Shown piece after piece: positions 1 to 64,000 of a DNA stretch of 64,000 nt; positions within the stretch are counted from its first letter, which is position 1; every line of letters begins with the position of its first letter. This stretch comes from Streptomyces sp. NBC_01304 (GTDB taxonomy: Bacteria; Actinomycetota; Actinomycetes; Streptomycetales; Streptomycetaceae). The notes below the pieces were generated by a model, which had not been told where the DNA came from, ran no database searches, and was given only the letters and a program-made list of their open reading frames with translations. The stretch spans positions 4,898,001 through 4,962,000 of the forward strand of contig NZ_CP109055.1 of assembly GCF_035975855.1 (NCBI RefSeq), written 5' to 3'. The position numbers and the translations under genes were made by a program.

Positions 1-87
1 AAGCCCAACTGCCCCGCATCTTATGCCTGCCGGTCTGTGATCTGCGACACGGGGTACGACAACGCCTTTGTGATCTCCACCACCTGA
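1..87 (+). CDS. 3' end of a possible ORF entering from upstream (unrecognised)
   Basis: An open frame runs from the window edge to a TGA at 85-87 and gives a 28-residue tail with three cysteines (CPASYAC, then VICDTGY). I do not recognise it. The Ser/Thr/Cys-rich end could belong to a small secreted or ribosomally made peptide, but the start is outside the window and a 28-codon open frame is expected by chance. Confidence 0.2.
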   Translation, partial: KPNCPASYACRSVICDTGYDNAFVISTT

Positions 88-745
88 CGAACGATCATGA
101 AGTCGGATGAGCGGTGATCTTCATACGCGAAGCTCCGAGGTGGTCACCAAAGGTGACATCTTTGCCAGTTACCCCTGGTAGAAGGCGTGCGGCACTATCA
201 AGGAGTGGCAGCTGCAAGCAAATTGGCGCCGCTCGGCGGGTGCTGCTAGAGGGCCTCGCGGGCGACGACTTTCGTACGTCGGGACGAGGGGGGTCGGGCA
301 CTCGCGGACCGGAGCGGGCGGTGGCCGAAGAGGGGTCGGCGGCGGCAGATGTGCGCACGCGTTCACGAGCGGATGACCTTGTGGAGCACTTCGGCTGCCC
401 CGGCCGCCACGCTCCTTCCACGCCGACCGCCGCACTCCTTCCGCACCGACCGCCGCATTTCGGTTGCCTCGGTCTCCATTCCGTGACCTGTACGTGACCT
501 GCGCCACTCCATTCGGGCGCCTCATTCGACGGGCTTGGCCACCGACCTCAACCGGTGGTAGGTCACCGGCAAATCGGACGTATCCCAGAAAACCCGTGAT
601 CATGGCGCTGATGGCTGCTGTCCGTATTGACCGTTACGGCGTCAATAAGGGCCGACGCGCCCGGGATTCACACAGGATCTCGACAACTGTGGCGCAGCAC
701 ACGTTTCTTGAAGGGAACCCGCATGCCCTGCTAGCAGTTGTTCCC
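88..745. other. Long non-coding leader upstream of the NlpC/P60 gene
   Basis: No convincing gene is visible on either strand. The open frames here lack ribosome-binding sites and Streptomyces-like codon use. The stretch is less GC-rich than its surroundings in places (about 590-720) and probably contains the promoter and a long 5' leader of the cell-wall hydrolase gene. Actinobacterial genes of this hydrolase class often have a c-di-AMP riboswitch in the leader. I could not align the known conserved blocks here, so I do not call one. Confidence 0.4.
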
Positions 746-1546
746 ATGTCCCACACCGCTCACATACCCAGCCACCGGAAGCCCCGCCCGCAGCGCACCA
801 CGAAGCTGCGCGCCGGAGTTGCCGGTGGCGTCCTCAGCACCCTCGCGGTGGCCGGCACCACCGGAGCTGCCCACGCGGCCGAGCCGGTGACCGAGACCAT
901 CGAAATGCCCACGCTCACCACGGAGCTGGCGACGAAGGTCGCCGCCACGGCGGACGCCACCCAGCAGGCCGCCGACACCTACCAGCTGCAGGCCGAGCAG
1001 GACGCCGCAGCCGCGCAGGCCGCCAAGGACGCCAAGAAGGCCAAGGCGAAGGCCGAGGCCAAGGAGAAGGCCGAGAAGGCCGCCAAGAAGCGCGCCGCCG
1101 AGGAGCGGGCCGCCCGCTCCGCCGAGCGCACGACGCTCAGCGCCTCCGGCTCCTCCGCCTCCGCCTCCGCACAGTCGGTCGCCCCGGCCAGCGGCAGCGT
1201 CGGCACGGTCATCAGCTTCCTCAAGGCGCAGCTCGGCGACGCCTACGTGATGGGCGCCTCCGGCCCCAACGCGTGGGACTGCTCCAGCCTGGTGCAGGCC
1301 GCGTTCAAGCAGGCGGGCGTGGACCTTCCGCGCGTCTCGCAGGACCAGTCGGTCGCCGGCACCCCGGTCTCGCTGTCCAACGTCCAGGTCGGCGACATCC
1401 TTTACTGGGGTGGCGCGGGCTCCGCGTACCACGTCGGTGTCTACGTCGGCAACGGCCAGTACCTGGACGCCGCGAACCCCTCCAAGGGCGTCGTGATCCA
1501 GGACCTGTCGGGCTACCCCGCCTCCGGCGCCGTGCGCGTTCTCTGA
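746..1546 (+). CDS. Secreted NlpC/P60 cell-wall endopeptidase
   Basis: A 266-residue secreted peptidoglycan hydrolase. NlpC/P60 enzymes cut peptide stems of the cell wall. The N-terminus has a basic stretch followed by a hydrophobic segment ending in AHA, a signal peptide cleaved near residue 44. Residues 60-130 are rich in Ala, Lys and Glu and look like a charged coiled coil. The C-terminal 110 residues are the catalytic domain, with the nucleophile in AWDCSSL (Cys179), the histidine in YHVGVYVG (His229) and a third polar residue in LDAANPS. I chose ATG 746 because it begins directly before the signal sequence; no strong ribosome-binding site is visible. It is a single gene after a long leader and is followed by a strong terminator. 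The family is clear; the exact bond cut is not. Confidence 0.88.
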   Translation: MSHTAHIPSHRKPRPQRTTKLRAGVAGGVLSTLAVAGTTGAAHAAEPVTETIEMPTLTTELATKVAATADATQQAADTYQLQAEQDAAAAQAAKDAKKAKAKAEAKEKAEKAAKKRAAEERAARSAERTTLSASGSSASASAQSVAPASGSVGTVISFLKAQLGDAYVMGASGPNAWDCSSLVQAAFKQAGVDLPRVSQDQSVAGTPVSLSNVQVGDILYWGGAGSAYHVGVYVGNGQYLDAANPSKGVVIQDLSGYPASGAVRVL

Positions 1547-1565
1547 CGCACCGCCGCCAACGGCT

Positions 1566-1603
1566 CATGGGCCGCTGCTCCCTCGGGGGAGCAGCGGCCC
1601 ATG
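1566..1603. terminator. Bidirectional terminator hairpin
   Basis: A perfect 17-bp inverted repeat (1566-1582 with 1587-1603) with a 4-base loop lies between the convergent NlpC/P60 and cupin genes and can serve both. Confidence 0.85.
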
Positions 1604-1611
1604 CCGTTTCC

Positions 1612-1974
1612 TCAGGCCCCGCTCACGGCCGCCCGGGTCAGCGGGCCGCCCGCGTCGCCGGTGTTGAGGGTCCCGGCAGGCTCCAGGAGCAGGATCGAGG
1701 TCTCCTCCTCGGCGAGGGGACAGTGCTCGACGCCCTTCGGGACGACGTACAGCTCACCGGGGCCCAGCTCCACGTCCCCGTCGCGGAGCTGGATGGTGAG
1801 GCGGCCCGCGACGACGAGGAAGAGCTCGTCGGTGTCCTCGTGGCGGTGCCAGACGAACTCGCCCTCGAGCTTGGCGACTTTGACCTCGTAGTCGTTCACG
1901 GTGGCGATCGTGCGCTGGGCGAAGTGCTCGGTGACCTGGGCCAGCTGCTCTGCGACATTCACGGCGTTGTTCAT
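1612..1974 (-). CDS. Cupin-domain protein
   Basis: A 120-residue single-domain cupin. The metal-binding motif 1 is seen as WHRHEDTDELFLVVAG (about residues 39-54), and motif 2 as PGELYVVPKGVEHCP. Small cupins of this kind bind a metal and a small ligand or act as isomerases or dioxygenases; the substrate cannot be read from the sequence. I placed the start at ATG 1972-1974 (MNNAVNV); longer in-frame starts would run into the divergent regulator. It is transcribed divergently from an AraC regulator whose start is 50 bp away, so the regulator may control it. Confidence 0.8.
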   Translation of the reverse strand: MNNAVNVAEQLAQVTEHFAQRTIATVNDYEVKVAKLEGEFVWHRHEDTDELFLVVAGRLTIQLRDGDVELGPGELYVVPKGVEHCPLAEEETSILLLEPAGTLNTGDAGGPLTRAAVSGA

Positions 1975-2023
1975 GAAGTGAGCGTGCCGCGCGGGCATGG
2001 TCTTCTTCTTGTACGTTCCTGGC

Positions 2024-2875
2024 ATGGGCAGCGCTCGGGACAGCAACAGCACCCGGGTCAGCGCCTGGCAGCCGCGGGTCGCGGGCATCGCCGAGGTGTT
2101 CCACGCCCACTTCACCGACCACGCCTACCCGGTGCACACCCATGACACCTGGGACCTGATGATCCTGGACGACGGATCGGTGGACTTCGGCGTCGACCGG
2201 CACCGGCACGGCGCCGCGAGCACCGGCTCGTCCTCCGGCTCGGTGATCCTGCTGCCGCCCGGCGTCCCGCACGACGGAAGGACCGTGCACGCCGGCGGCT
2301 TCCGCAAGCGCGTCCTGTACCTCGACACGAGCGTGGTCCCCGCCCACCTCACCGGTGCGGCCGTCGACACCCCCGTGCACGGCGACCCGCTGCTGCACCA
2401 CCGCATCCGGAGGCTGCACACGGCGCTCGCGACGGCCGGGGACGAGTTCGAGGCCGAGGCACGGCTCGTTCTCGTACGAGAGAGGCTCCTGGGGCATCTC
2501 ACGGCGGCGCCCGGACCGCGCGAGCAGGGGCGCCGGGAGGCCTCCCGACTGGCGGCCGCCCTGCGGGAGTTGCTGGATGCCCGGATATCTGCCGGAATAT
2601 CCCTGAGTGAGGCGGGGACGCTGCTGCACGCCGACCCGACCCATCTGATCCGCAGCTTCCGGCAGACGTACGGCCTGCCTCCGCACAGCTACCTCACCGG
2701 CCGCCGCATCGACCTCGCCCGGCGGCTGCTGCTCACAGGAATGCGCCCGGCCGCAGTCGCCACCGAAGTGGGCTTCTACGACCAGGCGCACCTGAACCGG
2801 CACTTCACCCGGTACGTGGGCACCACGCCCACCCGGTACGTCAGGCCTTCGGGGCCACCTTCGAAAGGCCGTTGA
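2024..2875 (+). CDS. AraC-family regulator with N-terminal cupin-type sensor
   Basis: A 283-residue transcription factor. The N-terminal half is a cupin-like effector domain: HAHFTDHAYPVHTHDTWDL, then LLPPGVPHDGR near residue 85. The C-terminal 100 residues carry two helix-turn-helix units, ending with the typical GFYDQAHLNRHFTRYVGTTP. I chose ATG 2024; ATG 1997 is in frame upstream but would crowd the divergent cupin promoter. The last 35 bp overlap the end of the convergent flavoprotein gene. It probably controls the divergent cupin gene. Confidence 0.85.
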   Translation: MGSARDSNSTRVSAWQPRVAGIAEVFHAHFTDHAYPVHTHDTWDLMILDDGSVDFGVDRHRHGAASTGSSSGSVILLPPGVPHDGRTVHAGGFRKRVLYLDTSVVPAHLTGAAVDTPVHGDPLLHHRIRRLHTALATAGDEFEAEARLVLVRERLLGHLTAAPGPREQGRREASRLAAALRELLDARISAGISLSEAGTLLHADPTHLIRSFRQTYGLPPHSYLTGRRIDLARRLLLTGMRPAAVATEVGFYDQAHLNRHFTRYVGTTPTRYVRPSGPPSKGR

Positions 2876-4139
2876 TGATCCGGTCCATCGCGTCCCCGCC
2901 CGTCGGGTCCGTCAGGTTGGCCAGCATCTTCAGCGTGAACTTCATCAGCATCGGGTGGGTGAGACCGCGCTGCGTCGCGATCTTCATGATCTTCGGGTTG
3001 CCGATGACCTTCACGAAGGCACGGCCGAGCGTGTAGTAACCGCCGTACGTGTCCTTGAGGACCTTCGGGTAGCGCTGCAGCGCCAACTCCCGCTGGGCGG
3101 GCGTCTGGCGGGCCGCCGCCTGGACGATCACATCTGCGGCGATCTGTCCGGATTCCATGGCGTACGCGATGCCCTCGCCGTTGAACGGGTTCACCATGCC
3201 GCCCGCGTCACCGACCAGGAGCAGGCCCTTGGTGTAGTGCGGCTGGCGGTTGAAGGCCATCGGCAGGGCCGCGCCGCGGATCGGCATCGTCATGTTGTCC
3301 GGGGTGTAGCCCCAGTCCTCGGGCATGGACGCGCACCAGGCCTTCAGGACCTCGCGCCAGTCCAGCTCCTTGAAGGCGGCGGAGGAGTCGAGGATGCCGA
3401 GCCCGACGTTGGACGTGCCGTCGCCCATGCCGAAGATCCAGCCGTAGCCGGGCAGCAGCCGGTCCTGGGCGCCGCGGCGGTCCCACAGCTCCAGCCAGGA
3501 CTCCAGGTAGTCGTCGTCGTGCCGCGGGGACTTGAAGTACGTCCGTACGGCGACGCCCATGGGGCGGTCGTCGCGGCGGTGCAGACCCATCGCGAGCGAC
3601 AGGCGGGTGGAGTTGCCGTCCGCGGCGACCACCAGCGGCGCGTGGAAGGTGACCGGGGTCTTCTCCTCGCCGAGCTTGGCGTGCACACCGGTGATGCGGC
3701 CCGTGCGGTCGTCGACGATCGGGGCGCCGACGTTGCAGCGCTCGTGCAGCCGGGCGCCCGCCTTCTGCGCCTGGCGGGCCAGCTGCTCGTCGAAGTCGTC
3801 GCGCTTGCGGACGAGTCCGTAGTCCGGGAACGAGGCGAGGTCCGGCCAGTCGAGCTGGAGCCGGACGCCACCACCGATGATGCGCAGGCCCTTGTTCCGG
3901 AGCCAGCCGGCCTCTTCGGAGATGTCGATGCCCATGGACACCAACTGCTTGGTGGCCCTCGGCGTGAGCCCGTCACCGCAGACCTTCTCCCTGGGGAAGG
4001 CGGTCTTCTCGAGGAGCAGGACGTCGAGTCCGGCCTTCGCCAAGTAGTACGCGGTCGTGGAGCCGGCCGGGCCGGCCCCGACGACGATCACGTCCGCCGT
4101 CTGGGCCGTGTTGGTGGCGGGGGGCTGCAGCTCGGTCAC
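2841..4139 (-). CDS. Geranylgeranyl-reductase family FAD-dependent oxidoreductase (MenJ-like candidate)
   Basis: A 432-residue flavoprotein. It has the FAD dinucleotide fold DVIVVGAGPAGSTTAYYLAK near the N-terminus, the KVCGDGL motif of the geranylgeranyl reductase family about residue 50, and the second FAD motif LLVGDAGGMVNPFNGEG around residue 300. In actinobacteria, enzymes of this family saturate isoprenoid chains; MenJ does this on menaquinone. It is near menG, so reduction of the menaquinone tail is a reasonable inference. I placed the start at GTG 4139, preceded by GGGGAG at a good distance; an ATG 13 codons upstream is possible but has no such site. Reduction of other isoprenoids cannot be excluded. 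Confidence 0.8.
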   Translation of the reverse strand: MTELQPPATNTAQTADVIVVGAGPAGSTTAYYLAKAGLDVLLLEKTAFPREKVCGDGLTPRATKQLVSMGIDISEEAGWLRNKGLRIIGGGVRLQLDWPDLASFPDYGLVRKRDDFDEQLARQAQKAGARLHERCNVGAPIVDDRTGRITGVHAKLGEEKTPVTFHAPLVVAADGNSTRLSLAMGLHRRDDRPMGVAVRTYFKSPRHDDDYLESWLELWDRRGAQDRLLPGYGWIFGMGDGTSNVGLGILDSSAAFKELDWREVLKAWCASMPEDWGYTPDNMTMPIRGAALPMAFNRQPHYTKGLLLVGDAGGMVNPFNGEGIAYAMESGQIAADVIVQAAARQTPAQRELALQRYPKVLKDTYGGYYTLGRAFVKVIGNPKIMKIATQRGLTHPMLMKFTLKMLANLTDPTGGDAMDRIINGLSKVAPKA

Positions 4140-4240
4140 GGCGGGTTCTCCCCTGGGCGTAAGAATTTTGCGTGTCAAGCGCGCTGGACACGTGCAGTCT
4201 ATGGGGGCGTACTGATCACAGAACTGAAGGGCTGCCCCGC

Positions 4241-4756
4241 ATGACCCCTCCGCGTAATGAGACGGCTCCTGTCATCCGGCTGCGCGTCCCCACCGAAGAG
4301 GACGCCTACGCCTGGCACGAGGTCTTCAACGACCCGGAGGTCATGGAATTCCACGGCGGCAAGGCGGCCGAGCTCTCCTTCTACGAGGAGCTGACCGCCC
4401 GGCAGCGCAAGCACGACGCCGAGTTGGGCTTCTGCTTCTGGACCGTCCTGGACGAGGACGACCAGGTGCTCGGCTTCGTGGGCGCCCAGCCCTGGCCGCA
4501 CGAGACGGGCCCGGTCGGCGAGATCGAGATCGGCTGGCGGCTCGCCCGCGCGGCCTGGGGCCGGGGCATCGCCACGACGGCGGCCCGGATGACCCTTGAG
4601 CGGGTGCGCGCGGCCGGGGTGTCGAACGTGGTCGCGATGGTCAACGCCCGCAACGAGCGGTCGATCGCGGTGATCCAGCGGCTCGGCATGGAGCTGGCCG
4701 AGCGCTTCACGACGTCGGGCGGGCTCGAGGGGCACCGGTACACGCTGGTGCTGTAG
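4241..4756 (+). CDS. GNAT-family N-acetyltransferase (RimJ/RimL-like)
   Basis: A 171-residue acetyl-CoA-dependent acetyltransferase. The acetyl-CoA binding signature appears as ARAAWGRGIATTAARMTLE around residue 105, followed by the conserved ARNERSIAVIQRLGME typical of RimJ/RimL-like members. ATG 4241 has a short AAGGGCTG-type site ahead. It is divergent from the flavoprotein gene with about 100 bp between them. The acceptor substrate is unknown. Confidence 0.82.
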   Translation: MTPPRNETAPVIRLRVPTEEDAYAWHEVFNDPEVMEFHGGKAAELSFYEELTARQRKHDAELGFCFWTVLDEDDQVLGFVGAQPWPHETGPVGEIEIGWRLARAAWGRGIATTAARMTLERVRAAGVSNVVAMVNARNERSIAVIQRLGMELAERFTTSGGLEGHRYTLVL

Positions 4757-4858
4757 CGGCCCCAACCTCCTTGTCCCCCAAGCCGGTTGAGTTCTGACCG
4801 GGCGCTTCCGGGCACGCCACGGGCCGTCTACGCTTCCGGTACGGCTGGGGGTGACGCA

Positions 4859-5215
4859 TTGCCCAGGAAACCACCCAAGGCACCCGAGGTGCGGGTCCCG
4901 AAACTGGTCGGCCTGATGGCCGAGGACGCACGCGAAGAGGCATCGCTGCACGGCTTGGTGCTCGAGGCGCCGAGCCGCCCCGACTTCCTCGATCTGATCA
5001 CCGATTACGTCGTACGTCAGATACCGCTGCCCGGCGCCGAGGTCCCCTGGGGCTCGCCCGTCGTCGTCTGGTTCGACTTCGGCGAGGGTGAGGGCGAGGG
5101 CGGGGCCGGGGTGCGCGAGCCCCGGACGCCGAAGCCGCCGAGCGGCGGGATGCGGCGGGAGATCCCCGAACCTGAACCCGGGGCGAGCGGGGAGTGGGTC
5201 ATTCCGGCGCACTGA
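4859..5215 (+). CDS. PASTA-domain protein
   Basis: About 118 residues, with one PASTA domain covering roughly residues 12-80: EVRVPKLVGLMAEDAREEA, then YVVRQIPLPGAEVPWGSPVVVW. PASTA domains usually bind peptidoglycan fragments or beta-lactams in wall-sensing kinases, but here there is no kinase, signal peptide or membrane segment, so the protein appears cytosolic. The tail is Pro/Gly/Glu rich and looks disordered. I chose TTG 4859, preceded by GGGGGTGA; ATG 4787 is possible but has a poorer context. It ends directly at the triple hairpin repeat. Confidence 0.7.
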   Translation: MPRKPPKAPEVRVPKLVGLMAEDAREEASLHGLVLEAPSRPDFLDLITDYVVRQIPLPGAEVPWGSPVVVWFDFGEGEGEGGAGVREPRTPKPPSGGMRREIPEPEPGASGEWVIPAH

Positions 5216-5286
5216 TCCGGGGACGTACCCCTCCAGAGATCCGGGGACGTACCCCCCAGAGATCCGGGGACGTACCCCCCCCCAGA
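5214..5286. repeat. Three tandem copies of a 23-26 bp hairpin repeat
   Basis: The unit GATCCGGGGACGTACCCC plus a C-rich tail and AGA occurs three times head to tail (about 5214-5237, 5238-5260, 5261-5286). Each copy can fold as GGGG-ACGTA-CCCC. The array fills the whole gap between the convergent PASTA and glutaminase genes, where a terminator would be expected. Confidence 0.9.
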
Positions 5287-5288
5287 GG

Positions 5289-6218
5289 TCAGAAGACCGA
5301 GAGGCCGGTCAGCGTCGTGAAGCGGTCGAGCGCCGCCACGCCCGCCACCGAGTTGCCGCGCTCGTCGAGGCCCGGGCTCCACACGGCCAGGGTGCAGCGG
5401 CCCGGCACCACCGCGATGATGCCGCCGCCGACGCCGCTCTTGCCGGGCAGGCCGACGCGGTACGCGAAGTCGCCCGCGGCGTCGTAGGTGCCGCAGGTCA
5501 TCATCACCGCGTTGATCTGCTTGGCCTCGCTGCGGGTCAGCAGCCTGCTGCCGTCGGCCAGCAGGCCGTGGCGGGCCAGGAACCCGGTGGCCAGGGCGAG
5601 ATCGGCGCAGCTCAGCACGGTCGAGCACTGCCGGAAGTAGTGGTCCAGGAGCCTCGGGACCGGGCCGCGGATCCGGCCGTACGACGCCATGAAGTGGGCC
5701 AGCGCGGCGTTGCGGTCGCCGTTCGCGGTCTCGGAGCGGGCCACTTCCTCGTCGAAGCCGACCTCACAGTTGCCGGTCTCGGCGCGCAGGAACTCCAGGA
5801 GCGTGCCGGCCGCGTCGCCGGTCAGGGCCTGCAGACGGTCGGTGACGGCGAGGGCGCCCGCGTTGATGAACGGATTGCGCGGAATCCCGTTCTCGTACTC
5901 CAACTGCACCAGGGAGTTGAAGGGGTTGCCGGAGGGTTCGCGGCCGACGTGCTCCCAGAGCGCGGCACCGTCCCTGGCGAGGACCAGGGCCAGCGTGAAG
6001 ACCTTCGTGACGGACTGCGCGGAGAACGGGGTCTGCCACTCCCCCACCCCGTACACCTTGCCGTCGAGGTCGGCGATGGCCATGCCGAAGCGGTGCGGGT
6101 CGATGCCGGCGAGGGCCGGGATGTAGTCGGCGGAGCGGCCGCGGCCGGGGAGCGCGGCGATCTCCTCGGCGATCTGGTCCAGTACGTCCTGGTAGTTCAG
6201 GTCCGGCACCAGGCTCAC
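5289..6218 (-). CDS. glsA: Glutaminase
   Basis: A 309-residue serine-dependent glutaminase (glutamine to glutamate plus ammonia). The catalytic SxxK motif is seen as SAQSVTKVF near residue 65. Other family blocks are NGIPRNPFINAGALA, the tyrosine-containing ASYGRIRG region, and the C-terminal SGVGGGIIAVVPGRC. Length and blocks match the bacterial GlsA family. The start is taken as GTG 6218, only a few bases after the menG stop, so the two are probably one transcript. No signal peptide, hence cytosolic. Confidence 0.9.
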   Translation of the reverse strand: MSLVPDLNYQDVLDQIAEEIAALPGRGRSADYIPALAGIDPHRFGMAIADLDGKVYGVGEWQTPFSAQSVTKVFTLALVLARDGAALWEHVGREPSGNPFNSLVQLEYENGIPRNPFINAGALAVTDRLQALTGDAAGTLLEFLRAETGNCEVGFDEEVARSETANGDRNAALAHFMASYGRIRGPVPRLLDHYFRQCSTVLSCADLALATGFLARHGLLADGSRLLTRSEAKQINAVMMTCGTYDAAGDFAYRVGLPGKSGVGGGIIAVVPGRCTLAVWSPGLDERGNSVAGVAALDRFTTLTGLSVF

Positions 6219-6222
6219 CCGG

Positions 6223-6924
6223 CTACGCCTTGAAGCCGCGGTGCAGCGCGACCACACCGCCGGTGAGGTTGCGCCAGGCGACCTTGTCCCAGCCGGCGCC
6301 CTGAAGACGCTTGGCGAGCGCGGGCTGGTCGGGCCACTCGCGGATCGACTCGGCGAGATAGACGTACGCGTCCGGGTTCGAGGACACCGCGCGGGCGACC
6401 GGCGGCAGCGCGCGCATCAGGTACTCGGTGTAGACCGTGCGGAACGGGGTCCAGGTGGGCTGGCTGAACTCGCAGATGACGACGCGGCCGCCGGGCTTGG
6501 TGACGCGGTACAGCTCGCGCAGGGCCTGGTCCGTCTCCTGTACGTTCCGCAGGCCGAAGGAGATCGTGACCGCGTCGAAGACGTTGTCCTGGAAGGGCAG
6601 CTTCGTCGCGTCGCCCGCGGTGAGCGGGAGGTGCGGGTTGCGCTTCTTGCCGACCTGGAGCATGCCGAGCGAGAAGTCGCAGGGGACGACGTACGCGCCC
6701 GCCTGGGCGAAGGGGAGGCTCGACGTCGCGGTGCCTGCGGCGAGGTCGAGGATCTTCTGCGCCGGGCGCGCGTCGACCGCCCTCGCGACCTCCTTGCGCC
6801 AGAGGCGGGCCTGGCCGAGGCTCAGCACGTCGTTGGTGACGTCGTACTTCTCGGCGACGCCGTCGAACATCTCGGCGACTTCGTGGGGCTGCTTGTCCAA
6901 GGATGCGCGGGTCACGGTTGCCAT
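6223..6924 (-). CDS. menG: Demethylmenaquinone methyltransferase
   Basis: A 233-residue SAM-dependent methyltransferase of the UbiE/MenG family, which performs the last methylation of menaquinone. The SAM site is [16 protein letters not shown] (about residues 58-73). The family blocks [37 protein letters not shown] and CEFSQPTW are all present. Length matches the actinobacterial enzyme. The other menaquinone genes in the window (mqnA, mqnC, mqnE, mqnP, mqnL) belong to the futalosine route, so this methylates the product of that route. Confidence 0.95.
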
Positions 6925-6988
6925 TCTGGCAGGGCATGGGGCGGTGCCCCTGGTTGCCCCCTGGTGTGGCGGGACGCTGTGAGGGCGC

Positions 6989-7159
6989 TCACGGCTTCTT
7001 GAGGGAGCGGAGGAGCTGGGCGAGGCTCTCCGGGGTGGTGGTCAGGCTGGATTTGGGGGTGTCGCTTTCGCGGAGGTGGATGGTGGCGTGGGTGGTCGCG
7101 AGTTCGAGGCAGGCGTTGCCGTCGCCGCCACCGGAAAAGCTCGACTTCTGCCAGTTCAT
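6989..7159 (-). CDS. DUF397 small protein
   Basis: A 56-residue protein starting [18 protein letters not shown], the diagnostic start of DUF397, and ending in a leucine-rich helix ([13 protein letters not shown]). DUF397 proteins occur in large numbers in Streptomyces next to XRE/DUF5753 regulators, which they partner. Here the start lies 8 bp after the regulator stop codon, in one operon. Confidence 0.92.
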
Positions 7160-7167
7160 CGCTTACC

Positions 7168-8019
7168 TCAATGTTCCTTGGCCATGTGGTGGATGAAATC
7201 CCGTGACCGCTCGGGGGTGAGCGACACTTCCTCCAGCCTATGGAAAAGTGTTCGAAAGCGGGCCAGTTGGGCCTCGGAATCAAGGAACGCCGTGCCATGG
7301 GGCGCATCTCGCAGGACGGTGTCCAGCCGAGGGATCACGCCGCCCATGTGCACCATGGCACTGCTGGAACCGGCGAAACCGTCCAGGTCGTAGGGGATGA
7401 CCCGAACCGTCACATGCTCCGCCGTGGAGAGTTCGAGGATGCGGGTGAGTTGAGTGCGGTAAGCAGTGCGGTCGCCGACTCGGAATCGCAGGGCTGATTC
7501 GTGGATCAGGGTCTCGTACGGGATCGGATTCTCACCCTCGATGACGGTACGGCGACGCATGCGGTGGCCGACGCGAGGTTCCAGTTCGCTGGCCGGAAGT
7601 TCGGGGACCCGGAACGAGAAGAGCGCGCGAGCGTAGTCCTCTGTCTGGAGCAGCCCTGGCACCTGGAGGAAATCCACATCACGCCGCCACGTCGCATGCC
7701 ACTCCAGCTCGGACAGGTCCAGGAAGGGTGCGGGCAGCACCCCTCGGTACTCCTCCCACCAGCCACGAGTCCGGTCCGTCGCCATCGTCACGAGCGCATC
7801 GATCAGCGCCCCGTCCGTGCAGGTGTAGTGGGAGGCGAGTCGGCGTACTCGCTCCTCACTGACACCTGCGAGGCCGAACTCGATCTGACTCATCTGGGCG
7901 GAACTCGCTCCGAGCAACGCTGCGGCCTCGGTCGCCTTCAGGCCTGCGGCATCCCGAAGTCTGCGTAGTTCAGCGCCCAGACGGACCTGCCGTGCCGTCG
8001 GGTGTCGCCTGATGGGCAT
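7168..8019 (-). CDS. XRE-family regulator with DUF5753 domain
   Basis: A 283-residue transcription factor. Residues 12-70 are a lambda-repressor-type helix-turn-helix (LGAELRRLRDAAGLKATEAA, then MSQIEFGLAGVSEERVRR). The rest is a DUF5753 sensor domain, recognisable from the WWEEYRGVLP block, the VPGLLQTEDYARALF block and the C-terminal FDSEAQLARFRTLFHRLEE-like region. It is co-transcribed with the DUF397 gene and divergent from an ATP-binding protein gene. This three-gene arrangement is recurrent in Streptomyces and resembles known developmental regulators such as WhiJ-type systems. Confidence 0.92.
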   Translation of the reverse strand: MPIRRHPTARQVRLGAELRRLRDAAGLKATEAAALLGASSAQMSQIEFGLAGVSEERVRRLASHYTCTDGALIDALVTMATDRTRGWWEEYRGVLPAPFLDLSELEWHATWRRDVDFLQVPGLLQTEDYARALFSFRVPELPASELEPRVGHRMRRRTVIEGENPIPYETLIHESALRFRVGDRTAYRTQLTRILELSTAEHVTVRVIPYDLDGFAGSSSAMVHMGGVIPRLDTVLRDAPHGTAFLDSEAQLARFRTLFHRLEEVSLTPERSRDFIHHMAKEH

Positions 8020-8241
8020 TCACCAACTCCCTTACAGAGGTGCCCCATTCGGGTGCCAGATTACGCGAACAGCTTGCGCCGTATTGAATTTTAGCCCTAC
8101 CGTCGGTGACGCGTCGCAAACGCTGCGAGACCGGGACCCCGGAAGCGCACCGCCCCGTCATGCCATGACGAAGGTGACACTGCCACCGCCCAGCCGTCCG
8201 CCGCGCGCCAACAACTCCTCCCTCACTCAACGGAGTTCGTC
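8020..8241. promoter_or_regulatory. Divergent promoter region of the XRE/ATPase pair
   Basis: A 222-bp gap between divergent genes. It has an AT-richer core (about 8060-8095, GTATTGAATTTTAGCCC) that is the best place for promoters. No clean palindromic operator is visible to me. Confidence 0.4.
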
Positions 8242-8658
8242 ATGCCGCAAAACGAAGACCCAGGGGAACCCTGGGAGTACACCCTGTACATCCCGCACAC
8301 GCCACGCGCGGTGACGGTCTGCCGCCACACCCTGCGCCACATCCTGGCCCTGCACGGTTTGCCTCACCTGGCCGACCTCGCGGAGCTCCTCGCGTCGGAG
8401 CTGATCGGCAACGCGGTGCGCCACACCAAGGGCCCGGCGGCGCTGCGGCTGCGTTGGGCGGGTGGCGTCCTGCGGGTCGGGGCGTGGGACGCGGACCGCA
8501 CACCGCCCACTCCGCCGCTGGGCCTGGCTGCAGATGACGCGGAGGAGGGTCGCGGCCTCAACCTGGTCCGCGCCTGCGCCGGCACCTGGGGCTGGCATCC
8601 CCTGACTTCGAATGGCGACCACGGCAAGTACGTGTGGTGCGAACTCGGCGCCGCGTAG
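8242..8658 (+). CDS. ATP-binding (HATPase, anti-sigma-like) regulatory protein
   Basis: A 138-residue GHKL-type ATP-binding protein of the RsbW/SpoIIAB-like class, common beside XRE/DUF397 genes in Streptomyces. The N box is seen as LASELIGNAVRHTKG (about residues 52-66), and the G boxes as LRVGAWD and GRGLNLVRACAGTWGW. Such proteins may bind a sigma or anti-sigma partner; the partner here is not known. Start ATG 8242 follows AACGGAGTTCGTC. Confidence 0.88.
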   Translation: MPQNEDPGEPWEYTLYIPHTPRAVTVCRHTLRHILALHGLPHLADLAELLASELIGNAVRHTKGPAALRLRWAGGVLRVGAWDADRTPPTPPLGLAADDAEEGRGLNLVRACAGTWGWHPLTSNGDHGKYVWCELGAA

Positions 8659-8675
8659 CGAGGTAGGAGCGAAAA

Positions 8676-9534
8676 GCCTGATTGCGTGGCTGGTGGGGGT
8701 GGGTGGTTGCGCGGACCTCCGTCTGTTTCGTCGCTGCCTGCGGGTGCTCTGCGGGCTGGCTTTCCCCAACTGATGTCAGTACGGGGCCACAGGGGAGAAG
8801 TCCCGACAACGGAAGAGGCGGGCGAAGAGCAAAGACAAAGACCGCAGCGAGAGAAGGGGATGGAGGGGGCGGGCGGAGGCTCGGAGGGCGAGCGAGGGAA
8901 GGGGGTGGGCGAGGGCTCGGAGGGCGGGCGGGAGCTCGGAGGGCGGTCTGGGGGCCTAGTGGGGGGAAACGGGCAACAGAACCAGCACAAAAGGGACGCT
9001 CTTGCGCCCCATTCCCCCCACTAGGCCTCCAGACCCCGCCCTCCGCCGCCTCCTGGGGGGAAAGGGGCTCACCTAACGGGCAAACCGGGCACCCCGACGC
9101 CACTTTCCGCACGGCTAGCCCCAGCCTCCCGATCCCGGGCTCGCGCCTCCCCCTCCCGAGCTCGTACCCCCAGCCCAGACCAGCGCTTCCCCCGCCGGGC
9201 CCGCACTTCCCAGCCCCAGACCAGCGCTTCCCCCGCCGAGCCCGCACTTCCCAGCCCCGGGCCCGCACCTCCCCCACCGGGCCCGCAACTCCCCCCCGTC
9301 GGGCCCGCACTTCCCCTCCAACCCCCTCCCCCTCCCCCCTCCGTCCCTTTCTCTCGCTGCGGTCTTTGTCTTTCGGCTTTGCCCTTCCCCCACCTCTTCC
9401 ATCACCGGCAGCCACCTCCCTGGGCCCCGTACTGACAGCAATTGGGGAAAGCCAGCCACCGAACACCCGCAGCCAGCAACGAGACAGACGGAGGTCCGCG
9501 CAACCACCCACCCCCACCAGCCACGCAATCAGGC
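8676..9534. repeat. 860-bp imperfect inverted repeat (giant palindromic element)
   Basis: The left arm starts GCCTGATTGCGTGGCTGG at 8676 and the right arm is its reverse complement ending at 9534. The first 50 or so bases of each arm match exactly. The arms then continue with substitutions and small indels for about 190 bp (CAGTACGGGG and CAAAGACAAAGACCGCAGCG appear on both). The centre holds a smaller hairpin (8952-8970 with 9012-9030). The left half is purine-rich and the right half pyrimidine-rich. No gene is visible inside. It could be a palindromic miniature element or an inverted duplication. Confidence 0.85.
9174..9314. repeat. 41-bp tandem repeat, two good copies plus degenerate tail
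   Basis: Units start at 9174 and 9215 (CCCAGACCAGCGCTTCCCCC and so on), differing at few positions. They are followed to about 9314 by shorter degenerate copies of CGGGCCCGCACTTCCC. It lies within the pyrimidine-rich half of the giant inverted repeat. Confidence 0.75.
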
Positions 9535-9677
9535 AGTTGATCAGTTGCCCCTACCCCCACACGACAGCACCGCCGAGACCCGCAGTCGCGCCCGCCGGCC
9601 AGGCCAGGCCAGGCCAGGCCGCAGCGAACTCGGCGCCGCCCAGCTCGTTGACCAGCCCGGCACAGAGAGGAGGTGCG

Positions 9678-9832
9678 ATGGTCAGCTCGTCGCATGTTGG
9701 TGATCGCGTCCCAGGGCAAGAAGGACGAGGCCAAGCGCCGCAGCGATGCTCGCCCAGCTCACCGAGTCGGGTCTCGTTGACGCCGGTGCACAGAAGATCT
9801 GGAGGGAACTGGTAACGGGATCCCCCTCCTGA
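9678..9832 (+). pseudogene. 5' remnants of a Streptomyces multi-copy (Rpn-like) gene, interrupted by the IscB element
   Basis: ATG 9678 has a good site (GAGAGGAGG) and encodes MVSSSH, the usual start of a large Streptomyces family of about 290-residue proteins related to Rpn/PD-(D/E)XK transposase-like nucleases. The reading then breaks. A second frame gives LVIASQGKKDEAKRRS, resembling that family's conserved EAQGKKDPDK block. A third frame gives AMLAQLTESGLVDAGAQKIW, resembling the region before its C-terminal third. So at least two internal deletions have occurred. The sequence stops at the element edge near 9814, and the C-terminal part of the same gene reappears at 11560. Family assignment is from memory of its recurrent motifs. 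Confidence 0.65.
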
Positions 9833-10130
9833 ACGAGGGGGCTTTCAGCCTCCTGGCTGAGGGCCGCCGTTTCCAGCACCAGCCAACAAGTACGTGGGAG
9901 GTGAACCAAGTTGGCTACGTTTCGCGTACGACAGAAGACCGACCGGGCTGTGCTTCACCAGCAGCTCGCTCTCGAATTCGAGTCAGCAGACACCCCTCGG
10001 ATCGGGGACGAAACGGGGCTCGAAGACCGCAGTGCGGTACCGGGCGCGGAACATGTGCGAGGTGAGATCCCTGCCGCTTCACCCGGCGGCGGGGGCGTCA
10101 CCCCCGAGCCCTGCGTGGCCGGGGAGGAGG
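9798..10130 (+). ncRNA. Candidate omega RNA (HEARO-type guide RNA) of the IscB element
   Basis: IscB nucleases use an RNA encoded just upstream, with a guide at its 5' end. Here the 300 bp before iscB fold strongly. AACGG (9814-9818) pairs with CCGTT (9867-9871) and encloses two adjacent hairpins: CCCCCTC/GAGGGGG (9822-9828 with 9835-9841) and a 9-bp stem 9842-9850 with 9855-9863. Next come AGCCAAC/GTTGGCT (9881-9887 with 9910-9916), TACG/CGTA (9916-9928), CCCC/GGGG (9992-10006), ACCGC/GCGGT (10026-10038) and a last GGGGG/CCCCC hairpin (10091-10105). The 16 nt before the fold, TCTGGAGGGAACTGGT (9798-9813), would be the guide and are host-gene codons. The boundaries are inferred. Confidence 0.75.
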
Positions 10131-10150
10131 CACGTGAGTGCCACCCTTAC

Positions 10151-11452
10151 GTGTTCGTACTCGACAAGAACGGGCACCCGTTGCAGCCCACCAGCCCGGC
10201 ACGGGCCAGGAAGCTCCTCAACAAGGGACGGGCTGTGGTTCACCGGCACACCCCGTTCGTGATCCGCCTCAAGGACCGCACGCTCGAACTGTCGGAGGTG
10301 GACGGGGTGGAATTGGGCATCGACCCCGGCTCGAAGCACACCGGGATCGCCGTGTTCACCCACGTGGCCGGGGAGCGCCGGGGCCGGTACGCGATCCAGC
10401 TCGACCACCGGGGCACGACGATCCGCAAGAAGCTGGAGCAGCGGGCCGCCTACCGCCGGGGACGCCGGACTCGCAACCTGCGTTACCGGGCGCCTCGCTT
10501 CTCCAACCGGACGAGGCCGAAGGGTTGGCTCGCTCCGTCTCTGCGTCACCGGGTGGTGACCACCCTGTCGTGGACCTCGCGCCTGGCCCGCTGGGCCCCG
10601 GTGCGGGCGGCACAGGTGGAGCGAGTCGCGTTCGACACCCACGCCCTCAGCGCCGACGGGCCGTTGGAAGGGGCCGAGTACCAGCACGGCACCCTGCACG
10701 GCATGGAGGTGCGCGAGTACCTGCTGGCCAAGTTCGGCCGGGCCTGCATCTACTGCGGCGTCACCGGCGTGCCCCTCAACATCGACCACGTCCACCCGAG
10801 GTCGAAGGGCGGCTCGGACCGAGTCTCCAACCTCGTCCTGGCCTGCATCCCCTGCAACGAGACCAAGGCGAACCGGCCGGTAGAAGAGTTCGCGCCGCAT
10901 CGGGCCGCCGACATCCTCAAGCGGGCCAAAGCCCCGCTGCGGGACGCCGCGGCTGTCAACTCCACCAGGTGGGTCCTGTGGCAGGCCCTCGGCGACATGC
11001 TGCCCACCCACACCGCCTCGGGCGGGCGAACCAAATGGAACCGCACCCGCACCCACCTGCCCAAGACCCACACCCTGGATGCCCTCGCCGTGGGCACGCT
11101 CGACACCATCACCGAGATCGTCACCACCGTGCTGGTCGTCGGTTGCACTGGGCGCGGCACTCATACCCGCACCCGGCCGAACCAGCACGGCTTCCCCCGG
11201 CTGCGGATGCCGAGGCAGAAGCAGTTCTTCGGCTACCAGACCGGCGACCTTGCCCGAGCCGTCGTCCCCATCGGGAAGAAGGCCGGGACCTACACCGGCC
11301 GGATCGCCGTCCGCTCCACCGGCAGGTTCAATATCACCACCGCCCACGGCACCGTCCAAGGCATCCGGCACACACGCTTCCGCCTGCTCCAACGCGCAGA
11401 CGGCTACGCCTACGCCACCCAACCCGAAGGCCTCAGCACAGACCACGGCTAG
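10151..11452 (+). CDS. iscB: IscB RNA-guided endonuclease (IS200/IS605-associated, Cas9 ancestor family)
   Basis: A 433-residue IscB. Domains in order: N-terminal PLMP-like segment (FVLDKNGHPLQPTSPARARK, residues 2-21); RuvC-I IDPGSKHTGIAVF with Asp58; arginine-rich bridge helix with RRGRR at 102-106 and RNLRYRAPRFSNR; RuvC-II VERVAFDTHAL with Glu157; HNH domain with zinc pairs CIYC (199-202) and CIPC (232-235) and catalytic IDHVHPRSKGGSD (His213); RuvC-III KTHTLDALAVG with His307 and Asp310; and a C-terminal target-interaction region. All catalytic residues are intact. The start is uncertain: GTG 10151 is in frame, but the ribosome-binding site GGGGAGGAGG (10120-10129) points to GTG 10134, which is one base out of frame. 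No TnpA transposase is present, so the element is non-autonomous. Confidence 0.93.
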   Translation: MFVLDKNGHPLQPTSPARARKLLNKGRAVVHRHTPFVIRLKDRTLELSEVDGVELGIDPGSKHTGIAVFTHVAGERRGRYAIQLDHRGTTIRKKLEQRAAYRRGRRTRNLRYRAPRFSNRTRPKGWLAPSLRHRVVTTLSWTSRLARWAPVRAAQVERVAFDTHALSADGPLEGAEYQHGTLHGMEVREYLLAKFGRACIYCGVTGVPLNIDHVHPRSKGGSDRVSNLVLACIPCNETKANRPVEEFAPHRAADILKRAKAPLRDAAAVNSTRWVLWQALGDMLPTHTASGGRTKWNRTRTHLPKTHTLDALAVGTLDTITEIVTTVLVVGCTGRGTHTRTRPNQHGFPRLRMPRQKQFFGYQTGDLARAVVPIGKKAGTYTGRIAVRSTGRFNITTAHGTVQGIRHTRFRLLQRADGYAYATQPEGLSTDHG

Positions 11453-11559
11453 CAGACATCGGCCCGTCCAGAGGGCGAATCGCCTTTCCCTGCCCCGCCA
11501 TGAGGGAGCTTCGTTTCCTCTCCCAGTTAAGGCAGGGAGTATCCACAAAGGACATCCGA
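11453..11559. mobile_element. Right-end region of the IscB element
   Basis: About 100 bp between the iscB stop and the resumed host gene. It contains GGCG-AAT-CGCC (11474-11484) and an imperfect stem GGGAG/CTCCC around 11504-11524, the type of subterminal hairpin that marks IS200/IS605 ends. The exact right boundary cannot be fixed without an empty-site homologue. The left end should lie near 9814. Confidence 0.5.
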
Positions 11560-11811
11560 ATGACGTCCGTGAACTACTTCTTCCGGCACCCGATGGCCTT
11601 GAAGGTGCGCGAGGAAGGCCGCGAGGAAGGCCGGGCACAGGCCCGAGCCGAGATGATCCTGGAGATCCTCGATTGGCGGGACATCCCCGTACCGCCCTCC
11701 GTCCGCGACCGCGTCCTGGCCTGCACGGACCTCGACCAGCTCCACGCCTGGGCCAAGCGAGCCGTCCAGGTCGACAACGCGGAAGACCTGTTCGTCCCCG
11801 GCGCCGCCTGA
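11560..11811 (+). pseudogene. 3' remnant of the interrupted multi-copy (Rpn-like) gene
   Basis: An 83-codon open frame reading MTSVNYFFRHPMALKVREEG, then EGRAQARAEMILEILDWRDI and a C-terminus with CTDLDQLHAWAKRAVQVDNA and EDLF. The EG/REEGRAxA repeat followed by ILxxLDxRxIxVPxxxRxRxxxCTDLDxLxxW is the C-terminal signature I associate with the same Streptomyces family whose first residues appear at 9678. It could be translated from ATG 11560 but lacks the nuclease part, so it is best read as the downstream half of the gene split by the IscB element. Confidence 0.65.
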
Positions 11812-11850
11812 CCCCACTCGGCATCGGCACCGCGGGCGTCTCCGCCGGGC

Positions 11851-12441
11851 TCAGCGACTCCGGTGCACCAGCCGGCCGCCGATCACCGTGGCCACGCAGG
11901 TCGAGGCCCCGCGTCGGACCAGATCGGCGCGGTCCTCGACGTCGAACACGGCGAACCGGGCGGGTCCGCCGACTGCCAACTGAGGTAGCAGCACCAGTGG
12001 CTTCGGGGAGAACGACACCGGGCCGGGCAGCCGCTGCGGCCGTCCGGCGAAGGCGAGCCCGACCCCTCGGGCCGCATCGAGCGCCGCCTTCGACCGCAGC
12101 TCACCGGCGATCGCGACCGTGCCGTGCGCAAGCAGCCGCTGCACACCGCGGCGCGCGCTCGGGCCGAGCCGGGCCGGTTCGGCGGCGAAGAGCTCCCGCG
12201 CCCGCTGCCCGCCGATCGGCACGTTGCCGAACTCGTCGGCCTCGCGCGGGTCCGGGTGGTACGTCGACTCGAGGATCTCCGGTCCGTACGGATTGAGCAG
12301 ACCGGGAGTCAATACACCGGGCCAGCGCCGCACCCGGGCGGAGGGGTGTGCGGCGGCCAGCTCCTCGTACGGCCCGAGGGCCGCGACAGTGTCGCCTTCG
12401 ACGAGGACCGAGCCCTCGTCAGTGGCGTGAATAGTCAGCAA
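11851..12441 (-). CDS. Imidazolonepropionase-like (amidohydrolase composite-domain) protein
   Basis: A 196-residue protein with the beta-sandwich ends of an amidohydrolase but little of the barrel: MLTIHATDEGSVLVEGDTVAALG at the start, ARFAVFDVEDRADLVRRGAS at the end. The usual metal-binding HxH after the first domain is replaced by TPGLLNPYGPEIL, so a normal deaminase or hydrolase activity looks unlikely. It starts 7 bp after mqnC and is surely co-transcribed. The futalosine route includes an amidohydrolase-type deaminase in some bacteria, so this may be a derived accessory protein; that is inference. Confidence 0.7.
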   Translation of the reverse strand: MLTIHATDEGSVLVEGDTVAALGPYEELAAAHPSARVRRWPGVLTPGLLNPYGPEILESTYHPDPREADEFGNVPIGGQRARELFAAEPARLGPSARRGVQRLLAHGTVAIAGELRSKAALDAARGVGLAFAGRPQRLPGPVSFSPKPLVLLPQLAVGGPARFAVFDVEDRADLVRRGASTCVATVIGGRLVHRSR

Positions 12442-12448
12442 GGCAGGC

Positions 12449-13648
12449 TCAGTTGGAGGCCAGGAGCTTCAGCTCCGGGTGGGCCGTGCCGCCCTCGATC
12501 GCGATGGATGAAATGTGCGAGGCGACGCGGTCGTCCACCGGATCGTTCGCCGGGTCGTCGTGCACCACCAGGTGCTCGTACGTCGTCGCGCGCTGCGCCG
12601 GGACGCGGTCCGCCGTGCGGATCATTTCGATCATCTCGCGGAGGTTCGAGCGGTGCTTGGCGCCGGCCGACGAGACGACGTTCTCCTCCAGCATCACCGA
12701 GCCGAGGTCGTCCGCGCCGTAGTGCAGGGTCAGCTGGCCGGCGTCCTTGCCGGTGGTCAGCCAGGAGCCCTGGATGTGCGCGACGTTGTCGAGGAAGAGG
12801 CGGGCGATCGCGATCATGCGCAGGTACTCGAAGATCGTCGCCTGGGTGCGGCCCTTGAGGTGGTTGTTCTCGGGCTGGTACGTGTACGGGATGAAGGCCC
12901 GGAAGCCCCCGGTCCGGTCCTGTACGTCGCGGATCATGCGCAGGTGCTCGATGCGCTCGGCGTTGGTCTCGCCCGTGCCCATCAGCATGGTCGACGTGGA
13001 CTCGACCCCGAGCCCGTGCGCCAGCTCCATGATCTCCAGCCAGCGCTCGCCCGACTCCTTGAGCGGGGCGATCGCCTTGCGGGGACGGGCGGGCAGCAGT
13101 TCGGCGCCCGCGCCCGCGAAGGAGTCGAGGCCGGCGGCGTGGATGCGCTGGATGGCGTCCTCGGCGGAGACCTTCGAGATGCGGGCCATGTGCTCGACCT
13201 CGGACGCGCCGAGGGAGTGGATGACCAGCTGGGGGAAGTTCTGCTTGATCGCCGCGAAGTGCTCTTCGTAGTACTCGACGCCGAAGTCCGGGTGGTGGCC
13301 GCCCTGGAACATCACCTGGGTGCCGCCCAGCTCGACGGTCTCCGCGCAGCGGCGCAGGATGTCGTCGAGGTCGCGGGTCCAGCCCTTCTTGGTGTCCTTG
13401 GGGGCCGCGTAGAAGGCACAGAACTTGCAGGCCGTGACGCACACGTTGGTGTAGTTGATGTTGCGCTCGATGATGTACGTCGCGATGTGCTCCGTACCGG
13501 CGTACCGGCGCTTGCGGACGGTGTCGGCGGCGGCGCCGAGCGCGTGCAGCGGGGCGTGGCGGTAGAGGTCGAGCGCCTCTTCCGGTGTGATCCGGCCACC
13601 CTCGGCGGCGCGGTCCAGGACGGACTGAAGGTCGGCCTTCTCGGTCAC
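12449..13648 (-). CDS. mqnC: Cyclic dehypoxanthinylfutalosine synthase (radical SAM)
   Basis: A 399-residue radical SAM enzyme of the futalosine menaquinone pathway; it cyclises dehypoxanthine futalosine. The 4Fe-4S motif is seen as CVTACKFC (CxxxCxxC) about residue 72, followed by AFYAAPKDTKKGW. Other conserved blocks are GGTQVMFQGGHHPDFGVEYY, MLMGTGETNAERIEHL and FIPYTYQPENNHL. It is the first gene of a two-gene operon with the amidohydrolase-like gene. It is homologous in part to the other radical SAM enzyme of the pathway, mqnE, 24 kb away. Confidence 0.96.
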   Translation of the reverse strand: MTEKADLQSVLDRAAEGGRITPEEALDLYRHAPLHALGAAADTVRKRRYAGTEHIATYIIERNINYTNVCVTACKFCAFYAAPKDTKKGWTRDLDDILRRCAETVELGGTQVMFQGGHHPDFGVEYYEEHFAAIKQNFPQLVIHSLGASEVEHMARISKVSAEDAIQRIHAAGLDSFAGAGAELLPARPRKAIAPLKESGERWLEIMELAHGLGVESTSTMLMGTGETNAERIEHLRMIRDVQDRTGGFRAFIPYTYQPENNHLKGRTQATIFEYLRMIAIARLFLDNVAHIQGSWLTTGKDAGQLTLHYGADDLGSVMLEENVVSSAGAKHRSNLREMIEMIRTADRVPAQRATTYEHLVVHDDPANDPVDDRVASHISSIAIEGGTAHPELKLLASN

Positions 13649-13745
13649 CGGGATGTCCTTTTCGGCAGGCTGTGGGCGGGCGTCTTCAGCGTACGCCAGG
13701 GCCCCGGGCGGCCCGCCGGGGCACCCGGCCCCGGACGGGGAGGGC

Positions 13746-14657
13746 TCAGGACTCGGGCAGGTCCACCAGGCGGACCGTGCTGAGGATCTGCCGGACGGTC
13801 GCGCCCGGGACCTCGCCCTTCTCGCCCTTCACCCCGGTGTAGGTCCAGGACACGAAGTCGCCGTCGGCGTTCTCGAAGGTGAACGTGGTGGCCGTGCCGT
13901 CGGTGGCGCACTTCGCGTTCTTCTTGGCCTTCTTCGCGCCGTCCGAGGATGCCGTGACGAGGCTGCCGTTGAGGCCGGACTTGGTGACGTACGACTCGGC
14001 CTCGCCGGTCCTGATGTTCTTCCTGTCCGGTTGGGCGTACGCGCCGAAGACCCAGGTCTCCGCGTTGTCACGGGCCGCCTGCTTGAGGGTCACTGCACCC
14101 TTCTCGCGCCGCGAGCCGACCGAGCCGAGCGGGGTGAAGCCGTCGGCGGTCGTGCACCACTCCTCGTTGAGGACGGCCACGCCCATGAAGCCGACCAGCG
14201 GTGTCTCCTCCTCGTCGCGGGCGTCCGCGACGTAGGTGGACCAGGTCGGGGCCTTGAGCTTCCAGTCCTTGGGCACGTCGTAGGCCATGCCCGTCTTGGG
14301 GTTCACCACGACCTGCCAGCCGGCGATCACCGGCTTGAGGTCGTCGGCGTCGCGCGGGTTGTCCTCGGAGGGCTTGGCCGAAGTCGCGGTGGAGGTCGGC
14401 GTGGGCTTGGCGTCGTCCTTCTTGTCCTTGTCGCCGCCGAGCACGAGATAGCCGGTGACGCCCGCGCCGATGACGACGGCCGCGGCCGCGACCACGGCGA
14501 TGACCGTCGTGTTCCTACGTCGCCCGGGACCGCCCGGACCGCCGGGCGGGGGCACCTGCCCGCCGGCCGGCGCGGTGGGCGCCGACCAGGAGGCCTGCCC
14601 CGCCTGCTGATAGCCGGGCTGCAGATACGGGTTGGGTTCCTGCCCCTGCTCGCTCAT
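13746..14657 (-). CDS. Membrane-anchored protein with proline-rich N-terminus (function unknown)
   Basis: 303 residues. A Pro/Gly/Gln-rich cytoplasmic N-terminus (about 1-45) precedes RRRNTTVIAVVAAAAVVIGA, one transmembrane helix, a charged Asp/Lys and Thr/Ser/Pro linker, and an extracellular domain of about 200 residues. The domain contains VVNPKTGMAYDVPKDWKL and a WCTTADGF segment. This architecture is frequent in Streptomyces beside Ser/Thr kinases. Start ATG 14657 is preceded by an AGGGTGCTGGCC stretch. I do not recognise a catalytic motif. Confidence 0.75.
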   Translation of the reverse strand: MSEQGQEPNPYLQPGYQQAGQASWSAPTAPAGGQVPPPGGPGGPGRRRNTTVIAVVAAAAVVIGAGVTGYLVLGGDKDKKDDAKPTPTSTATSAKPSEDNPRDADDLKPVIAGWQVVVNPKTGMAYDVPKDWKLKAPTWSTYVADARDEEETPLVGFMGVAVLNEEWCTTADGFTPLGSVGSRREKGAVTLKQAARDNAETWVFGAYAQPDRKNIRTGEAESYVTKSGLNGSLVTASSDGAKKAKKNAKCATDGTATTFTFENADGDFVSWTYTGVKGEKGEVPGATVRQILSTVRLVDLPES

Positions 14658-14724
14658 GGCCAGCACCCTAGAGGTGCCCGGGGCCGGACGAAACCGCCGG
14701 GTCAGGTGAGGCAGGAGAGGCCGG

Positions 14725-16482
14725 TCACTTGAGGCGGGAGAGCCGCGCCTCCGGATTGCCGCCCTCCGGATTGTCCGAGCTGTACTGGAGGTCGTCGCCG
14801 ACCGGGCGGAGCGTCACGGGGTGGTCGCCCTTGGTGCAGCGGTCGTCGTCCGGGTCCTTGGGGCGTCCCGTCGCGAGGATCTGCTTGTCGGAGGCCTCCT
14901 TCAGGATGAGGACGTCCGCGCAGAGGTCGTTGCCGAGCAGGTCGGTCTGGTTGATCGTGCCGAACTGTTCGCCCGGCTTCGCCTGCTTGATGGTGACCTT
15001 GAGCGTGCCGCCCGGCAGCGAGCCGCCCAGGGCTTTGACATCGCCCTCCCAAGTGCCCAGATAGCGCTGGGGAATCGCCTTCGGGGCTGTATCGGCAGGC
15101 GGTTGATTCCCGGCGCCCTTCGAGGTGTCCCCGTCGCCCGTCATCAGCCCGAGTACGAAATACGAGCCGACGGTGACCGCGGCGAGCGCCCCGGCGACCG
15201 CGAGGGCCACGGTGCAACTGACGCGCCGCCCCCGGCCGTTCTCGGTCTGCGAGGTGGTCGCGGCGACCGAGACGGAGAGCTTGCCCGGTCCGGGCGTGGT
15301 GTCGGCGGGCCCGGACGTGCGGGGCGCGGGGACCACCGCGTCGGAGGGCTCCGCGGGGCCCGAGGCGGAAACGGAGCCCGGGGCAGCAGCGGGCCCCGAG
15401 GCAGAAGCAGGCGACACGGGCGCCCCGTACGAGGGATCCGGCGGCCCGAACCCCGGCGTCACCGCACCCCCGGACCCCGCCGGCGCCCCCACCGAAGGAC
15501 TGCTGAACGCCACCGGCCCCGAACCCCCATGAGCCGCAGCCGCCCCCGTCTCCCCCGCGTCCAGGTCGAGCAGCCGCACCGCGCTCCGGCTGACCTGCTC
15601 GACCAGCGGGCCCGGCAGCCACCCGGCGGCCGCGAGCGAGGCGGCGCCCTGGGGCGCGAGCCGCCGGGCGATCTCGGCGGGCTTCGGCCGCGCGCCCGGG
15701 TCCTTGGTGAGGCAGGCGCTCACCACGTCGCGCAAGTCGCCCTCGGGGAGCGTGATTTCGGGCTCCCCGTGGACGACCTTGTAGAGCAGCGCCGCCGAGG
15801 AGTCCCCGCTGAACGGCGAATGCCCGGTGGCCGCGTACGCCAGGACCGCGCCCAGCGAGAAGACGTCGGAGGCGCCCGTGACGCCCTTGCCGAGGATCTG
15901 CTCGGGCGCCATGTAGCCGGGCGAGCCGATGGAGACGCCGGTCGAGGTGAGCGAGGCGGTGCCGTCCGTGGCCCGGGCGATACCGAAGTCGATGAGGCGC
16001 GGCCCGTCCAGGGTGAGCAGCACGTTGGACGGCTTCACGTCGCGGTGGACGAGCCCGAGCGCGTGGACGGCCGCAAGCGACTCGGCGAGGCCCGCACCGA
16101 GGACGCGTACCGAATGGTCGGGAAGGGACGGCAGCGACCCGCGCTCGCCCACCGCCTGGGACAGCGAGGGCCCCGCCACGTACCCGGTCGCGACCCACGG
16201 CACCGAGGCCTCCGGATCCGCGTCGAGCACCGGCGCCGTCCACGCCCCGCCGACCCGGCGGGCCGCCTCGACCTCGCGGCGGAAGCGGGCCCGGAACTCC
16301 TCGTCCAGGGCGAAGTGCGGATGCACCACCTTGATCGCGACCGTGCGCCCGCCCGCGTTGCGGCCCAGATAGACGCGGCCCATCCCGCCCGCGCCCAGCC
16401 GCCCGAGCAGCCGGTAGGGGCCGATGACCGTGGGCTCACCGGCCTCCAGCGGCTGCATGGCCTTGTCCGGCAACGGCTGCAC
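14725..16482 (-). CDS. Transmembrane Ser/Thr protein kinase
   Basis: A 585-residue eukaryotic-type kinase. The kinase domain covers about residues 20-280: glycine loop GRLGAGGMGRVYLGR, lysine in VAIKVVHPHF, catalytic loop HRDVKPSNVLL, DFGIA, and SPGYMAPEQILGKG. A long Pro/Ala/Ser/Gly linker follows, then one transmembrane helix (VALAVAGALAAVTVGSYFVL) and an external domain of about 130 residues with LGTWEGDVKALGGSLPGG and paired cysteines. No PASTA repeats, so the sensed signal is unknown. I chose GTG 16482, preceded by GGGGGAGG; the upstream extension has no family match. Confidence 0.92.
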   Translation of the reverse strand: MQPLPDKAMQPLEAGEPTVIGPYRLLGRLGAGGMGRVYLGRNAGGRTVAIKVVHPHFALDEEFRARFRREVEAARRVGGAWTAPVLDADPEASVPWVATGYVAGPSLSQAVGERGSLPSLPDHSVRVLGAGLAESLAAVHALGLVHRDVKPSNVLLTLDGPRLIDFGIARATDGTASLTSTGVSIGSPGYMAPEQILGKGVTGASDVFSLGAVLAYAATGHSPFSGDSSAALLYKVVHGEPEITLPEGDLRDVVSACLTKDPGARPKPAEIARRLAPQGAASLAAAGWLPGPLVEQVSRSAVRLLDLDAGETGAAAAHGGSGPVAFSSPSVGAPAGSGGAVTPGFGPPDPSYGAPVSPASASGPAAAPGSVSASGPAEPSDAVVPAPRTSGPADTTPGPGKLSVSVAATTSQTENGRGRRVSCTVALAVAGALAAVTVGSYFVLGLMTGDGDTSKGAGNQPPADTAPKAIPQRYLGTWEGDVKALGGSLPGGTLKVTIKQAKPGEQFGTINQTDLLGNDLCADVLILKEASDKQILATGRPKDPDDDRCTKGDHPVTLRPVGDDLQYSSDNPEGGNPEARLSRLK

Positions 16483-16728
16483 GGCGTTCGCCTCCCCCTC
16501 AGAGCTGCGCCTGGCCACCGAGCTTCCACCCGGCGGGCACGCTGTCCAAAAGCGTACGGCCCAGGGCGGCCGCGAAGTGGCCAGGATCACTTCACCTCGG
16601 ACGGTCCGGGCGGGAACCCGGACCCACCCCATTCCCCTCTACATGTCCGGAATGCCCGCACTTCGCATTCCGCCCACCGCTCGTCCCCTGCCCAGGCATT
16701 CCTGCCCCAGCCCTCCCCGGAGTCACCG

Positions 16729-17721
16729 ATGAAACGCCCCTCCAAGACCCTGATCGCGGCCCTCGCCCTCGGCTCGGCCCTGGCGATGGCGGGCTGCTCC
16801 AACCAAGGCGACCCGGTGAGCTTCGGCGGACCGACCCAGCAGGGCAAGGCGAACCCGAAGTCCGACAGCCAGGTCCAGTTGCCGTCCAACCCGCGCAACT
16901 GGGAGACCCAGCGGACCCTGGCCAACGGCACGACGATCGGCAAGACCAGGCTCGACGGCAAGAAGTCCGGCTTCTCCGGCGACGTATGGGTGTGGGCGCC
17001 CAAGCAGTACTTCCAGGACGAGTACAAGGACAGCGCGTTCCCGGTCCTGATGGCGCTGCCCGGCTCCAACGGCTTCCCCACCAACTACTGGATGGGCGGC
17101 GACCTCAAGCTGCAGGAGAACATCCAGGAGATGGCGGACAGCGGCAAGAGCCTGCCGTTCATCGTGGTCATGCCGGTGCTCAACCCGAACAAGGACTACT
17201 ACTACGACGGCTCCGACATCCCGAACCAGCCGAAGATGGGCACCTGGATCTCGGACGACGTGCCGGACCTGGTCCGGGAGAACTTCCGCACCTTCAAGTC
17301 CCGTGACGGCTGGGGCTTCTTCGGCTCCTCCTCCGGCGGCTACGTCGGCATGAAGACGGTCCTGCAGCACCCGGAAAAGTTCCGCGCGGCCATCGCGGGC
17401 GGCCCCGACACCCGCCCCGACTCCCCGCTGTGGAAGGGCCACGAGAAGGAGAAGCAGGCCAACAACCCGGAGAAGCTCGCCGCCGACCTGATCAAGAAGG
17501 GCGGCCCCAAGGTGAACCTGTCGATCATGATGGGCACCAAGGAGAGCGGCCAGGCCAACATCAAGAAGTTCATGGACAAGCTCAACAAGGGCCCCATCGA
17601 CATGCAGTTGCACTGGATCAAGGACGGCACGCACAGCGGCCGCCTGTACGCCAAGGCCCTGGGCGACGGCCCGTTGGAGTGGCTGAGCAAGCACATGCTG
17701 GCGCCGACCCCGAGCAAGTAG
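16729..17721 (+). CDS. Secreted lipoprotein esterase (alpha/beta hydrolase)
   Basis: 330 residues. The signal peptide ends in a lipobox ALAMAGC with the lipidated Cys23. The mature part is an esterase of the EstD/mycolyl-transferase-like fold: VWVWAPKQYFQDE, PVLMALPGSNGFPTNYWMGG, and the nucleophile elbow GFFGSSSGGYVGM with the GxSxG serine. A late histidine in KDGTHSGRLY completes the likely triad. It probably acts on an ester or acyl substrate at the cell surface. A single gene, divergent from the kinase and closed by a terminator. Confidence 0.88.
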   Translation: MKRPSKTLIAALALGSALAMAGCSNQGDPVSFGGPTQQGKANPKSDSQVQLPSNPRNWETQRTLANGTTIGKTRLDGKKSGFSGDVWVWAPKQYFQDEYKDSAFPVLMALPGSNGFPTNYWMGGDLKLQENIQEMADSGKSLPFIVVMPVLNPNKDYYYDGSDIPNQPKMGTWISDDVPDLVRENFRTFKSRDGWGFFGSSSGGYVGMKTVLQHPEKFRAAIAGGPDTRPDSPLWKGHEKEKQANNPEKLAADLIKKGGPKVNLSIMMGTKESGQANIKKFMDKLNKGPIDMQLHWIKDGTHSGRLYAKALGDGPLEWLSKHMLAPTPSK

Positions 17722-17733
17722 CTCACCCCATAC

Positions 17734-17773
17734 CTGCGGCCTCGAGGGAACCCTGACCCCCTCGGGGCCGCAG
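17734..17773. terminator. Bidirectional terminator hairpin
   Basis: CTGCGGCC (17734-17741) pairs with GGCCGCAG (17766-17773), with further internal pairing of TCGAGGG with CCCTCG. It lies between the convergent esterase and mqnA genes. Confidence 0.8.
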
Positions 17774-17796
17774 TACGTCCCACGCGCTCAGGGCGC

Positions 17797-19009
<1,213 letters not shown>

Positions 19010-19213
19010 ATGGCTACCGGAACCGTGAAGTGGTTCAACGCTGAAAAGGGCTTTGGCTTCATTGCCCAGGAAGGCGGCGGCCCGGATGTCTTCGTCCACT
19101 ACTCCGCGATCAACGCGTCTGGCTTCCGCTCCCTCGAGGAGAACCAGGCCGTGAGCTTCGACGTCACGCAGGGCCCCAAGGGCCCGCAGGCCGAGAACGT
19201 CACCCCGGTCTGA
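19010..19213 (+). CDS. Cold-shock protein (CspA family)
   Basis: 67 residues, a complete cold-shock domain. RNP1 is seen as KGFGFIAQ and RNP2 as DVFVHYSAI, with the start [14 protein letters not shown]. It binds single-stranded RNA and DNA and acts as an RNA chaperone. Very strong ribosome-binding site, consistent with high expression. Followed by a strong terminator. Confidence 0.97.
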
Positions 19214-19282
19214 TCTCGGACCATCGCTCTTGATCCGGAACGCCTGACCCCACGGGTCGGGCACGGATAGCACCACCCAAGG

Positions 19283-19315
19283 AGCCCTGCTCCCGCTTCG
19301 GCGGGAAGCGGGGCT
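19283..19315 (+). terminator. Terminator of the cold-shock gene
   Basis: AGCCCTGCTCCCGC pairs with GCGGGAAGCGGGGCT around a TTCG tetraloop, followed by TCTGCCTTTTC. Confidence 0.85.
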
Positions 19316-19327
19316 TCTGCCTTTTCG

Positions 19328-19393
19328 CTTGCCGCTTCCCCACGCGCACCTTGCCGCTCCCCCACCCGCACCTTGCCGCTCCCCTACGCGTAC
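19328..19393. repeat. Three tandem 22-bp repeats
   Basis: CTTGCCGCTTCCCCACGCGC plus AC occurs three times without gaps (19328-19349, 19350-19371, 19372-19393) with one to three substitutions. The last copy runs over the stop codon of the minus-strand PH-domain gene. Confidence 0.9.
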
Positions 19394-19854
19394 TCCGGGG
19401 CCGCGCTACGGGAGTGCGCATCCGCTGTCCTGGCCTGCTGCGCCGCCGCCAGGATCTGGGCGGCGATGCGGTCTGCCCGGGGCTCCCGGCCGAGCCACTT
19501 GGCCATATTGGTCTTCGCCATCGCGACACAGATCAGCCGCCGGTCACCGGCCCGGACGGTGAGACCGGTCCAGCCGGCCCGCACCTCGGTGAGCTCGCGC
19601 AGCGGCAGGCCCCGGGAGCGCAGCAGTCCCCGCACGACGACCTGGTCCTCCGTGACAGCCACCCGGCTGCGGAACACAAGGCCGAGGACGGCGAGATACC
19701 CGGCCGCCCAGCACGCCGTCTCCAACGGACCGGTGTCACCCAGCACATCGCCGACAAGGAGCACGCCCAAGAGCACGGCGCACAGCGCCCTTTCACTGCC
19801 GCCGACCCCCCATTCCCTGCGGGTGATCCGGCGGGGCGACTGGTGGGCCTGCAT
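19384..19854 (-). CDS. PH-domain membrane protein
   Basis: 156 residues. Two hydrophobic segments (ALCAVLLGVLLVGDVLG and ACWAAGYLAVLGLVF, about residues 23-62) precede a bacterial PH-like domain (VAVTEDQVVVRGLLRSRGLP, then LRELTEVRAGWTGLTVRAGD). The pattern is that of Streptomyces PH-domain proteins of unknown role. The start is ATG 19854, preceded by GAGGAAGGCAG. Its 3' end coincides with a 22-bp tandem repeat array. Confidence 0.78.
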   Translation of the reverse strand: MQAHQSPRRITRREWGVGGSERALCAVLLGVLLVGDVLGDTGPLETACWAAGYLAVLGLVFRSRVAVTEDQVVVRGLLRSRGLPLRELTEVRAGWTGLTVRAGDRRLICVAMAKTNMAKWLGREPRADRIAAQILAAAQQARTADAHSRSAAPEYA

Positions 19855-20053
19855 GGTGGGGCTGCCTTCCTCGTACGGGGGACGCGGAGGCGTCCATAAA
19901 GGAAGCGTAAAGGCGCGGGTCGTGGCATGACCGGGTCCAAGGCCCTTGGCACGGAAGGACCTTGGACCTTCGATTGCCGCCCAATGGAGGCGAACCGAGA
20001 GGTGGGCCTTTCCTACCGTTGGCCCTGAGGTGTATCGAAAGGACCCCCACACC

Positions 20054-20851
20054 ATGGCCAACGCCAAGACCAGCAGGAAGAACGAGCAGCGGGCGGCCCG
20101 TGAGCGGCTGCGCGCCGAGCGGGAGGCCCAGGCCCGCAAGGCGAAGCTGCGCGGGCGGCTGCTCGTCGGCGGCGCCGTGGTCGTGGCGCTCGCCGTCGCG
20201 GGGAGCGTCGGCTGGTACGTCGCCCGGCCGGACGCCGACGCGGCCGCGGCCGAGAAGCCGCTGATCCAGCCGAAGCACACGAGCGGCACCACCGTCACCT
20301 ACGGCAAGGCCGACGCGAAGCACACCCTGGACATCTGGCTCGACCCGCGCTGCCCGTACTGCGCGGGAGTCGAGACGGGGCTCGGCAAGACCATGAAGGA
20401 GCAGGCCGACGCGGGCACGTACAAGATCGAGTACCACTTCGCGACGTTCCTGGACGGCTCCCTGAAGGGCAAGGGGTCCAAGCGGGCGCTGAACGCGCTC
20501 GGCGCGGCCGTGAACGAGAGCCCCGAGAAGTTCATGGACTACCTCGGGGTGCTGTACGCCAACCACCCGGAAAAGGAGACCGACGACAAGTTCGGCTCCA
20601 CCGCGACGCTGCTCGAACTCGCGGACCAGGTGGACGGGTTGCGGACCCCCGCCTTCAACCAGGCTGTGAAGGAACTCACGTACATGCCCTGGGTGGAGAA
20701 GGTGTCCAAGGAGTTCTACAACCAGAACAAGACCGGAACGCCGGAAGTGAGCCTTGACGGAAAGAAGCTGGATGTCCTTTCCGGCAAGGGAATTGACTCC
20801 ATCTCGCCGGACGCGTTCAAGAAGCTGGTGGCCGATCAGTTGAAGGGCTGA
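20054..20851 (+). CDS. Membrane-anchored DsbA-like thioredoxin-fold protein
   Basis: 265 residues. A basic N-terminus rich in Arg and Ala, one membrane anchor (LLVGGAVVVALAVAGSVGWY, about 36-55), then an external DsbA-type domain with the active site CPYC in LDPRCPYCAGVE and the cis-proline region NKTGTPEVSLDGKKL near the end. Such proteins oxidise or isomerise disulfides of exported proteins. ATG 20054 follows AAAGGACCCCCACACC. Terminated by a perfect 11-bp hairpin. Confidence 0.9.
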   Translation: MANAKTSRKNEQRAARERLRAEREAQARKAKLRGRLLVGGAVVVALAVAGSVGWYVARPDADAAAAEKPLIQPKHTSGTTVTYGKADAKHTLDIWLDPRCPYCAGVETGLGKTMKEQADAGTYKIEYHFATFLDGSLKGKGSKRALNALGAAVNESPEKFMDYLGVLYANHPEKETDDKFGSTATLLELADQVDGLRTPAFNQAVKELTYMPWVEKVSKEFYNQNKTGTPEVSLDGKKLDVLSGKGIDSISPDAFKKLVADQLKG

Positions 20852-20884
20852 GTTTCCCGGATCTTTGCCGACTCTTCACTCGGC

Positions 20885-20916
20885 GGGCGTGCAGTTGGAT
20901 TCCCCACTGCACGCCC
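20885..20916 (+). terminator. Terminator after the DsbA-like gene
   Basis: GGGCGTGCAGT (20885-20895) pairs perfectly with ACTGCACGCCC (20906-20916). Confidence 0.85.
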
Positions 20917-21008
20917 GTCGCTATTTGTGCGTGGCGTCACAGATAACTCTCAGACTCATCGTGCATGCTGCGCGGCAGGCAATCGCGAAGAGGAGAGGTG
21001 AGTGCGCA

Positions 21009-21764
21009 ATGGCGGCGAACAAGGCCGGACGACTGCGCGTCCTGCTCGCGGTGGGCGCGCTGGTGTCGTGTGTCGTGGCCTTCGACGTGGGTGCCGGGAC
21101 CACACAGACGGACGGTGTCTCCCTCGTGGAGGCCGAGGGCGCGCCCGCGTCGGACGCTCCGGCCAAGGTGGGCGCCCTGTTCAGCAACGATCTGGACGGC
21201 GGGCACTTCTGCACCGCGTCCGTCGTGCACAGCGAGGGCCGGAACCTGATCGTCACGGCCGCGCACTGTCTGGGGGACGGCGAGGGCGTGGTCTTCGCGC
21301 CCGGCTACCACGACGGCGAGGCGCCGTACGGGACCTGGAAGCTGGACAAGGTCTTCCAGGACGCCACGTGGACCGACGACGACCAGGAGAGCGAGGACGC
21401 CGACGTCGCCTTCGCCACCCTCGCGCCGAAGGACGGCAAGGAGATCGAGGACGTCACCGGCGCGACCACGCTGGACGCGAGCGGCCGCACCGGCGACAAG
21501 GTCACCGTCACCGGCTATCCGAGCTCCGAGGACGCCCCGCGGACCTGCACCAACACCGCCGGCAAGCACAGCGGCACGCAACAGCGCATCGACTGCCCCG
21601 ACTTCGCCACCGGCACCAGCGGCAGCCCGTGGATCGCGAAGGACGGCAAGCTGGTGGGCATCCTGGGCGGCTATCAGGGGGGCGGCGACGAGGACGACGT
21701 GTCGTACAGCATCGTGCTCGGCAAGCTCACGGCCGACCTCTACAAGAAGGCCACGAGCAGTTAG
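21009..21764 (+). CDS. Secreted trypsin-like serine protease
   Basis: 251 residues with an N-terminal signal segment (LLAVGALVSCVVAFDVGAG). The catalytic triad is visible: His in VTAAHCLG, Asp in EDADVAFATL and Ser in ATGTSGSPWI. Cysteines HFCTAS/AHC and CTNT/IDC probably form two disulfides, as in V8- and chymotrypsin-like proteases. ATG 21009 is preceded by AGAGGAGAGG. Substrate preference is not evident. Confidence 0.9.
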   Translation: MAANKAGRLRVLLAVGALVSCVVAFDVGAGTTQTDGVSLVEAEGAPASDAPAKVGALFSNDLDGGHFCTASVVHSEGRNLIVTAAHCLGDGEGVVFAPGYHDGEAPYGTWKLDKVFQDATWTDDDQESEDADVAFATLAPKDGKEIEDVTGATTLDASGRTGDKVTVTGYPSSEDAPRTCTNTAGKHSGTQQRIDCPDFATGTSGSPWIAKDGKLVGILGGYQGGGDEDDVSYSIVLGKLTADLYKKATSS

Positions 21765-21776
21765 GGGCGACGGGGA

Positions 21777-23579
21777 TCAGGTCTCGTACAGCTCGTCCAC
21801 CTCCCCCGAGTACCGCTCCACCACCGCCTTGCGGCGGACCTTGAGGCTCGGGGTGAGGAGGCCCGACTCGATGCTGAAGTCCTCGTCCAGGAGCGCGAAG
21901 GCGCGGATCCTGGCCGGCCGGGACACCTGCTCGTTGGCCGCCGCCACGGCCTGCCCGACCAGCTCGCGGACCCGGGGGTCACGGGCCAAGGGCTCCTCCA
22001 GCCGTACGTTCTCGCGGCCGGCCCAGCCCCGTACCTCCTCCTCGTCCAGCGTGATCAGCGCGACCGGGTAGGGCCTGCGGTCGCCGACCATGACCGCGCG
22101 GGAGACGTACCGGGACTGCTGGATGGCGAACTCGACCAGGGACGGGGTGAGGTTCTTGCCGCCCGACGTGATGATGAGGTCCTTCTTGCGGCCGGTGATG
22201 AAGAGATAGCCGTCCTCGTCCAGGTGCCCCAAGTCCCCGGTGTGCAGCCAGCCTTCAGCGTCCAGGGCCTCGGCGGTGGCGCCCGGATTGCCCTGGTAGC
22301 CGGGGAAGACGTTGGCCCCGCGGGCCAGCACCTCGCCGTCCTCGCCGACGCGGACGTCGCAGCCGGGGATGGGGCGGCCGACCGAGCCGTAGCGCAGGGC
22401 GCCCGGGTGGTTGACCGAGATGACGCCGCCGGACTCGGTCATGCCGTAGCCCTCGTAGATCGCGATGCCGCAGGCCCGCAGGAAGGTGAGGGTGTCGGGG
22501 GCGATCGGCGCCGCGCCGGTGAGGGCCCACTTGAGGCGGCCGCCGAAGGCCGCGCGCACCAGGGAGAAGAGCCGCTCGTCCGCGCCCTGCCACGCCGTCA
22601 GGAGTTCCCCCGTCGGCTCCTCGCCGCGCTCCCGCAGCCCGGCGACCTCGGCCCCGACCCGGACCGCCTCCGCGAACCGTTCGCGGCCGCCCTCCTGCCC
22701 CTCGGCGAGCCCGAGCACCACCGAGTGGACCTTCTCGAACAGGCGGGGCACGGACGGCAGATGGGTGGGTTTGGCCTCGGCGAGTTCGCCGACGATGTCC
22801 TCGATGCGGCCGCCGTAAAAGGTGAGCGAGGCGCCGAGCAGCAGCATCTTGAACTCGAAGAGCTGGGCCATGGCGTGGGCGAGCGGGAGATAGAGGTACG
22901 CGGTGTCGCCGGGGCCGGCCGGGATCTGGTCGTGGGTGCCGTCGCGCACCGCGCCGATGTTGCCGTGGGTGATCTGGCAGCCCTTGGGCAGGCCGGTGGT
23001 GCCGGAGGTGTAGATGATGGTGGCCAGGTCGTCGTTCGTACGGGACTCCGCGACCGCCAACAGGTCGTCCAGCGGCGTCTGTTGGGGCAGGTCGAGCAGG
23101 GCCAGGTCCTTGCCGGGGGCCGCCTCGCTCATCAGGACCACGTGCCGTACGCCGGGCAGCTCGCCGCGCAGCCGCTCGATCTTCGCGGCCTGGGCGGCGT
23201 TCTCGCAGATGACGACGGACGCACCGGAGTCGCCGAGGACCCAGGTCACCTCCTCGTCACCCGCCGTCGGATAGACCGGCACCACGACCGCGCCCGCCGT
23301 GAACGTCCCGAAGTGCGCGTACGTCCACTCCGGACGGGTCTCCGCGAGGATCGCCACGCGGTCGTCGGGCCGTACGCCGAGACCGATCAGGCCGCGGCCG
23401 ACGGAGCGTACGTTCTCCCGGAGTCGGTCGTACGTGACCTCCGCCCAGCCGCCGCCCGGCGTCTTGAAGCGCAGGGCCTGCTCGGCGGCGAAGCGGTCGG
23501 CCGCCCACTCCATGAACACGGCGAGCGTGGCGGGCTGGTCGGGCCGCACGGGAGTTTCCGGCTTCGGCTGCATGGCCAT
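21777..23579 (-). CDS. fadD: Long-chain acyl-CoA synthetase (AMP-forming)
   Basis: 600 residues, ANL superfamily. The AMP site is TIIYTSGTTGLPKGC (P-loop), followed by the YGMTESGG block, the GWLHTGDLG block, and FITGRKKDLIITSGGKNLTP near the C-terminus. It activates a fatty acid to acyl-CoA for degradation or lipid synthesis. Start ATG 23579 (a second ATG two codons later is equally possible); no clear ribosome-binding site is visible. Divergent from an AraC regulator 111 bp away. A second family member is at 27867-29771. Confidence 0.93.
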   Translation of the reverse strand: MAMQPKPETPVRPDQPATLAVFMEWAADRFAAEQALRFKTPGGGWAEVTYDRLRENVRSVGRGLIGLGVRPDDRVAILAETRPEWTYAHFGTFTAGAVVVPVYPTAGDEEVTWVLGDSGASVVICENAAQAAKIERLRGELPGVRHVVLMSEAAPGKDLALLDLPQQTPLDDLLAVAESRTNDDLATIIYTSGTTGLPKGCQITHGNIGAVRDGTHDQIPAGPGDTAYLYLPLAHAMAQLFEFKMLLLGASLTFYGGRIEDIVGELAEAKPTHLPSVPRLFEKVHSVVLGLAEGQEGGRERFAEAVRVGAEVAGLRERGEEPTGELLTAWQGADERLFSLVRAAFGGRLKWALTGAAPIAPDTLTFLRACGIAIYEGYGMTESGGVISVNHPGALRYGSVGRPIPGCDVRVGEDGEVLARGANVFPGYQGNPGATAEALDAEGWLHTGDLGHLDEDGYLFITGRKKDLIITSGGKNLTPSLVEFAIQQSRYVSRAVMVGDRRPYPVALITLDEEEVRGWAGRENVRLEEPLARDPRVRELVGQAVAAANEQVSRPARIRAFALLDEDFSIESGLLTPSLKVRRKAVVERYSGEVDELYET

Positions 23580-23690
23580 GACGCTAGGGACGCCCCACGA
23601 CGAGCGGGGATGACCGGAAACGTCACCACCGCTGACCTCTGCGCTCACGGGCCCTGTCGCCATGGTCATGTCGCGGCTACCGTCAGTCCT

Positions 23691-24734
23691 ATGGCGAGGC
23701 GGACGATCACCGTGCACCACGTGCGGGCCGTGCTGCGCGGTGCGCGGCGGAGCGGCGTGGACACCGTGCCGCTGTTGCAGGCCGCGCAGATACCGCCGCT
23801 GCTCCTGGGTGACGACCGGGCGCGGGTCACGCCCGAGCAGTTCGCCCGGCTGTTCCGCGCGCTGTACCGGGCGACGCAGGACGAGTTCCTCGGGCTCGGC
23901 CCGGCGCCCAGCAAGCCGGGGACCTTCGCGATGATGTGCCATGCCGCCTTCGGCTGCCGGGATCTGGGCGCGGCCACCGAGCGGGCCGTCACTTTCTACG
24001 GGCTGTTCCCCGACGGGCCCGACATGGTCCTCGAACGCGCCCCGGACGAGGCGGTGTTCGCGGTACGCAACGACCTCGCCCGCGACGAGGACCGCTTTCT
24101 CACCGAGTGCCTGGTCACCATCTGGCACCGCCTGTCCAGCTGGCTGATCGGCCGCCGCATCCCGCTGCGCTGGGCCGCCTTCGCCTATCCGCCGCCCCCG
24201 CACAAGGACGAGTACGAGCAACTCTTCGGCTGCCCCGTGCAGTTCGGGGCCGAGCGGACCGGGGCCGCCTTCGAGCCGCACTGGCTGGACGCGCCGCTCG
24301 TCCGGGACGAGGCCGACCTGGCCCGGATGCTGCGCAACGCGCCCTTCGACCTGCTCAGCCGACGGGAGTACGGCACGACGGTCACGGAGCAGGTGCGCCG
24401 CGCGCTCGTCCGGGCCCTCGGGGACTCGCCGCGGCTGCCCGCGCTCGGGGAGATCGCAGCTCGGCTCGCGGTGAGCCCGGCGACGCTGCGACGCCGGCTC
24501 GCGGCCGAGAGCACGTCGTACCAGCAGCTCAAGGACACGGTCCGGCGGGACGCGGCCATCGCGGGCCTCGCCGAGGGGCGGGAGCCGATCGCGGACCTCG
24601 CGGCGCGGCTCGGGTTCTCCGAGGACACCGCGTTCCACCGGGCGTTCCGGCGGTGGACGGGGACGACTCCGGGGGCGTACCGGGTCCAGACCCACGGCGA
24701 GCAGCCGCATGAGACACAGAGTCAGCAAAGCTGA
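23691..24734 (+). CDS. AraC-family regulator (OruR/Arabinose_bd type)
   Basis: 347 residues. The N-terminal 190 residues resemble the arabinose-operon-like domain of OruR and related lipid-metabolism regulators (starting with VHHVRAVLRGARRSGVD). The C-terminal two helix-turn-helix units end in LGFSEDTAFHRAFRRWTGTTPGAYR. It is divergent from the acyl-CoA synthetase and is its likely regulator; members of this type often control lipid or fatty-acid genes. Confidence 0.88.
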   Translation: MARRTITVHHVRAVLRGARRSGVDTVPLLQAAQIPPLLLGDDRARVTPEQFARLFRALYRATQDEFLGLGPAPSKPGTFAMMCHAAFGCRDLGAATERAVTFYGLFPDGPDMVLERAPDEAVFAVRNDLARDEDRFLTECLVTIWHRLSSWLIGRRIPLRWAAFAYPPPPHKDEYEQLFGCPVQFGAERTGAAFEPHWLDAPLVRDEADLARMLRNAPFDLLSRREYGTTVTEQVRRALVRALGDSPRLPALGEIAARLAVSPATLRRRLAAESTSYQQLKDTVRRDAAIAGLAEGREPIADLAARLGFSEDTAFHRAFRRWTGTTPGAYRVQTHGEQPHETQSQQS

Positions 24735-24819
24735 GCTTCGCGGTCAGCGCCGAACCTACTCGCCGGTCACTACCTTCCAGGCAACTACCCCTGCCCCACA
24801 GGACAGTTGGGAGAGCCGC

Positions 24820-26007
24820 ATGCACATCCGTATGCCGAGACGGCTTGGCGGGGTGATCGCCGCAGTGGCCCTCGCGGCGGCCCTGCCCGCCGTCTCCACC
24901 CCCGCACAGGCCGCCGAGGCCCCCCTTGCCACGGCCGCCGACAACCCCGGCGACATCGTCAGCATCGCCGATTCCTCCTTCCACCCCCTCCCCGGCCAGC
25001 CCACCAACACCAAGGCCTGGAAGGTCAATTACCGCTCCACCACCGCGCTCGGGAAGCCGAACGTCGTCTCCGGCACGGTGATCGTCCCCCAGGACGGCAG
25101 GACCGGGCCCCGCCCCCTGATCACGTACGCGGTCGGCACCGTCGGCCTCGGTGACGGCTGCGCGCCGAGCGCCAACTTCCCCAAGGGGACCGGCCTCGAG
25201 GCCAACCTGATCCAGCAGCTCACCTGGCGCGGCTGGGCCGTCGTGGTCACCGACTACGAGGGTCTCGGCACGCCCGGCGACCACACCTACACGGTGGGCC
25301 GCTCGGCCGGGCAGTCGATGCTGGACGCGGCCCGCGCCGCCCAGAAGATGCCGGCCGCCGCCCAGTCCGGGCTGAGCAAGGACAGCCCCGTAGGCATCAT
25401 GGGCTACTCGCAGGGCGGCCAGGCCTCCAGTTGGGCGGCCGAGCTGCACGACACGTACGCGCCCGAGCTCAAGGTGAAGGGCACCGCGACCGGCGGCGTA
25501 CCGGCCAAGCTCTCCGCGCTCGTGCCGGTGCACGACGGGTCGTACGGCTCGGGGCTGCTGTTCATGGCGGCGTCCGGGCAGAGCGCGGCCTACCCGGAGC
25601 TGAAGCTGGACTCGTATCTGAACACCGCGGGCAAGAAGCTGGTCGACTTCTTCCGCACCAACTGCGTGGCGATCGACTCCACGGTCGGCTCGTTCAAGAA
25701 GATCTCCGACCTGACGACGACGAACCCGCTGGAAACCCCGGAGTGGAAGCAGCGCCTGAGCGAGTCGGACCTCGGCAGGCACAAGCCCGACCACCCCGTC
25801 TACCTCTACCACGCGATCGGCGACGAGCTGATCCCGTACGCACTCGGCAAGGGCCTCAAGGACGACTGGTGCGCCAAGGGCGGGAACGTCCACTGGCGGT
25901 CCATCGTGGTCGGCGAGCACGTCTCCGGGGTGATCACGGAGGCGTTCGCGGTCCAGAACTGGCTGGCCGACCGCTTCGCGGGAAAGCCCACGGGCGGCAA
26001 CTGCTAG
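24820..26007 (+). CDS. Secreted lipase (LIP family)
   Basis: 395 residues with a clear signal peptide (VIAAVALAAALPAVSTPAQA, cleaved near residue 31). The mature enzyme is an alpha/beta hydrolase of the secretory lipase family: PLITYAVGTVGLGDGCAPS, VVVTDYEGLGTPGDHTY, and the nucleophile GYSQGGQASSW. A late aspartate or histidine (IGDELIPY, GEHVSG) can complete the triad. ATG 24820 was chosen; the upstream reading overlaps the AraC gene. Convergent with the aminopeptidase gene. Confidence 0.92.
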   Translation: MHIRMPRRLGGVIAAVALAAALPAVSTPAQAAEAPLATAADNPGDIVSIADSSFHPLPGQPTNTKAWKVNYRSTTALGKPNVVSGTVIVPQDGRTGPRPLITYAVGTVGLGDGCAPSANFPKGTGLEANLIQQLTWRGWAVVVTDYEGLGTPGDHTYTVGRSAGQSMLDAARAAQKMPAAAQSGLSKDSPVGIMGYSQGGQASSWAAELHDTYAPELKVKGTATGGVPAKLSALVPVHDGSYGSGLLFMAASGQSAAYPELKLDSYLNTAGKKLVDFFRTNCVAIDSTVGSFKKISDLTTTNPLETPEWKQRLSESDLGRHKPDHPVYLYHAIGDELIPYALGKGLKDDWCAKGGNVHWRSIVVGEHVSGVITEAFAVQNWLADRFAGKPTGGNC

Positions 26008-26016
26008 GCGCGAGTT

Positions 26017-26085
26017 GACTTGTGGGGGAAAGGGGGCAGGCGAACCGGGACAAAACACCCGGCTCGCCGCCCCTTTTCCCCCACT
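26017..26085. terminator. Large bidirectional terminator palindrome
   Basis: About 28 bp on each side pair with a few mismatches: ACTTGTGGGGGAAAGGGGGC and following bases with the stretch ending GCCCCTTTTCCCCCACTT. The loop is about 10 bases (near CAAAACAC). It separates convergent lipase and aminopeptidase genes. Confidence 0.85.
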
Positions 26086-26133
26086 TACCCTTCTTCTCAG
26101 CTGCCGTCCGCCGCCGAGTCAGCGCCGCCCGAG

Positions 26134-27735
26134 TCAGCCGCTGTCCGAGCCGTCCGACCCGCACGACGAGCCCGTCCTGGGGAGCGAGCCGTAGAGGAGG
26201 AAGTCGTTCACCTTGTTGTGGACGCACTTCGACGAGGAGTAACCCGTGTGGCCCTCGCCCCTGTTGTCGAGCACGACCGCCGAGTCGCCGAGCACGGCCG
26301 CCGTCTCGGTCGTCCACTGGTACGGGGTCGCCGGGTCGCCGCGCGTGCCGACGAGCAGGAACTTCGGCGTGTTCACGTCCTTGATCTCGCGGATGTAGTC
26401 GGTGCCCTTGGGATAGCCGTAGCAGCTCAGGACGTGCAGCAGGCTCTCCGGACCGAAGATCGGCGAGGCCTCGTAGAACTGCCGCTCCAGCTCCTCGATC
26501 TTGGCCTCGTTCTGCAGGTCCTTGGCCGTGGGCCGGTCGGGGTCGTCCGCGCAGTTCACCGCCACCAGGGCGGCCCCGGAGTTGTCCATCGGGATCTCCA
26601 TCGGCTCCGCCTCCGCCCGGCCGGCGGAGATCGGGGAGACGACCGGAGAGACCGAAGGCAGCAGCGCCCCGTCCGTCGGATCGGTGGGCGGCATCAGGGT
26701 GCCGCTGATCCGCATCAGCGACCTCGGGTCGCCGTCCGCGATGAGCGAGGTCAGGGCCTGCGAGAGATAGGGCCACATGCTCCTGCTGTACAGGGCCTTG
26801 CCGAGCGAGGCGACCAGGTCGCTGCCGGCGAAGACCTGACCGTCCTCGGTGGTGACGGGGGCCTCGTAGAGCTGGTTGATCACGCGGCGGATGTTCTGCT
26901 TGGCGTCCCGCGAGTTGGCACCGAGCGCACAGCCCGCGTTCGACGAGCACCAGGTCACGAAGTTGTCGAGCGCCGTCTGCTGGCCCTCGGCACCGACCAG
27001 GGCCTGCTCGGTGAGCGGCTCGGTCAGGGTGTCCACGCCGTCGAGCACCATCCGGCCGACCCGCTTGGGGAATTGGGCGGTGTAGACCGCGCCGAGCCGG
27101 GTGCCGTACGAGAAGCCGAGGTAGTTGAGCTTCTTGTCGCCGAGGACGGAACGCAGGACGTCCATGTCCCGCGAGACATTGACCGTGCCCATGTGGTGCA
27201 GCACGGGCGGCGAGTGCTTCTCGCACACCTTGTAGCTCTTCTGGAGGAAGGCGAGCAGCTCGTCGAGGTCGAAGCCGCCCTGCGCGTCGGGCACGAGCTG
27301 GGGGAGGTCGCTGCCGTCGCCGCAGGTCACCGGGGAGCTGTAGCCGACGCCACGCGGGTCGAAGCCCACCACGTCGTAGCCGTTGGTCAGGTCGCCGAAT
27401 TCCTTGGCGGCCGACGCGAGCCCCGTGACCGTGCTCTCGCCGGGCCCGCCGAAGTTCAGCAGCACCGAACCGCGGGGCTTGCTCGTGGAGGCCTTGATCC
27501 GGTTGACGGCCAGCTTGACGGTGCCCTGGTCCGGGGCCGCGTAGTCGACCGGGACCTCGACCTTGGCGCACTGCATGCCGTCGGTCTCGTCGGGCAGGTC
27601 CGTGCACTTACCCCACGTGACCTTCTGCTGGTAGAAGCGGTTCAGGTCCGGCCCGCTGTCTGCAGCGAGCGCGGGTGAACCGGCGCCCAGCAGGGCAAGA
27701 GCGGCGGCGCCGGTGATCACACAGCGTGTGCGCAT
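26134..27735 (-). CDS. Secreted tripeptidyl aminopeptidase (alpha/beta hydrolase)
   Basis: 533 residues, homologous to the Streptomyces Tap/SlpD/SlpE family that trims tripeptides from secreted proteins. Signal peptide VITGAAALALLGAGSPALA. The oxyanion region is VLLNFGGPGESTV, then VVGFDPRGVGYSSPV, and the nucleophile YLGFSYGTRLGAVY. The C-terminal TAP-type cap contains LLVGTRGDPATPYQWT and EGHTGYSSSKC with the histidine. Start ATG 27735 follows CTGGAGGG. Confidence 0.92.
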   Translation of the reverse strand: MRTRCVITGAAALALLGAGSPALAADSGPDLNRFYQQKVTWGKCTDLPDETDGMQCAKVEVPVDYAAPDQGTVKLAVNRIKASTSKPRGSVLLNFGGPGESTVTGLASAAKEFGDLTNGYDVVGFDPRGVGYSSPVTCGDGSDLPQLVPDAQGGFDLDELLAFLQKSYKVCEKHSPPVLHHMGTVNVSRDMDVLRSVLGDKKLNYLGFSYGTRLGAVYTAQFPKRVGRMVLDGVDTLTEPLTEQALVGAEGQQTALDNFVTWCSSNAGCALGANSRDAKQNIRRVINQLYEAPVTTEDGQVFAGSDLVASLGKALYSRSMWPYLSQALTSLIADGDPRSLMRISGTLMPPTDPTDGALLPSVSPVVSPISAGRAEAEPMEIPMDNSGAALVAVNCADDPDRPTAKDLQNEAKIEELERQFYEASPIFGPESLLHVLSCYGYPKGTDYIREIKDVNTPKFLLVGTRGDPATPYQWTTETAAVLGDSAVVLDNRGEGHTGYSSSKCVHNKVNDFLLYGSLPRTGSSCGSDGSDSG

Positions 27736-27866
27736 TGGCAACCCTCCAGGAAGGTGCCCCTCGGGCCACGATAGGTGCGCTCCCCCGGTGCCGCCTCCTC
27801 ACGCTACGTACGCGATCAAGCATTTACGCGTACGCAGCGTGAGATCGCTTCCCGTACCGCGTGAGG

Positions 27867-29771
27867 TCACCTCACGTACAGCGCGTCGATCTCCTTCGCG
27901 AAGTCCCGTTCCACAGCGGCCCGTTTGATCTTCAGCGAGGGCGTGAGATGCCCGCCCTCCTCGGTGAAGTCGATCGGCAGCACGGTGAACCGCCGGATCG
28001 ACTCGGCCCGCGAGACGAGCTTGTTGGCGTCGTCCACCGCGCGCTGCAGCGTCGCCTGCAGCTCCGGGTCGGCCACCAGCTCCTCGATCGGAAGATCGTC
28101 CTTCTTCTTCATCCGGCGCCAGTGCGCGATGCCGTCGGGCTCCAGGGTGATCAGCGCGGTGATGTACGGCCGGAAGTCGCCGACCACCATGCACTGGCCG
28201 ACCAGCGGATGCGCGCGCAGCCAGTCCTCCAGGGGCGCGGGGGCGACGTTCTTGCCCCCGGTCGTGATCAGGATGTCCTTCTTGCGGCCGGTGATCGCGA
28301 GATAGCCGTCGTCGTCGAGCGCGCCGATGTCACCGGTCGCGAACCATTCCCCGCCGTTGCCGGCGGACGCGGGCACGGCGGCCCCCGCCTGGGCATCCCA
28401 GTACCCGTCGAAGACCTGACCCCCGGCGAGCAGCACCTCCCCGTCGTCGGCGATGCGCACCCTGGTGCCGGGCAGGGGCCAACCGACCGTCCCCAGGCGG
28501 GGCTTGAGGGGTGGCGTGACGGTCGCGGCGGCCGTGGTCTCGGTGAGGCCGTACCCCTCGAAGACGTCGATGCCGGCCCCCGCGTAGAACGCCCCGAGCC
28601 AGCTCCCGAGCGGCGAGCCCCCGCAGATCGCGTACCGCACCTTGCCGCCGAGCGCGGCCCGGATGCGCCGGTAGACCAGCGGGTCGTAGAGCGCGCGGGC
28701 CAGGCGGAGCCCGAGACCGGGGCCGGGACCCGTGCCGTGCTGCTCGGCCTCCAGCGCCTCGCCGTAGCGTCGCGCGATGCGGGCCGCCCGGTCGAAGGAC
28801 GAGGCGCGGCCCATCTTCTCGGCCGTGGCACGACCGGTGTTGAAGACCTTTTCGAGTACGTACGGAATCGCGAGCAGGAACGTCGGTCTGAACCCCGCCA
28901 GATCGCCCAGCAGATCCTCGGTCTGAATGCTCGGCGCATGCCCGAGCCGCACCCGCGCCCGCAGACAGCCGACCGCGACCATGCGCCCGAAGACGTGCGA
29001 CAGCGGCAGGAAGAGAAGGGTGGAGGCGGGCTCCTTGCTCATCGACTTGAAGACGGGGTGGAGGAGTTCGATGGCGTTGTCGACCTCGGCGAAGAAGTTG
29101 CCGTGCGTGAGGACACAGCCCTTGGGGCGACCGGTGGTGCCCGAGGTGTAGATGAGGGTGGCGATGTCGTCCGGGGTGAGGGCGGCACGCCGGGCCGCCA
29201 ACTCCTTGTCCCCGTCGGGGAGTCGACGCCCCGCCTCGGCGACATCGGCCAGCTCCCCGAAGGTCCACACATGCGCCAGATCCGGTATCCGGTCCCGCTC
29301 GGGCCCGAGCGCGGCGGCCTGCTCCTGGCCCTCGACGGCGAGCGCGACGGCCCCCGAGTCCTGCAGGATCCACCGGGTCTGGAACGCGGACGACGTCGGA
29401 TACACCGGCACGGTGACCAGCCCCGCCGCCCACGCCGCGAAGTCGAGCAGCGTCCACTCGTAGGTCGTCCTGGCCATGATGGCGAGCCGGTCACCCGGGG
29501 CGAGCCCATGGGCGATCAGCCCCTTGGCGAGGGTCGCCACCTCGGCCGCGAAGTCGGCCGCCGTGACGTCCACCCACTGCCCGCCCCGCTTCCGGCTGAG
29601 GACGGCCTCGGCCGGGGCCTCGGCGGCGTTGGCGAAGGGGATGTCGGCGAGGGAGCCGGAGGTCACGGCTGGTGCGAGCGGCGGTACGTGGACCTCGCGG
29701 ACCACCCCGTCGATACGGGCCCTGGTGGGCTCGACCAGGGGTGGTTGCGCGGCGGTTGGCTGGCGAGACAC
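27867..29771 (-). CDS. fadD: Long-chain acyl-CoA synthetase (AMP-forming), second copy
   Basis: 634 residues, ANL superfamily. The AMP-binding P-loop is TLIYTSGTTGRPKGC, with YGLTETTAAATV, WFATGDIG and AITGRKKDILITTGGKN downstream. It starts at GTG 29771, after AAGGGAGC; upstream ATG codons fall in the tandem-repeat array and are unlikely. It lies downstream of the thiolase gene, 220 bp away, in the same direction, so it may share the fatty-acid module. The gene is preceded by six 13-bp repeats. Confidence 0.92.
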   Translation of the reverse strand: MSRQPTAAQPPLVEPTRARIDGVVREVHVPPLAPAVTSGSLADIPFANAAEAPAEAVLSRKRGGQWVDVTAADFAAEVATLAKGLIAHGLAPGDRLAIMARTTYEWTLLDFAAWAAGLVTVPVYPTSSAFQTRWILQDSGAVALAVEGQEQAAALGPERDRIPDLAHVWTFGELADVAEAGRRLPDGDKELAARRAALTPDDIATLIYTSGTTGRPKGCVLTHGNFFAEVDNAIELLHPVFKSMSKEPASTLLFLPLSHVFGRMVAVGCLRARVRLGHAPSIQTEDLLGDLAGFRPTFLLAIPYVLEKVFNTGRATAEKMGRASSFDRAARIARRYGEALEAEQHGTGPGPGLGLRLARALYDPLVYRRIRAALGGKVRYAICGGSPLGSWLGAFYAGAGIDVFEGYGLTETTAAATVTPPLKPRLGTVGWPLPGTRVRIADDGEVLLAGGQVFDGYWDAQAGAAVPASAGNGGEWFATGDIGALDDDGYLAITGRKKDILITTGGKNVAPAPLEDWLRAHPLVGQCMVVGDFRPYITALITLEPDGIAHWRRMKKKDDLPIEELVADPELQATLQRAVDDANKLVSRAESIRRFTVLPIDFTEEGGHLTPSLKIKRAAVERDFAKEIDALYVR

Positions 29772-29804
29772 AGGCGGCTGCTCCCTTGGCTGCGTTCGTG
29801 CGTG

Positions 29805-29882
29805 CCGTACATGGATCCCGTAAATGGATCCCGTACATGGATCCCGTTCGTGCATCCCGTACGTACATCCCGTTCGTACATC
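29805..29882. repeat. Six tandem 13-bp repeats upstream of the acyl-CoA synthetase
   Basis: Units: CCGTACATGGATC, CCGTAAATGGATC, CCGTACATGGATC, CCGTTCGTGCATC, CCGTACGTACATC, CCGTTCGTACATC, exactly head to tail from 29805 to 29882. A degenerate unit may precede them. They sit 34 to 111 bp upstream of the gene start, in the position of promoter and operators. Confidence 0.95.
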
Positions 29883-29961
29883 TCCCCGGCACGGACGGGT
29901 GTGGAGAAGGAGGGGAGAGTAAGGGGGGAGTTGGACGCACCCTGGCCGGATGCGCCCCCTG

Positions 29962-30021
29962 TCAGGCCCGCTCGAGAATCGCCGTCACTCCCCGTCAGGC
30001 CCGCTCGAGAATCGCCGTCAC
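29962..30021. repeat. Direct repeat of the thiolase 3' end
   Basis: A 27-28 bp sequence beginning GTCAGGCCCGCTCGAGAATC occurs twice, about 33 bp apart (29962-29989 and about 29995-30021). The second copy is the end of the thiolase gene including its stop; the first is a duplicate just downstream. Confidence 0.85.
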
Positions 30022-31275
30022 CCCTTGCCCGCCCGCCGCGCAGATCGAGATCAGCCCGCGCGCCGGCCCTTCCTTCTCGGCGAGCAGCTTCCCCAGGGTG
30101 GCCACGATCCGGGCCCCGGTGGCCGCGAAGGGATGCCCGGTGGCCAGCGACGACCCCGCGACATTCAGCCGCGAACGGTCCACCGGCGCGAGCCCCCGCT
30201 TCTCCCAGGCCGCGAGGGTGGCCAGGACCTGGGAGGCGAACGCCTCATGGATCTCGTACAGGTCGAAGTCCTCGATCCCGAGCCCGGCCCGCTCCAGCAT
30301 CCGCGGCACCGCGTACGCCGGGGCCATCAGCAGCCCGTCCTCGCCGTCGGCCACGTCCCCGCCGACGAAGTCGACCGCGGCGGTCTCGTACGCCGTGAGG
30401 TAGGCGAGGGGTTCCAGGCCGCGCGCCGCCGCCCACTCCTCGCTCGCGAGCAGCACGGTCGCCGCCCCGTCCGTCAGAGGGGTCGAATTGCCCGCGGTCA
30501 TGGTCGGGTTGTCACCCTTGACCCCGAACACCGGCTTCAGCGTGGCCAGCTTCTCGACGGTCGAGCCGGGCCGCAGATTCTGGTCCCGGTCCAGTCCCCG
30601 GAAGGGCACGACCAGATCGTCCAGGAAGCCCCGCTCGTACGCGGCAGCGAGCCGCTGGTGGCTGGCCGCCGCCAGCTCGTCCTGCGCCTGCCTCTGCACA
30701 CCCCACTTCCGCGCGGTCACCGCCGCGTGCTCGCCCATCGAGAGCTTGGTGCGCGGCTCGGCGTTGCGCGGGATGTCGGGGACGAGGTGCTTCGGCCTGA
30801 CCTTGCTCAAGGCCTTGATCCGGGCCCCCGCCGACCTGGCCCGCCGCGCCTCCAGAAGGATCTTCCTCAGCTGGTCGTTCACCCCGAGCGGGGCATCGCT
30901 CGCGGTGTCGGCGCCGCCCGCGATCGCGCTGTCCAGCTGACCGAGGGCGATCTTGTTGGCAGCCGCGATGACGGCCTGCAGGCCGGTGCCGCACGCCTGC
31001 TGGATGTCGTACGCGGGTGTCCGCGCGGCCAGCTTCGAGCCGAGCACGGTCTCCCGGGCGAGGTTGAAGTCCCGGCTGTGCTTGAGCACCGCGCCCGCGA
31101 CGAACTCGCCGACCGTCTCGCCCGCCAGGCCGTACCGCTCGACCAGGCCGTCGAGCGCGGCCGTCAGCATCTCCTGGTTGGACGCGGTCGCATAGGGACC
31201 GTCGGAGCGCGCGAACGGGATCCGGCTGCCACCTATGACAGCGACCCTCCGCACGGTATTGCTTACGGTGCTCAT
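29995..31275 (-). CDS. Acetyl-CoA C-acetyltransferase (thiolase, FadA2/FadI-like)
   Basis: 426 residues. The nucleophile is the cysteine in IQQACGTGLQA (about residue 91). The second histidine is in YEIHEAFASQ, and the acid/base cysteine in ISICAAGGQGV at the end. Length and motifs fit degradative thiolases of the FadA2 group. It is divergent from a FabG4-like reductase and MaoC gene; the same arrangement (fadA2, fabG4, htdX) is known in mycobacteria. The shared gap holds TetR-type palindromes. Confidence 0.94.
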   Translation of the reverse strand: MSTVSNTVRRVAVIGGSRIPFARSDGPYATASNQEMLTAALDGLVERYGLAGETVGEFVAGAVLKHSRDFNLARETVLGSKLAARTPAYDIQQACGTGLQAVIAAANKIALGQLDSAIAGGADTASDAPLGVNDQLRKILLEARRARSAGARIKALSKVRPKHLVPDIPRNAEPRTKLSMGEHAAVTARKWGVQRQAQDELAAASHQRLAAAYERGFLDDLVVPFRGLDRDQNLRPGSTVEKLATLKPVFGVKGDNPTMTAGNSTPLTDGAATVLLASEEWAAARGLEPLAYLTAYETAAVDFVGGDVADGEDGLLMAPAYAVPRMLERAGLGIEDFDLYEIHEAFASQVLATLAAWEKRGLAPVDRSRLNVAGSSLATGHPFAATGARIVATLGKLLAEKEGPARGLISICAAGGQGVTAILERA

Positions 31276-31296
31276 CTCGACCAGCTCCTGACCCTT

Positions 31297-31318
31297 GAGT
31301 AACCTTACTCAGAAGTAA
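31297..31318. promoter_or_regulatory. TetR operator between thiolase and fabG4-like genes
   Basis: GAGTAA-CC-TTACTC (31297-31310; 7-2-7 with the flanking bases) overlaps TTACTC-AG-AAGTAA (31305-31318). It shares half-sites with the palindrome in front of the TetR gene, so it is probably the binding site of that regulator for both divergent promoters. Confidence 0.75.
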
Positions 31319-31345
31319 ATTTACGACTGAGCTGGGAGTTGGACA

Positions 31346-32713
31346 ATGGCCGACCGCTATCTGAACTTCACCGGTACCGCCCCCGGCCGCCTCCTGGCCC
31401 GCAGGCTCGGCCTGCCCCAGCCTGCCGCACTGCGCCGCTGGTCCGTCGAACACCCCACGCTGGAGGGCCCGTTGCTGCACCTCACGGCCGGTACGTCGAA
31501 GCTGGACGGCCTTGCCGAGCTGCTGGCCGGGACCGGGTTGAAGCTCGGGGCCGAGCGGCCCGCGGCGGTCGTGCTCGATGCCACGGGGGTCTCGGACGTC
31601 GCCGCGCTCGCCGAGGTGCACACGGCCCTGCACCCGGTGGTCCGCTCCATCGCCACCAGCGGCCGGGTCGTCGTGCTCGGCGCACCGCTGTCCGCCGACG
31701 ACCACCATCAGGCCGCCGCCCAGCAGGCCTTGGAGGGTTTCGTACGTTCCCTCGGCAAGGAGCTCGGCCGGGGCAGGACCGCGACGCTGGTCCGCACACC
31801 TTCGGCTGCAGCCGCGGGGTCGACCCTGTGTTTCCTTCTCTCTCCCAAGTCGGCCTACGTCAGCGGCCAGGTCATCGAGGTCGCAGAGGTCGCAGAGATC
31901 GCCGAGGTCACCAAGGTCACCAAGGTCACCAAGGTCACCGAGAGGGCGGAGGCGGCACTTGAAGCACCTGACCGGGACCGTCCGCTGGCCGGGCGCATCG
32001 CGCTGGTGACCGGCGCGGCACGCGGAATCGGCGAGTCGGTGGCGGCGACGCTGGCCCGGGACGGGGCCCATGTGATCGTGCTCGACGTGCCCTCGGCGGA
32101 GGCCGACCTGACGGCGGTCGCCGGGCGCCTCGGCGGCACCGCGCTCGCGCTCGACATCACGGCGGACGACGCGGGCGAACGGATCGCGGCAGCTCTGCCC
32201 TCCGGGGGCCTGGACATCCTCGTCCACAACGCGGGCATCACCCGCGACCGCAAGCTGGCCAACATGGCGGCAGACCGCTGGAGTTCGGTGCTGGAGGTGA
32301 ACCTGGCGAGCGTCCTGCGGACGACCGACGCCCTCCTGAAGGCGGGCGCGATCAACCGAGGCGGCCGCATCGTCGCCACGGCCTCGATCAGCGGCATCGC
32401 GGGCAACGCGGGCCAGACCAACTACGCGGCGAGCAAGGCGGGCATCATCGGCCTGGTCCGCGCGCTCGCCCCGACCGCGCTCGCCGAACACGGCGTGACG
32501 GTGAACGCGGTCGCCCCCGGCTTCATCGAGACCAAGATGACCGCCGCGGTCCCGCTCTTCATCCGCGAGGCCGGCCGCCGGATGAACTCCCTTGCCCAGG
32601 GCGGACTCCCGGTGGACGTCGCCGAGACCACGGCCTGGTTCGCGAGCCCCGCCTCGGGCGGCGTGAACGGCCAGGTCGTCCGGGTGTGCGGGCAGAGCCT
32701 GCTGGGGGCCTGA
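31346..32713 (+). CDS. fabG: High-molecular-weight 3-oxoacyl-ACP/CoA reductase (FabG4-like)
   Basis: 455 residues. The C-terminal 250 residues are a classical short-chain dehydrogenase: IALVTGAARGIGESVAATLA (NAD site), HNAGITRD, the catalytic Ser in ATASISG, and YAASKAG (Tyr-x-x-x-Lys). The N-terminal 170 residues are the degenerate flavodoxin-like half found in mycobacterial FabG4. The linker has a seven-fold EVA/EVT/KVT repeat. It is followed after 2 bp by a MaoC dehydratase gene, forming an operon that makes or degrades acyl chains. Confidence 0.93.
   Translation: MADRYLNFTGTAPGRLLARRLGLPQPAALRRWSVEHPTLEGPLLHLTAGTSKLDGLAELLAGTGLKLGAERPAAVVLDATGVSDVAALAEVHTALHPVVRSIATSGRVVVLGAPLSADDHHQAAAQQALEGFVRSLGKELGRGRTATLVRTPSAAAAGSTLCFLLSPKSAYVSGQVIEVAEVAEIAEVTKVTKVTKVTERAEAALEAPDRDRPLAGRIALVTGAARGIGESVAATLARDGAHVIVLDVPSAEADLTAVAGRLGGTALALDITADDAGERIAAALPSGGLDILVHNAGITRDRKLANMAADRWSSVLEVNLASVLRTTDALLKAGAINRGGRIVATASISGIAGNAGQTNYAASKAGIIGLVRALAPTALAEHGVTVNAVAPGFIETKMTAAVPLFIREAGRRMNSLAQGGLPVDVAETTAWFASPASGGVNGQVVRVCGQSLLGA
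31877..31939 (+). repeat. In-frame 9-bp tandem repeat (seven units)
   Basis: GAGGTCGCA twice, GAGATCGCC, GAGGTCACC, then AAGGTCACC three times, encoding EVA-EVA-EIA-EVT-KVT-KVT-KVT from residue 178, exactly at the domain linker. Confidence 0.95.
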
Positions 32714-32715
32714 CC

Positions 32716-33561
32716 ATGACCGTCGTACGCCTCACCGCCGCGCCCCGGCTCACCCCGCTGCTCCTTCGGGGCGCGGCACTGTCGCCGCTCAAGCGGGTCA
32801 AGCCCGATGCCACCGCGCCGGACACCCGCCTCGTGCTGCCGGACGCGCCCCTCGACGCGCGGCGGTTGGCCGCCTACCGCCGGATCTGCGAGTTCCCGGC
32901 GCAGGGCCCGCTCCCGGTGACGTATCCACACATCCTCGGATTCCCCCTGGCGATGCGCCTGATGGCGGCGCACGACTTCCCACTGCCGCTGCTCGGCCTC
33001 GTCCACACATCGATCGAGATCGACCAGCGGCAGCCCCTGGAGGCGTCGTCGGCAACTCTCGAACTCACGGTGTACGCGGCGAAGTTGGCTCCGCATCACA
33101 GGGGGACGGAGGCCACCTTGGTCACCGAGGCCCGCCTCCTGGGCGACCTGGTGTGGTCATCCCGCTCCACCTACCTGGCCCGGCACCGGACCAGCACCCC
33201 CCGCCCTGAGGAGACCCGCCCCAACCCCCTCCCCGCACGCGCCGAGTGGCGGCTGCCGGGCGATCTCGGCCGCCGCTACGGCTCCGCATCCGGCGACCGC
33301 AACCCCATCCACCTCCACCCGCTCACCGCGAAGGCCTTCGGCTTCCCGCGCGCCATCGCGCACGGCATGTGGACGGTCGCCCGCTGCCTCGCCGAACAGG
33401 GCGCCGAGGGGCCCGTCCGGGTGCGGGCGGACTTCAAGGCCCCGGTCCTGCTGCCCGGCACAGTGACGTACTCGGCCGAGGGCGGCGCCTTCGAGCTGCG
33501 CGGCGGCAAGGACGGCGGGCGCCTGCACCTCACCGGCGAGGTGTCCTCACCGGGGAGCTGA
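32716..33561 (+). CDS. MaoC-like (R)-3-hydroxyacyl dehydratase (HtdX-like)
   Basis: 281 residues with two hot-dog halves. The hydratase motif is in the second half: YGSASGDRNPIHLHPLTAKA, followed by GFPRAIAHGMWTVA. The first half is degenerate, as in mycobacterial HtdX. Coupled to the reductase gene by a 2-bp gap. Its last 15 bp overlap the 3' end of the convergent TetR gene. Confidence 0.9.
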   Translation: MTVVRLTAAPRLTPLLLRGAALSPLKRVKPDATAPDTRLVLPDAPLDARRLAAYRRICEFPAQGPLPVTYPHILGFPLAMRLMAAHDFPLPLLGLVHTSIEIDQRQPLEASSATLELTVYAAKLAPHHRGTEATLVTEARLLGDLVWSSRSTYLARHRTSTPRPEETRPNPLPARAEWRLPGDLGRRYGSASGDRNPIHLHPLTAKAFGFPRAIAHGMWTVARCLAEQGAEGPVRVRADFKAPVLLPGTVTYSAEGGAFELRGGKDGGRLHLTGEVSSPGS

Positions 33562-34188
33562 CCAGTGCTCGCCCTTCATGAGATTGCCGAGCCCCGCCCA
33601 GGCGAAGTTCATCAGCGTGGCCGCCGCCTCCTTCGCGGAGACCCCGGGCGTGACGTTGGCCCATGCGGACAGCGACTCGGCGGCGCCGACGAGCGCCTCG
33701 GCGAGGCCGGCCACCTCGCGCTCGGGGAGCGAAGGATTGCGGTGCGCCTCCCGGGCCGCCTCGGCGATCAGCAGCGTCACGAAGGCGACGATCTCCTCGC
33801 GCATGACGGCGACTTCACGCGCGAAGGGTTCACCGTGCGTACGCGCCTGACTGTGCAGCACCGCCCAGGCATCCGGATTCTCGGCGGTGTGCGTGAAGAA
33901 CGCCCGCAGCCCCGCCCAGAGTTGCTGATCGGCGGGTTCCCCCGGGGTGATCCCGCCGCGCACGGCTTCGACGAGCGCGGCCGCCTCCCGGCGAATGCAG
34001 GCCGTGAAGAGCTCTTCCTTCGAGTTCAAGTACAGATACACCAGCGGCTTCGAAACACCCGCCAGCTCGGCGATCTCATCCATGGAAGCGGCCCGGTACC
34101 CGCGCTGCCCGAACGTCCGGACCGCGGCATCCATCATCTGCTGCTCCCGCACGGCCCGCGGCATCCGCTTGCCCTTCACAGCACCCAC
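33547..34188 (-). CDS. TetR-family regulator of the fatty-acid module
   Basis: 213 residues. The N-terminal DNA-binding domain contains MMDAAVRTFGQRGYRAASMD and ELAGVSKPLVYLYLNSKEEL. The C-terminal ligand domain is Ala/Glu-rich and helical. A near-perfect palindrome CTTACTC-CT-GAGTAAG lies in front of the gene and is repeated in the divergent thiolase/fabG4 gap, so autoregulation and control of that module are likely. The ligand is presumably an acyl-CoA, by analogy. Confidence 0.92.
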   Translation of the reverse strand: MGAVKGKRMPRAVREQQMMDAAVRTFGQRGYRAASMDEIAELAGVSKPLVYLYLNSKEELFTACIRREAAALVEAVRGGITPGEPADQQLWAGLRAFFTHTAENPDAWAVLHSQARTHGEPFAREVAVMREEIVAFVTLLIAEAAREAHRNPSLPEREVAGLAEALVGAAESLSAWANVTPGVSAKEAAATLMNFAWAGLGNLMKGEHWSAPR

Positions 34189-34222
34189 GCCGGCCGCCCT
34201 CCCGATCCGCCGAACCGCTCCT

Positions 34223-34238
34223 CTTACTCCTGAGTAAG
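34223..34238. promoter_or_regulatory. TetR operator at its own promoter
   Basis: A perfect 7-2-7 palindrome CTTACTC-CT-GAGTAAG, 35 bp upstream of the TetR start. Confidence 0.78.
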
Positions 34239-34333
34239 GGTACGGCCAGACATGCGGCCTCCGGGGCCCGAACCTAGACTGACGAAGTCATGGACAAACC
34301 CCGCATATCCCCACGAGCCGGGAGATGAACGCC

Positions 34334-34408
34334 ATGTCCAAGCGAGGAAACAAGCGCCGGGCCCGCAGGAAGAAGGGCGCGAACCACGGCAAGCGACCCA
34401 ACTGCTGA
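34334..34408 (+). CDS. Ribosomal mini-protein bL37-like (24 residues)
   Basis: A 24-residue, extremely basic peptide beginning SKRGNKRRARRKKG and ending ANHGKRPNC. It matches the pattern of the actinobacterial 50S protein bL37 (AKRGRKKRDR, then ANHGKRPNA), a 24-residue ribosomal protein found in mycobacteria. Start ATG 34334 follows GGGAGATGAACGCC. The last residue is Cys instead of the usual Ala. Small size hides it from many gene finders. Confidence 0.85.
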   Translation: MSKRGNKRRARRKKGANHGKRPNC

Positions 34409-34409
34409 A

Positions 34410-34913
34410 TCACCAGCCCAGCGGGCAGTTCTCCGAACCGATCTGCTGGGACACCGCGACGCAGATACCTGCACCCTCGATTTCCTCCGTCACGCGCACC
34501 TGAGGATGTGTCGTGACGGAGGTCATGGCGTCCAGGCGCGCCTGCCACGGCGGGACCAGAAGGCGCGCGAACGCGAGATGAGCCTCGTGCTCACGCTCGC
34601 CGAAATCAACGAAGTTGCGGAAGAGATGGGCGACTTCAAAGTAGTTGAAACTGTCCACCCAGTCCCGCCATTCACCCACGGAGCGCCCGGGTCCGTGGCG
34701 TTGCACGGTTCGCTCCAGCCTCGACTCGACCTCTGAGACTCCATAGCCGTGAATGTCAATAATTGCACTGCCGTGCAGTGCGATTACATCCGGCCAGAAG
34801 AGCTGCGCATACGCCACGGCATCAGGGATGTTCCCCAGTTCGGCGAGCAACTCCTGAGGTGAATCTCCGTCTTCGTCTCCGCGTAGCGTGCGGATGATTT
34901 CCATCGGCTCCAT
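34410..34913 (-). CDS. Hypothetical protein
   Basis: 167 residues, no membrane segments. Acidic and Trp-rich: ELGNIPDAVAYAQLFWPDVI, VGEWRDWVDSFNYFEVAHLF. I do not recognise a family. The codon use fits the host less strictly than its neighbours (several AT-rich codons), which may hint at acquisition. Convergent to the bL37 gene with 1 bp between stops. Confidence 0.55.
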   Translation of the reverse strand: MEPMEIIRTLRGDEDGDSPQELLAELGNIPDAVAYAQLFWPDVIALHGSAIIDIHGYGVSEVESRLERTVQRHGPGRSVGEWRDWVDSFNYFEVAHLFRNFVDFGEREHEAHLAFARLLVPPWQARLDAMTSVTTHPQVRVTEEIEGAGICVAVSQQIGSENCPLGW

Positions 34914-34977
34914 GTCTGCCTCGCTATTGGTCGCCCAGCACGCCGAGTTCGACCCCGCACGGCCCCGAGCACACGAC

Positions 34978-35027
34978 GTACGACGACGCCCGCGCCCCCA
35001 GCAGGAGGGGCACGGGCGTCGTCGTAC
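34978..35027. terminator. Terminator after the symporter gene
   Basis: GTACGACGACGCCCG (34978-34992) pairs perfectly with CGGGCGTCGTCGTAC (35013-35027). It lies downstream of the minus-strand symporter gene. Confidence 0.85.
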
Positions 35028-35045
35028 ATCCAGAGCGGTCAGCGC

Positions 35046-36386
35046 CTACGCGGCGACAGGCACAACCCGAGCATCGTCAACAGGCGACGCCGACGCGGAG
35101 TCGTACGCCTCCTTGTCGAGAATCTTCTCCCGAGCCGCAACGATCACCGGAATCAGCGCCTGACCGGCCACATTCGTGGCGGTGCGCATCATGTCCAGGA
35201 TCGGGTCGATCGCCAGCAGCAGACCCACGCCCTCCATGGGCAGCCCCAGGGTCGACAGGGTCAGCGTCAGCATGACCGTCGCGCCCGTGAGCCCGGCCGT
35301 GGCCGCGGATCCGACGACGGAGACGAAGGCGATGAGGATGTACTCCTTGATGCCCATCTGCACATCGAAGATCTGCGCGACGAAGATCGCGGCGATCGAC
35401 GGGTAGATCGCGGCGCAACCGTCCATCTTGGTCGTCGCACCGAACGGCACGGCGAAGGACGTGTAGTCCTTCGGGACACCGAGGCGCTCGGTGACCTTCT
35501 GGGTGAGCGGCATGGTGCCGACCGAGGAGCGCGAGATGAAGGCCAGCTGGATGGCGGGCCAGGCGCCCTTGAAGAACTGCACCGGGTTGAGCTTGGCCAC
35601 GAACGCGAGCAGCAGCGGGTACACGCCGAACATCACCAGGGCGCAGCCGATGTAGATGTCCGCGGTGAAGGTCCCGTACTTGCTGATGAGGTTCCAGCCG
35701 TACGTCGCCACGGCGTAGCCGATGAGGCCGACGGTGCCGAGCGGCGAGAGCTTGATGACCCACCACAGGGCGGTCTGCAGAAGCTTGAGGACCGACTCGC
35801 TCAGCGTCAGGATCGGCTGGGCGGCGTCACCGATCTTCAGCACGGCGACACCGGCGACGGCGGCCATGAAGACGATCTGCAGGACGTTGAGCTCGGTGAA
35901 CGGCGTGATGATGTCGGTCGGGACGATTCCGGTCAGGAAGTCGATCCAACTGCCCTTGTGCTCGGGCAGCTTGCCGTCCTTCGGGGTGAGACCGGTGCCG
36001 GCACCCGGGTTGGTGAGCAGGCCGATGACCAGACCGATGACCACCGCGATCAGCGACGTGATCATGAACCAGAGCAGCGTGCGGGTGGCGAGCCGGGCGG
36101 CGTTGTTGACCTTCCGCAGGTTGGTGATCGACACCAGGATCGCGAAGAAGACGAGCGGGGCGACGGCCAGCTTCAGGAGCTGGATGAAGATGCTGCCGAT
36201 CTTGTCGAGCGTGGTGACGAGCCAGCCGACGTCCTGGCCGTTGGGGCCGGCGATCCAGCCGAGCAGGCCACCGAGGACGAGACCGGCGACGATCTGGACC
36301 CAGAACGGGACCTTCGGTATCCGGAAGCCGGAGCGGGGGGAACCGACCGGTGGCTGGTCGGAGACGGACGGGGAATTCGCGGACAC
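35046..36386 (-). CDS. Cation:dicarboxylate/glutamate symporter (DAACS family)
   Basis: 446 residues with 8-10 membrane segments. Family signatures: SRSSVGTMPLT (the serine-rich loop), the conserved MDGCAAIYPSIAAIFVAQ, and DPILDMMRTATNVAGQA with the Na+/substrate-binding Asp and Asn. It imports C4-dicarboxylates or acidic amino acids with sodium or protons. I placed the start at GTG 36386, preceded by CCGGAGTG; upstream residues do not match the family. Confidence 0.92.
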   Translation of the reverse strand: MSANSPSVSDQPPVGSPRSGFRIPKVPFWVQIVAGLVLGGLLGWIAGPNGQDVGWLVTTLDKIGSIFIQLLKLAVAPLVFFAILVSITNLRKVNNAARLATRTLLWFMITSLIAVVIGLVIGLLTNPGAGTGLTPKDGKLPEHKGSWIDFLTGIVPTDIITPFTELNVLQIVFMAAVAGVAVLKIGDAAQPILTLSESVLKLLQTALWWVIKLSPLGTVGLIGYAVATYGWNLISKYGTFTADIYIGCALVMFGVYPLLLAFVAKLNPVQFFKGAWPAIQLAFISRSSVGTMPLTQKVTERLGVPKDYTSFAVPFGATTKMDGCAAIYPSIAAIFVAQIFDVQMGIKEYILIAFVSVVGSAATAGLTGATVMLTLTLSTLGLPMEGVGLLLAIDPILDMMRTATNVAGQALIPVIVAAREKILDKEAYDSASASPVDDARVVPVAA

Positions 36387-36650
36387 GGAACACTCCGGGT
36401 AGGGACGCGTGCGTGGGCAGGGGGGGGAAGGGACGCATGCGGCCCCGGAGATCAACGGGCGCCGCTGCATTGTGTCGCTTGACTCGACGGAGAACAGACC
36501 GTCTTCAGACGCGGCAACAGGCCGCGGACATGCAGCGGCAGAGATCGACATGCAGGCGCGCCACGAGCAGAACGCTCATGGAATCGCGGGGCACGGCTGC
36601 AGTCTTCATGTCGAACACGTTAACACTTGAACTTTGAGAACATCAAAGAG
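36387..36650. promoter_or_regulatory. Upstream region of the symporter gene
   Basis: 264 bp, AT-richer at 36610-36655. It holds a near-palindrome CTTTGA-GAACA-TCAAAG (36632-36648) next to GTTAACACTTGAAC, plausible as a promoter with an operator. No gene is visible. Confidence 0.45.
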
Positions 36651-36703
36651 CTTCTTTGGGTCCAGATCCGGCCACGCCCCGGGCCGCAGGTCCGGAAAAC
36701 ACC

Positions 36704-36746
36704 GGTGCCCCGGGGCCATGAGCTTCCGCTCCGGCCCCGGGGCACC
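36704..36746. terminator. Terminator hairpin
   Basis: GGTGCCCCGGGGCC (36704-36717) pairs perfectly with GGCCCCGGGGCACC (36733-36746). It lies downstream of the minus-strand DUF4229 gene. Confidence 0.85.
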
Positions 36747-36765
36747 CGGGTATCTGTGACGAGGC

Positions 36766-37053
36766 TTACACCCCGTCCTCCATGCTGCGGTTCTCCGCGA
36801 GCCTGGTCTTGGCGTTCTCGATGCGGCCCACGATCGTCTCGGACATCGCGTCGCGCTGCTTGCGCAGGAGCACGAAGCTCAGCGGGGCGGAGACGACGAT
36901 CGAGAGGATCAGCACCCACAGGAGGTTGGAGTCGCCGAGGCCCTTGGGCAGCAGGCCCAGGTAGACCAGGCCCCAGAGGGCGAAGAAGCAGCCGGCGAAG
37001 ATGCCGATGCGCAGCGCGGTGTAGCGGATCGTCGGGCTCGGCTTCAGAGGCAC
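36766..37053 (-). CDS. DUF4229 small membrane protein
   Basis: 95 residues. Two hydrophobic helices (IGIFAGCFFALWGLVYLGLL and NLLWVLILSIVVSAPLSFVLL) followed by a charged cytoplasmic tail (RKQRDAMSETIVGRIENAK), the DUF4229 pattern. GTG 37053 is preceded by AGAGGGA. Near the menaquinone block in Streptomyces; function unknown. Confidence 0.8.
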   Translation of the reverse strand: MPLKPSPTIRYTALRIGIFAGCFFALWGLVYLGLLPKGLGDSNLLWVLILSIVVSAPLSFVLLRKQRDAMSETIVGRIENAKTRLAENRSMEDGV

Positions 37054-37114
37054 GATGTCCCTCTTCTCTCTACTCGTGATGCTTCCCGTCCAGTGAAGCA
37101 CGCACTGCCATTGA

Positions 37115-37639
37115 TCAATTCAGCGGGAGGAGCATCGTGATGTCGTCCCGGTCGTCGCCGGGCGCGACCCGGATCATCCCGGGCACCCGGCCCACTTCCC
37201 GGTAGCCGCACGAGGCGTAGAACCGGTCGACGCCGGTGCCGCCCCGGCAGGTGAGCCGGATCGCGTCGATGCCGTCGAAGCCGCGGGCCGACTCCTCGGC
37301 GGCCGCCATCAGGTCGCGGCCGTAGCCCTTGCCCTGATGGCGCGGGTGCACCATCACGGTGTAGAGCCAGACCCAGTGCCGCATCAGGCGGTGGGTGTTG
37401 TACGCGAAGAAGACGGTCGCGGCGACCTCGCCGTCCTCGTCGTAGCCGACGAGCAGGCGGGTACGCCCCTCCGTCATGGCAGCGAGGTGCTTGACCCACT
37501 CGGGCTTGATGTCGTCGGGCGTCACCGGCGGCACGAAGCCGACGGCACCGCCCGCGTTGGAGACGTCGGCCCACAGGGCGAGGACCCCGTCCCGCAGGCC
37601 GGCGTCGACGGTCGGATCGAGCTTGAATATGAGAGCCAT
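37115..37639 (-). CDS. GNAT-family N-acetyltransferase
   Basis: 174 residues. The acetyl-CoA site is VMVHPRHQGKGYGRDLMAAA, followed by IRLTCRGGTGVDRFYASCGY typical of GNAT C-terminal strands. ATG 37639. It lies between DUF4229 and mqnE, all on the same strand, but no functional link is visible. Confidence 0.85.
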   Translation of the reverse strand: MALIFKLDPTVDAGLRDGVLALWADVSNAGGAVGFVPPVTPDDIKPEWVKHLAAMTEGRTRLLVGYDEDGEVAATVFFAYNTHRLMRHWVWLYTVMVHPRHQGKGYGRDLMAAAEESARGFDGIDAIRLTCRGGTGVDRFYASCGYREVGRVPGMIRVAPGDDRDDITMLLPLN

Positions 37640-37674
37640 GGAACGTAGAACCCCGTACCCCGTGCCTCGCTGCC

Positions 37675-38838
37675 TCAGAAGCGCATGAGCTGCGGCGACT
37701 CACGGCGCTCCGGGTCCGCGCCCTCGTACTCGCGGATGATCTCGTAGCGGGTGTTCCGCTCGACGGGCCGGAAGCCCGCGTCGCGGATGAGGTCGAGCAG
37801 GTCCTCGCGGGTCAGCTTGTTCGGGGTGCCGAAGTCGTCCGCGTCGTGCGTGATCTTGTACTCGACGACCGAGCCGTCCATGTCGTCCGCGCCGTGCTGC
37901 AGGGCGAGTTGGGCGGTCTGCACGCCGTGCATCACCCAGAAGACCTTGACGTGCGGCACGTTGTCGAAGAGCAGACGCGAGACGGCGAAGGTCTTCAGGG
38001 CCTCGGCGCCGGTGGCCATGGTCGTCCGGGCCTGCAGCCGGTTGCGGACCTTGCCGTCCTTCATGTCGACGAAGTCGTGCTGGTAGCGCAGCGGGATGAA
38101 GACCTGGAACCCGCCGGTCTCGTCCTGCAGTTCACGCAGCCGAAGGACGTGGTCGACCCGGTGCTTCGGCTCCTCGATGTGGCCGTACAGCATCGTGGCC
38201 GGGGTCTTGAGACCCTTCTCGTGCGCGAGGCGGTGGATGCGCGACCAGTCTTCCCAGTGGGTGTTGTGGTCGACGATGTGCTGCCGGACCTCCCAGTCGA
38301 AGATCTCCGCGCCGCCGCCGGTGAGCGATTCGAGGCCGGCGTCGATGAGCTCGTCGAGGATCTCGGAGGCGGAGAGCCCGGAGATCGTCTCGAAGTGGTG
38401 GATCTCCGTCGCCGTGAAGGCCTTCAGCGAGACGTGCGGCAGCGCGGCCTTCAACTCCCGCAGCGAGCGCGGGTAGTAGCGCCACGGCAGGCTCGGGTGC
38501 AGGCCGTTGACGATGTGCAGCTCGGTGAGGTTCTCGGCCTCCATCGACTTGGCGAGCTTGACCGCCTCCTCGATGCGCATCGTGTACGCGTCCTTCTCGC
38601 CCGGCTTGCGCTGGAACGAGCAGTACGCGCAGGACGCGGTGCACACGTTCGTCATGTTGAGGTGACGGTTGACGTTGAAGTGGACCACGTCGCCGTTCTT
38701 GCGCGTACGCACCTCGTGCGCGAGGCCGCCGAGCCAGGCGAGGTCGTCCGAGGCGTAGAGGGCGATTCCGTCCTCGCGCGTCAGCCGCTCACCGGCGCGG
38801 ACCTTCTGCTCGAGCTCGCGCTTGAGTCCGGCGTCCAT
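37675..38838 (-). CDS. mqnE: Aminofutalosine synthase (radical SAM)
   Basis: 387 residues. The radical SAM cluster motif is CTASCAYC (CxxxCxxC) followed by SFQRKPGEKDAY. Other family blocks: LHIVNGLHPSLPWRYY, SLTGGGAEIFDWEVRQ and MLYGHIEEPKHRVDHV. It joins 3-enolpyruvylbenzoate and SAM to give aminofutalosine, the second step of the futalosine route. Start ATG 38838. The pathway partners mqnA and mqnC are elsewhere in the window; mqnB and mqnD are not present in it. Confidence 0.96.
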   Translation of the reverse strand: MDAGLKRELEQKVRAGERLTREDGIALYASDDLAWLGGLAHEVRTRKNGDVVHFNVNRHLNMTNVCTASCAYCSFQRKPGEKDAYTMRIEEAVKLAKSMEAENLTELHIVNGLHPSLPWRYYPRSLRELKAALPHVSLKAFTATEIHHFETISGLSASEILDELIDAGLESLTGGGAEIFDWEVRQHIVDHNTHWEDWSRIHRLAHEKGLKTPATMLYGHIEEPKHRVDHVLRLRELQDETGGFQVFIPLRYQHDFVDMKDGKVRNRLQARTTMATGAEALKTFAVSRLLFDNVPHVKVFWVMHGVQTAQLALQHGADDMDGSVVEYKITHDADDFGTPNKLTREDLLDLIRDAGFRPVERNTRYEIIREYEGADPERRESPQLMRF

Positions 38839-38890
38839 GCTGTGGCCACTCCCATACGTCTACCAATCGGGCTGCGACCCAACGGTACTG

Positions 38891-39346
38891 CTACACCTCG
38901 TCGGGCAGTTCCCCGACCCGGTCCTCCCACTTCGTGGAGAGCACGATGGTGGTACGCGTACGGGAGACGCCCTTGGTCCCGCTGAGGCGGCGAATGGTCT
39001 TCTCCAGGCCGTCCACGTCACCCACCCGCACCTTGAGCATGTACGAGTCGTCACCGGCGATGAACCAGCAGTCCTCGATCTCGGCGAGGTCCTTGAGCCG
39101 CTGCGCCACGTCCTCGTGGTCGGTGGCGTCGGAGAGGGAGATGCCGATGAGCGCGGTGACGCCGAGGCCGAGCGAGGCCGAGTCGACCGTCGCGCGATAG
39201 CCGGTGATCACGCCCGCCGATTCGAGGCGGTTGATGCGGTCGGTGACGCTGGGGCCGGAGAGGCCGACGAGACGACCCAGTTCCGCGTAGGAGGCTCTGC
39301 CGTTCTCCCGCAGAGCCTGGATGAGCTGCCTGTCCACCGCGTCCAT
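38891..39346 (-). CDS. Lrp/AsnC-family regulator
   Basis: 151 residues. The N-terminal winged helix is MDAVDRQLIQALRENGRASY and LGRLVGLSGPSVTDRINRLE; the RAM domain follows (VTALIGISLS, then EDCWFIAGDDSYMLKVRVGD). ATG 39346 is preceded by GAAGG and lies about 35 bp from the predicted transcription start; an ATG six codons upstream has no such site. It lies between mqnE and the UbiX-like gene in the order known from other Streptomyces, and may sense an amino acid or respiratory metabolite. Confidence 0.9.
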   Translation of the reverse strand: MDAVDRQLIQALRENGRASYAELGRLVGLSGPSVTDRINRLESAGVITGYRATVDSASLGLGVTALIGISLSDATDHEDVAQRLKDLAEIEDCWFIAGDDSYMLKVRVGDVDGLEKTIRRLSGTKGVSRTRTTIVLSTKWEDRVGELPDEV

Positions 39347-39387
39347 ATGCCTGAAGCCTTCCATTGTTCAGCAATACCGCAAGTATA

Positions 39388-39416
39388 GATATAGAATCCA
39401 AGGCGCACAGGGTCAA
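39388..39416 (-). promoter_or_regulatory. Sigma70-like promoter of the Lrp/AsnC gene
   Basis: On the minus strand, TTGACC (39411-39416), a 17-bp spacer, and TATATC (39388-39393). This is one of the clearest vegetative promoters in the window. A palindrome GAAATATTTC lies just upstream at 39425-39434. Confidence 0.7.
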
Positions 39417-39470
39417 CACCCTGCGAAATATTTCTTCCTGCTTCTTTCGGATGCGTCCGGCCGGCTCTGA

Positions 39471-40169
39471 TCAAGAGCGCTGCGCCGGGTCCCGGGAGCC
39501 TGCCCCGAGCTCTCCCTCCCACCGGCGGTACAGCCGGTGCGGCACCCCCGCCGCGTCGAGCACCCGCCCGGCGACGAAGTCCACCAGGTCCTGGATGTGG
39601 GTCGCCCCCGCGTAGAACGCCGGGGACGCGGGCAGCACCACGACGCCCGCCTCGTCCAGGGTCACCAGGTGCTTGAGCGTCTGCCCGTTCAGCGGCGTCT
39701 CGCGCACCGCGACGACCAGCTTGCGGCTCTCCTTCAGCGTCACGCTCGCCGTCCGCTGCAGCAGGTCCTTCGACAGGCCGAGGGCCACGCCCGCGACGCA
39801 GGCCGTGGAGGCGGGCACGATCAGCATGCCCTTGGTCGCGTACGAACCCGACGACGGGCCCGCCGCGAGGTCACCGGCGGCCCAGTACCGCACGTCGTCC
39901 ATGTCCGGCCGCGCGAAGGTGCCGGGCTTGCCGTCCGCGCCCCGGGCCAGCCACTCGGCGAGGTCCTCCTGCCAGTGCGCGTCCCGGAAGGAGATGCCGG
40001 TCTCGTCGAGCAGGGTCAGCCGGGAGGCCCGGCTCACCACCAGATCGACGCTCTCCCCGGCCGCGAGCAGGGCCCGCAGGACGGCCGCGGCGTAGGGCGT
40101 ACCGGAGGCGCCGGAGACGCCGACTACCCAGGGGCGTCGCTGCGGGGTGTGTTCGGGTTGGGGCTGCAC
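39471..40169 (-). CDS. ubiX: UbiX-type flavin prenyltransferase (menaquinone pathway)
   Basis: 232 residues. The family start is VVGVSGASGTPYAAAVLRAL; other blocks are PASTACVAGVALGLSKDLLQ (FMN site), RKLVVAVRETPLN, and VVVLPASPAFYAGATHIQDL. UbiX enzymes make prenylated FMN, the cofactor of UbiD-type decarboxylases. Its partner is the UbiD-like gene 41783-43240. In the pathway this enzyme role is also called MqnM. Upstream genes on the strand are the Uma2 gene and mqnP. Confidence 0.93.
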   Translation of the reverse strand: MQPQPEHTPQRRPWVVGVSGASGTPYAAAVLRALLAAGESVDLVVSRASRLTLLDETGISFRDAHWQEDLAEWLARGADGKPGTFARPDMDDVRYWAAGDLAAGPSSGSYATKGMLIVPASTACVAGVALGLSKDLLQRTASVTLKESRKLVVAVRETPLNGQTLKHLVTLDEAGVVVLPASPAFYAGATHIQDLVDFVAGRVLDAAGVPHRLYRRWEGELGAGSRDPAQRS

Positions 40170-40208
40170 GTGTCCGAGCCTATCCGGCGGCCCGGACGTG
40201 CGGTTCGC

Positions 40209-40772
40209 TCAGGTGTGGGCGGGGTCGACGGGAAGTTTCCCGGTGTCGATGGCGAGCCGCCCGATGCCGGTGTCCACAGCGACGGTCTTGCCGTACGGAA
40301 TGGTGTCCCGGCCGAGGTAGCCGTCCGGGCCGGGGTTCCAGAGGGTGACGCAGTGCGCCTTGTACGGGTCGAAGATCAAGTAGTGCGGGAGGCCTCGCCG
40401 CGCATACGCCTGTTCCTTGATCTGGTAGTCATTGCGCACGCTGCTGGGCGAGACCACCTCGATGACGAGTTCGATCAGGTCGGGCGGGTAGGCGCTGAGA
40501 TTCTTGGCCACCTCCGCCTCGGGGATCACCGCGAGATCGGGGCAGAACTCGTTGGCTCCGTCGAAGGGGATGGCCACATCACTGATGAATCCCCACTCGT
40601 CTGCGACCTGGGCCTCCAGCGCATTCCAAACCCGCCGGATCATCTCGGCATGGTGGGGTTTCAGCGGACTCATCACGATATTGCCCTCGACAATCTCGGT
40701 CCGGTACCCCGGGAACATGCCCTCGTACCGGCTGAGCTGCGAGTGCAGGCGGTCGATCTCCACAACGGTCAC
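40209..40772 (-). CDS. Uma2-family nuclease-fold protein
   Basis: 187 residues, Uma2/DUF820 restriction-endonuclease-like fold. The PD-(D/E)XK-type core is visible as FCPDLAVIPEAE, then LIELVIEVVSPSSVRND and IKEQAYARRGLPHYLIFDP. Members are abundant in Streptomyces and cyanobacteria, often multi-copy and of unknown role. It interrupts the usual ubiX-mqnP adjacency, so it is a probable insertion into the menaquinone cluster. Confidence 0.9.
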   Translation of the reverse strand: MTVVEIDRLHSQLSRYEGMFPGYRTEIVEGNIVMSPLKPHHAEMIRRVWNALEAQVADEWGFISDVAIPFDGANEFCPDLAVIPEAEVAKNLSAYPPDLIELVIEVVSPSSVRNDYQIKEQAYARRGLPHYLIFDPYKAHCVTLWNPGPDGYLGRDTIPYGKTVAVDTGIGRLAIDTGKLPVDPAHT

Positions 40773-40883
40773 CTCGATCTCCCTTCCCTGCCCTCGATGG
40801 TAGGGCGATAACGGTAATCACGGGCCTCAGCACCCACCCGGGATTCCATCGCGCCCCACTCGAACGCGTGAGCCAACGGCCAC

Positions 40884-41786
40884 CTAGACCGTCAGACCCC
40901 GCACCAGCAGATCCAGCAGCGCACACACGAACAGCGCGATCCCGATGAAGCCGTTCACCGTGAAGAACGCCCGGTTCAGCCGCGACAGATCGCGCGGCGT
41001 CACGATCGAGTGCTCGTACCCGAACGCCGCCGCGACGATGATCAGCCCGACCCAGAAGAAGAACCCCGCGCCGGTGGCGTACGCGTACCAGGCGAACAGT
41101 CCCATCGTCACGACGTGGCAGACCCGCGCACCGTAGATCGCCGCCGGAATCCCGAACCGCGCCGGCACCGACTTCACACCCTCCACCCGGTCCGCCTCGA
41201 CGTCCTGGCACCCGAAGATCAGGTCGAACCCGCCGATCCAGATGCCGACCGCGAGCCCGAGGATCACCGCGTCCCAGGACCAGGTCCCGGTGATCGCGAT
41301 CCACGCGCCGACCGGCCCCATCGCCTGGGCGAGGCCGAGGATCGCGTGCGGGAAGTTGGTGAACCGCTTGCCGTACGGATAGACCACCATCGGGATCACC
41401 GCGATGGGCGCGAGCGCGAGGCATAGCGGGTTGAGCGCGGCGGCCGCGCCCAGGAAGACCACGACGGCGACGAGCGCCCCGGTCCAGGCGTGCCGGACCG
41501 ACACGGCGCCGGTGACCAGTTCCCGCCCGGCCGTCCGCGGATTACGGGCGTCGATCTCGCGGTCGATGATGCGGTTGCAGGCCATCGCGAACGTCCGCAG
41601 ACCGACCATGGCGATGGTCACCAGGAGCAGCCGCCCCCAGTGGATGTTCTTGTCCCACGTGAACATCGCCGTCAGCGCGGCGATATAGGCGAAGGGCAGC
41701 GCGAACACCGAGTGCTCGATCATGACGAGGCGCAGGAACGCCTTCGTACGACCCGGCCCGGGTACTGCGGCGGCGGACGCGCTCAC
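40884..41786 (-). CDS. mqnP: UbiA-like polyprenyltransferase of the futalosine pathway
   Basis: 300 residues, eight to nine membrane segments. The first Asp-rich motif is NRIIDREIDARNPRTAGR; the second is GCQDVEADRVEGVKSVPARFG. It attaches the isoprenoid chain to the naphthoate intermediate in the membrane. Its ATG overlaps the UbiD-like stop by 4 bp (ATGA type), so the two are translationally coupled. Confidence 0.93.
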   Translation of the reverse strand: MSASAAAVPGPGRTKAFLRLVMIEHSVFALPFAYIAALTAMFTWDKNIHWGRLLLVTIAMVGLRTFAMACNRIIDREIDARNPRTAGRELVTGAVSVRHAWTGALVAVVVFLGAAAALNPLCLALAPIAVIPMVVYPYGKRFTNFPHAILGLAQAMGPVGAWIAITGTWSWDAVILGLAVGIWIGGFDLIFGCQDVEADRVEGVKSVPARFGIPAAIYGARVCHVVTMGLFAWYAYATGAGFFFWVGLIIVAAAFGYEHSIVTPRDLSRLNRAFFTVNGFIGIALFVCALLDLLVRGLTV

Positions 41787-43240
41787 AGGCCGTACTCCTT
41801 CCAGCGGCGGTCGACCGTCGCCGCCGTCTCCGGGTCGGACTCGACCATGTTCGGCCAGCCGCCGTCCCGGGTGTAGCCCTCCTCGGGCAGCTTCTTGGTG
41901 GCGTCGATGCCCGCCTTGCCGCCCCAGAACTGCTGGTACGAGGCGTGGTCGAGGTGGTCGACCGGGCCTTCGACGACCGTGAGGTCACGGGCGTAGTCCG
42001 TGTTGCCGAGCGCCCGCCACGACACCTCGTGCAGATCGTGGACGTCACAGTCGGCGTCCACGACCACGATCAGCTTGGTCAGCGACATCATGTGCGCGCC
42101 CCAGATCGCGTGCATGACCTTCTGCGCGTGCTTCGGGTACTTCTTGTTGATCGAGACGATCGCGCAGTTGTGGAAGCCGCCCGACTCGGGCAGGTGGTAG
42201 TCCACGATGTCCGGCACGATGATCTTCAACAACGGCAAGAAGAAACGCTCCGTGGCACGCCCCAGCGGGCCGTCCTCCGTCGGCGGACGGCCGACCACGA
42301 TGGACTGCAGCAGCGGCCGCCGCCGCATCGTCACACAGTCGATCTTCAGCGCGGGGAACGGCTCCTGCGGCGTGTAGAAGCCCGTGTGGTCGCCGAACGG
42401 TCCCTCCGGCAGCATCTCGCCCGGCTCCAGCCAGCCCTCGATGACGACCTCGGCATGCGCCGGGACCTGCAGCGGGACCGTCTTGCAGTCGACCATCTCG
42501 ACGCGCTTGCCCTGGATGAACCCCGCCAGCATGTACTCGTCCATGTCGCCGGGCAGCGGGGCGGTCGAGGCATACGTCACGGCCGGCGGGCAGCCGAAGG
42601 CGATCGCGACCGGCAGCCGCTCGCCGCGCTGTGCGGCGACCGCGTAGTGGTTGCGGCTGTCCTTGTGGATCTGCCAGTGCATGCCGATGGTGCGCTTGTC
42701 GTGGCGCTGCAGCCGGTACAGGCCGAGGTTGCGGACCCCGGTCTCCGGATGCTTCGTGTGCGTAAGACCGAGGTTGAAGAACGAGCCGCCGTCCTCCGGC
42801 CAGGTGAAGAGCGCGGGCAGCTGCTCCAGGTCCACGTCTTCGCCGGTGAGGACGACCTCCTGGACGGGCGCGGCGTCGGACTTCACCTTCTTCGGCGGTA
42901 CGTGCACCATCGAGCCCAGCTTGCCGAAGGCCTCGCGCACGCCGACGAAGCCGTGCGGGAGCTCGGGCTTGAGCAGGCCGCCGATCTTCTCGCTGATCTC
43001 GCCGTACGACTTCAGGCCGAGCGCCTTCAGCAGGCGGCGGTCGGTGCCGTACACATTCATCGCGAGGGGCATCGCGGAGCCGCGCACGTTCTCGAAGAGG
43101 AGAGCGGGCCCACCGGACTTCTGCACCCGGTCGACGATCTCACCGACCTCCAGATACGGGTCGACTTCAGCCTTGATGCGCTTGAGATCGCCCTCGCGCT
43201 CCAGCGCCCGGAGCAGGGAGCGAAGATCGTCGTAAGCCAT
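41783..43240 (-). CDS. mqnL: UbiD-type menaquinone biosynthesis decarboxylase
   Basis: 485 residues. UbiD family blocks: LALRALEREGDL-like start, GMHWQIHKDSRNHYAVAAQR, the Glu-x-x-x-Arg segment around FGDHTGFYTPQEPFPALKI, and a C-terminal TKKLPEEGYTRDGGWP. It decarboxylates with prenylated FMN supplied by the UbiX-like protein in the same cluster. It is the first gene of the minus-strand run mqnL-mqnP. Confidence 0.93.
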   Translation of the reverse strand: MAYDDLRSLLRALEREGDLKRIKAEVDPYLEVGEIVDRVQKSGGPALLFENVRGSAMPLAMNVYGTDRRLLKALGLKSYGEISEKIGGLLKPELPHGFVGVREAFGKLGSMVHVPPKKVKSDAAPVQEVVLTGEDVDLEQLPALFTWPEDGGSFFNLGLTHTKHPETGVRNLGLYRLQRHDKRTIGMHWQIHKDSRNHYAVAAQRGERLPVAIAFGCPPAVTYASTAPLPGDMDEYMLAGFIQGKRVEMVDCKTVPLQVPAHAEVVIEGWLEPGEMLPEGPFGDHTGFYTPQEPFPALKIDCVTMRRRPLLQSIVVGRPPTEDGPLGRATERFFLPLLKIIVPDIVDYHLPESGGFHNCAIVSINKKYPKHAQKVMHAIWGAHMMSLTKLIVVVDADCDVHDLHEVSWRALGNTDYARDLTVVEGPVDHLDHASYQQFWGGKAGIDATKKLPEEGYTRDGGWPNMVESDPETAATVDRRWKEYGL

Positions 43241-43329
43241 GCGTCCCAGTATCCGGCACCGGCTACCCTGGCCCCGTCACCGGGGGCGCGCTTCACGCCC
43301 CGTCGCTGCCTCTTGGGGGATCGCGCAAC

Positions 43330-43767
43330 ATGTTCCGGGCCCTGTTGTTCATCATCCCGCTCGCCCTGACGATCTACGCCTTCATCGACTGCCTGAACAC
43401 GCCGGAAGACGAGGCCAAGCACCTCCCGAAGATTGCCTGGGTCTTCATCATCCTGCTCTTCTGGATCGTCGGGCCGATCGTGTGGCTCGCCGCGGGCAAG
43501 GTCCGCACGCCTCCCGAGGGCGGCCGGACCCCCTCGGAGTGGCACCGCAACCACAAGCCGAAGTACGTGGCGCCGGACGACAACCCGGAGTTCCTGCAGT
43601 CCCTGCGCGAGAACGCTGCGTCTTCCAAAGATGTGAAGGACGAGTCGCTCCTCAAGGACTGGGAGGCCGACCTGCGCCGCCGCGAGGAGGAGATCAAGCG
43701 GCGTGAGGGCGAGGGCCCCGGCGCCGGTGACGCGGGGCCAAACGACGAGACCCCGCCCTCGAAGTAG
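43330..43767 (+). CDS. PLDc_N-domain membrane protein
   Basis: 145 residues with two membrane segments (ALLFIIPLALTIYAFIDCL and IAWVFIILLFWIVGPIVWLA), the PLDc_N (phospholipase D nuclease N-terminal) pattern, then a charged tail with WEADLRRREEEIKRREGE that may be coiled coil. Function unknown. Divergent from mqnL. Confidence 0.82.
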   Translation: MFRALLFIIPLALTIYAFIDCLNTPEDEAKHLPKIAWVFIILLFWIVGPIVWLAAGKVRTPPEGGRTPSEWHRNHKPKYVAPDDNPEFLQSLRENAASSKDVKDESLLKDWEADLRRREEEIKRREGEGPGAGDAGPNDETPPSK

Positions 43768-43873
43768 GGCCTTCCGCCTATTGGACGGAGGGCTCGGCCG
43801 CCTCAGACTGGAACGCGGAATTCCGTACCGCGCGTACGTACCTACACGTACCGCCCCCACCAGTCCCGAGGCC

Positions 43874-45256
43874 ATGACCGCGCCCAGCAGCACCAGCCGC
43901 ACCCTCAGCACGCCGTCCGACGCCTCCGTCGTCGAGACCGCGGGCGCCGAGCCCATCCCCCTCGACCGGCGCCACGGCAGCCCGCACCAGCTCCTGTGGA
44001 CCTGGGCCTCACCGCAGGTCGGCTTCGCCACCGTCTTCATCGGCATCCTGTCCGTGACCGCCTTCGGGCTGAGCTTCTGGCAGGCCGCCGCCGCCCTCGT
44101 GCTCGGCGCCGCCCTCGGCTCGGCCGCGCACGCCGCGCTCTCCACGGACGGGCCGCGCTTCGGGGTGCCGCAGATGGTGGTCGGCCGGCTCGCCTTCGGG
44201 CGGCGCGGGGCCGCGCTGCCGGCGGCGGGGAACGCGCTGGTCACGGGCATCGGCTGGTTCGCCGTGAACAGCCTCGGCGGGGCCTTCGCGCTCAGCTCGC
44301 TGACCGGGCTCGCGCCGTTCGCCTGTCTGCTGATCGTGGTCACGCTTGAGATCGTGATCGGGTACGTCGGCCACGACCTGGTGCACCGCTTCGAGCAGTA
44401 CGCGTTCCCGGTCCTCGCCGTCGTCTTCGCCCTCGCCGGGATCTGGATCTTCAAGGGCGCCGCGCTCTCGGCGCCCTCGGACGGCGGCGGAGTCGGCGGA
44501 TTCCTGCTCGCCTTCAGCGCCTGCTTCGGCTTCACCGCGGGCTGGAACCCCTCCGCCTCGGACTACTCGCGCTATCTGCCGCCGAGCACGCCGGTGTGGA
44601 AGACGGCCCTGTATCCCGCGCTCGGGCTCTTCCTCTCCATCTCCGCCGTCGCCCTGATCGGCGCGGCCTCCGGCACGGTCGCCGCGCCCGACGGGGTCTC
44701 CCCCACGGACGCGTTCACCGGCCAGCTGCCCGGCTGGCTGAGCAGCCTCACCCTCCTTGCGATCGTGCTCGGCGCGATGGCCGCGGGCACGCTGAACGTC
44801 TACTCGGCCGCCGTCTCGCTGTCCTCCCTCGCGCTAAAACTGCCCAAGTGGCTCGGGCGGGCCGGGCTCGCGGTGCTCACGGGCGCCGCCGGCACCGCGG
44901 CCGCCGCGGCCTCGATCTCGGACGCGGGGCATGCCTTCGAGTCGTTCCTGCTCGTCATCGCGTACTGGATCGCGCCCTGGCTGGGCGTCGTCCTCACCGA
45001 GCAGGCGCTGCGGCGCGGCACCTCCGACGCGGAGCTCGCGGCGCGGCTCGCCGACCCCGCGTACCGCGACCGGGCCGGGGTGATCGCGCTGCTCGTGGGC
45101 ATCGCGGTGTCCGTGCCGGTCTTCTCCAACCAGCAGACGTACGTGGGGTGGGCGCCGGCCGCCTGGCCCGCGATCGGCGATCTGACGTGTCCGGTGGGGC
45201 TGGTCCTCAGCGCCGCCGTCTATGCCGTGCTGCGGCAACGTACGAACAAGAAGTAA
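43874..45256 (+). CDS. Purine-cytosine permease-like transporter (NCS1 family)
   Basis: 460 residues with about 12 membrane segments. The family core reads FGFTAGWNPSASDYSRYLPP, and the start is SPHQLLWTWASPQVGF. NCS1 carriers import cytosine, allantoin or related bases. ATG 43874 was chosen. A deaminase gene follows 14 bp later, so the pair probably imports and deaminates a nucleobase. Confidence 0.9.
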   Translation: MTAPSSTSRTLSTPSDASVVETAGAEPIPLDRRHGSPHQLLWTWASPQVGFATVFIGILSVTAFGLSFWQAAAALVLGAALGSAAHAALSTDGPRFGVPQMVVGRLAFGRRGAALPAAGNALVTGIGWFAVNSLGGAFALSSLTGLAPFACLLIVVTLEIVIGYVGHDLVHRFEQYAFPVLAVVFALAGIWIFKGAALSAPSDGGGVGGFLLAFSACFGFTAGWNPSASDYSRYLPPSTPVWKTALYPALGLFLSISAVALIGAASGTVAAPDGVSPTDAFTGQLPGWLSSLTLLAIVLGAMAAGTLNVYSAAVSLSSLALKLPKWLGRAGLAVLTGAAGTAAAAASISDAGHAFESFLLVIAYWIAPWLGVVLTEQALRRGTSDAELAARLADPAYRDRAGVIALLVGIAVSVPVFSNQQTYVGWAPAAWPAIGDLTCPVGLVLSAAVYAVLRQRTNKK

Positions 45257-45270
45257 GGGAACGTAGCGAT

Positions 45271-45720
45271 ATGGATCAGGAACAGGCCCGCGCCTGGCTC
45301 GCCACCGCCGTCGAGGAGGCCAAGCAGGGCCTCGCCGAGGGCGGCATCCCGATCGGTGCCGCGCTCTACGGCGCCGACGGCACGCTGCTCGGCCGTGGCC
45401 ACAACCTGCGGGTGCAGGACGGCGATCCGTCGATGCACGCGGAGACCTCGGCGTTCCGCAATGCGGGACGGCAGCGTACGTACCGTGGGACGACCATGGT
45501 CACCACGCTCTCGCCCTGCTGGTACTGCAGCGGTCTGGTGCGGCAGTTCGGGATCTCGCGCGTGATCGTCGGGGAGGCGGAGACCTTCCACGGCGGGCAC
45601 GACTGGCTGGCCGAGCACGGGGTCGAGATCGTCATGCTCGACGACCCGGAGTGCGTGGCCATGATGAAGGACTTCATCGCGGCGAAGCCGGAGCTGTGGA
45701 ACGAGGACATCGGCGAATAG
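45271..45720 (+). CDS. Cytosine/nucleobase deaminase-like protein
   Basis: 149 residues, zinc-dependent cytidine-deaminase fold. The zinc site is HAETSAFRNAG (His plus catalytic Glu) and LSPCWYCSGLV (two Cys). It is closer to yeast-type cytosine deaminases and guanine deaminases than to TadA. Co-transcribed with the NCS1 permease. A final specificity cannot be assigned. Confidence 0.88.
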   Translation: MDQEQARAWLATAVEEAKQGLAEGGIPIGAALYGADGTLLGRGHNLRVQDGDPSMHAETSAFRNAGRQRTYRGTTMVTTLSPCWYCSGLVRQFGISRVIVGEAETFHGGHDWLAEHGVEIVMLDDPECVAMMKDFIAAKPELWNEDIGE

Positions 45721-45735
45721 CCGGTGAAGGCGGCT

Positions 45736-46236
45736 TCAATCCTTCTCGTACGAGTCCCGCAGGCACTGCCAGCTGTCCAGGTTCCACGTCGACCAGTCCT
45801 TGGGGCGCCCGTCCAGGGCGTCGAGAAGGAACTCGAAGTGGTTGTGCCAGCCGGCCAGGCAGTCCAGGCGGAGCGCGTCGTCGCCGGCGAACTCGTTGGT
45901 GAAGCGGAGCGTCGTGGCGTCCGGGCCCGTGGGCTGCAGGTGGAAGCGGATGCGGCCGTGCAGGTCGATGGTGTACTCGGCGACGCGTTCCTTGTCCCAG
46001 GCGGTGACCTGGCCCGAGTGCACGCCGTCCGCCTCGTTGTTCAGCCAGCGCAGCGTTACCGCGCCGCCGAGCCGGGGCTCCAGCACATCGGCGGCCGCGA
46101 GCCAGCCGGGCAGTCCCTCGGGGGTGGCCACGGCGGCCCAGACCTCCTCCACAGGGTGGGGAAGGCGCAGCTCGTAGTGGAGGAGCTGCGTGCCGTCCTT
46201 CGTCTGGCTGGTGCCACGTCCGATCTGTGCGGTCAT
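45736..46236 (-). CDS. SRPBCC (AHSA1/START-like) domain protein
   Basis: 166 residues. The lipid-binding-like fold is visible from LRLPHPVEEVWAAVATPEGL to WHNHFEFLLDALDGRP. Typically binds hydrophobic ligands or acts in stress response; function not specified. Convergent to the deaminase gene. Confidence 0.8.
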   Translation of the reverse strand: MTAQIGRGTSQTKDGTQLLHYELRLPHPVEEVWAAVATPEGLPGWLAAADVLEPRLGGAVTLRWLNNEADGVHSGQVTAWDKERVAEYTIDLHGRIRFHLQPTGPDATTLRFTNEFAGDDALRLDCLAGWHNHFEFLLDALDGRPKDWSTWNLDSWQCLRDSYEKD

Positions 46237-46273
46237 GGCACCAGCCTCGCCCGGCGGGCGGAGTTCCGCACCC

Positions 46274-47290
46274 CTACGGGAGCTGTTTCACCTTGTCGAC
46301 GACGCCTCGGGTGAGCAGGGCCTCGCCGCTGACGGCGGCACCGGCCTTCAGTACGTCGCAGTGGCGGCTCGGGACGGTGAGATTGACCGTGGTCTGCCCC
46401 AGGTAGCTGAGGTTCTTCTCGCTGAAGATCAGCTCGGTGCGGGCCTTGAAGGGACGCAGTCCCATGCCCTTGTCCGCATGGGGCCCGGTCGTGACGGCCA
46501 CGCCCGGCCGGTCCGCGACGTCCTTGACGCCGTGCCGGACGGTGAGGCCCGGGATCCGGGCGGCCGCCCGGTAGAGCGCGGCGCTGGTCTTCGGCGGCAG
46601 CAGGTAGTCGCTCAGGATCTCGCGGACCTGAGCGAAGGCCGCCCGGTCGTCGGCCGGCTTGCCCGACCGCTGCTCGCCGGGCTCCAGGTCGTAGAGCCGG
46701 CGGTACATCGCGTCGGGGTCGTCCGGCAGCTCCTCGCCCTCGCGGTAGGTGGGGTACGGCAGGGTGTCGGGCCTGCGTGGCGGGATCTTGAACTCCGTCA
46801 CCATGTCGTTCGCGGCCCACTCATGGCGCAGCCCCTCCCGCTTGCCGTCGACCGAGTTCCAGATCTCCTGCACCCCGTGGGGATAGCCCTCGTCGGTTGT
46901 GGCGCAGTCGTCCGGCCAGCTCGTCCCGGGGTCCATCTTCCAGTGGTAGTCCTCGCGCTTGGTGTACACGAACTGGTCGTCGCGGACCTCGGGGGCGGGC
47001 TGCTTCTCCGCGGCCTCGGCCAGCCGCTCGAAGAACGGGGCCGCGCTCTCGGTCGCGGGCTCCGGCCGTGGCTTGTCGCCGCCGTCGCCGCCGTCGCGGG
47101 TCACGGTGAGCCCGACGACCACGGCGACGGACAGGGCCGCGGCGATCGCGGGCGCCACGAAGGCGGGGCGGCGCCACGGGCTGCGTACGGGCTTGGTCTC
47201 CTGGCGGATCTCGCTCATCAGATGCTCCCGAAGGTCGCGGTGGCGGCCCGGCGGGAGGTTCCGGTCGTGGGGGGACGGAAGCTTGCTCAT
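46274..47290 (-). CDS. CU044_5270-family membrane protein, partner of the ECF sigma factor
   Basis: 338 residues. N-terminal cytoplasmic part, one membrane helix (FVAPAIAAALSVAVVVGLTV), then an external domain with YTKREDYHWKMDPGTSW, two cysteines and RTELIFSEKNLSYLGQT. The family is regularly encoded just after ECF sigma factors and is a candidate anti-sigma or sensor. Its ATG overlaps the sigma stop by 4 bp. Confidence 0.85.
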   Translation of the reverse strand: MSKLPSPHDRNLPPGRHRDLREHLMSEIRQETKPVRSPWRRPAFVAPAIAAALSVAVVVGLTVTRDGGDGGDKPRPEPATESAAPFFERLAEAAEKQPAPEVRDDQFVYTKREDYHWKMDPGTSWPDDCATTDEGYPHGVQEIWNSVDGKREGLRHEWAANDMVTEFKIPPRRPDTLPYPTYREGEELPDDPDAMYRRLYDLEPGEQRSGKPADDRAAFAQVREILSDYLLPPKTSAALYRAAARIPGLTVRHGVKDVADRPGVAVTTGPHADKGMGLRPFKARTELIFSEKNLSYLGQTTVNLTVPSRHCDVLKAGAAVSGEALLTRGVVDKVKQLP

Positions 47291-47886
47291 GAGTTCCCCT
47301 CCTGAATGGGCCCGGCCACGGAGTCGCGGCCACCTCTGACCTGTCCGCGCCCCGCCCCGAGTTCCGCGGCGAGCTTCTTGCGGGCCCGCGAGAGCCGGGA
47401 GCGCACCGTGCCGACCGGGATGCCGAGTGCTTCGGCGGCCGCCGCGTAGTCCAACTCGCCCCAGACGCACAGCGCGAGCACCTCGCGCTCCGGGCGGCGC
47501 AGCCTGGCCACGGCGACCCGGACCGCCTCCAGGTACGCCAAGTCGTCGATCCTGCCCGCCAGTTCCTCGGCGAAGTCCGGCACCGGCTCGGGCGCCGGCA
47601 GCCGCTCGACCGCGGCCGAGTGGCGGCGGGCGGCGCGGCGGGTGTTGCGGGCGACGTTGGTGGCGATGCCGAGCAGCCAGGGCCGCAGCGAGCCGCCGTC
47701 CTCGTCGATCCGCTCGCGCAGGCGCCAGGCCTCCAGGAAGGTCAGCGAGACGATGTCGTCGGCCGTCGTCCAGTCCCCGGTCAGCCGGTACGCGTGGTTG
47801 TAGACGGAGCGTGCGTACGCGTCGAAGAGCTGCCCGAAGGCGTCGGCGTCCCCCGTCCGTAAGGAGGCGCGCAGATTCGTGTCCAC
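47287..47886 (-). CDS. ECF RNA polymerase sigma factor
   Basis: 199 residues. Region 2 is FGQLFDAYARSVYNHAYRLT, TTADDIVSLTFLEAWR and GSLRPWLLGIATNVARNT; region 4 is VRVAVARLRRPEREVLALCV and YAAAAEALGIPVGTVRSRLS. Coupled by overlap to the membrane protein gene, which suggests membrane-linked regulation. Confidence 0.95.
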   Translation of the reverse strand: MDTNLRASLRTGDADAFGQLFDAYARSVYNHAYRLTGDWTTADDIVSLTFLEAWRLRERIDEDGGSLRPWLLGIATNVARNTRRAARRHSAAVERLPAPEPVPDFAEELAGRIDDLAYLEAVRVAVARLRRPEREVLALCVWGELDYAAAAEALGIPVGTVRSRLSRARKKLAAELGAGRGQVRGGRDSVAGPIQEGNS

Positions 47887-47909
47887 GACTACCTTCCTGT
47901 CCGTACGAC

Positions 47910-47949
47910 GAAGGCCGGTTCCCGCGAACGATCGCGGAAACCGGCCTTC
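47910..47949. terminator. Terminator hairpin
   Basis: GAAGGCCGGTTCCCGCG (47910-47926) pairs with CGCGGAAACCGGCCTTC (47933-47949) with one mismatch. It closes the cytochrome maturation operon on the minus strand. Confidence 0.85.
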
Positions 47950-47987
47950 TTCAACAGACTGCCTTCTTCAAAAGACTCCGGGGCGGG

Positions 47988-49094
47988 TCAGAACCCCACG
48001 ACGTTGAGCGCCATGCCCACATCGGCGTAGCTGTGCTTGCCGCTGAGGAAGATGTTCACGCCGTAGTAGTTCCACAGCCAGGTGGCGAAGGCGAACAGCG
48101 CCAGATAGGCGGCCTTGCGGCCCTTCCAGCCGGCCGTGGCGCGCGCGTGCAGGTAGCAGGCGTACGCGACCCACGTGACGAACGACCAGACCTCCTTGGG
48201 GTCCCAGCCCCAGTAGCGGCCCCAGGCGTCGCCCGCCCAGATCGCGCCCGCCATGATCGTGAAGGTCCACAGCGGGAAGACCGCGGCGTTGATGCGGTAC
48301 GAGAACTTGTCGAGCGAGGCCGCGGACGGCAGCCGCTCCATGACCGAGGTGGCGAAGGTGCCGGGCTTGCCGCCGCCGGCCAGCTTGGCCTCGTACGAGT
48401 CGCGGAACAGGTAGAGGACCGTGCCCACCGCACCGACGTAGAAGATCGCGCCGCAGATGATCGCGGTCGACACGTGGATCCACAGCCAGTACGAGTCGAG
48501 CGCCGGGACCAGCGGGGCGCTGTCCAGGTAGAGCCACTTGGTGGCGATGCCGAGGTCGAGCAGGACCGTGGTGACGAGGATCAGGCCGAGCCAGCGGATG
48601 TTCTTCTTCAGCGCGAGGAGCACCAGATACGCGCCGACCGCCACCGTGGAGAAGGTGAGGGAGAACTCGTACATGTTGCCCCAGGGCGCCCGCTGCACCG
48701 AGACGGCCCGGGCCACCACGCCGCCCGCCTCGACGAGGAAGGCGAGGACGGTGAGGGAGATGGCGATCCGGCCGTACATGTCGCCCTGCTCGTCACCGCC
48801 GTGCGCGCCGGGGCCGTCCGGGACGTCCCGGGTGCCGGACGCGGAGCGCGTGACGACCTTGGGGCGCTCCATGACGGCGGTGCCCCCGCCCTTCTGCTTG
48901 ACCTGGACCTGCACCGCGGAGGCCGGGGCCGCCTTGCCGGTGAGGGCGGCGGCGGTGCGGCCGACCTTGCTGCGGCTACCGAAGATCCACTCGGCGATGT
49001 GGGCGAGGAAGGCCAGGGTGTAGACGGCCATCGACGAATAGACCAGCACATTGCTGATGTTCGCCATGCTCTCGTTGGTGGCGGCGAGATTCAC
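47988..49094 (-). CDS. ccsB: System II cytochrome c maturation protein CcsB (ResC)
   Basis: 368 residues, about eight membrane segments. The heme-handling WWD signature is WAGDAWGRYWGWDPKEVWSF, with the conserved histidines in WIHVSTA and YACYLHARATAG. Together with ResB it carries heme outside and attaches it to apocytochrome c. Start overlaps the resB stop by 4 bp. Confidence 0.95.
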   Translation of the reverse strand: MNLAATNESMANISNVLVYSSMAVYTLAFLAHIAEWIFGSRSKVGRTAAALTGKAAPASAVQVQVKQKGGGTAVMERPKVVTRSASGTRDVPDGPGAHGGDEQGDMYGRIAISLTVLAFLVEAGGVVARAVSVQRAPWGNMYEFSLTFSTVAVGAYLVLLALKKNIRWLGLILVTTVLLDLGIATKWLYLDSAPLVPALDSYWLWIHVSTAIICGAIFYVGAVGTVLYLFRDSYEAKLAGGGKPGTFATSVMERLPSAASLDKFSYRINAAVFPLWTFTIMAGAIWAGDAWGRYWGWDPKEVWSFVTWVAYACYLHARATAGWKGRKAAYLALFAFATWLWNYYGVNIFLSGKHSYADVGMALNVVGF

Positions 49095-50809
49095 TTCCCA
49101 GCCCCTTCGGCAGGAACGACATCGGGTTCATCTGATTCTTCGGGCTCGGGCTCAGGCTCGGGCGCCGTCGGCGCCTCGGCGTTGAGCAGGGCTGCCAGCT
49201 CGGCCAGTTCCTCCGGCAGCTTGGCGGACTCGGCCCGGCCGAGCCCCGCCATCTCGACGACGGTCACCCCGTCCGCGCCGCGCGAGGCACGCACCCAGAT
49301 CCGGCGCCGCTGGATGAACAGCGAGCCGACCAGACCGGCGAGCGCGGCGGCCGCGCCGAGCAGCGCGAGGTCGTTGCCCGGCTGCTGGGAGACCTGGAAG
49401 GTCGCCCACTCCTTGAGCTCCTTCTCGTACGTGATCGAGCCCGCGCCGTCCGGGAGTTCCATGGTCTCGCCGGGGACCATGCGCTTCTTGAGCAGGTCCC
49501 CGTTCTTGTCCTTGAACTCCTTCATCTTGTCGGTGTTCAGCTGGTACACGTTCTGCGGCAGACCCGAGTCCATGCCCAGGCTGCCGAAGCTCCCGTGGTA
49601 CGCGGAGAGCGCGAGCACCGGGTAGTCGGCGGCCGGGAACTGCGAGAACATCTGGCCCTTGCCGTCGCCCGCGAAGGTCGGCACGAAGAAGGCGTTGAAG
49701 CCGAGCTGCTCCTTCTCGCCCTTGGCGTTGCGGTAGCCGTCGGGCACCTTGATGGCGCCGGTGGACGTGGCGTTGGAGTCGATCGGCAGCAGCGGCACGG
49801 CGCCGGTGAAGACGACCTTGCCCTTGCCGTCCTTGACCGTGACGACCGGGGCGAAGCCGTGGCCGATGAGGTAGACCTTCGAGCCGTCGACGATCAGCGG
49901 CTTGTTGACCTCGACGACGGCCTTCTTGTCCTTGCCGTCCGCGCCCTCGGCGTACCTGACGTGCGCCTCGTAGGTGCGCGGGGTGCCCTTCTGCGGGCCG
50001 TTGCGCTCGTACGTCGCCACGAACTTGTCGAGCTCGAAGCTGAAGGGCGCCAGGTCGTCGATGTCGAAGAGGCTGCCCGACTTGAAGTTGTCGTACTGCG
50101 TGAGGGTGTTGGAGAAGCCGCCGCCGGCACCCTCCACGACCAGCTTGCCGCCCTCGGACTTGAAGAGCTGGCCGACGGCGAAGGCCACCAGGATCACGAT
50201 GAGCGCGATGTGGAAGAGCAGATTGCCGGCCTCGCGCAGATAGCCCTTCTCGGCGGCGACCGCATTGCCCGTGGCGTCCGCCCGGAAGCGGCGCTTCTTG
50301 AGCATCGCGAGGGCCGCCTCGCGGACCTGCTCGGGCTCGGCCTCGGTGCGCCAGGTCGCGTACGCGGGCAGCCGGGTGAGGCGGCCGGGGGCGCGCGGCG
50401 GGCGGCTGCGGAGCTGGCCGACGAACTGCCAGGTGCGCGGCACGATGCAGCCGATGAGGGAGACGAACAGCAGGATGTAGATCGCGGAGAACCACACCGA
50501 GCTGTAGACGTCGAAGAGCTGCAGCTTCTCGTAGATCGGAGTGAGCGTCTCGTGGGCCGCCTTGAAGTCGCGGACCTTGATCTCGTCCACGCTGGTCTGC
50601 GGGACGAGCGAGCCGGGGATCGAGCCGAGCGAGAGCAGGAAGAGCAGGATCAGCGCGACCCGCATGGAGGTCAGCTGCCGCCAGAACCAGCGGGCCCAGC
50701 CGATGACGCCGAGGGAGGGGCCCGCGGCGGGCGCGTCCTCCTGGGGGGCGGTGGACAGCTGGGACCCTGCGGCGCCCAGCTCTCGCTCGTCGGTTTCAGA
50801 TTGGCTCAT
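49091..50809 (-). CDS. resB: System II cytochrome c maturation protein ResB
   Basis: 572 residues. Transmembrane helices near residues 38, 85 and 190, a large external domain (residues 230-480), and a last helix near 490. Family blocks: RVALILLFLLSLGSIPGSL, SVWFSAIYILLFVSLIGCIV and HIALIVILVAFAVGQLF. Partner of CcsB in the cytochrome c synthetase complex. The ccdA gene ends 3 bp before it. Confidence 0.95.
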   Translation of the reverse strand: MSQSETDERELGAAGSQLSTAPQEDAPAAGPSLGVIGWARWFWRQLTSMRVALILLFLLSLGSIPGSLVPQTSVDEIKVRDFKAAHETLTPIYEKLQLFDVYSSVWFSAIYILLFVSLIGCIVPRTWQFVGQLRSRPPRAPGRLTRLPAYATWRTEAEPEQVREAALAMLKKRRFRADATGNAVAAEKGYLREAGNLLFHIALIVILVAFAVGQLFKSEGGKLVVEGAGGGFSNTLTQYDNFKSGSLFDIDDLAPFSFELDKFVATYERNGPQKGTPRTYEAHVRYAEGADGKDKKAVVEVNKPLIVDGSKVYLIGHGFAPVVTVKDGKGKVVFTGAVPLLPIDSNATSTGAIKVPDGYRNAKGEKEQLGFNAFFVPTFAGDGKGQMFSQFPAADYPVLALSAYHGSFGSLGMDSGLPQNVYQLNTDKMKEFKDKNGDLLKKRMVPGETMELPDGAGSITYEKELKEWATFQVSQQPGNDLALLGAAAALAGLVGSLFIQRRRIWVRASRGADGVTVVEMAGLGRAESAKLPEELAELAALLNAEAPTAPEPEPEPEESDEPDVVPAEGAGK

Positions 50810-50812
50810 GGG

Positions 50813-51595
50813 TCAGATCCCGGGGGTGAATTCGGAAGTCCAGACCTGCATCTCGGCGACGATGCGGTCCCAGGCTCCGGTGACGAGCAGCAGGCCGGTC
50901 GCGATCAGCATGATGCCGCCGATGCGCATGACCCAGACATAGTGCCGCTTCACCCAGGCGAAGGCGCCGAGCGCACGACGGAAGGCGACGGCGGCGAGTA
51001 TGAACGGCAGGCCGAGGCCCAGACAGTAGGCGACGGTGAGGGTGGCGCCGCGGCCCGCGCTCGCCTCGTTGGAGGAGAGCGCCATGACCGAGGCGAGGGT
51101 CGGGCCGATGCACGGGGTCCAGCCGAGGCCGAACAGGACGCCCAGCATGGGCGCCCCGAGCAGGCCGGTCACCGGCCGTTTGTGGAAGCGGAACTCGCGC
51201 TGGGTGAAGAAGGGCATCGCGCCCATGAAGAACAGGCCGAGCAGGATGGTCAGCCCGCCGAGCACCTTGGAGATGACCTCGCGGTGCTCGAACAGGGTCG
51301 CCCCGAAGCCGCCGAAGGCCGCGCCGAACGAGACGAAGACCGCGGTGAAGCCGAGCACGAACAGCAGGGCACCGCCCGCCATCCGGCCCCGCTTGGCCTC
51401 CTCCAGGTCGGCGCCGCTGACCCCGGTGACGTACGACAGATATCCCGGCACGAGCGGCAGCACGCACGGCGAGAAGAACGAGATGAGGCCGGCGAACAGC
51501 GCGATCGGCAGGGCAAGGAGGAGCGCCCCGCTGAACACGGTCTCGTTCCGTCCGAACTCGGCGGCGAGTGTCTCAGCCGCTGGTGCGATGTGCAC
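50813..51595 (-). CDS. ccdA: CcdA thiol-disulfide transporter
   Basis: 260 residues with six membrane segments. The paired redox cysteines are seen in FFSPCVLPLVPGY and LGWTPCIGPTLAS. It transfers electrons across the membrane to ResA-type thioredoxins to keep apocytochrome c reduced. Tightly spaced with resA upstream (6 bp) and resB downstream. Confidence 0.95.
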   Translation of the reverse strand: MHIAPAAETLAAEFGRNETVFSGALLLALPIALFAGLISFFSPCVLPLVPGYLSYVTGVSGADLEEAKRGRMAGGALLFVLGFTAVFVSFGAAFGGFGATLFEHREVISKVLGGLTILLGLFFMGAMPFFTQREFRFHKRPVTGLLGAPMLGVLFGLGWTPCIGPTLASVMALSSNEASAGRGATLTVAYCLGLGLPFILAAVAFRRALGAFAWVKRHYVWVMRIGGIMLIATGLLLVTGAWDRIVAEMQVWTSEFTPGI

Positions 51596-51601
51596 GGCCG
51601 G

Positions 51602-52207
51602 TCACTTCTCCGCGATCAGCGGGTCGATCATCTTGTGCAGATGCTTGTCGTTGACCCCGCCCAGGGCGCGGGCCGCGATCTTGCCGTCGCGGTCGATGAC
51701 GAGGACCGCGGGGATGCCCTGCAGGCTCAGATTGCCCTTGAAGCGCAGGATCAGCTTGCCCGCCGGGTCGTAGAAACTCGGGTACTCGACGCCGAATTCC
51801 TTCTCGAACTCGATGGCCGGGCCCTTGTTGGGGTCGCGGGTGTTGATCCCGACGAACTCCACGCCCTGGTCCTTCATCTCCTTGGACAACTTGACGTAGT
51901 ACTTCGCCTCGGCACGGCACGGCGGGCACCAGGAGCCCCACACGTTGACGACGACGACCTTGCCCTTGTACGCGGAGCTCGACGTGTCGAGCCGCTTGCC
52001 GTCCAGCATCTCGCCGTCGAGGGTGGGCGCTTCTTTGCGGTCGGCCTTGGCGACCGTCTCGATGCTGTCCTTGCCCGAGACGAAGTTGCTGTTCCCGGAC
52101 CCTCCCTGGGTGCCGCCGTCGCCGCTGCAGGCAGCGAGAGTGAGCGCGGCGACCGCGGCTCCCGCGGCGAGCAGGGTGCGTCGGAGGGCAGGACGACTAA
52201 GGCTCAT
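51602..52207 (-). CDS. resA: ResA/TlpA-type lipoprotein thioredoxin
   Basis: 201 residues. Signal peptide with lipobox LTLAAC, then a thioredoxin fold with NVWGSWCPPCRAEAKY (WCPPC active site) and the cis-proline GIPAVLVIDRDG. It reduces the heme-binding cysteines of apocytochrome c. First gene of resA-ccdA-resB-ccsB. Confidence 0.94.
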   Translation of the reverse strand: MSLSRPALRRTLLAAGAAVAALTLAACSGDGGTQGGSGNSNFVSGKDSIETVAKADRKEAPTLDGEMLDGKRLDTSSSAYKGKVVVVNVWGSWCPPCRAEAKYYVKLSKEMKDQGVEFVGINTRDPNKGPAIEFEKEFGVEYPSFYDPAGKLILRFKGNLSLQGIPAVLVIDRDGKIAARALGGVNDKHLHKMIDPLIAEK

Positions 52208-52273
52208 GTGAAAAGTTTCGCATGTCCGTTTGGGGGATCTTGGGCACCCCCCGAAGTGCGCGGAACGCCCAGT

Positions 52274-53479
52274 TCAGGCCGCGTTCTTCCAGCCACCTGC
52301 GGGCTTCTGGCCGACGTCGAGCGACTGCAGCGCGGTCAGGACCTTGGGGTCCTGCACATCGAGCCAGTCCACGAACTGCCGGAAGGACACCAGGCGTACG
52401 TCCTTTTTGTCCGCGATCTTCTTCATGGCTTCCTCGACCGCATCCATGTAGATGCCGCCGTTCCACTGCTCGAAGTGGTTGCCGACGAAGAAGGGCGCCC
52501 GATTTGTCGTGTACGCCCGCTCGAATCCGGCCAGATACGACTCGGCCGCCTGCTTGCGCCAGCCCGGGTAGTTGGCGGGCGGCGCCTTCGTGGAGTTCTG
52601 CGACTGGTTGGCCAGGATGTTGTAGTCCATCGAGAGCACCTCGAAGGAGTGCCCGGGGAACGGCATGGCCTGCAGCGGCAGATCCCACACGCCCAGCTTC
52701 TTCTCGGGCCAGCGCTGGCGGCCGCCGGGCGAGGAGGCGTCGTAGCGCCAGCCGAGCTCGCGGGCGACGGGCAGCAGGTTGTTCTGGCCGAGCAGACACG
52801 GGGTGCGGCCGCCGACCAGCTCCTTGTCGTAGTCGAAGGGGAGCGGGGGAAGGTCCGTCCACCCCGTGTTCGTACGCCACTTCTTGACGAAGGACTTGGC
52901 CTGGTCGATCTCGCTGCGCCACTGCGCGGACGTCCAGTTGGCGACCGAGCCGGTGCCGGCGCAGAAGTGCCCGTTGAAGTGCGTGCCGATCTCATGACCT
53001 TCGAGCCATGCCTGACGGACGTACTTCAGGGTCTCCTTGATGTGGTCGTCGGTGAGGTAGCCGATGTCGGACGCGCCCACTGCGTTGTTCGGCGGCTGGT
53101 AGAGGCGCTTCTTCGACTCGGGCAGCAGGTAGAGCCCCGAGAGGAAGAAGGTCATGCGCGCGTCGTGCTCCTCGGCGAGCTTGAGGAAGCGCGGGAACAG
53201 CCCGTTGCCGACCTCGCCCGCGCCGTCCCAGGAGAAGATCACGAACTGCGGCGGGGTCTCGCCGGGTTCGAGGGGGACCGGCTTCTTCGGCTGCTTCGGC
53301 TGCTTCCCCGTGTACGAGGTGGAACCGTCACCGATCGGTTTCCCGTCCTTCTGGGCGCCGGGGTTGCCGACCGGCTGGGTGTCGTGGGTGTTGTCCCCAC
53401 CCGTGGAGCAGCCGGCCACTCCGGCCGCCGCGACTCCAAGTCCCAGCCCGAGAGCTCCCCTTCGAGTGATTTGGCGCAT
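52274..53479 (-). CDS. Lipoprotein polysaccharide deacetylase-fold protein
   Basis: 401 residues. The signal region has twin arginines followed by a lipobox (TRRGALGLGLGVAAAGVAGC), then a low-complexity Pro/Lys/Gln linker and a NodB-like domain: FVIFSWDGAGEVGNGLFPRF, HDARMTFFLSGLYLL, EGHEIGTHFNGHFCAG (two His of the metal site) and FFVGNHFEQWNGG. The first conserved Asp pair of deacetylases reads SWDGAGE, so catalysis may be altered. ATG 53479 has AAGGGGACG in front. Role probably at the cell wall. Confidence 0.85.
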   Translation of the reverse strand: MRQITRRGALGLGLGVAAAGVAGCSTGGDNTHDTQPVGNPGAQKDGKPIGDGSTSYTGKQPKQPKKPVPLEPGETPPQFVIFSWDGAGEVGNGLFPRFLKLAEEHDARMTFFLSGLYLLPESKKRLYQPPNNAVGASDIGYLTDDHIKETLKYVRQAWLEGHEIGTHFNGHFCAGTGSVANWTSAQWRSEIDQAKSFVKKWRTNTGWTDLPPLPFDYDKELVGGRTPCLLGQNNLLPVARELGWRYDASSPGGRQRWPEKKLGVWDLPLQAMPFPGHSFEVLSMDYNILANQSQNSTKAPPANYPGWRKQAAESYLAGFERAYTTNRAPFFVGNHFEQWNGGIYMDAVEEAMKKIADKKDVRLVSFRQFVDWLDVQDPKVLTALQSLDVGQKPAGGWKNAA

Positions 53480-53587
53480 ATCGTCCCCTTTTCCGCGCTT
53501 CGCCCCATACAAGTTGGGCGCCCCGTTAGAGGACGGGACGAACACGGAGGTTCCGGGAACTTCTGCAAATTTTAAGTTATTTACGAG

Positions 53588-53625
53588 CGAAGGGGTCGGA
53601 CACCTGCTAGGTGCCCGACCCCTTC
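53588..53625. terminator. Terminator hairpin
   Basis: CGAAGGGGTCGG (53588-53599) pairs with CCGACCCCTTCG (53614-53625), with an inner CACCT/AGGTG stem. It closes the phosphatase gene on the minus strand. Confidence 0.85.
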
Positions 53626-53667
53626 GGTCTGTGCTCGATGTGCGGCTGCGCCCCGCCCGGTGTGCGG

Positions 53668-54351
53668 CTACGCCCCGAACGCCTTGTCCTTGCCCTTCAC
53701 CGGCTTGGCGCCGGCCAGCAGATGGGACGGGACGAGATCGCGGGCCGGCTCGGTGTACCCGACCGACACGATCTTGTCGCCGCGGTAGGTGAACGTGGTC
53801 AGCGAGGCGAGCGTGCACTGCCGCTTGCGCGGGTCGTGCCACAGGCGGCGCTTCTCCACGAAGGAGCGCACGATCCAGATCGGCAGCTGGTGGCTGACGC
53901 AGACCGCCTCGTGCCCGCGCGCCGCGTCCTTCGCCGCGTCGAGGGCGCCCATCATGCGGACGACCTGCTCGACGTACGGCTCGCCCCAGGACGGCTTGAA
54001 CGGGTTGACCAGGTGCTTCCAGTTCTCCGGCTTCTTCAGCGCGCCGTCACCGACGCCGAAGGTCTTGCCCTGGAAGACGTTGCCCGCCTCGATCAGGCGC
54101 TCGTCCGTCGCCAGGTCCAGGCCGTGCGCCTTGGCGATCGGCGTGGCCGTCTCCTGGGCGCGCTCCAGCGGGGAGGCGACGACATGCGTGATGTCGCGGC
54201 CGGCGAGGTGGTCGGCGACGCGGTCGGCCATCTGCCGGCCCAGCTCGGAGAGGTGGTAGTCGGGCAGGCGCCCGTACAGGATCCCCTCCGGGTTGTGCAC
54301 CTCGCCGTGACGCATCACGTGGACGACCGTGAGGTCTTCGTTCGTGCTCAT
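53668..54351 (-). CDS. Histidine phosphatase family protein
   Basis: 227 residues. The phosphohistidine motif is [12 protein letters not shown], followed by [34 protein letters not shown], and the late histidine in [11 protein letters not shown]. Broad phosphatase or mutase family; the substrate is unknown. Its start overlaps the hemL stop by 4 bp, so it is co-translated with hemL. Confidence 0.9.
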
Positions 54352-55664
54352 GCGGTGGCCTCCGCGGCGGCTCGGGCGGCCGCCGGCAGGGCATCCGCGA
54401 TGTGCTGGATCGCCCGCTCGTCATGGGCGGTCGAGACGAACCACGACTCGAAGGCGGACGGCGGCAGATACACCCCGTCGCTCAGGAGCGAGTGGAAGAA
54501 CGCGGTGAAGCGGAACGACTCCTGCGCCTTGGCCTCGTCGAAGTTGCGCACCTCGTTCTCCGTGAAGAAGACGGAGAACATGTTGGACGCGGTCTGCAGC
54601 CGGTGCGCGACACCCTCCTTGGTGAGCGCCGCGGTGACCAGTGACTGGATCTGCTTCGACACGGCGTCGACCTTGGCGTACGCGGCGTCGTCGAGCAGCC
54701 GCAGCTGGGCGAGGCCCGCGGCGGTCGCGATCGGGTTACCGGACAGCGTGCCCGCCTGGTAGACCGGGCCGGCCGGGGCGAGGTGCCCCATGACGTCCGC
54801 GCGGCCGCCGAAGGCCGCGGCCGGGAAGCCGCCGCCCATGACCTTGCCGAAGGTCATCAGGTCGGGCTTCACCCCGTCCACGCCGTACCAACCGGCCTTC
54901 GACGTACGGAAACCGGTCATCACCTCGTCCGAGATGTACAGCGCGCCATCGGCCGCGCACAGGTCCTTGAGGCCCTGGTTGAAGCCGCCCAGCGGCGGCA
55001 CCACGCCCATGTTCCCCGGCGAGGCCTCGGTGATCACACAGGCGATCTCGCCGGGGTGCGCGGCGAAGGCCTGCCGCACCGCGTCCAGATCGTTGTACGG
55101 CAGCACGATGGTGTCGCCAGCCTGCGCGCCGGTGACCCCCGGAGTGTCCGGAAGCCCGAACGTCGCGACGCCCGAGCCGGCCGCCGCGAGCAGCGCGTCC
55201 ACGTGCCCGTGGTAGCAGCCGGCGAACTTCACGACCTTGGCGCGGCCGGTGAAACCGCGGGCCAGACGGATGGCCGACATCGTCGCCTCGGTGCCGGACG
55301 AGACCAGGCGGACCTGCTCGACGGGCTCGATCCGGGCCACGATCTCCTCGGCGAGCGCGACCTCGCCCTCACCCGGCGTACCGAAGGAGGTGCCACGGCC
55401 GACCGCCTCCTGGACGGCGGCGATGACCTCGGGGTGCGCGTGGCCGAGGATCATCGGGCCCCACGAACACACGAGGTCGACGTACTCGCGGCCGTCGGCG
55501 TCGGTCAGGTACGGACCCGTACCTGACACCATGAAACGGGGCGTACCCCCCACAGCGCGGAAAGCGCGCACGGGAGAGTTCACGCCGCCGGGCGTCACGA
55601 GGGACGCGCGGTCGAAAAGCGTCTGCGAAACTGGGGCGTCATAGGGAAAGCTCACACATGCCAT
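54348..55664 (-). CDS. hemL: Glutamate-1-semialdehyde 2,1-aminomutase
   Basis: 438 residues, PLP-dependent class III aminotransferase fold. The PLP lysine is in [20 protein letters not shown] (about residue 265). Other blocks: [35 protein letters not shown] and [13 protein letters not shown]. It makes 5-aminolevulinate for heme. The cytochrome maturation operon lies nearby. I prefer ATG 55664 over ATG 55685 because GAAGG lies before it. Confidence 0.95.
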
Positions 55665-55951
55665 GGTGTCAGAGCCTTCGGACATCCTGCGGACAGGTGT
55701 TTCACCGCACGTTTCGTCGTGCGGCCGTGGGGGAGGTCACTGACACGATGATCGGGTTGCGCGGTTGGGGCCGCGAGTGGTCGGGTGGAGATATGCATCG
55801 CGGTGGCGGACTGGGCGAGGGGACCGACGGTCAGGGTGCCCTCGGACCGCGACGTGCCCGCAGGGGGAAGCACCGGCGAGACGAGCAGGGCCTTCCTGAG
55901 GAGCATGCGCCCACGCAGGCGCAGTCGGCGGCGGAAAGCAGGAGTGGCCGA

Positions 55952-56389
55952 GTGGGGGTGACCTACAAATACTTCGGCGCTCCCGACGGGGCCACCGCGG
56001 CCCGGGTGCCGATTTCCATGCGCCCGGAGGAGCTCGGCGGTGACGAGCTCGGCATGGGCGGCATGTTCACCAAGATCAAGCCGGAGACGATGGCCGCGAT
56101 GGTCCTCACCGGCATCGAGGGCATACCCCTGCACAAGGTGCCACCGCTCGAACTGGTCGTCCTGCACCCGGACTACGCGGTGGTCAAGCTTCCGATGACG
56201 GTCGTCGACCCCTTGCGGGGGATCGGGGAAGAGGCGGTCGGGGCGGCCGCGTTCATCTGGTCGACGGTCCCGGACCGGGGTGGGCCGCGGGACGCGTTCA
56301 ACGTGTACCAACTGCTGCACGAGTGGCAGGACTTCAGCCATCGGTTGCACGAGGCGGGGCATCAGCCTTACTGCTTGGTCTGGCCTTAG
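55952..56389 (+). CDS. Hypothetical protein, conserved-looking
   Basis: 145 residues, no membrane segment. It reads YKYFGAPDGATAARVPISMR, then GMFTKIKPETMAAMVLTGIE, PPLELVVLHPDYAVVKLPMT and ends YQLLHEWQDFSHRLHEAGHQ. I do not recognise the family. Start uncertain: GTG 55952 is preceded by GGAG at the right distance, GTG 55958 and ATG 55793 are alternatives. Divergent from hemL with a 266-bp gap that shows no other gene. Confidence 0.65.
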   Translation: MGVTYKYFGAPDGATAARVPISMRPEELGGDELGMGGMFTKIKPETMAAMVLTGIEGIPLHKVPPLELVVLHPDYAVVKLPMTVVDPLRGIGEEAVGAAAFIWSTVPDRGGPRDAFNVYQLLHEWQDFSHRLHEAGHQPYCLVWP

Positions 56390-56397
56390 TTTTCAGC

Positions 56398-56462
56398 CCG
56401 TCCGGCGTTTGAGGACAGAGTCCGAAGGCCGATTCGGGGGTCCGGGGGCGCAGCCCCCGATC
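56398..56462. repeat. Common Streptomyces intergenic repeat
   Basis: GCCCGTCCGGCGTTTGAGGA, followed by GGGGGTCCGGGGGCGCAGCC and CCCG, is a sequence I recognise as recurring widely between Streptomyces genes, often at gene ends. It contains a GGGGGC/GCCCCC hairpin and may act as a terminator for the convergent pair. Confidence 0.7.
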
Positions 56463-56464
56463 TT

Positions 56465-56980
56465 CTACGCAGGCCGGGCAGCCCGCCCGCCCTTGATCCC
56501 GGCCAGCCGCTTACGCATCCTGTTCCGCACTGAATAGGGCGACATGGCCAGCTGGCGACAGCCCTCGCACCAGACGTCGGACTCCTTCGCCGCCCGCGAC
56601 GCCGCCGCCGCGTCATCGAAGAACAGCGGGTCACCCTGGTGGGTGAGGCACTCGACTTCATAACGGTCCGACCGCCCGGCCAGGGCACCCGTGTCGCGCA
56701 TGCGGACCTGGGCCCCGGTGTCGCGGCGGCTGAACACCCGCCCCGTGGCGTCCAGTTCGCGCACTTCCCGCTCGGCGTCCCGCACCGCCTCATGATGGGC
56801 GAGCACCACGTCCGGGTCCGGCGCGAGGGCGTCGGCCGCCCTGGCCCGCATCTTGTCCAGCGCGGTCTCCACGCGGCGGGCGCGGACCTTGGCCGTCGCC
56901 GCGAGGCGCCTGCGGCGGGAGCCCTTGTGGTCCCGGGTACGGCCCGGGGCTATGCCACTGCTGTCGCTGCCAGTGTTCAT
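56465..56980 (-). CDS. Hypothetical protein with possible zinc-binding pairs
   Basis: 171 residues. A very basic N-terminus (HKGSRRRRLAATAKVRARRV) precedes a helical Glu/Arg/Asp-rich segment likely to be coiled coil. The C-terminal part has CLTHQGDPLFFDDA and VWCEGCRQLAMSPYSVRNRM, so a Cys-x2-His plus Cys-x2-Cys zinc ribbon is possible. Family not recognised. No membrane segment or signal. Confidence 0.6.
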   Translation of the reverse strand: MNTGSDSSGIAPGRTRDHKGSRRRRLAATAKVRARRVETALDKMRARAADALAPDPDVVLAHHEAVRDAEREVRELDATGRVFSRRDTGAQVRMRDTGALAGRSDRYEVECLTHQGDPLFFDDAAAASRAAKESDVWCEGCRQLAMSPYSVRNRMRKRLAGIKGGRAARPA

Positions 56981-57384
56981 GACGTCACCGTAAGGCGGTT
57001 CCCCGCATCCGGCATCACCGAGCCCCTGACCTCGCTAGTTTCGCCGGGACGCAAATAGATGCTACTTTCGTCATGGCGCAAATAAGGCCCCCGACCTGGG
57101 CGGCTCGCGTCCATCATGCCCGTGCGATGCGAGGAGGTGTTCGGGAATGAGTCCCGACCGAAGTCCTCGCCGCACCTGCGGCGACCGGCCGGCCCGCTGA
57201 CCCTCTCCGGGTAGCCCCGCGCCCTGAATTCCCCCCGCGCCACACCTGACGGCGCCCCCATGACGGCACCCCCATGTCCGCACCCGCGGTCGTGCATGCC
57301 CGCACCCGCGGTCGTGCCGGGGCCCCGCCATGCCCGAAACCCCCTTCCCCTCTCCCAAGGAATGCCTAGAAGGAGCTCTCTGCC
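56981..57384. promoter_or_regulatory. Long leader of the magnesium ATPase gene
   Basis: 404 bp without a gene. A 22-bp direct repeat beginning CATGTCCGCACCCGCGGTCG occurs at 57273-57294 and 57295-57316, preceded by GGCGCCCCCATG/GGCACCCCCATG. The site AAGGAGC lies just before the ATG 57385. The length suits a magnesium-responsive leader, but no M-box-like structure could be recognised. Confidence 0.5.
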
Positions 57385-60105
57385 ATGACCATGCTCACCC
57401 CGCCCAAGCTCGCCCCACCGGGCCAGGGCACCCGTCCCCGCCGCGAGCGCAAGGCCGCCGAGCTGGAGACCCGTACCCGTCTCGTCGGCGAGAAGCTGGC
57501 CGCGTACAGCGCCAAGCCCGCGAGCGATGTCCTGACCGAGCTGAAGGCCGACCGCAGCGGACTGCACCAGGCCGACGTCCTGGACCGCCAGGAGGACTTC
57601 GGCCCCAACGTCGTCGCCCAGGAGGGCGCCCCGGCCTGGTACGTCCAGCTCGCCAAGGCCTTCGCCAACCCGTTCATCGGCATCCTCGTCTTCCTCGCTG
57701 CCGTCATGTACTGGCAGGACCCCGCCGACCCGGGCGTGATCATCCTGTCCGCGATGGTCGTCATCAGCGGGCTGCTGCGGTTCTGGCAGGAGTACCGGTC
57801 GGGCCGGGCCGCCGACGCGTTGAAGAAGCTGGTCACCACCACGTGCGCCGTGCAGCGTCGCAGCGGCCGCGGGCACCTGCCGACCACCCTCGAGATCCCG
57901 ATGGACCAGGTCGTCCCCGGCGACCTGGTGAAGCTCGCGGCCGGCGACCTCATCCCCGCCGACCTGCGCCTGATCACCTCGAAGGACCTCAACGTCAGCC
58001 AGGCCGCCCTGTCCGGCGAGTCCCTGCCGGTCGCCAAGGCCGACACCCGCACCAACGACCAGGGGCAGCTGGCGACCAGCGACCCGGTCGAGGCCGACAA
58101 TCTGTGCCTGATGGGGACGTCCGTAACATCCGGTACGGCGACGGGAGTTGTGGTCGCCACCGGCTCGGACACCTACTTCGGCTCGATGGCCGGCTCGCTC
58201 GTCGGTGAGCGGCCGCAGACCAACTTCGACACCGGCGTACGGAAGGTCAGCTTCCTGCTGATCCGCTTCATGCTGGTCATGGTCCCGGTCGTGTTCGTCG
58301 TCAACGGCATGACCAAGGGCGACTGGAACGCGGCGTTCCTGCTCGGCATCGCCGTCGCGGTCGGCCTCACCCCCGAGATGCTGCCGATGGTCGTCTCCGC
58401 CAACCTGGCGCGCGGCGCGGTCGCCATGTCCAAGCAGAAGGTCGTCGTCAAGCGGCTCAACGCGATCCAGAACCTGGGCGCGATGGACGTCCTGTGCACG
58501 GACAAGACGGGAACGCTGACCGAGGACCGGATCGTCCTCGACCGCTACCTCGACGTACACGGCAAGGAAGACACCCAGGTCCTGGAGTACGGGTACCTCA
58601 ACTCGCACTTCCAGACCGGGCTGAAGAACCTCCTGGACCAGGCCGTCATCGACCGCATGGACGAGGCCGAGGAGGTTGTCGTCGACGCTCGGTTCTCGAT
58701 GGTCGACGAGATCCCCTTCGACTTCGCCCGCCGCCGGATGTCCGTCGTCCTCAACCGGAACGGGCTGCTCGGCGACGTCGGCCGGCCCGAGCACATCATG
58801 GTCACCAAGGGCGCGGTCGAGGAAGTCCTCGACCTGTGCACGCACATGACGGACCGCGGCGAGCGCGTCGAGCTCAGCGACCAGCTGAAGTGGCACGTCA
58901 CGCGGGTCGCCGAGGACAACAACCGGCAGGGGCTGCGGGTCCTTGCCGTCGCCACCCGTACGCTGCCGACGCCGCGCGACACGTACACCGTGGCCGACGA
59001 GGCCGAGCTCACCCTCATCGGGTTCCTCGCCTTCCTCGACCCGCCGAAGGCCGACGCCCAGACCGCGCTGCAGGGTCTCGCCGACAAGGGCATCAAGGTC
59101 AAGGTCGTCACCGGCGACAACGACCTGGTGGCGGCCCGGGTCTGCGCCGATGTCGGCATCGACGTGGGCCGGGTCGTCATGGGCGCCGACATCGACGCGC
59201 TCGGCGACGCAGAACTGCGTGAACTCGCCGCCCGCACCACGGTGTTCGCCAAGGTCAACCCCGTACAGAAGGCGCGTATCGTACGAGCGCTGCAGGCCGA
59301 AGGACACACGGTCGGCTTCCTCGGCGACGGCATCAACGACGCCGCCGCGCTGCGCGACGCCGACGTCGGCATCTCCGTCGACACGGCCGTGGACATCGCC
59401 AAGGAGTCCGCGGACATCATCCTGCTCGAGAAGGACCTGACGGTCCTGGAGCGGGGCGTGATCCAGGGGCGTACGACCTTCGGCAACACCATGAAGTACA
59501 TCAAGATGACGGCCTCCTCGAACTTCGGGAACGTCTTCTCGGTGCTCGTCGCCTCCGCGTTCCTGCCGTTCCAGCCGATGCTCGCGATCATGCTGCTCGT
59601 GCAGAACCTGGTGTACGACATCGCACAGCTGGCCACGCCCTGGGACCGCATGGACGAGGAGTACCTGCGCAAGCCGCAGAACTGGGACGCCAAGGGCATC
59701 GGCCGGTTCATGGTCACGATCGGACCGGTCAGCTCGATCTTCGACATCACCACCTTCCTGGTGATGTGGCACATCTTCCAGGCCAACACCGTCGGGGACG
59801 CTTCGCTGTTCCAGTCCGGCTGGTTCATCGAGGGGCTGCTCTCGCAGACGCTGATCGTCCACATGATCCGCACCCGGAAGATCCCGTTCATCCAGTCGCG
59901 GGCGTCCTGGCCGGTGATGGTGATGACGGTCCTGGCCATGGCGACGGGCATCTTCCTGCCCTTCTCGCCGCTGGCCTCGGCGCTCGGCTTCGTGCCGCTG
60001 CCGATGAGCTACTTCCCGTGGCTGATCGGGACGCTGCTCGCCTACTGCGCGCTGACGCAGCTGGTGAAGACCTGGTACATCAAGAAGTTCCACACCTGGC
60101 TGTGA
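57385..60105 (+). CDS. mgtA: Magnesium-importing P-type ATPase
   Basis: 906 residues. P-type ATPase signatures: phosphorylated Asp in DVLCTDKTGTLTEDRI, TGES-type actuator motif ALSGESLPV, and MVTKGAVEEVLDLC, KVVTGDNDLVA, GFLGDGINDAAAL in the P domain. Ten membrane segments; the C-terminal membrane region (YIKMTASSNFGNVFSVLVAS) is typical of MgtA/MgtB. It takes up Mg2+ at low concentration. Clear site AAGGAGC before ATG. A 22-codon ORF follows 5 bp after the stop. Confidence 0.94.
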   Translation: MTMLTPPKLAPPGQGTRPRRERKAAELETRTRLVGEKLAAYSAKPASDVLTELKADRSGLHQADVLDRQEDFGPNVVAQEGAPAWYVQLAKAFANPFIGILVFLAAVMYWQDPADPGVIILSAMVVISGLLRFWQEYRSGRAADALKKLVTTTCAVQRRSGRGHLPTTLEIPMDQVVPGDLVKLAAGDLIPADLRLITSKDLNVSQAALSGESLPVAKADTRTNDQGQLATSDPVEADNLCLMGTSVTSGTATGVVVATGSDTYFGSMAGSLVGERPQTNFDTGVRKVSFLLIRFMLVMVPVVFVVNGMTKGDWNAAFLLGIAVAVGLTPEMLPMVVSANLARGAVAMSKQKVVVKRLNAIQNLGAMDVLCTDKTGTLTEDRIVLDRYLDVHGKEDTQVLEYGYLNSHFQTGLKNLLDQAVIDRMDEAEEVVVDARFSMVDEIPFDFARRRMSVVLNRNGLLGDVGRPEHIMVTKGAVEEVLDLCTHMTDRGERVELSDQLKWHVTRVAEDNNRQGLRVLAVATRTLPTPRDTYTVADEAELTLIGFLAFLDPPKADAQTALQGLADKGIKVKVVTGDNDLVAARVCADVGIDVGRVVMGADIDALGDAELRELAARTTVFAKVNPVQKARIVRALQAEGHTVGFLGDGINDAAALRDADVGISVDTAVDIAKESADIILLEKDLTVLERGVIQGRTTFGNTMKYIKMTASSNFGNVFSVLVASAFLPFQPMLAIMLLVQNLVYDIAQLATPWDRMDEEYLRKPQNWDAKGIGRFMVTIGPVSSIFDITTFLVMWHIFQANTVGDASLFQSGWFIEGLLSQTLIVHMIRTRKIPFIQSRASWPVMVMTVLAMATGIFLPFSPLASALGFVPLPMSYFPWLIGTLLAYCALTQLVKTWYIKKFHTWL

Positions 60106-60110
60106 GCGAT

Positions 60111-60179
60111 ATGGCCGCTCTTGCGATCATTCGCGTGTTGCGCGCGATCCGCCTGCTGCCGGCCTTGGGTCGCAGCTGA
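60111..60179 (+). CDS. Possible 22-residue hydrophobic peptide after mgtA
   Basis: A 22-codon open frame, AALAIIRVLRAIRLLPALGR after the Met, amphipathic and hydrophobic with four Arg. It begins 5 bp after the mgtA stop and ends 18 bp before a strong terminator, so it lies on the mgtA transcript. In enterobacteria, tiny membrane peptides such as MgtS and MgtR control magnesium transporters; by analogy this could too. The ribosome-binding site is weak and it may be chance. Confidence 0.35.
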   Translation: MAALAIIRVLRAIRLLPALGRS

Positions 60180-60196
60180 CCCCGGAATCCCGGACC

Positions 60197-60234
60197 ACGA
60201 CGGCCGCTCTCCGCTCACGGAGAGCGGCCGTCGT
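60197..60234 (+). terminator. Terminator of mgtA
   Basis: A perfect 17-bp stem, ACGACGGCCGCTCTCCG (60197-60213) with CGGAGAGCGGCCGTCGT (60218-60234), loop CTCA. Confidence 0.9.
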
Positions 60235-60293
60235 CGCTCGGTTTCAGCCACCGGTGGCACACTGGGCGGTCAACCTCGGGAGGGAGCCCGTAC

Positions 60294-61377
60294 GTGCCGA
60301 TGATCCGCAGCCTGCGCCGCATGGCGCGCCGCGCCTACAAGGGCGGGGTGGACCTCAGCCACCCGGCCCGGTCCCCGCTGGGCAGCGCGGTGGTCAACTG
60401 CGTGGTCTACCAGGACGGCGCGCGCCGCCCGGACGGCTGGGCCGGTCCCGTCTCCTCGGCCGCGGAGGCGCTGCGGCGCGTCCGTAAGGAGGGCGACGGT
60501 TTCGTCTGGGTCGGGCTGCACGAGCCGTCCGCCGAGGAACTGGCCGAGCTCGCCGAGCCGTTCGGCCTGCACCCGCTGGCCGTCGAGGACGCCGCGCACC
60601 CGCATCAGCGGCCCAAGGTCGTGCCGTACGACGACACGCTCTTCGCCGTCTTCAAGTCGGTCTGCTACGTCGATCACGCCGAGCTGACCGCGACCAGCGA
60701 GGTCGTCGACACCGGCGAGATCATGGTCTTCACCGGCCGGGACTTCGTGATCACGGTCCGGCACGGCCGGCACGGCTCGCTCGGCCCGGTCCGTGAGGCG
60801 CTGGAGGCCGATCCGGAGCAGCTCGCCAAGGGCCCGTCAGCGGTGCTGCACGCGATAGCCGACCACGTGGTGGACGAATATCTGCGCGTCACGGACTGCG
60901 TGCAGCACGACATCGAGGCCGTGGAGACCGAGGTCTTCTCCCCCACCGACGGCCGCGCCGACGCCGGCCGGATCTACCAGCTCAAGCGTGAACTCCTGGA
61001 GCTGAAGCGGGCCGTGGCCCCGCTCAGCCGCCCCCTCGGCTATCTCGCGACCCGTCCCGACACCCTGATCGACCCCGACATACAGGCCTACTTCAGGGAC
61101 GTCGCGGACCATCTCGCCACCACCACCGAGCAGATCGCGGCCTTCGACGCGCTGCTCGACTCGATCCTGCAGGCGCATCTGGCGCAGGTGACCGTCGCGC
61201 AGAACGAGGACATGCGCAAGATCACGGCCTGGGCCGCGGTCATCGCCGTGCCGACGATGGTGTGCGGAGCACATGCCGGAGCTCAAGTGGACCTATGGCT
61301 ACCCGCTGATCGTCGGCCTTACGGCGATGGCCTGTTTCCTGGTGCACCGGAACTTCCGGCGCAAGGGGTGGCTGTAG
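60294..61377 (+). pseudogene. corA: CorA magnesium/cobalt transporter, frameshifted with the GMN motif lost
   Basis: Reads as a normal CorA from GTG 60294 (after GGGAGGGAG) through NEDMRKITAWAAVIAVPTMV at 61200-61260, including the coiled-helix stalk region. CorA should then have the pore signature GMN and a last helix. Here TGCGGA at about 61263 jumps straight to GCACATGCCGGAGCTC; the codons for YGMNFD are missing and the frame shifts. The lost C-terminus, HMPELKWTYGYPLIVGLTAM and RNFRRKGWL, is intact in another frame to the stop at 61375-61377. About 20 bases are missing. Read straight through, the frame continues to 61490 with unrelated residues, overlapping the next gene. The protein is probably non-functional. 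Confidence 0.85.
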
Positions 61378-61381
61378 CCCT

Positions 61382-61963
61382 TTACGCGGGCCGGGTCCAC
61401 CGCGGGTCGCGGCCGGTGGCGGCCAGCACGCGGTCCAGCTCCGTGGCCGATTCCGGTACGTCGACGGCCTCGCCGAAGACCCCTGCCTGACGGGCCTGCG
61501 GAGCCATCTCCGCAAGGGCGGGCCCGACCTCTTCGAGCACCGCCGGGTCGGCCGCGTACTCCTGCCCGGTGGCCGTGGCCAGGTCCCAGGCGTGCACGGT
61601 GAGGTCGCCGAGGACCATGTGGATGACCGTACGGGCGGGCATGTCCAGGGATCCCGCGGTGCCCTCGTCCGCGCCGGGCGCGGCCCAGATCTCCACCAAC
61701 TTGCCCGTCTCCACGGCGAACCGCTCGCGCCAGTCCGCGCCCCTGCCCACGTGGTCGACCGAGTCGTCGAACTTGTCGTACGGCTTCCTGGCCCCCACCA
61801 GCTGGAAGTGCACCACCACATGGAAGAGGTGGTTCACCAGTCCGCGTACGTCGTACTCGGCACAGGGCGTCGCGTCCTTGAGCCGGTCGTCCGTGATTCC
61901 GCCCAGAACGGCGACGGCCTTGGTGCCCGCGATGTCGAGGAGGTCGCTGATCTTCTTCGTCAT
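61382..61963 (-). CDS. TIGR03086-type DinB/maleylpyruvate-isomerase-like protein
   Basis: 193 residues. The fold's metal-binding histidines appear in NHLFHVVVHFQLVGAR and VHAWDLATATGQ, with the starting helix LLDIAGTKAVAVLGGITDDR and DATPCAEYDVRGLVNHL. Actinobacterial members are often mycothiol-dependent enzymes or have no known role. Convergent to corA. Confidence 0.85.
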   Translation of the reverse strand: MTKKISDLLDIAGTKAVAVLGGITDDRLKDATPCAEYDVRGLVNHLFHVVVHFQLVGARKPYDKFDDSVDHVGRGADWRERFAVETGKLVEIWAAPGADEGTAGSLDMPARTVIHMVLGDLTVHAWDLATATGQEYAADPAVLEEVGPALAEMAPQARQAGVFGEAVDVPESATELDRVLAATGRDPRWTRPA

Positions 61964-62023
61964 GCGTCCACCGTACGAATCCGTCGGGTGCCGCGGCTTG
62001 AAGAAACGCGACAGAATCCCGCC

Positions 62024-62863
62024 ATGGCACCTGACCAGGCAGTTCCGGGAATCCAGGGCCCCGAGGGCGGCACCAGGGGCATCCTCGACGCCGCCGAGCT
62101 CCTCTCCCGCGTCCACTTCCGGCGCCACCTGCCCGCAAAGGCGCTGCGGCCGTACGTCGAGTTCTACTGGCTCATCGACTGGGATCTGCCCCAGCCGTAC
62201 GTCTCCCACGTCGTCCCGCATCCCGCGGTCAATGTCGTCTTCCAACGGCTGCACGGGCAGGCCGAGTTCGGGGAGGTCGCGGGGACCGGGCTCGACCTGT
62301 TCGCGCAGCGGCTCGAAGGCGTCGGGCGAGTGTGCGGGGTGAAGTTCCGGCCCGGCGGGTTCCGGCCGTTCGCGCCGGGGCGTGCGGTGGCCGACTGGAC
62401 GGGGCGGCGGCTCGTCGTCGCCGAAGTGTTCCCCGCGGCCGTGGTGGCGGGCGCCCCGGCGCGCATCCTCGGCCCGGACGACGAGCACGCGCGCGTGGCG
62501 GCGATCGACGCCTTCTTGTCGTCGATCGGGCCGCGGCCCGATCCGGGGGCCGACCTGGCAATGGCCGTGGTGGAGCGGATCCAGGCCGACCACACACTGC
62601 TGCGGGTCGCCGAAGTCGCGCGCGGCGAGGGGCTTTCGGTGCGTTCGCTGCAGCGCCTTTTCCACCTGTACGTCGGCGTCGGGCCCAAGTGGGTCATCCT
62701 GCGCTACCGGCTCCACGAGGCCCTGGAGCGCGCCGAGTCGACGGACGCGGTGAACTGGGCGGCACTCGCGGCGGACCTCGGCTACGCCGACCAGGCCCAT
62801 CTGGTGCGGGACTTCACGGCGACGGTGGGGGTGCCGCCGACGGCGTACGCACTGCGGAGCTGA
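62024..62863 (+). CDS. AraC-family regulator
   Basis: 279 residues. The N-terminal domain (FRRHLPAKALRPYVEFYWLI, the DUF6597 start) precedes a C-terminal double helix-turn-helix: VAEVARGEGLSVRSLQRLFH and LGYADQAHLVRDFTATVGVP. ATG 62024. It is divergent from the DinB-like gene 60 bp away and probably regulates it; this pairing is common in Streptomyces. Confidence 0.9.
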   Translation: MAPDQAVPGIQGPEGGTRGILDAAELLSRVHFRRHLPAKALRPYVEFYWLIDWDLPQPYVSHVVPHPAVNVVFQRLHGQAEFGEVAGTGLDLFAQRLEGVGRVCGVKFRPGGFRPFAPGRAVADWTGRRLVVAEVFPAAVVAGAPARILGPDDEHARVAAIDAFLSSIGPRPDPGADLAMAVVERIQADHTLLRVAEVARGEGLSVRSLQRLFHLYVGVGPKWVILRYRLHEALERAESTDAVNWAALAADLGYADQAHLVRDFTATVGVPPTAYALRS

Positions 62864-62907
62864 GGAGGCCGGGGCGATTGTCAGTGGTGGGGCCTACCGT
62901 GCAGGGC

Positions 62908-63402
62908 ATGGACTCTTCCACCGATGTGACGCTGGCCCCTTGGTCGGAGGGCGACTTCTGGCTGCTCGAGCGGACCAACGCACCTGAGATGACCGACCAC
63001 TTGGGCGGCCCGGAGAGCGAGGAGCAGCTCGTCGACCGCCATCGCCGCTATCTCACGCTGGACGAGCGCGGCCGGATGTTCCGGATCACCCAGGGCGGCG
63101 CCTCGGTGGGGACGATCGGGTACTGGGAGCGGGAGTGGCGCGGCCGCGCGGTATGGGAGACCGGCTGGGGGGTGCTGCCCGAGTTCCAGGGCCGGGGCAT
63201 AGCGGTCGCGGCGGCCCGCCTGGCCGTCGAGCGGGCACGCGCGGCGGGCCGGCACCCGGCGGTGCACGCGTTCCCCTCGGTCGACCACCCCGCCTCCAAC
63301 ACGATCTGCCGCAAGGCCGGGTTCGAGCTGCTCGGGGAGGTCGACTTCGAGTATCCGAAGGGGAGTTGGCTGAAGTCGAACGACTGGAGGGTCGAGCTCT
63401 AG
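62908..63402 (+). CDS. GNAT-family N-acetyltransferase
   Basis: 164 residues. Acetyl-CoA motif WGVLPEFQGRGIAVAAARLA, then STASNTICRKAGFE-like C-terminal block DHPASNTICRKAGFELLG. Start ATG 62908 has an AGGG site (GCAGGGC). The substrate is unknown. Confidence 0.82.
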   Translation: MDSSTDVTLAPWSEGDFWLLERTNAPEMTDHLGGPESEEQLVDRHRRYLTLDERGRMFRITQGGASVGTIGYWEREWRGRAVWETGWGVLPEFQGRGIAVAAARLAVERARAAGRHPAVHAFPSVDHPASNTICRKAGFELLGEVDFEYPKGSWLKSNDWRVEL

Positions 63403-63439
63403 GGCTCGGGGTCGCTCGGGGTCGCTCGGGGGTTTTCGC

Positions 63440-63501
63440 TTGACAGCACCCGGGGCCTTCCCGCACATTTATCTGCGTGACGCAGAGAATGTGTCACGCA
63501 G
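63440..63501 (+). promoter_or_regulatory. Promoter with palindromic operator of the MFS gene
   Basis: TTGACA at 63440-63445. Downstream, CTGCGTGAC (63473-63481) and GTCACGCAG (63493-63501) form a 9-bp inverted repeat with an 11-bp spacer; the left part TGCGT-G-ACGCA is itself palindromic. This looks like a TetR-type operator; the regulator gene is not in the window. Confidence 0.65.
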
Positions 63502-63552
63502 GGGCCAGTGTCGCCCCTCACCACTCCCGCTCCCGGAAGGACCCGGAGAACC

Positions 63553-64000
63553 ATGTCCGCTCCCACCCTGTCCCCCACCACCGTCGAGCCCCGCGCAAGG
63601 CCCTCGCGCCGCCGCTGGGCCGTCCTCGGCGTCGTCCTCGCCGCCGACGTGCTCGACCTGGTCGACGCGACGATCACCAACGTCGCCGCGCCCACCATCG
63701 CCCGCGACCTCGGCGGCGGCTCCGGCCTCGTCCAGTGGCTCGGCGCCTCCTACGCCCTCGCGCTCGGCGTGCTGCTCGTCGTCGGCGGCCGGCTCGGCGA
63801 CAAGTACGGCCGGCGCCGGCTGTTCCTCGCCGGCCTCACCGGCTTCACCCTCGCCTCCGTCGCCTGCGGGCTCGCCCAGGGCCCCGAATTCCTGGTCGCC
63901 GCCCGCCTCGTCCAGGGCGCGTTCGGCGCGCTGCTCATCCCGCAGGGCTTCGGCATCCTCGGCGCGGTCTTCCCCCGCGAGGAGATCGGCAAGGCCTTCA
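63553..64000 (+). CDS. MFS drug transporter (DHA2-like), 5' part only
   Basis: The first 149 residues. Membrane segments with the family motif A in GGRLGDKYGRRRLFLAG and motif with Asp in VVLAADVLDLVDATITNVAA, as in EmrB/QacA exporters. ATG 63553 follows GAAGGACCCGGAGAACC. The gene continues beyond the window. Confidence 0.85.
   Translation, partial: MSAPTLSPTTVEPRARPSRRRWAVLGVVLAADVLDLVDATITNVAAPTIARDLGGGSGLVQWLGASYALALGVLLVVGGRLGDKYGRRRLFLAGLTGFTLASVACGLAQGPEFLVAARLVQGAFGALLIPQGFGILGAVFPREEIGKAF

Follow-up and report, generated by a model that had tools for sequence, protein, structure and literature searches.

IscB is said, following Altae-Tran in 2021, to make up one of the OMEGA systems together with a HEARO/omega RNA. 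In TnpB systems, the omega RNA forms the 3′ end of the message, whereas in the IscB element examined here the RNA lies at the 5′ end and appears to contain the start codon. Protein architecture, RNA fold, 5′ guide and a motif 3′ of the target are alike between this element and IscB with its HEARO/omega RNA (PMC9755519, PMC13180657). Likewise, the guide RNA of TnpB is made from the nuclease's own mRNA (PMC10278001). The omega RNA of IsrB (PMC9581776) resembles ours in a terminal hairpin just before the conserved N terminus; there, however, the coding region follows the RNA, whereas here a Shine-Dalgarno sequence and start are found approximately 240 nt further upstream and the RNA is apparently mostly translated. 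Known-type IscB loci differ in the same way. At 17 non-actinobacterial control loci the start codon follows the RNA and lies close to the conserved N terminus, the 300 nt upstream hold 2-6 in-frame stops, and the arrangement proposed here, a start in helix P4 and an RNA that is mostly coding, is absent. Some of these controls, L087 (Methylobacter) among them, do have a long open upstream frame, and RefSeq starts L087 204 nt upstream; we rejected L087 as sharing the arrangement, its sister L085 differing in frame distance and having 4 in-frame stops within 300 nt. In the part of the IscB and omega RNA literature that was searched, we found no statement of an IscB start inside the omega RNA.

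The window, that is, the whole stretch analysed, comprises 64,000 nt of Streptomyces sp. NBC_01304 (GCF_035975855.1, NZ_CP109055.1 4,898,001-4,962,000, forward strand); all features below are on its plus strand. An initial annotation had placed an intact IscB with an upstream omega RNA in this chromosome at 9798-11452. It was right about the locus and about the presence of both components, as borne out by NF040563, HEARO and covariation, but not about the extent: the whole element covers 1748 bp (9812-11559), the predicted guide 9796-9811, and the omega RNA ends near 10142. The conserved IscB (10151-11452, 433 residues and TAG) matches NCBIfam guided_IscB NF040563 at 410.8 bits (cut-off 175; residues 1-315 of 433), matches Pfam RRXRR and HNH, and aligns to solved IscB chains in the PDB. 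All the catalytic residues, the RRGRR motif and the zinc pairs that had been named are present in the 433-residue frame (D58, E157, H213, H307 and D310; RRGRR 102-106; CxxC pairs at 199 and 232). The element belongs to a common group: within the genus, 42 of 392 genomes, its own among them, have an IscB match at E ≤ 1e-40, and one genome (G257) has four copies. The element's suggested status as a distinct variant, argued from GC-richness alone, is not upheld on that ground; what would be distinct is the start inside the omega RNA, a feature that the initial annotation missed. Among phage records no close IscB was found (14 records at E ≤ 1e-20, best 44.9%).

The ends of the element were set by uninterrupted homologues of the host gene, in which CTG is followed directly by ATG, without element and without duplication; on the left, similarity between relatives ceases before GTAACGGG. 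The host gene's 5′ fragment (9749-9811, LAQLTESGLVDAGAQKIWREL) has homologues that run on into 11560-11811, and its 3′ fragment of 83 codons and a stop (11560-11811) has homologues continuous with 9749-9811. The sole match of a host-gene homologue (in L103) was a weak one to Rpn (TIGR01784, 29.1 bits, cut-off 52.1). The element is a single copy in its own genome, within an already shortened host gene. According to the empty sites, it is inserted at a fixed short motif, directly 5′ of ATGA, without target duplication, which is the behaviour of the IS200/IS605 type. No Y1 transposase TnpA lies within it; the sole PF01797 match of the genome (C1:362573) is about 4.5 Mb off, and this one TnpA gene might act on the element in trans. 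The hairpin at the left end is helix 2 of the omega RNA and covaries. The right end has a subterminal hairpin, CTCCC...GGGAG (11520-11539), whose layout, read by eye in the downstream alignment, is shared by several relatives with differing stems. A Shine-Dalgarno-like AAAGGA (11547-11552) follows shortly 5′ of the host ATG; the anti-Shine-Dalgarno energy at right ends has a median of −5.9 versus −3.2 at background ATGA sites, and is weak or absent in several relatives.

The predicted guide segment is the host flank adjoining the scaffold on its 5′ side (9796-9811), its length of 16 nt being an assumption that we take from the IscB literature. This segment was identical at 12-15 of 16 positions to each of the 24 empty sites that were fetched, and the guide-like flank is directly followed there by ATGA in 22 and ATGG in two. 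We therefore predict ATGA (11560-11563), which belongs to the host gene, as the target-adjacent motif. Right junctions at 26 loci including the window read ATGA in 23, GTGA in two and ATGGTGA in one, in a set picked by eye, which favours the motif. This set omits loci with no recognisable right end (e.g. L047, L022, L084, L021, L026), and three reading frames running off their locus were scored as long. A search of the element's own genome found no uninterrupted guide target at ≤2 mismatches and returned the element's left junction (2 mismatches) and three sites with 3 mismatches.

The omega RNA scaffold (9812-10142) consists of a HEARO homologue and a 3′-terminal hairpin with a GNRA loop. The initial annotation had called for a match to the HEARO model, and one was found at 9812-10071 in a sensitive scan of a 3.7-kb stretch (RF02033, model 1-211 complete, 59.6 bits, E 8.8e-11). 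This score is below the Rfam gathering score of 83, so that an Rfam scan of the window at default settings returned nothing; scoring covered two actinobacterial RNAs, that of the window and that of L084 (67.6 bits). The covariation among homologous loci that had likewise been asked for was also present: over 9812-10069, both-sided changes occur in 46 of 67 pairs across 36 sequences, with a covariation of 0.445 against 0.162 after shuffling and at most 0.102 after sliding. The alignment behind these figures (A1) holds 36 of the 66 extracted sequences and omits 22 clade-B Streptomyces loci (approximately 50-60% identity, with a differing 5′ part), 3 clade-C loci, L011, L014, L015 and two repeats, and the counts therefore apply to clade A and near kin only. 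At the level of sequence comparison, the covarying fold is thereby confirmed in 36 actinobacterial relatives, giving a complete HEARO consensus structure directly 5′ of IscB. The closing helix AACGG/CCGTT that had been described proved real: this helix P1 (AACGG 9814-9818 with CCGTT 9867-9871), which encloses two hairpins, is paired in 92.8% of cells and shows two-sided change in 4 of 5 pairs. Helix P4 (AGCCAAC 9881-9887 with GTTGGCT 9910-9916) is 99.2% paired across the 36 sequences. The terminal hairpin GGCAC-GTGA-GTGCC (10129-10142) ends 8 nt 5′ of the conserved IscB N terminus. A GNRA-loop stem of at least 4 bp was found in the last 45 nt at 33 of 40 loci with ≥60% identity (background 1.4%), 22 of them at exactly 8 nt, with 19 different stems. 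The energy of the single-sequence fold was uninformative (z −1.43; 14 of 200 shuffles equally stable), and folding the window sequence alone by minimum energy gives a structure other than the covarying one.

In the actinobacterial group, IscB is apparently translated from an NTG codon inside this RNA, in the 3′ strand of P4, and not from a start of the annotated type at 10151. The 433-residue protein first described holds as the conserved frame, but the protein probably begins at TTG 9911-9913 and has 513 residues. We located the P4 start at 61 of 64 distinct actinobacterial loci, where it is NTG in 58 (ATG 36, TTG 20, GTG 2), ACG in two and TCG in one. In the window, the Shine-Dalgarno sequence GGAGGTGA (9897-9904) occupies the P4 loop, and an in-frame TGA (9902-9904) precedes the proposed start. 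Across the 61 loci, the anti-Shine-Dalgarno energy 5′ of the P4 start has a median of −12.3 kcal/mol (range −13.9 to 1.9), compared with −3.9 before codon 1 of the conserved IscB and −2.6 at random positions. Of the P4 sites, 90% surpass the best 1% of the random positions, which none of the sites before conserved codon 1 does. In the 36 sequences, the pair formed by the start codon's first base is AU in 21, UA in 13, CG in one and UG in one, TTG and ATG being exchanged via paired changes in P4. Since the start is inside P4, approximately 70% of the scaffold would also be coding sequence. The 64 loci leave out those lacking an N terminus (L013, L030, L059, L061, L063, L064), partial ones (L016, L077, L079, L083) and repeats (L001, L004, L017, L078; L068 equals L006 and L069 equals L009 in sequence). 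The P4 start was not located in L011, L015 and L045, and motif anchors were set by pattern, not by covariance model.

The case for translation is argued from this start and from the frame. The P4 codon is in frame with IscB at 59 of 61 loci, contrary to what a non-coding RNA ending before the IscB frame would give. Between it and IscB, at least 31 length changes are accompanied by two frame changes on a tree of 59 proteins (L014 and L029 being too short for it), and the 5′ part of the omega RNA shows 24 length changes with 15 frame changes in 35 rows. Such keeping of frame through insertions and deletions is expected where a protein-coding gene overlaps a structured RNA gene. Between the P4 codon and IscB, an in-frame stop occurs at five of the 61 loci (the three of clade C, L034 and L062). 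The resulting N-terminal extension of 80 codons (9911-10150), for which the omega RNA plus its 3′ hairpin would code, has no match in Pfam or NCBIfam at E ≤ 0.01 and none in the PDB at E < 1. Across 34 loci, its RNA-coding part has no excess of third-position change (third/mean of the first two 1.02), nor has the linker (1.05), compared with 2.78 in IscB. As the codon positions of the RNA-coding part vary alike, frame and RNA seem to be kept with no peptide being selected.

These data bear on other readings of the locus. The leader could be a functional protein domain and not a by-product of translating the RNA, and its occurrence in Streptomyces, Nocardiopsis, Actinomadura and Streptosporangium relatives would suit this; yet that similarity is explicable by the RNA, and with neither third-position excess nor family match we consider such a domain distinctly improbable. 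We give still less credence to an ordinary IscB element with a non-coding omega RNA in its 5′ UTR, a start at GTG 10151 and an upstream frame open by chance in GC-rich DNA. The GTG is indeed there in the window, as it is at 35 of 64 loci, and an IscB on an S. canus plasmid (NZ_CP108710), related to ours by protein (75.4%) and RNA (HEARO 67.6 bits), is annotated in RefSeq from GTG at the conserved N terminus, yet this locus also has an in-frame ATG with a Shine-Dalgarno sequence in P4. The methods portion of PMC13180657 describes shifting an IscB start downstream where an N-terminal insertion of at least 10 residues coincides with an available downstream start. Conserved codon 1 behaves as a valine, being GTC (21), GTT (5) or GTA (3) at the 29 loci without GTG, 16 of the 64 have no start codon from −20 to +2 codons around it, and the anti-Shine-Dalgarno energy before it is close to background. 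A frame open by chance would also not be expected to survive so many length changes with only two frame changes, and the other two frames have stops between the P4 codon and IscB at 43 and 57 of 61 loci.

A compromise, in which a long form from the P4 codon coexists with a short one from GTG 10151 where present, seems unlikely to us, if less so than the preceding two. As GTG stands at 10151 in the window, initiation may occur there as well, and at 47 of 64 loci a start codon of some kind lies between 5 codons before and 2 codons after the conserved N terminus; against this weigh the near-background anti-Shine-Dalgarno energy before conserved codon 1 and the loci with no nearby start. We are about equally sceptical that the element is a decaying, inactive remnant. 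Its single copy, shortened host gene and missing tnpA would fit, but the frame, the RNA fold, both ends and the residues for catalysis and zinc binding have all been preserved, and other strains carry relatives, with several copies in one genome.

We therefore regard it as highly probable that the locus is an IscB element of IS200/605-like type, lacking a transposase of its own, in which a single RNA is both omega RNA and IscB message. Element ends, empty sites, the covarying fold, the kept frame and the start signal can be read directly from the sequences; from them we infer transcription, translation, guide activity, cleavage, a switch between mRNA and guide, and mobilisation in trans. Transcription would start within the host flank, and the 5′ end of the RNA would therefore carry a guide copied from the host, followed by a scaffold folding as HEARO. 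A ribosome would enter at the Shine-Dalgarno sequence of the P4 loop, open P4, initiate at the NTG in the stem and read through the remaining scaffold into IscB, producing the 513-residue protein with an 80-residue leader for which nothing points to a function as a peptide. Any one RNA molecule could be either translated, which melts its scaffold, or folded in complex with IscB, which shuts its start codon, and IscB could therefore limit its own synthesis. The complex of IscB and RNA would cut insertion-free alleles bearing a guide match and ATGA, and repair from the filled copy would thus restore the element. We are evenly divided on whether the RNA is truly bifunctional in actinobacterial IscB, ribosome entry and guide folding being mutually exclusive: because the start codon is base-paired within the scaffold, IscB binding its own guide would stop IscB translation, and translation would melt the guide.

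If this holds, we would have a nuclease guided by an RNA whose scaffold also codes for the nuclease's first part, with autoregulation within the fold, and a concrete model of how an element restrains a nuclease able to cut its host. It would affect how protein and RNA of this actinobacterial branch of Cas9 ancestors should be excised and tested, as a construct made from the annotated GTG plus a separate guide RNA may miss the native start and control. For activity testing, the empty sites supply guide, target and motif. Clade C, with its broken frame, is a natural control: its three loci have lost the open frame (two by frameshift, one by a stop), with one origin on the tree, and by eye they show, 3′ of the RNA, an ATG accompanied by an SD-like sequence.

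The protein encoded in the window is a member of IscB: it scores 410.8 bits on the NCBIfam model guided_IscB (cut-off 175), and Pfam RRXRR and HNH as well as solved IscB chains, the latter in a structure-chain search, match it. According to the initial annotation, this 433-residue IscB retains every catalytic residue, and those named are indeed found where it placed them. Its proposal of a folded RNA upstream of IscB also held, in that a complete match to HEARO (RF02033), the Rfam model of the omega RNA, spans 9812-10071 (59.6 bits, E 8.8e-11) and is supported by covariation. Because this score lies under the HEARO gathering score of 83 bits, a default Rfam scan did not find the window RNA. 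At E ≤ 0.001 its own genome (10.99 Mb) has no second match to HEARO, and the window copy is the sole full-length IscB, two other matches spanning only residues 188-247.

For covariation, 36 of 66 extracted actinobacterial sequences were aligned over 67 pairs. In these, 95.6% of cells were paired, two-sided changes occurred at 46 of the 67 pairs and covariation scored 0.445, compared to 79.9%, 29.7 pairs and 0.162 in shuffled controls, and at most 45.6%, 25 pairs and 0.102 in slid-structure controls. On this comparative evidence the omega RNA fold is real, and the AACGG/CCGTT closing helix proposed earlier is its P1. 3′ of the part described by the Rfam model there is an extra hairpin, its loop of the GNRA type (mostly GTGA), so that the omega RNA extends to about 10142. 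Among 40 loci at ≥ 60% identity, 33 have a GNRA-loop stem of at least 4 bp no more than 45 nt upstream of the conserved IscB N terminus, against 1.4% of random places, and 22 of these 33 hairpins end exactly 8 nt before that N terminus (19 different stems).

At the left end, relatives are alike from GTAACGGG (9812) on and unlike before it. The interrupted host gene has a weak likeness to Rpn (TIGR01784, 29.1 bits; cut-off 52.1), and the joined host protein found a match at E ≤ 1e-12 in 119 of the 246 genomes of the genus searched. Among the best 25 loci fetched, one was the window's own and 24 span the junction; all 24 are uninterrupted, with CTG or similar followed by ATG (ATGA in 22, ATGG in two). 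The element is therefore 9812-11559, without target duplication. Compared with the window flank, the 16 nt 5′ of the junction are identical at 15 (5 loci), 14 (13), 13 (5) or 12 (1) positions, and thus the predicted guide, 9796-9811, fits the uninterrupted alleles of other strains with 1-4 mismatches; a search of its own genome identified no further site within 2 mismatches. A second empty site was found by chance: an S. canus plasmid locus (L084) has the insertion site of another relative (L029) intact, with 15 of 16 positions followed by ATGA. One Streptomyces genome (G257) holds four stop-free IscB copies (L005, equal to L017, and L046, L047 and L048) whose flanks differ, pointing to movement.

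The window RNA, then, is homologous to HEARO but diverged, scoring under the Rfam threshold, and it appears to be mostly coding, in contrast to the RNAs of 17 non-actinobacterial control loci. The IscB frame is open upstream as far as TGA 9902-9904, and TTG 9911, which follows GGAGG by nine bases, is the first possible start codon thereafter. Helix P4 (AGCCAAC, 9881-9887, with GTTGGCT, 9910-9916) holds both signals, the Shine-Dalgarno in its loop and the start codon in its stem. As a sequence pattern, this site is present in 61 of 64 distinct actinobacterial loci, its codon being ATG (36), TTG (20), GTG (2), ACG (2) or TCG (1); the TCG locus has an in-frame TTG one codon before. In 59 of the 61 it shares the IscB frame, the intervening length taking 18 values between 76 and 116 codons; on a tree of 59 proteins these require at least 31 length changes and 2 frame changes. 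In the 35 rows having the 5′ part too, 24 length changes and 15 of frame fall in that part, against 14 and none in the 3′ part. Between the P4 codon and IscB, 5 of the 61 loci have a stop in frame 0, compared with 43 and 57 in the two other frames. Shine-Dalgarno and candidate start codon in P4 are thus general among the actinobacterial loci.

The alternative is a start of the usual type at conserved codon 1 (GTG 10151). RefSeq starts the IscB of the S. canus plasmid locus at this conserved GTG, one published curation (PMC13180657) prefers a downstream start for IscB with an N-terminal insertion of at least 10 residues, and in 47 of the 64 loci a start codon of some kind lies between −5 and +2 codons of the position. 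Across the loci, conserved codon 1 always encodes valine (GTG 35, GTC 21, GTT 5, GTA 3), and 16 of the 64 loci have no start codon from 20 codons before to 2 after it. Anti-Shine-Dalgarno pairing has a median of −12.3 kcal/mol upstream of the P4 codon, as against −3.9 upstream of conserved codon 1 and −2.6 at random places.

The 17 controls, from plasmids of Pseudomonadota, Cyanobacteriota, Bacillota, Deinococcota and Thermodesulfobacteriota, are split from 58 actinobacterial proteins by a 100/100 branch. All have a HEARO match (59-167 bits; 15 above cut-off), and all carry 2-6 in-frame stops within 300 nt before IscB. Where the motif was found, its distances fall in all three frames; start codons follow the RNA and lie near the conserved N terminus, at Shine-Dalgarno strengths of −3 to −17 kcal/mol, and in L087 the RefSeq start is a GTG 204 nt upstream. 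Of five controls aligned to the model, four have a short P4 loop, and the fifth, L091, has a longer one that lacks a Shine-Dalgarno. Positions 218-368 of locus L096, on a Paraburkholderia plasmid, match a group II intron domain upstream of the HEARO RNA.

Natural exceptions exist among the actinobacterial loci. In a clade of three (L032, L033, L035) with a single origin in the tree (100/100), two frameshifts and one stop have broken the frame that crosses the omega RNA; the P4 Shine-Dalgarno is retained, and an ATG with an SD-like sequence, identified by eye, lies downstream of the RNA. Judged from these sequences, the frame is lost where another start is at hand. An in-frame stop is also found in L062, which is broken at other places too, and in L034, which has lost the NTG (ACG instead). 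Across 34 loci, the ratio of changes at third codon positions to the mean of the first two is 1.02 in the RNA-coding stretch, 1.05 in the linker and 2.78 in IscB, and searches with the leader yielded nothing in Pfam or NCBIfam (E ≤ 0.01) or in PDB (E < 1). Frame and RNA are kept but the peptide is not, evidence against a leader that functions as a protein. The simplest interpretation is that, to get to IscB, ribosomes have to cross the scaffold.

From element ends, empty sites, fold, frame and start signal, which the sequence shows, we infer a transcript layout, an alternation of guide and message and a self-damping of IscB. A single transcript would contain host flank (as guide), scaffold and IscB. 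A ribosome entering at P4 would melt the scaffold, and the start codon would be hidden when IscB binds the folded scaffold; guide and message would be alternative fates of one RNA, with IscB damping its own synthesis. The IscB-RNA complex would cut empty alleles, whereby the element would be retained and spread. The element is without TnpA; one Y1 transposase gene lies elsewhere in the genome and may act on it in trans. In the IsrB structure paper (PMC9581776), a Shine-Dalgarno is described in the last hairpin of the IsrB omega RNA, for which a role in expression is suggested; translation control by such RNA therefore has precedent, whereas the translated scaffold is the feature proposed here, for which we found no precedent in the open-licence literature searched.

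At 26 right ends (window 11540-11563 and 25 relatives; junctions picked by eye), elements insert directly 5′ of ATGA or GTGA. This motif opens a frame of at least 200 codons in 16 of the 26 loci, three frames cut by the locus end being counted as long, versus 19% of the 410 ATGA sites taken as background. An SD-like AAGGA is present at several right ends, though mostly absent in Nocardiopsis and kin, so the element may take over as ribosome site from that of the gene at which it lands. Adjoining the element, at 8676-9534, is a long inverted repeat with arms of 79, 86 and 60 nt and a GC-rich core between them. Counting itself, one arm has 35 matches in the genome, many of them in plus/minus pairs; this is a dispersed repeat family, apparently non-coding.
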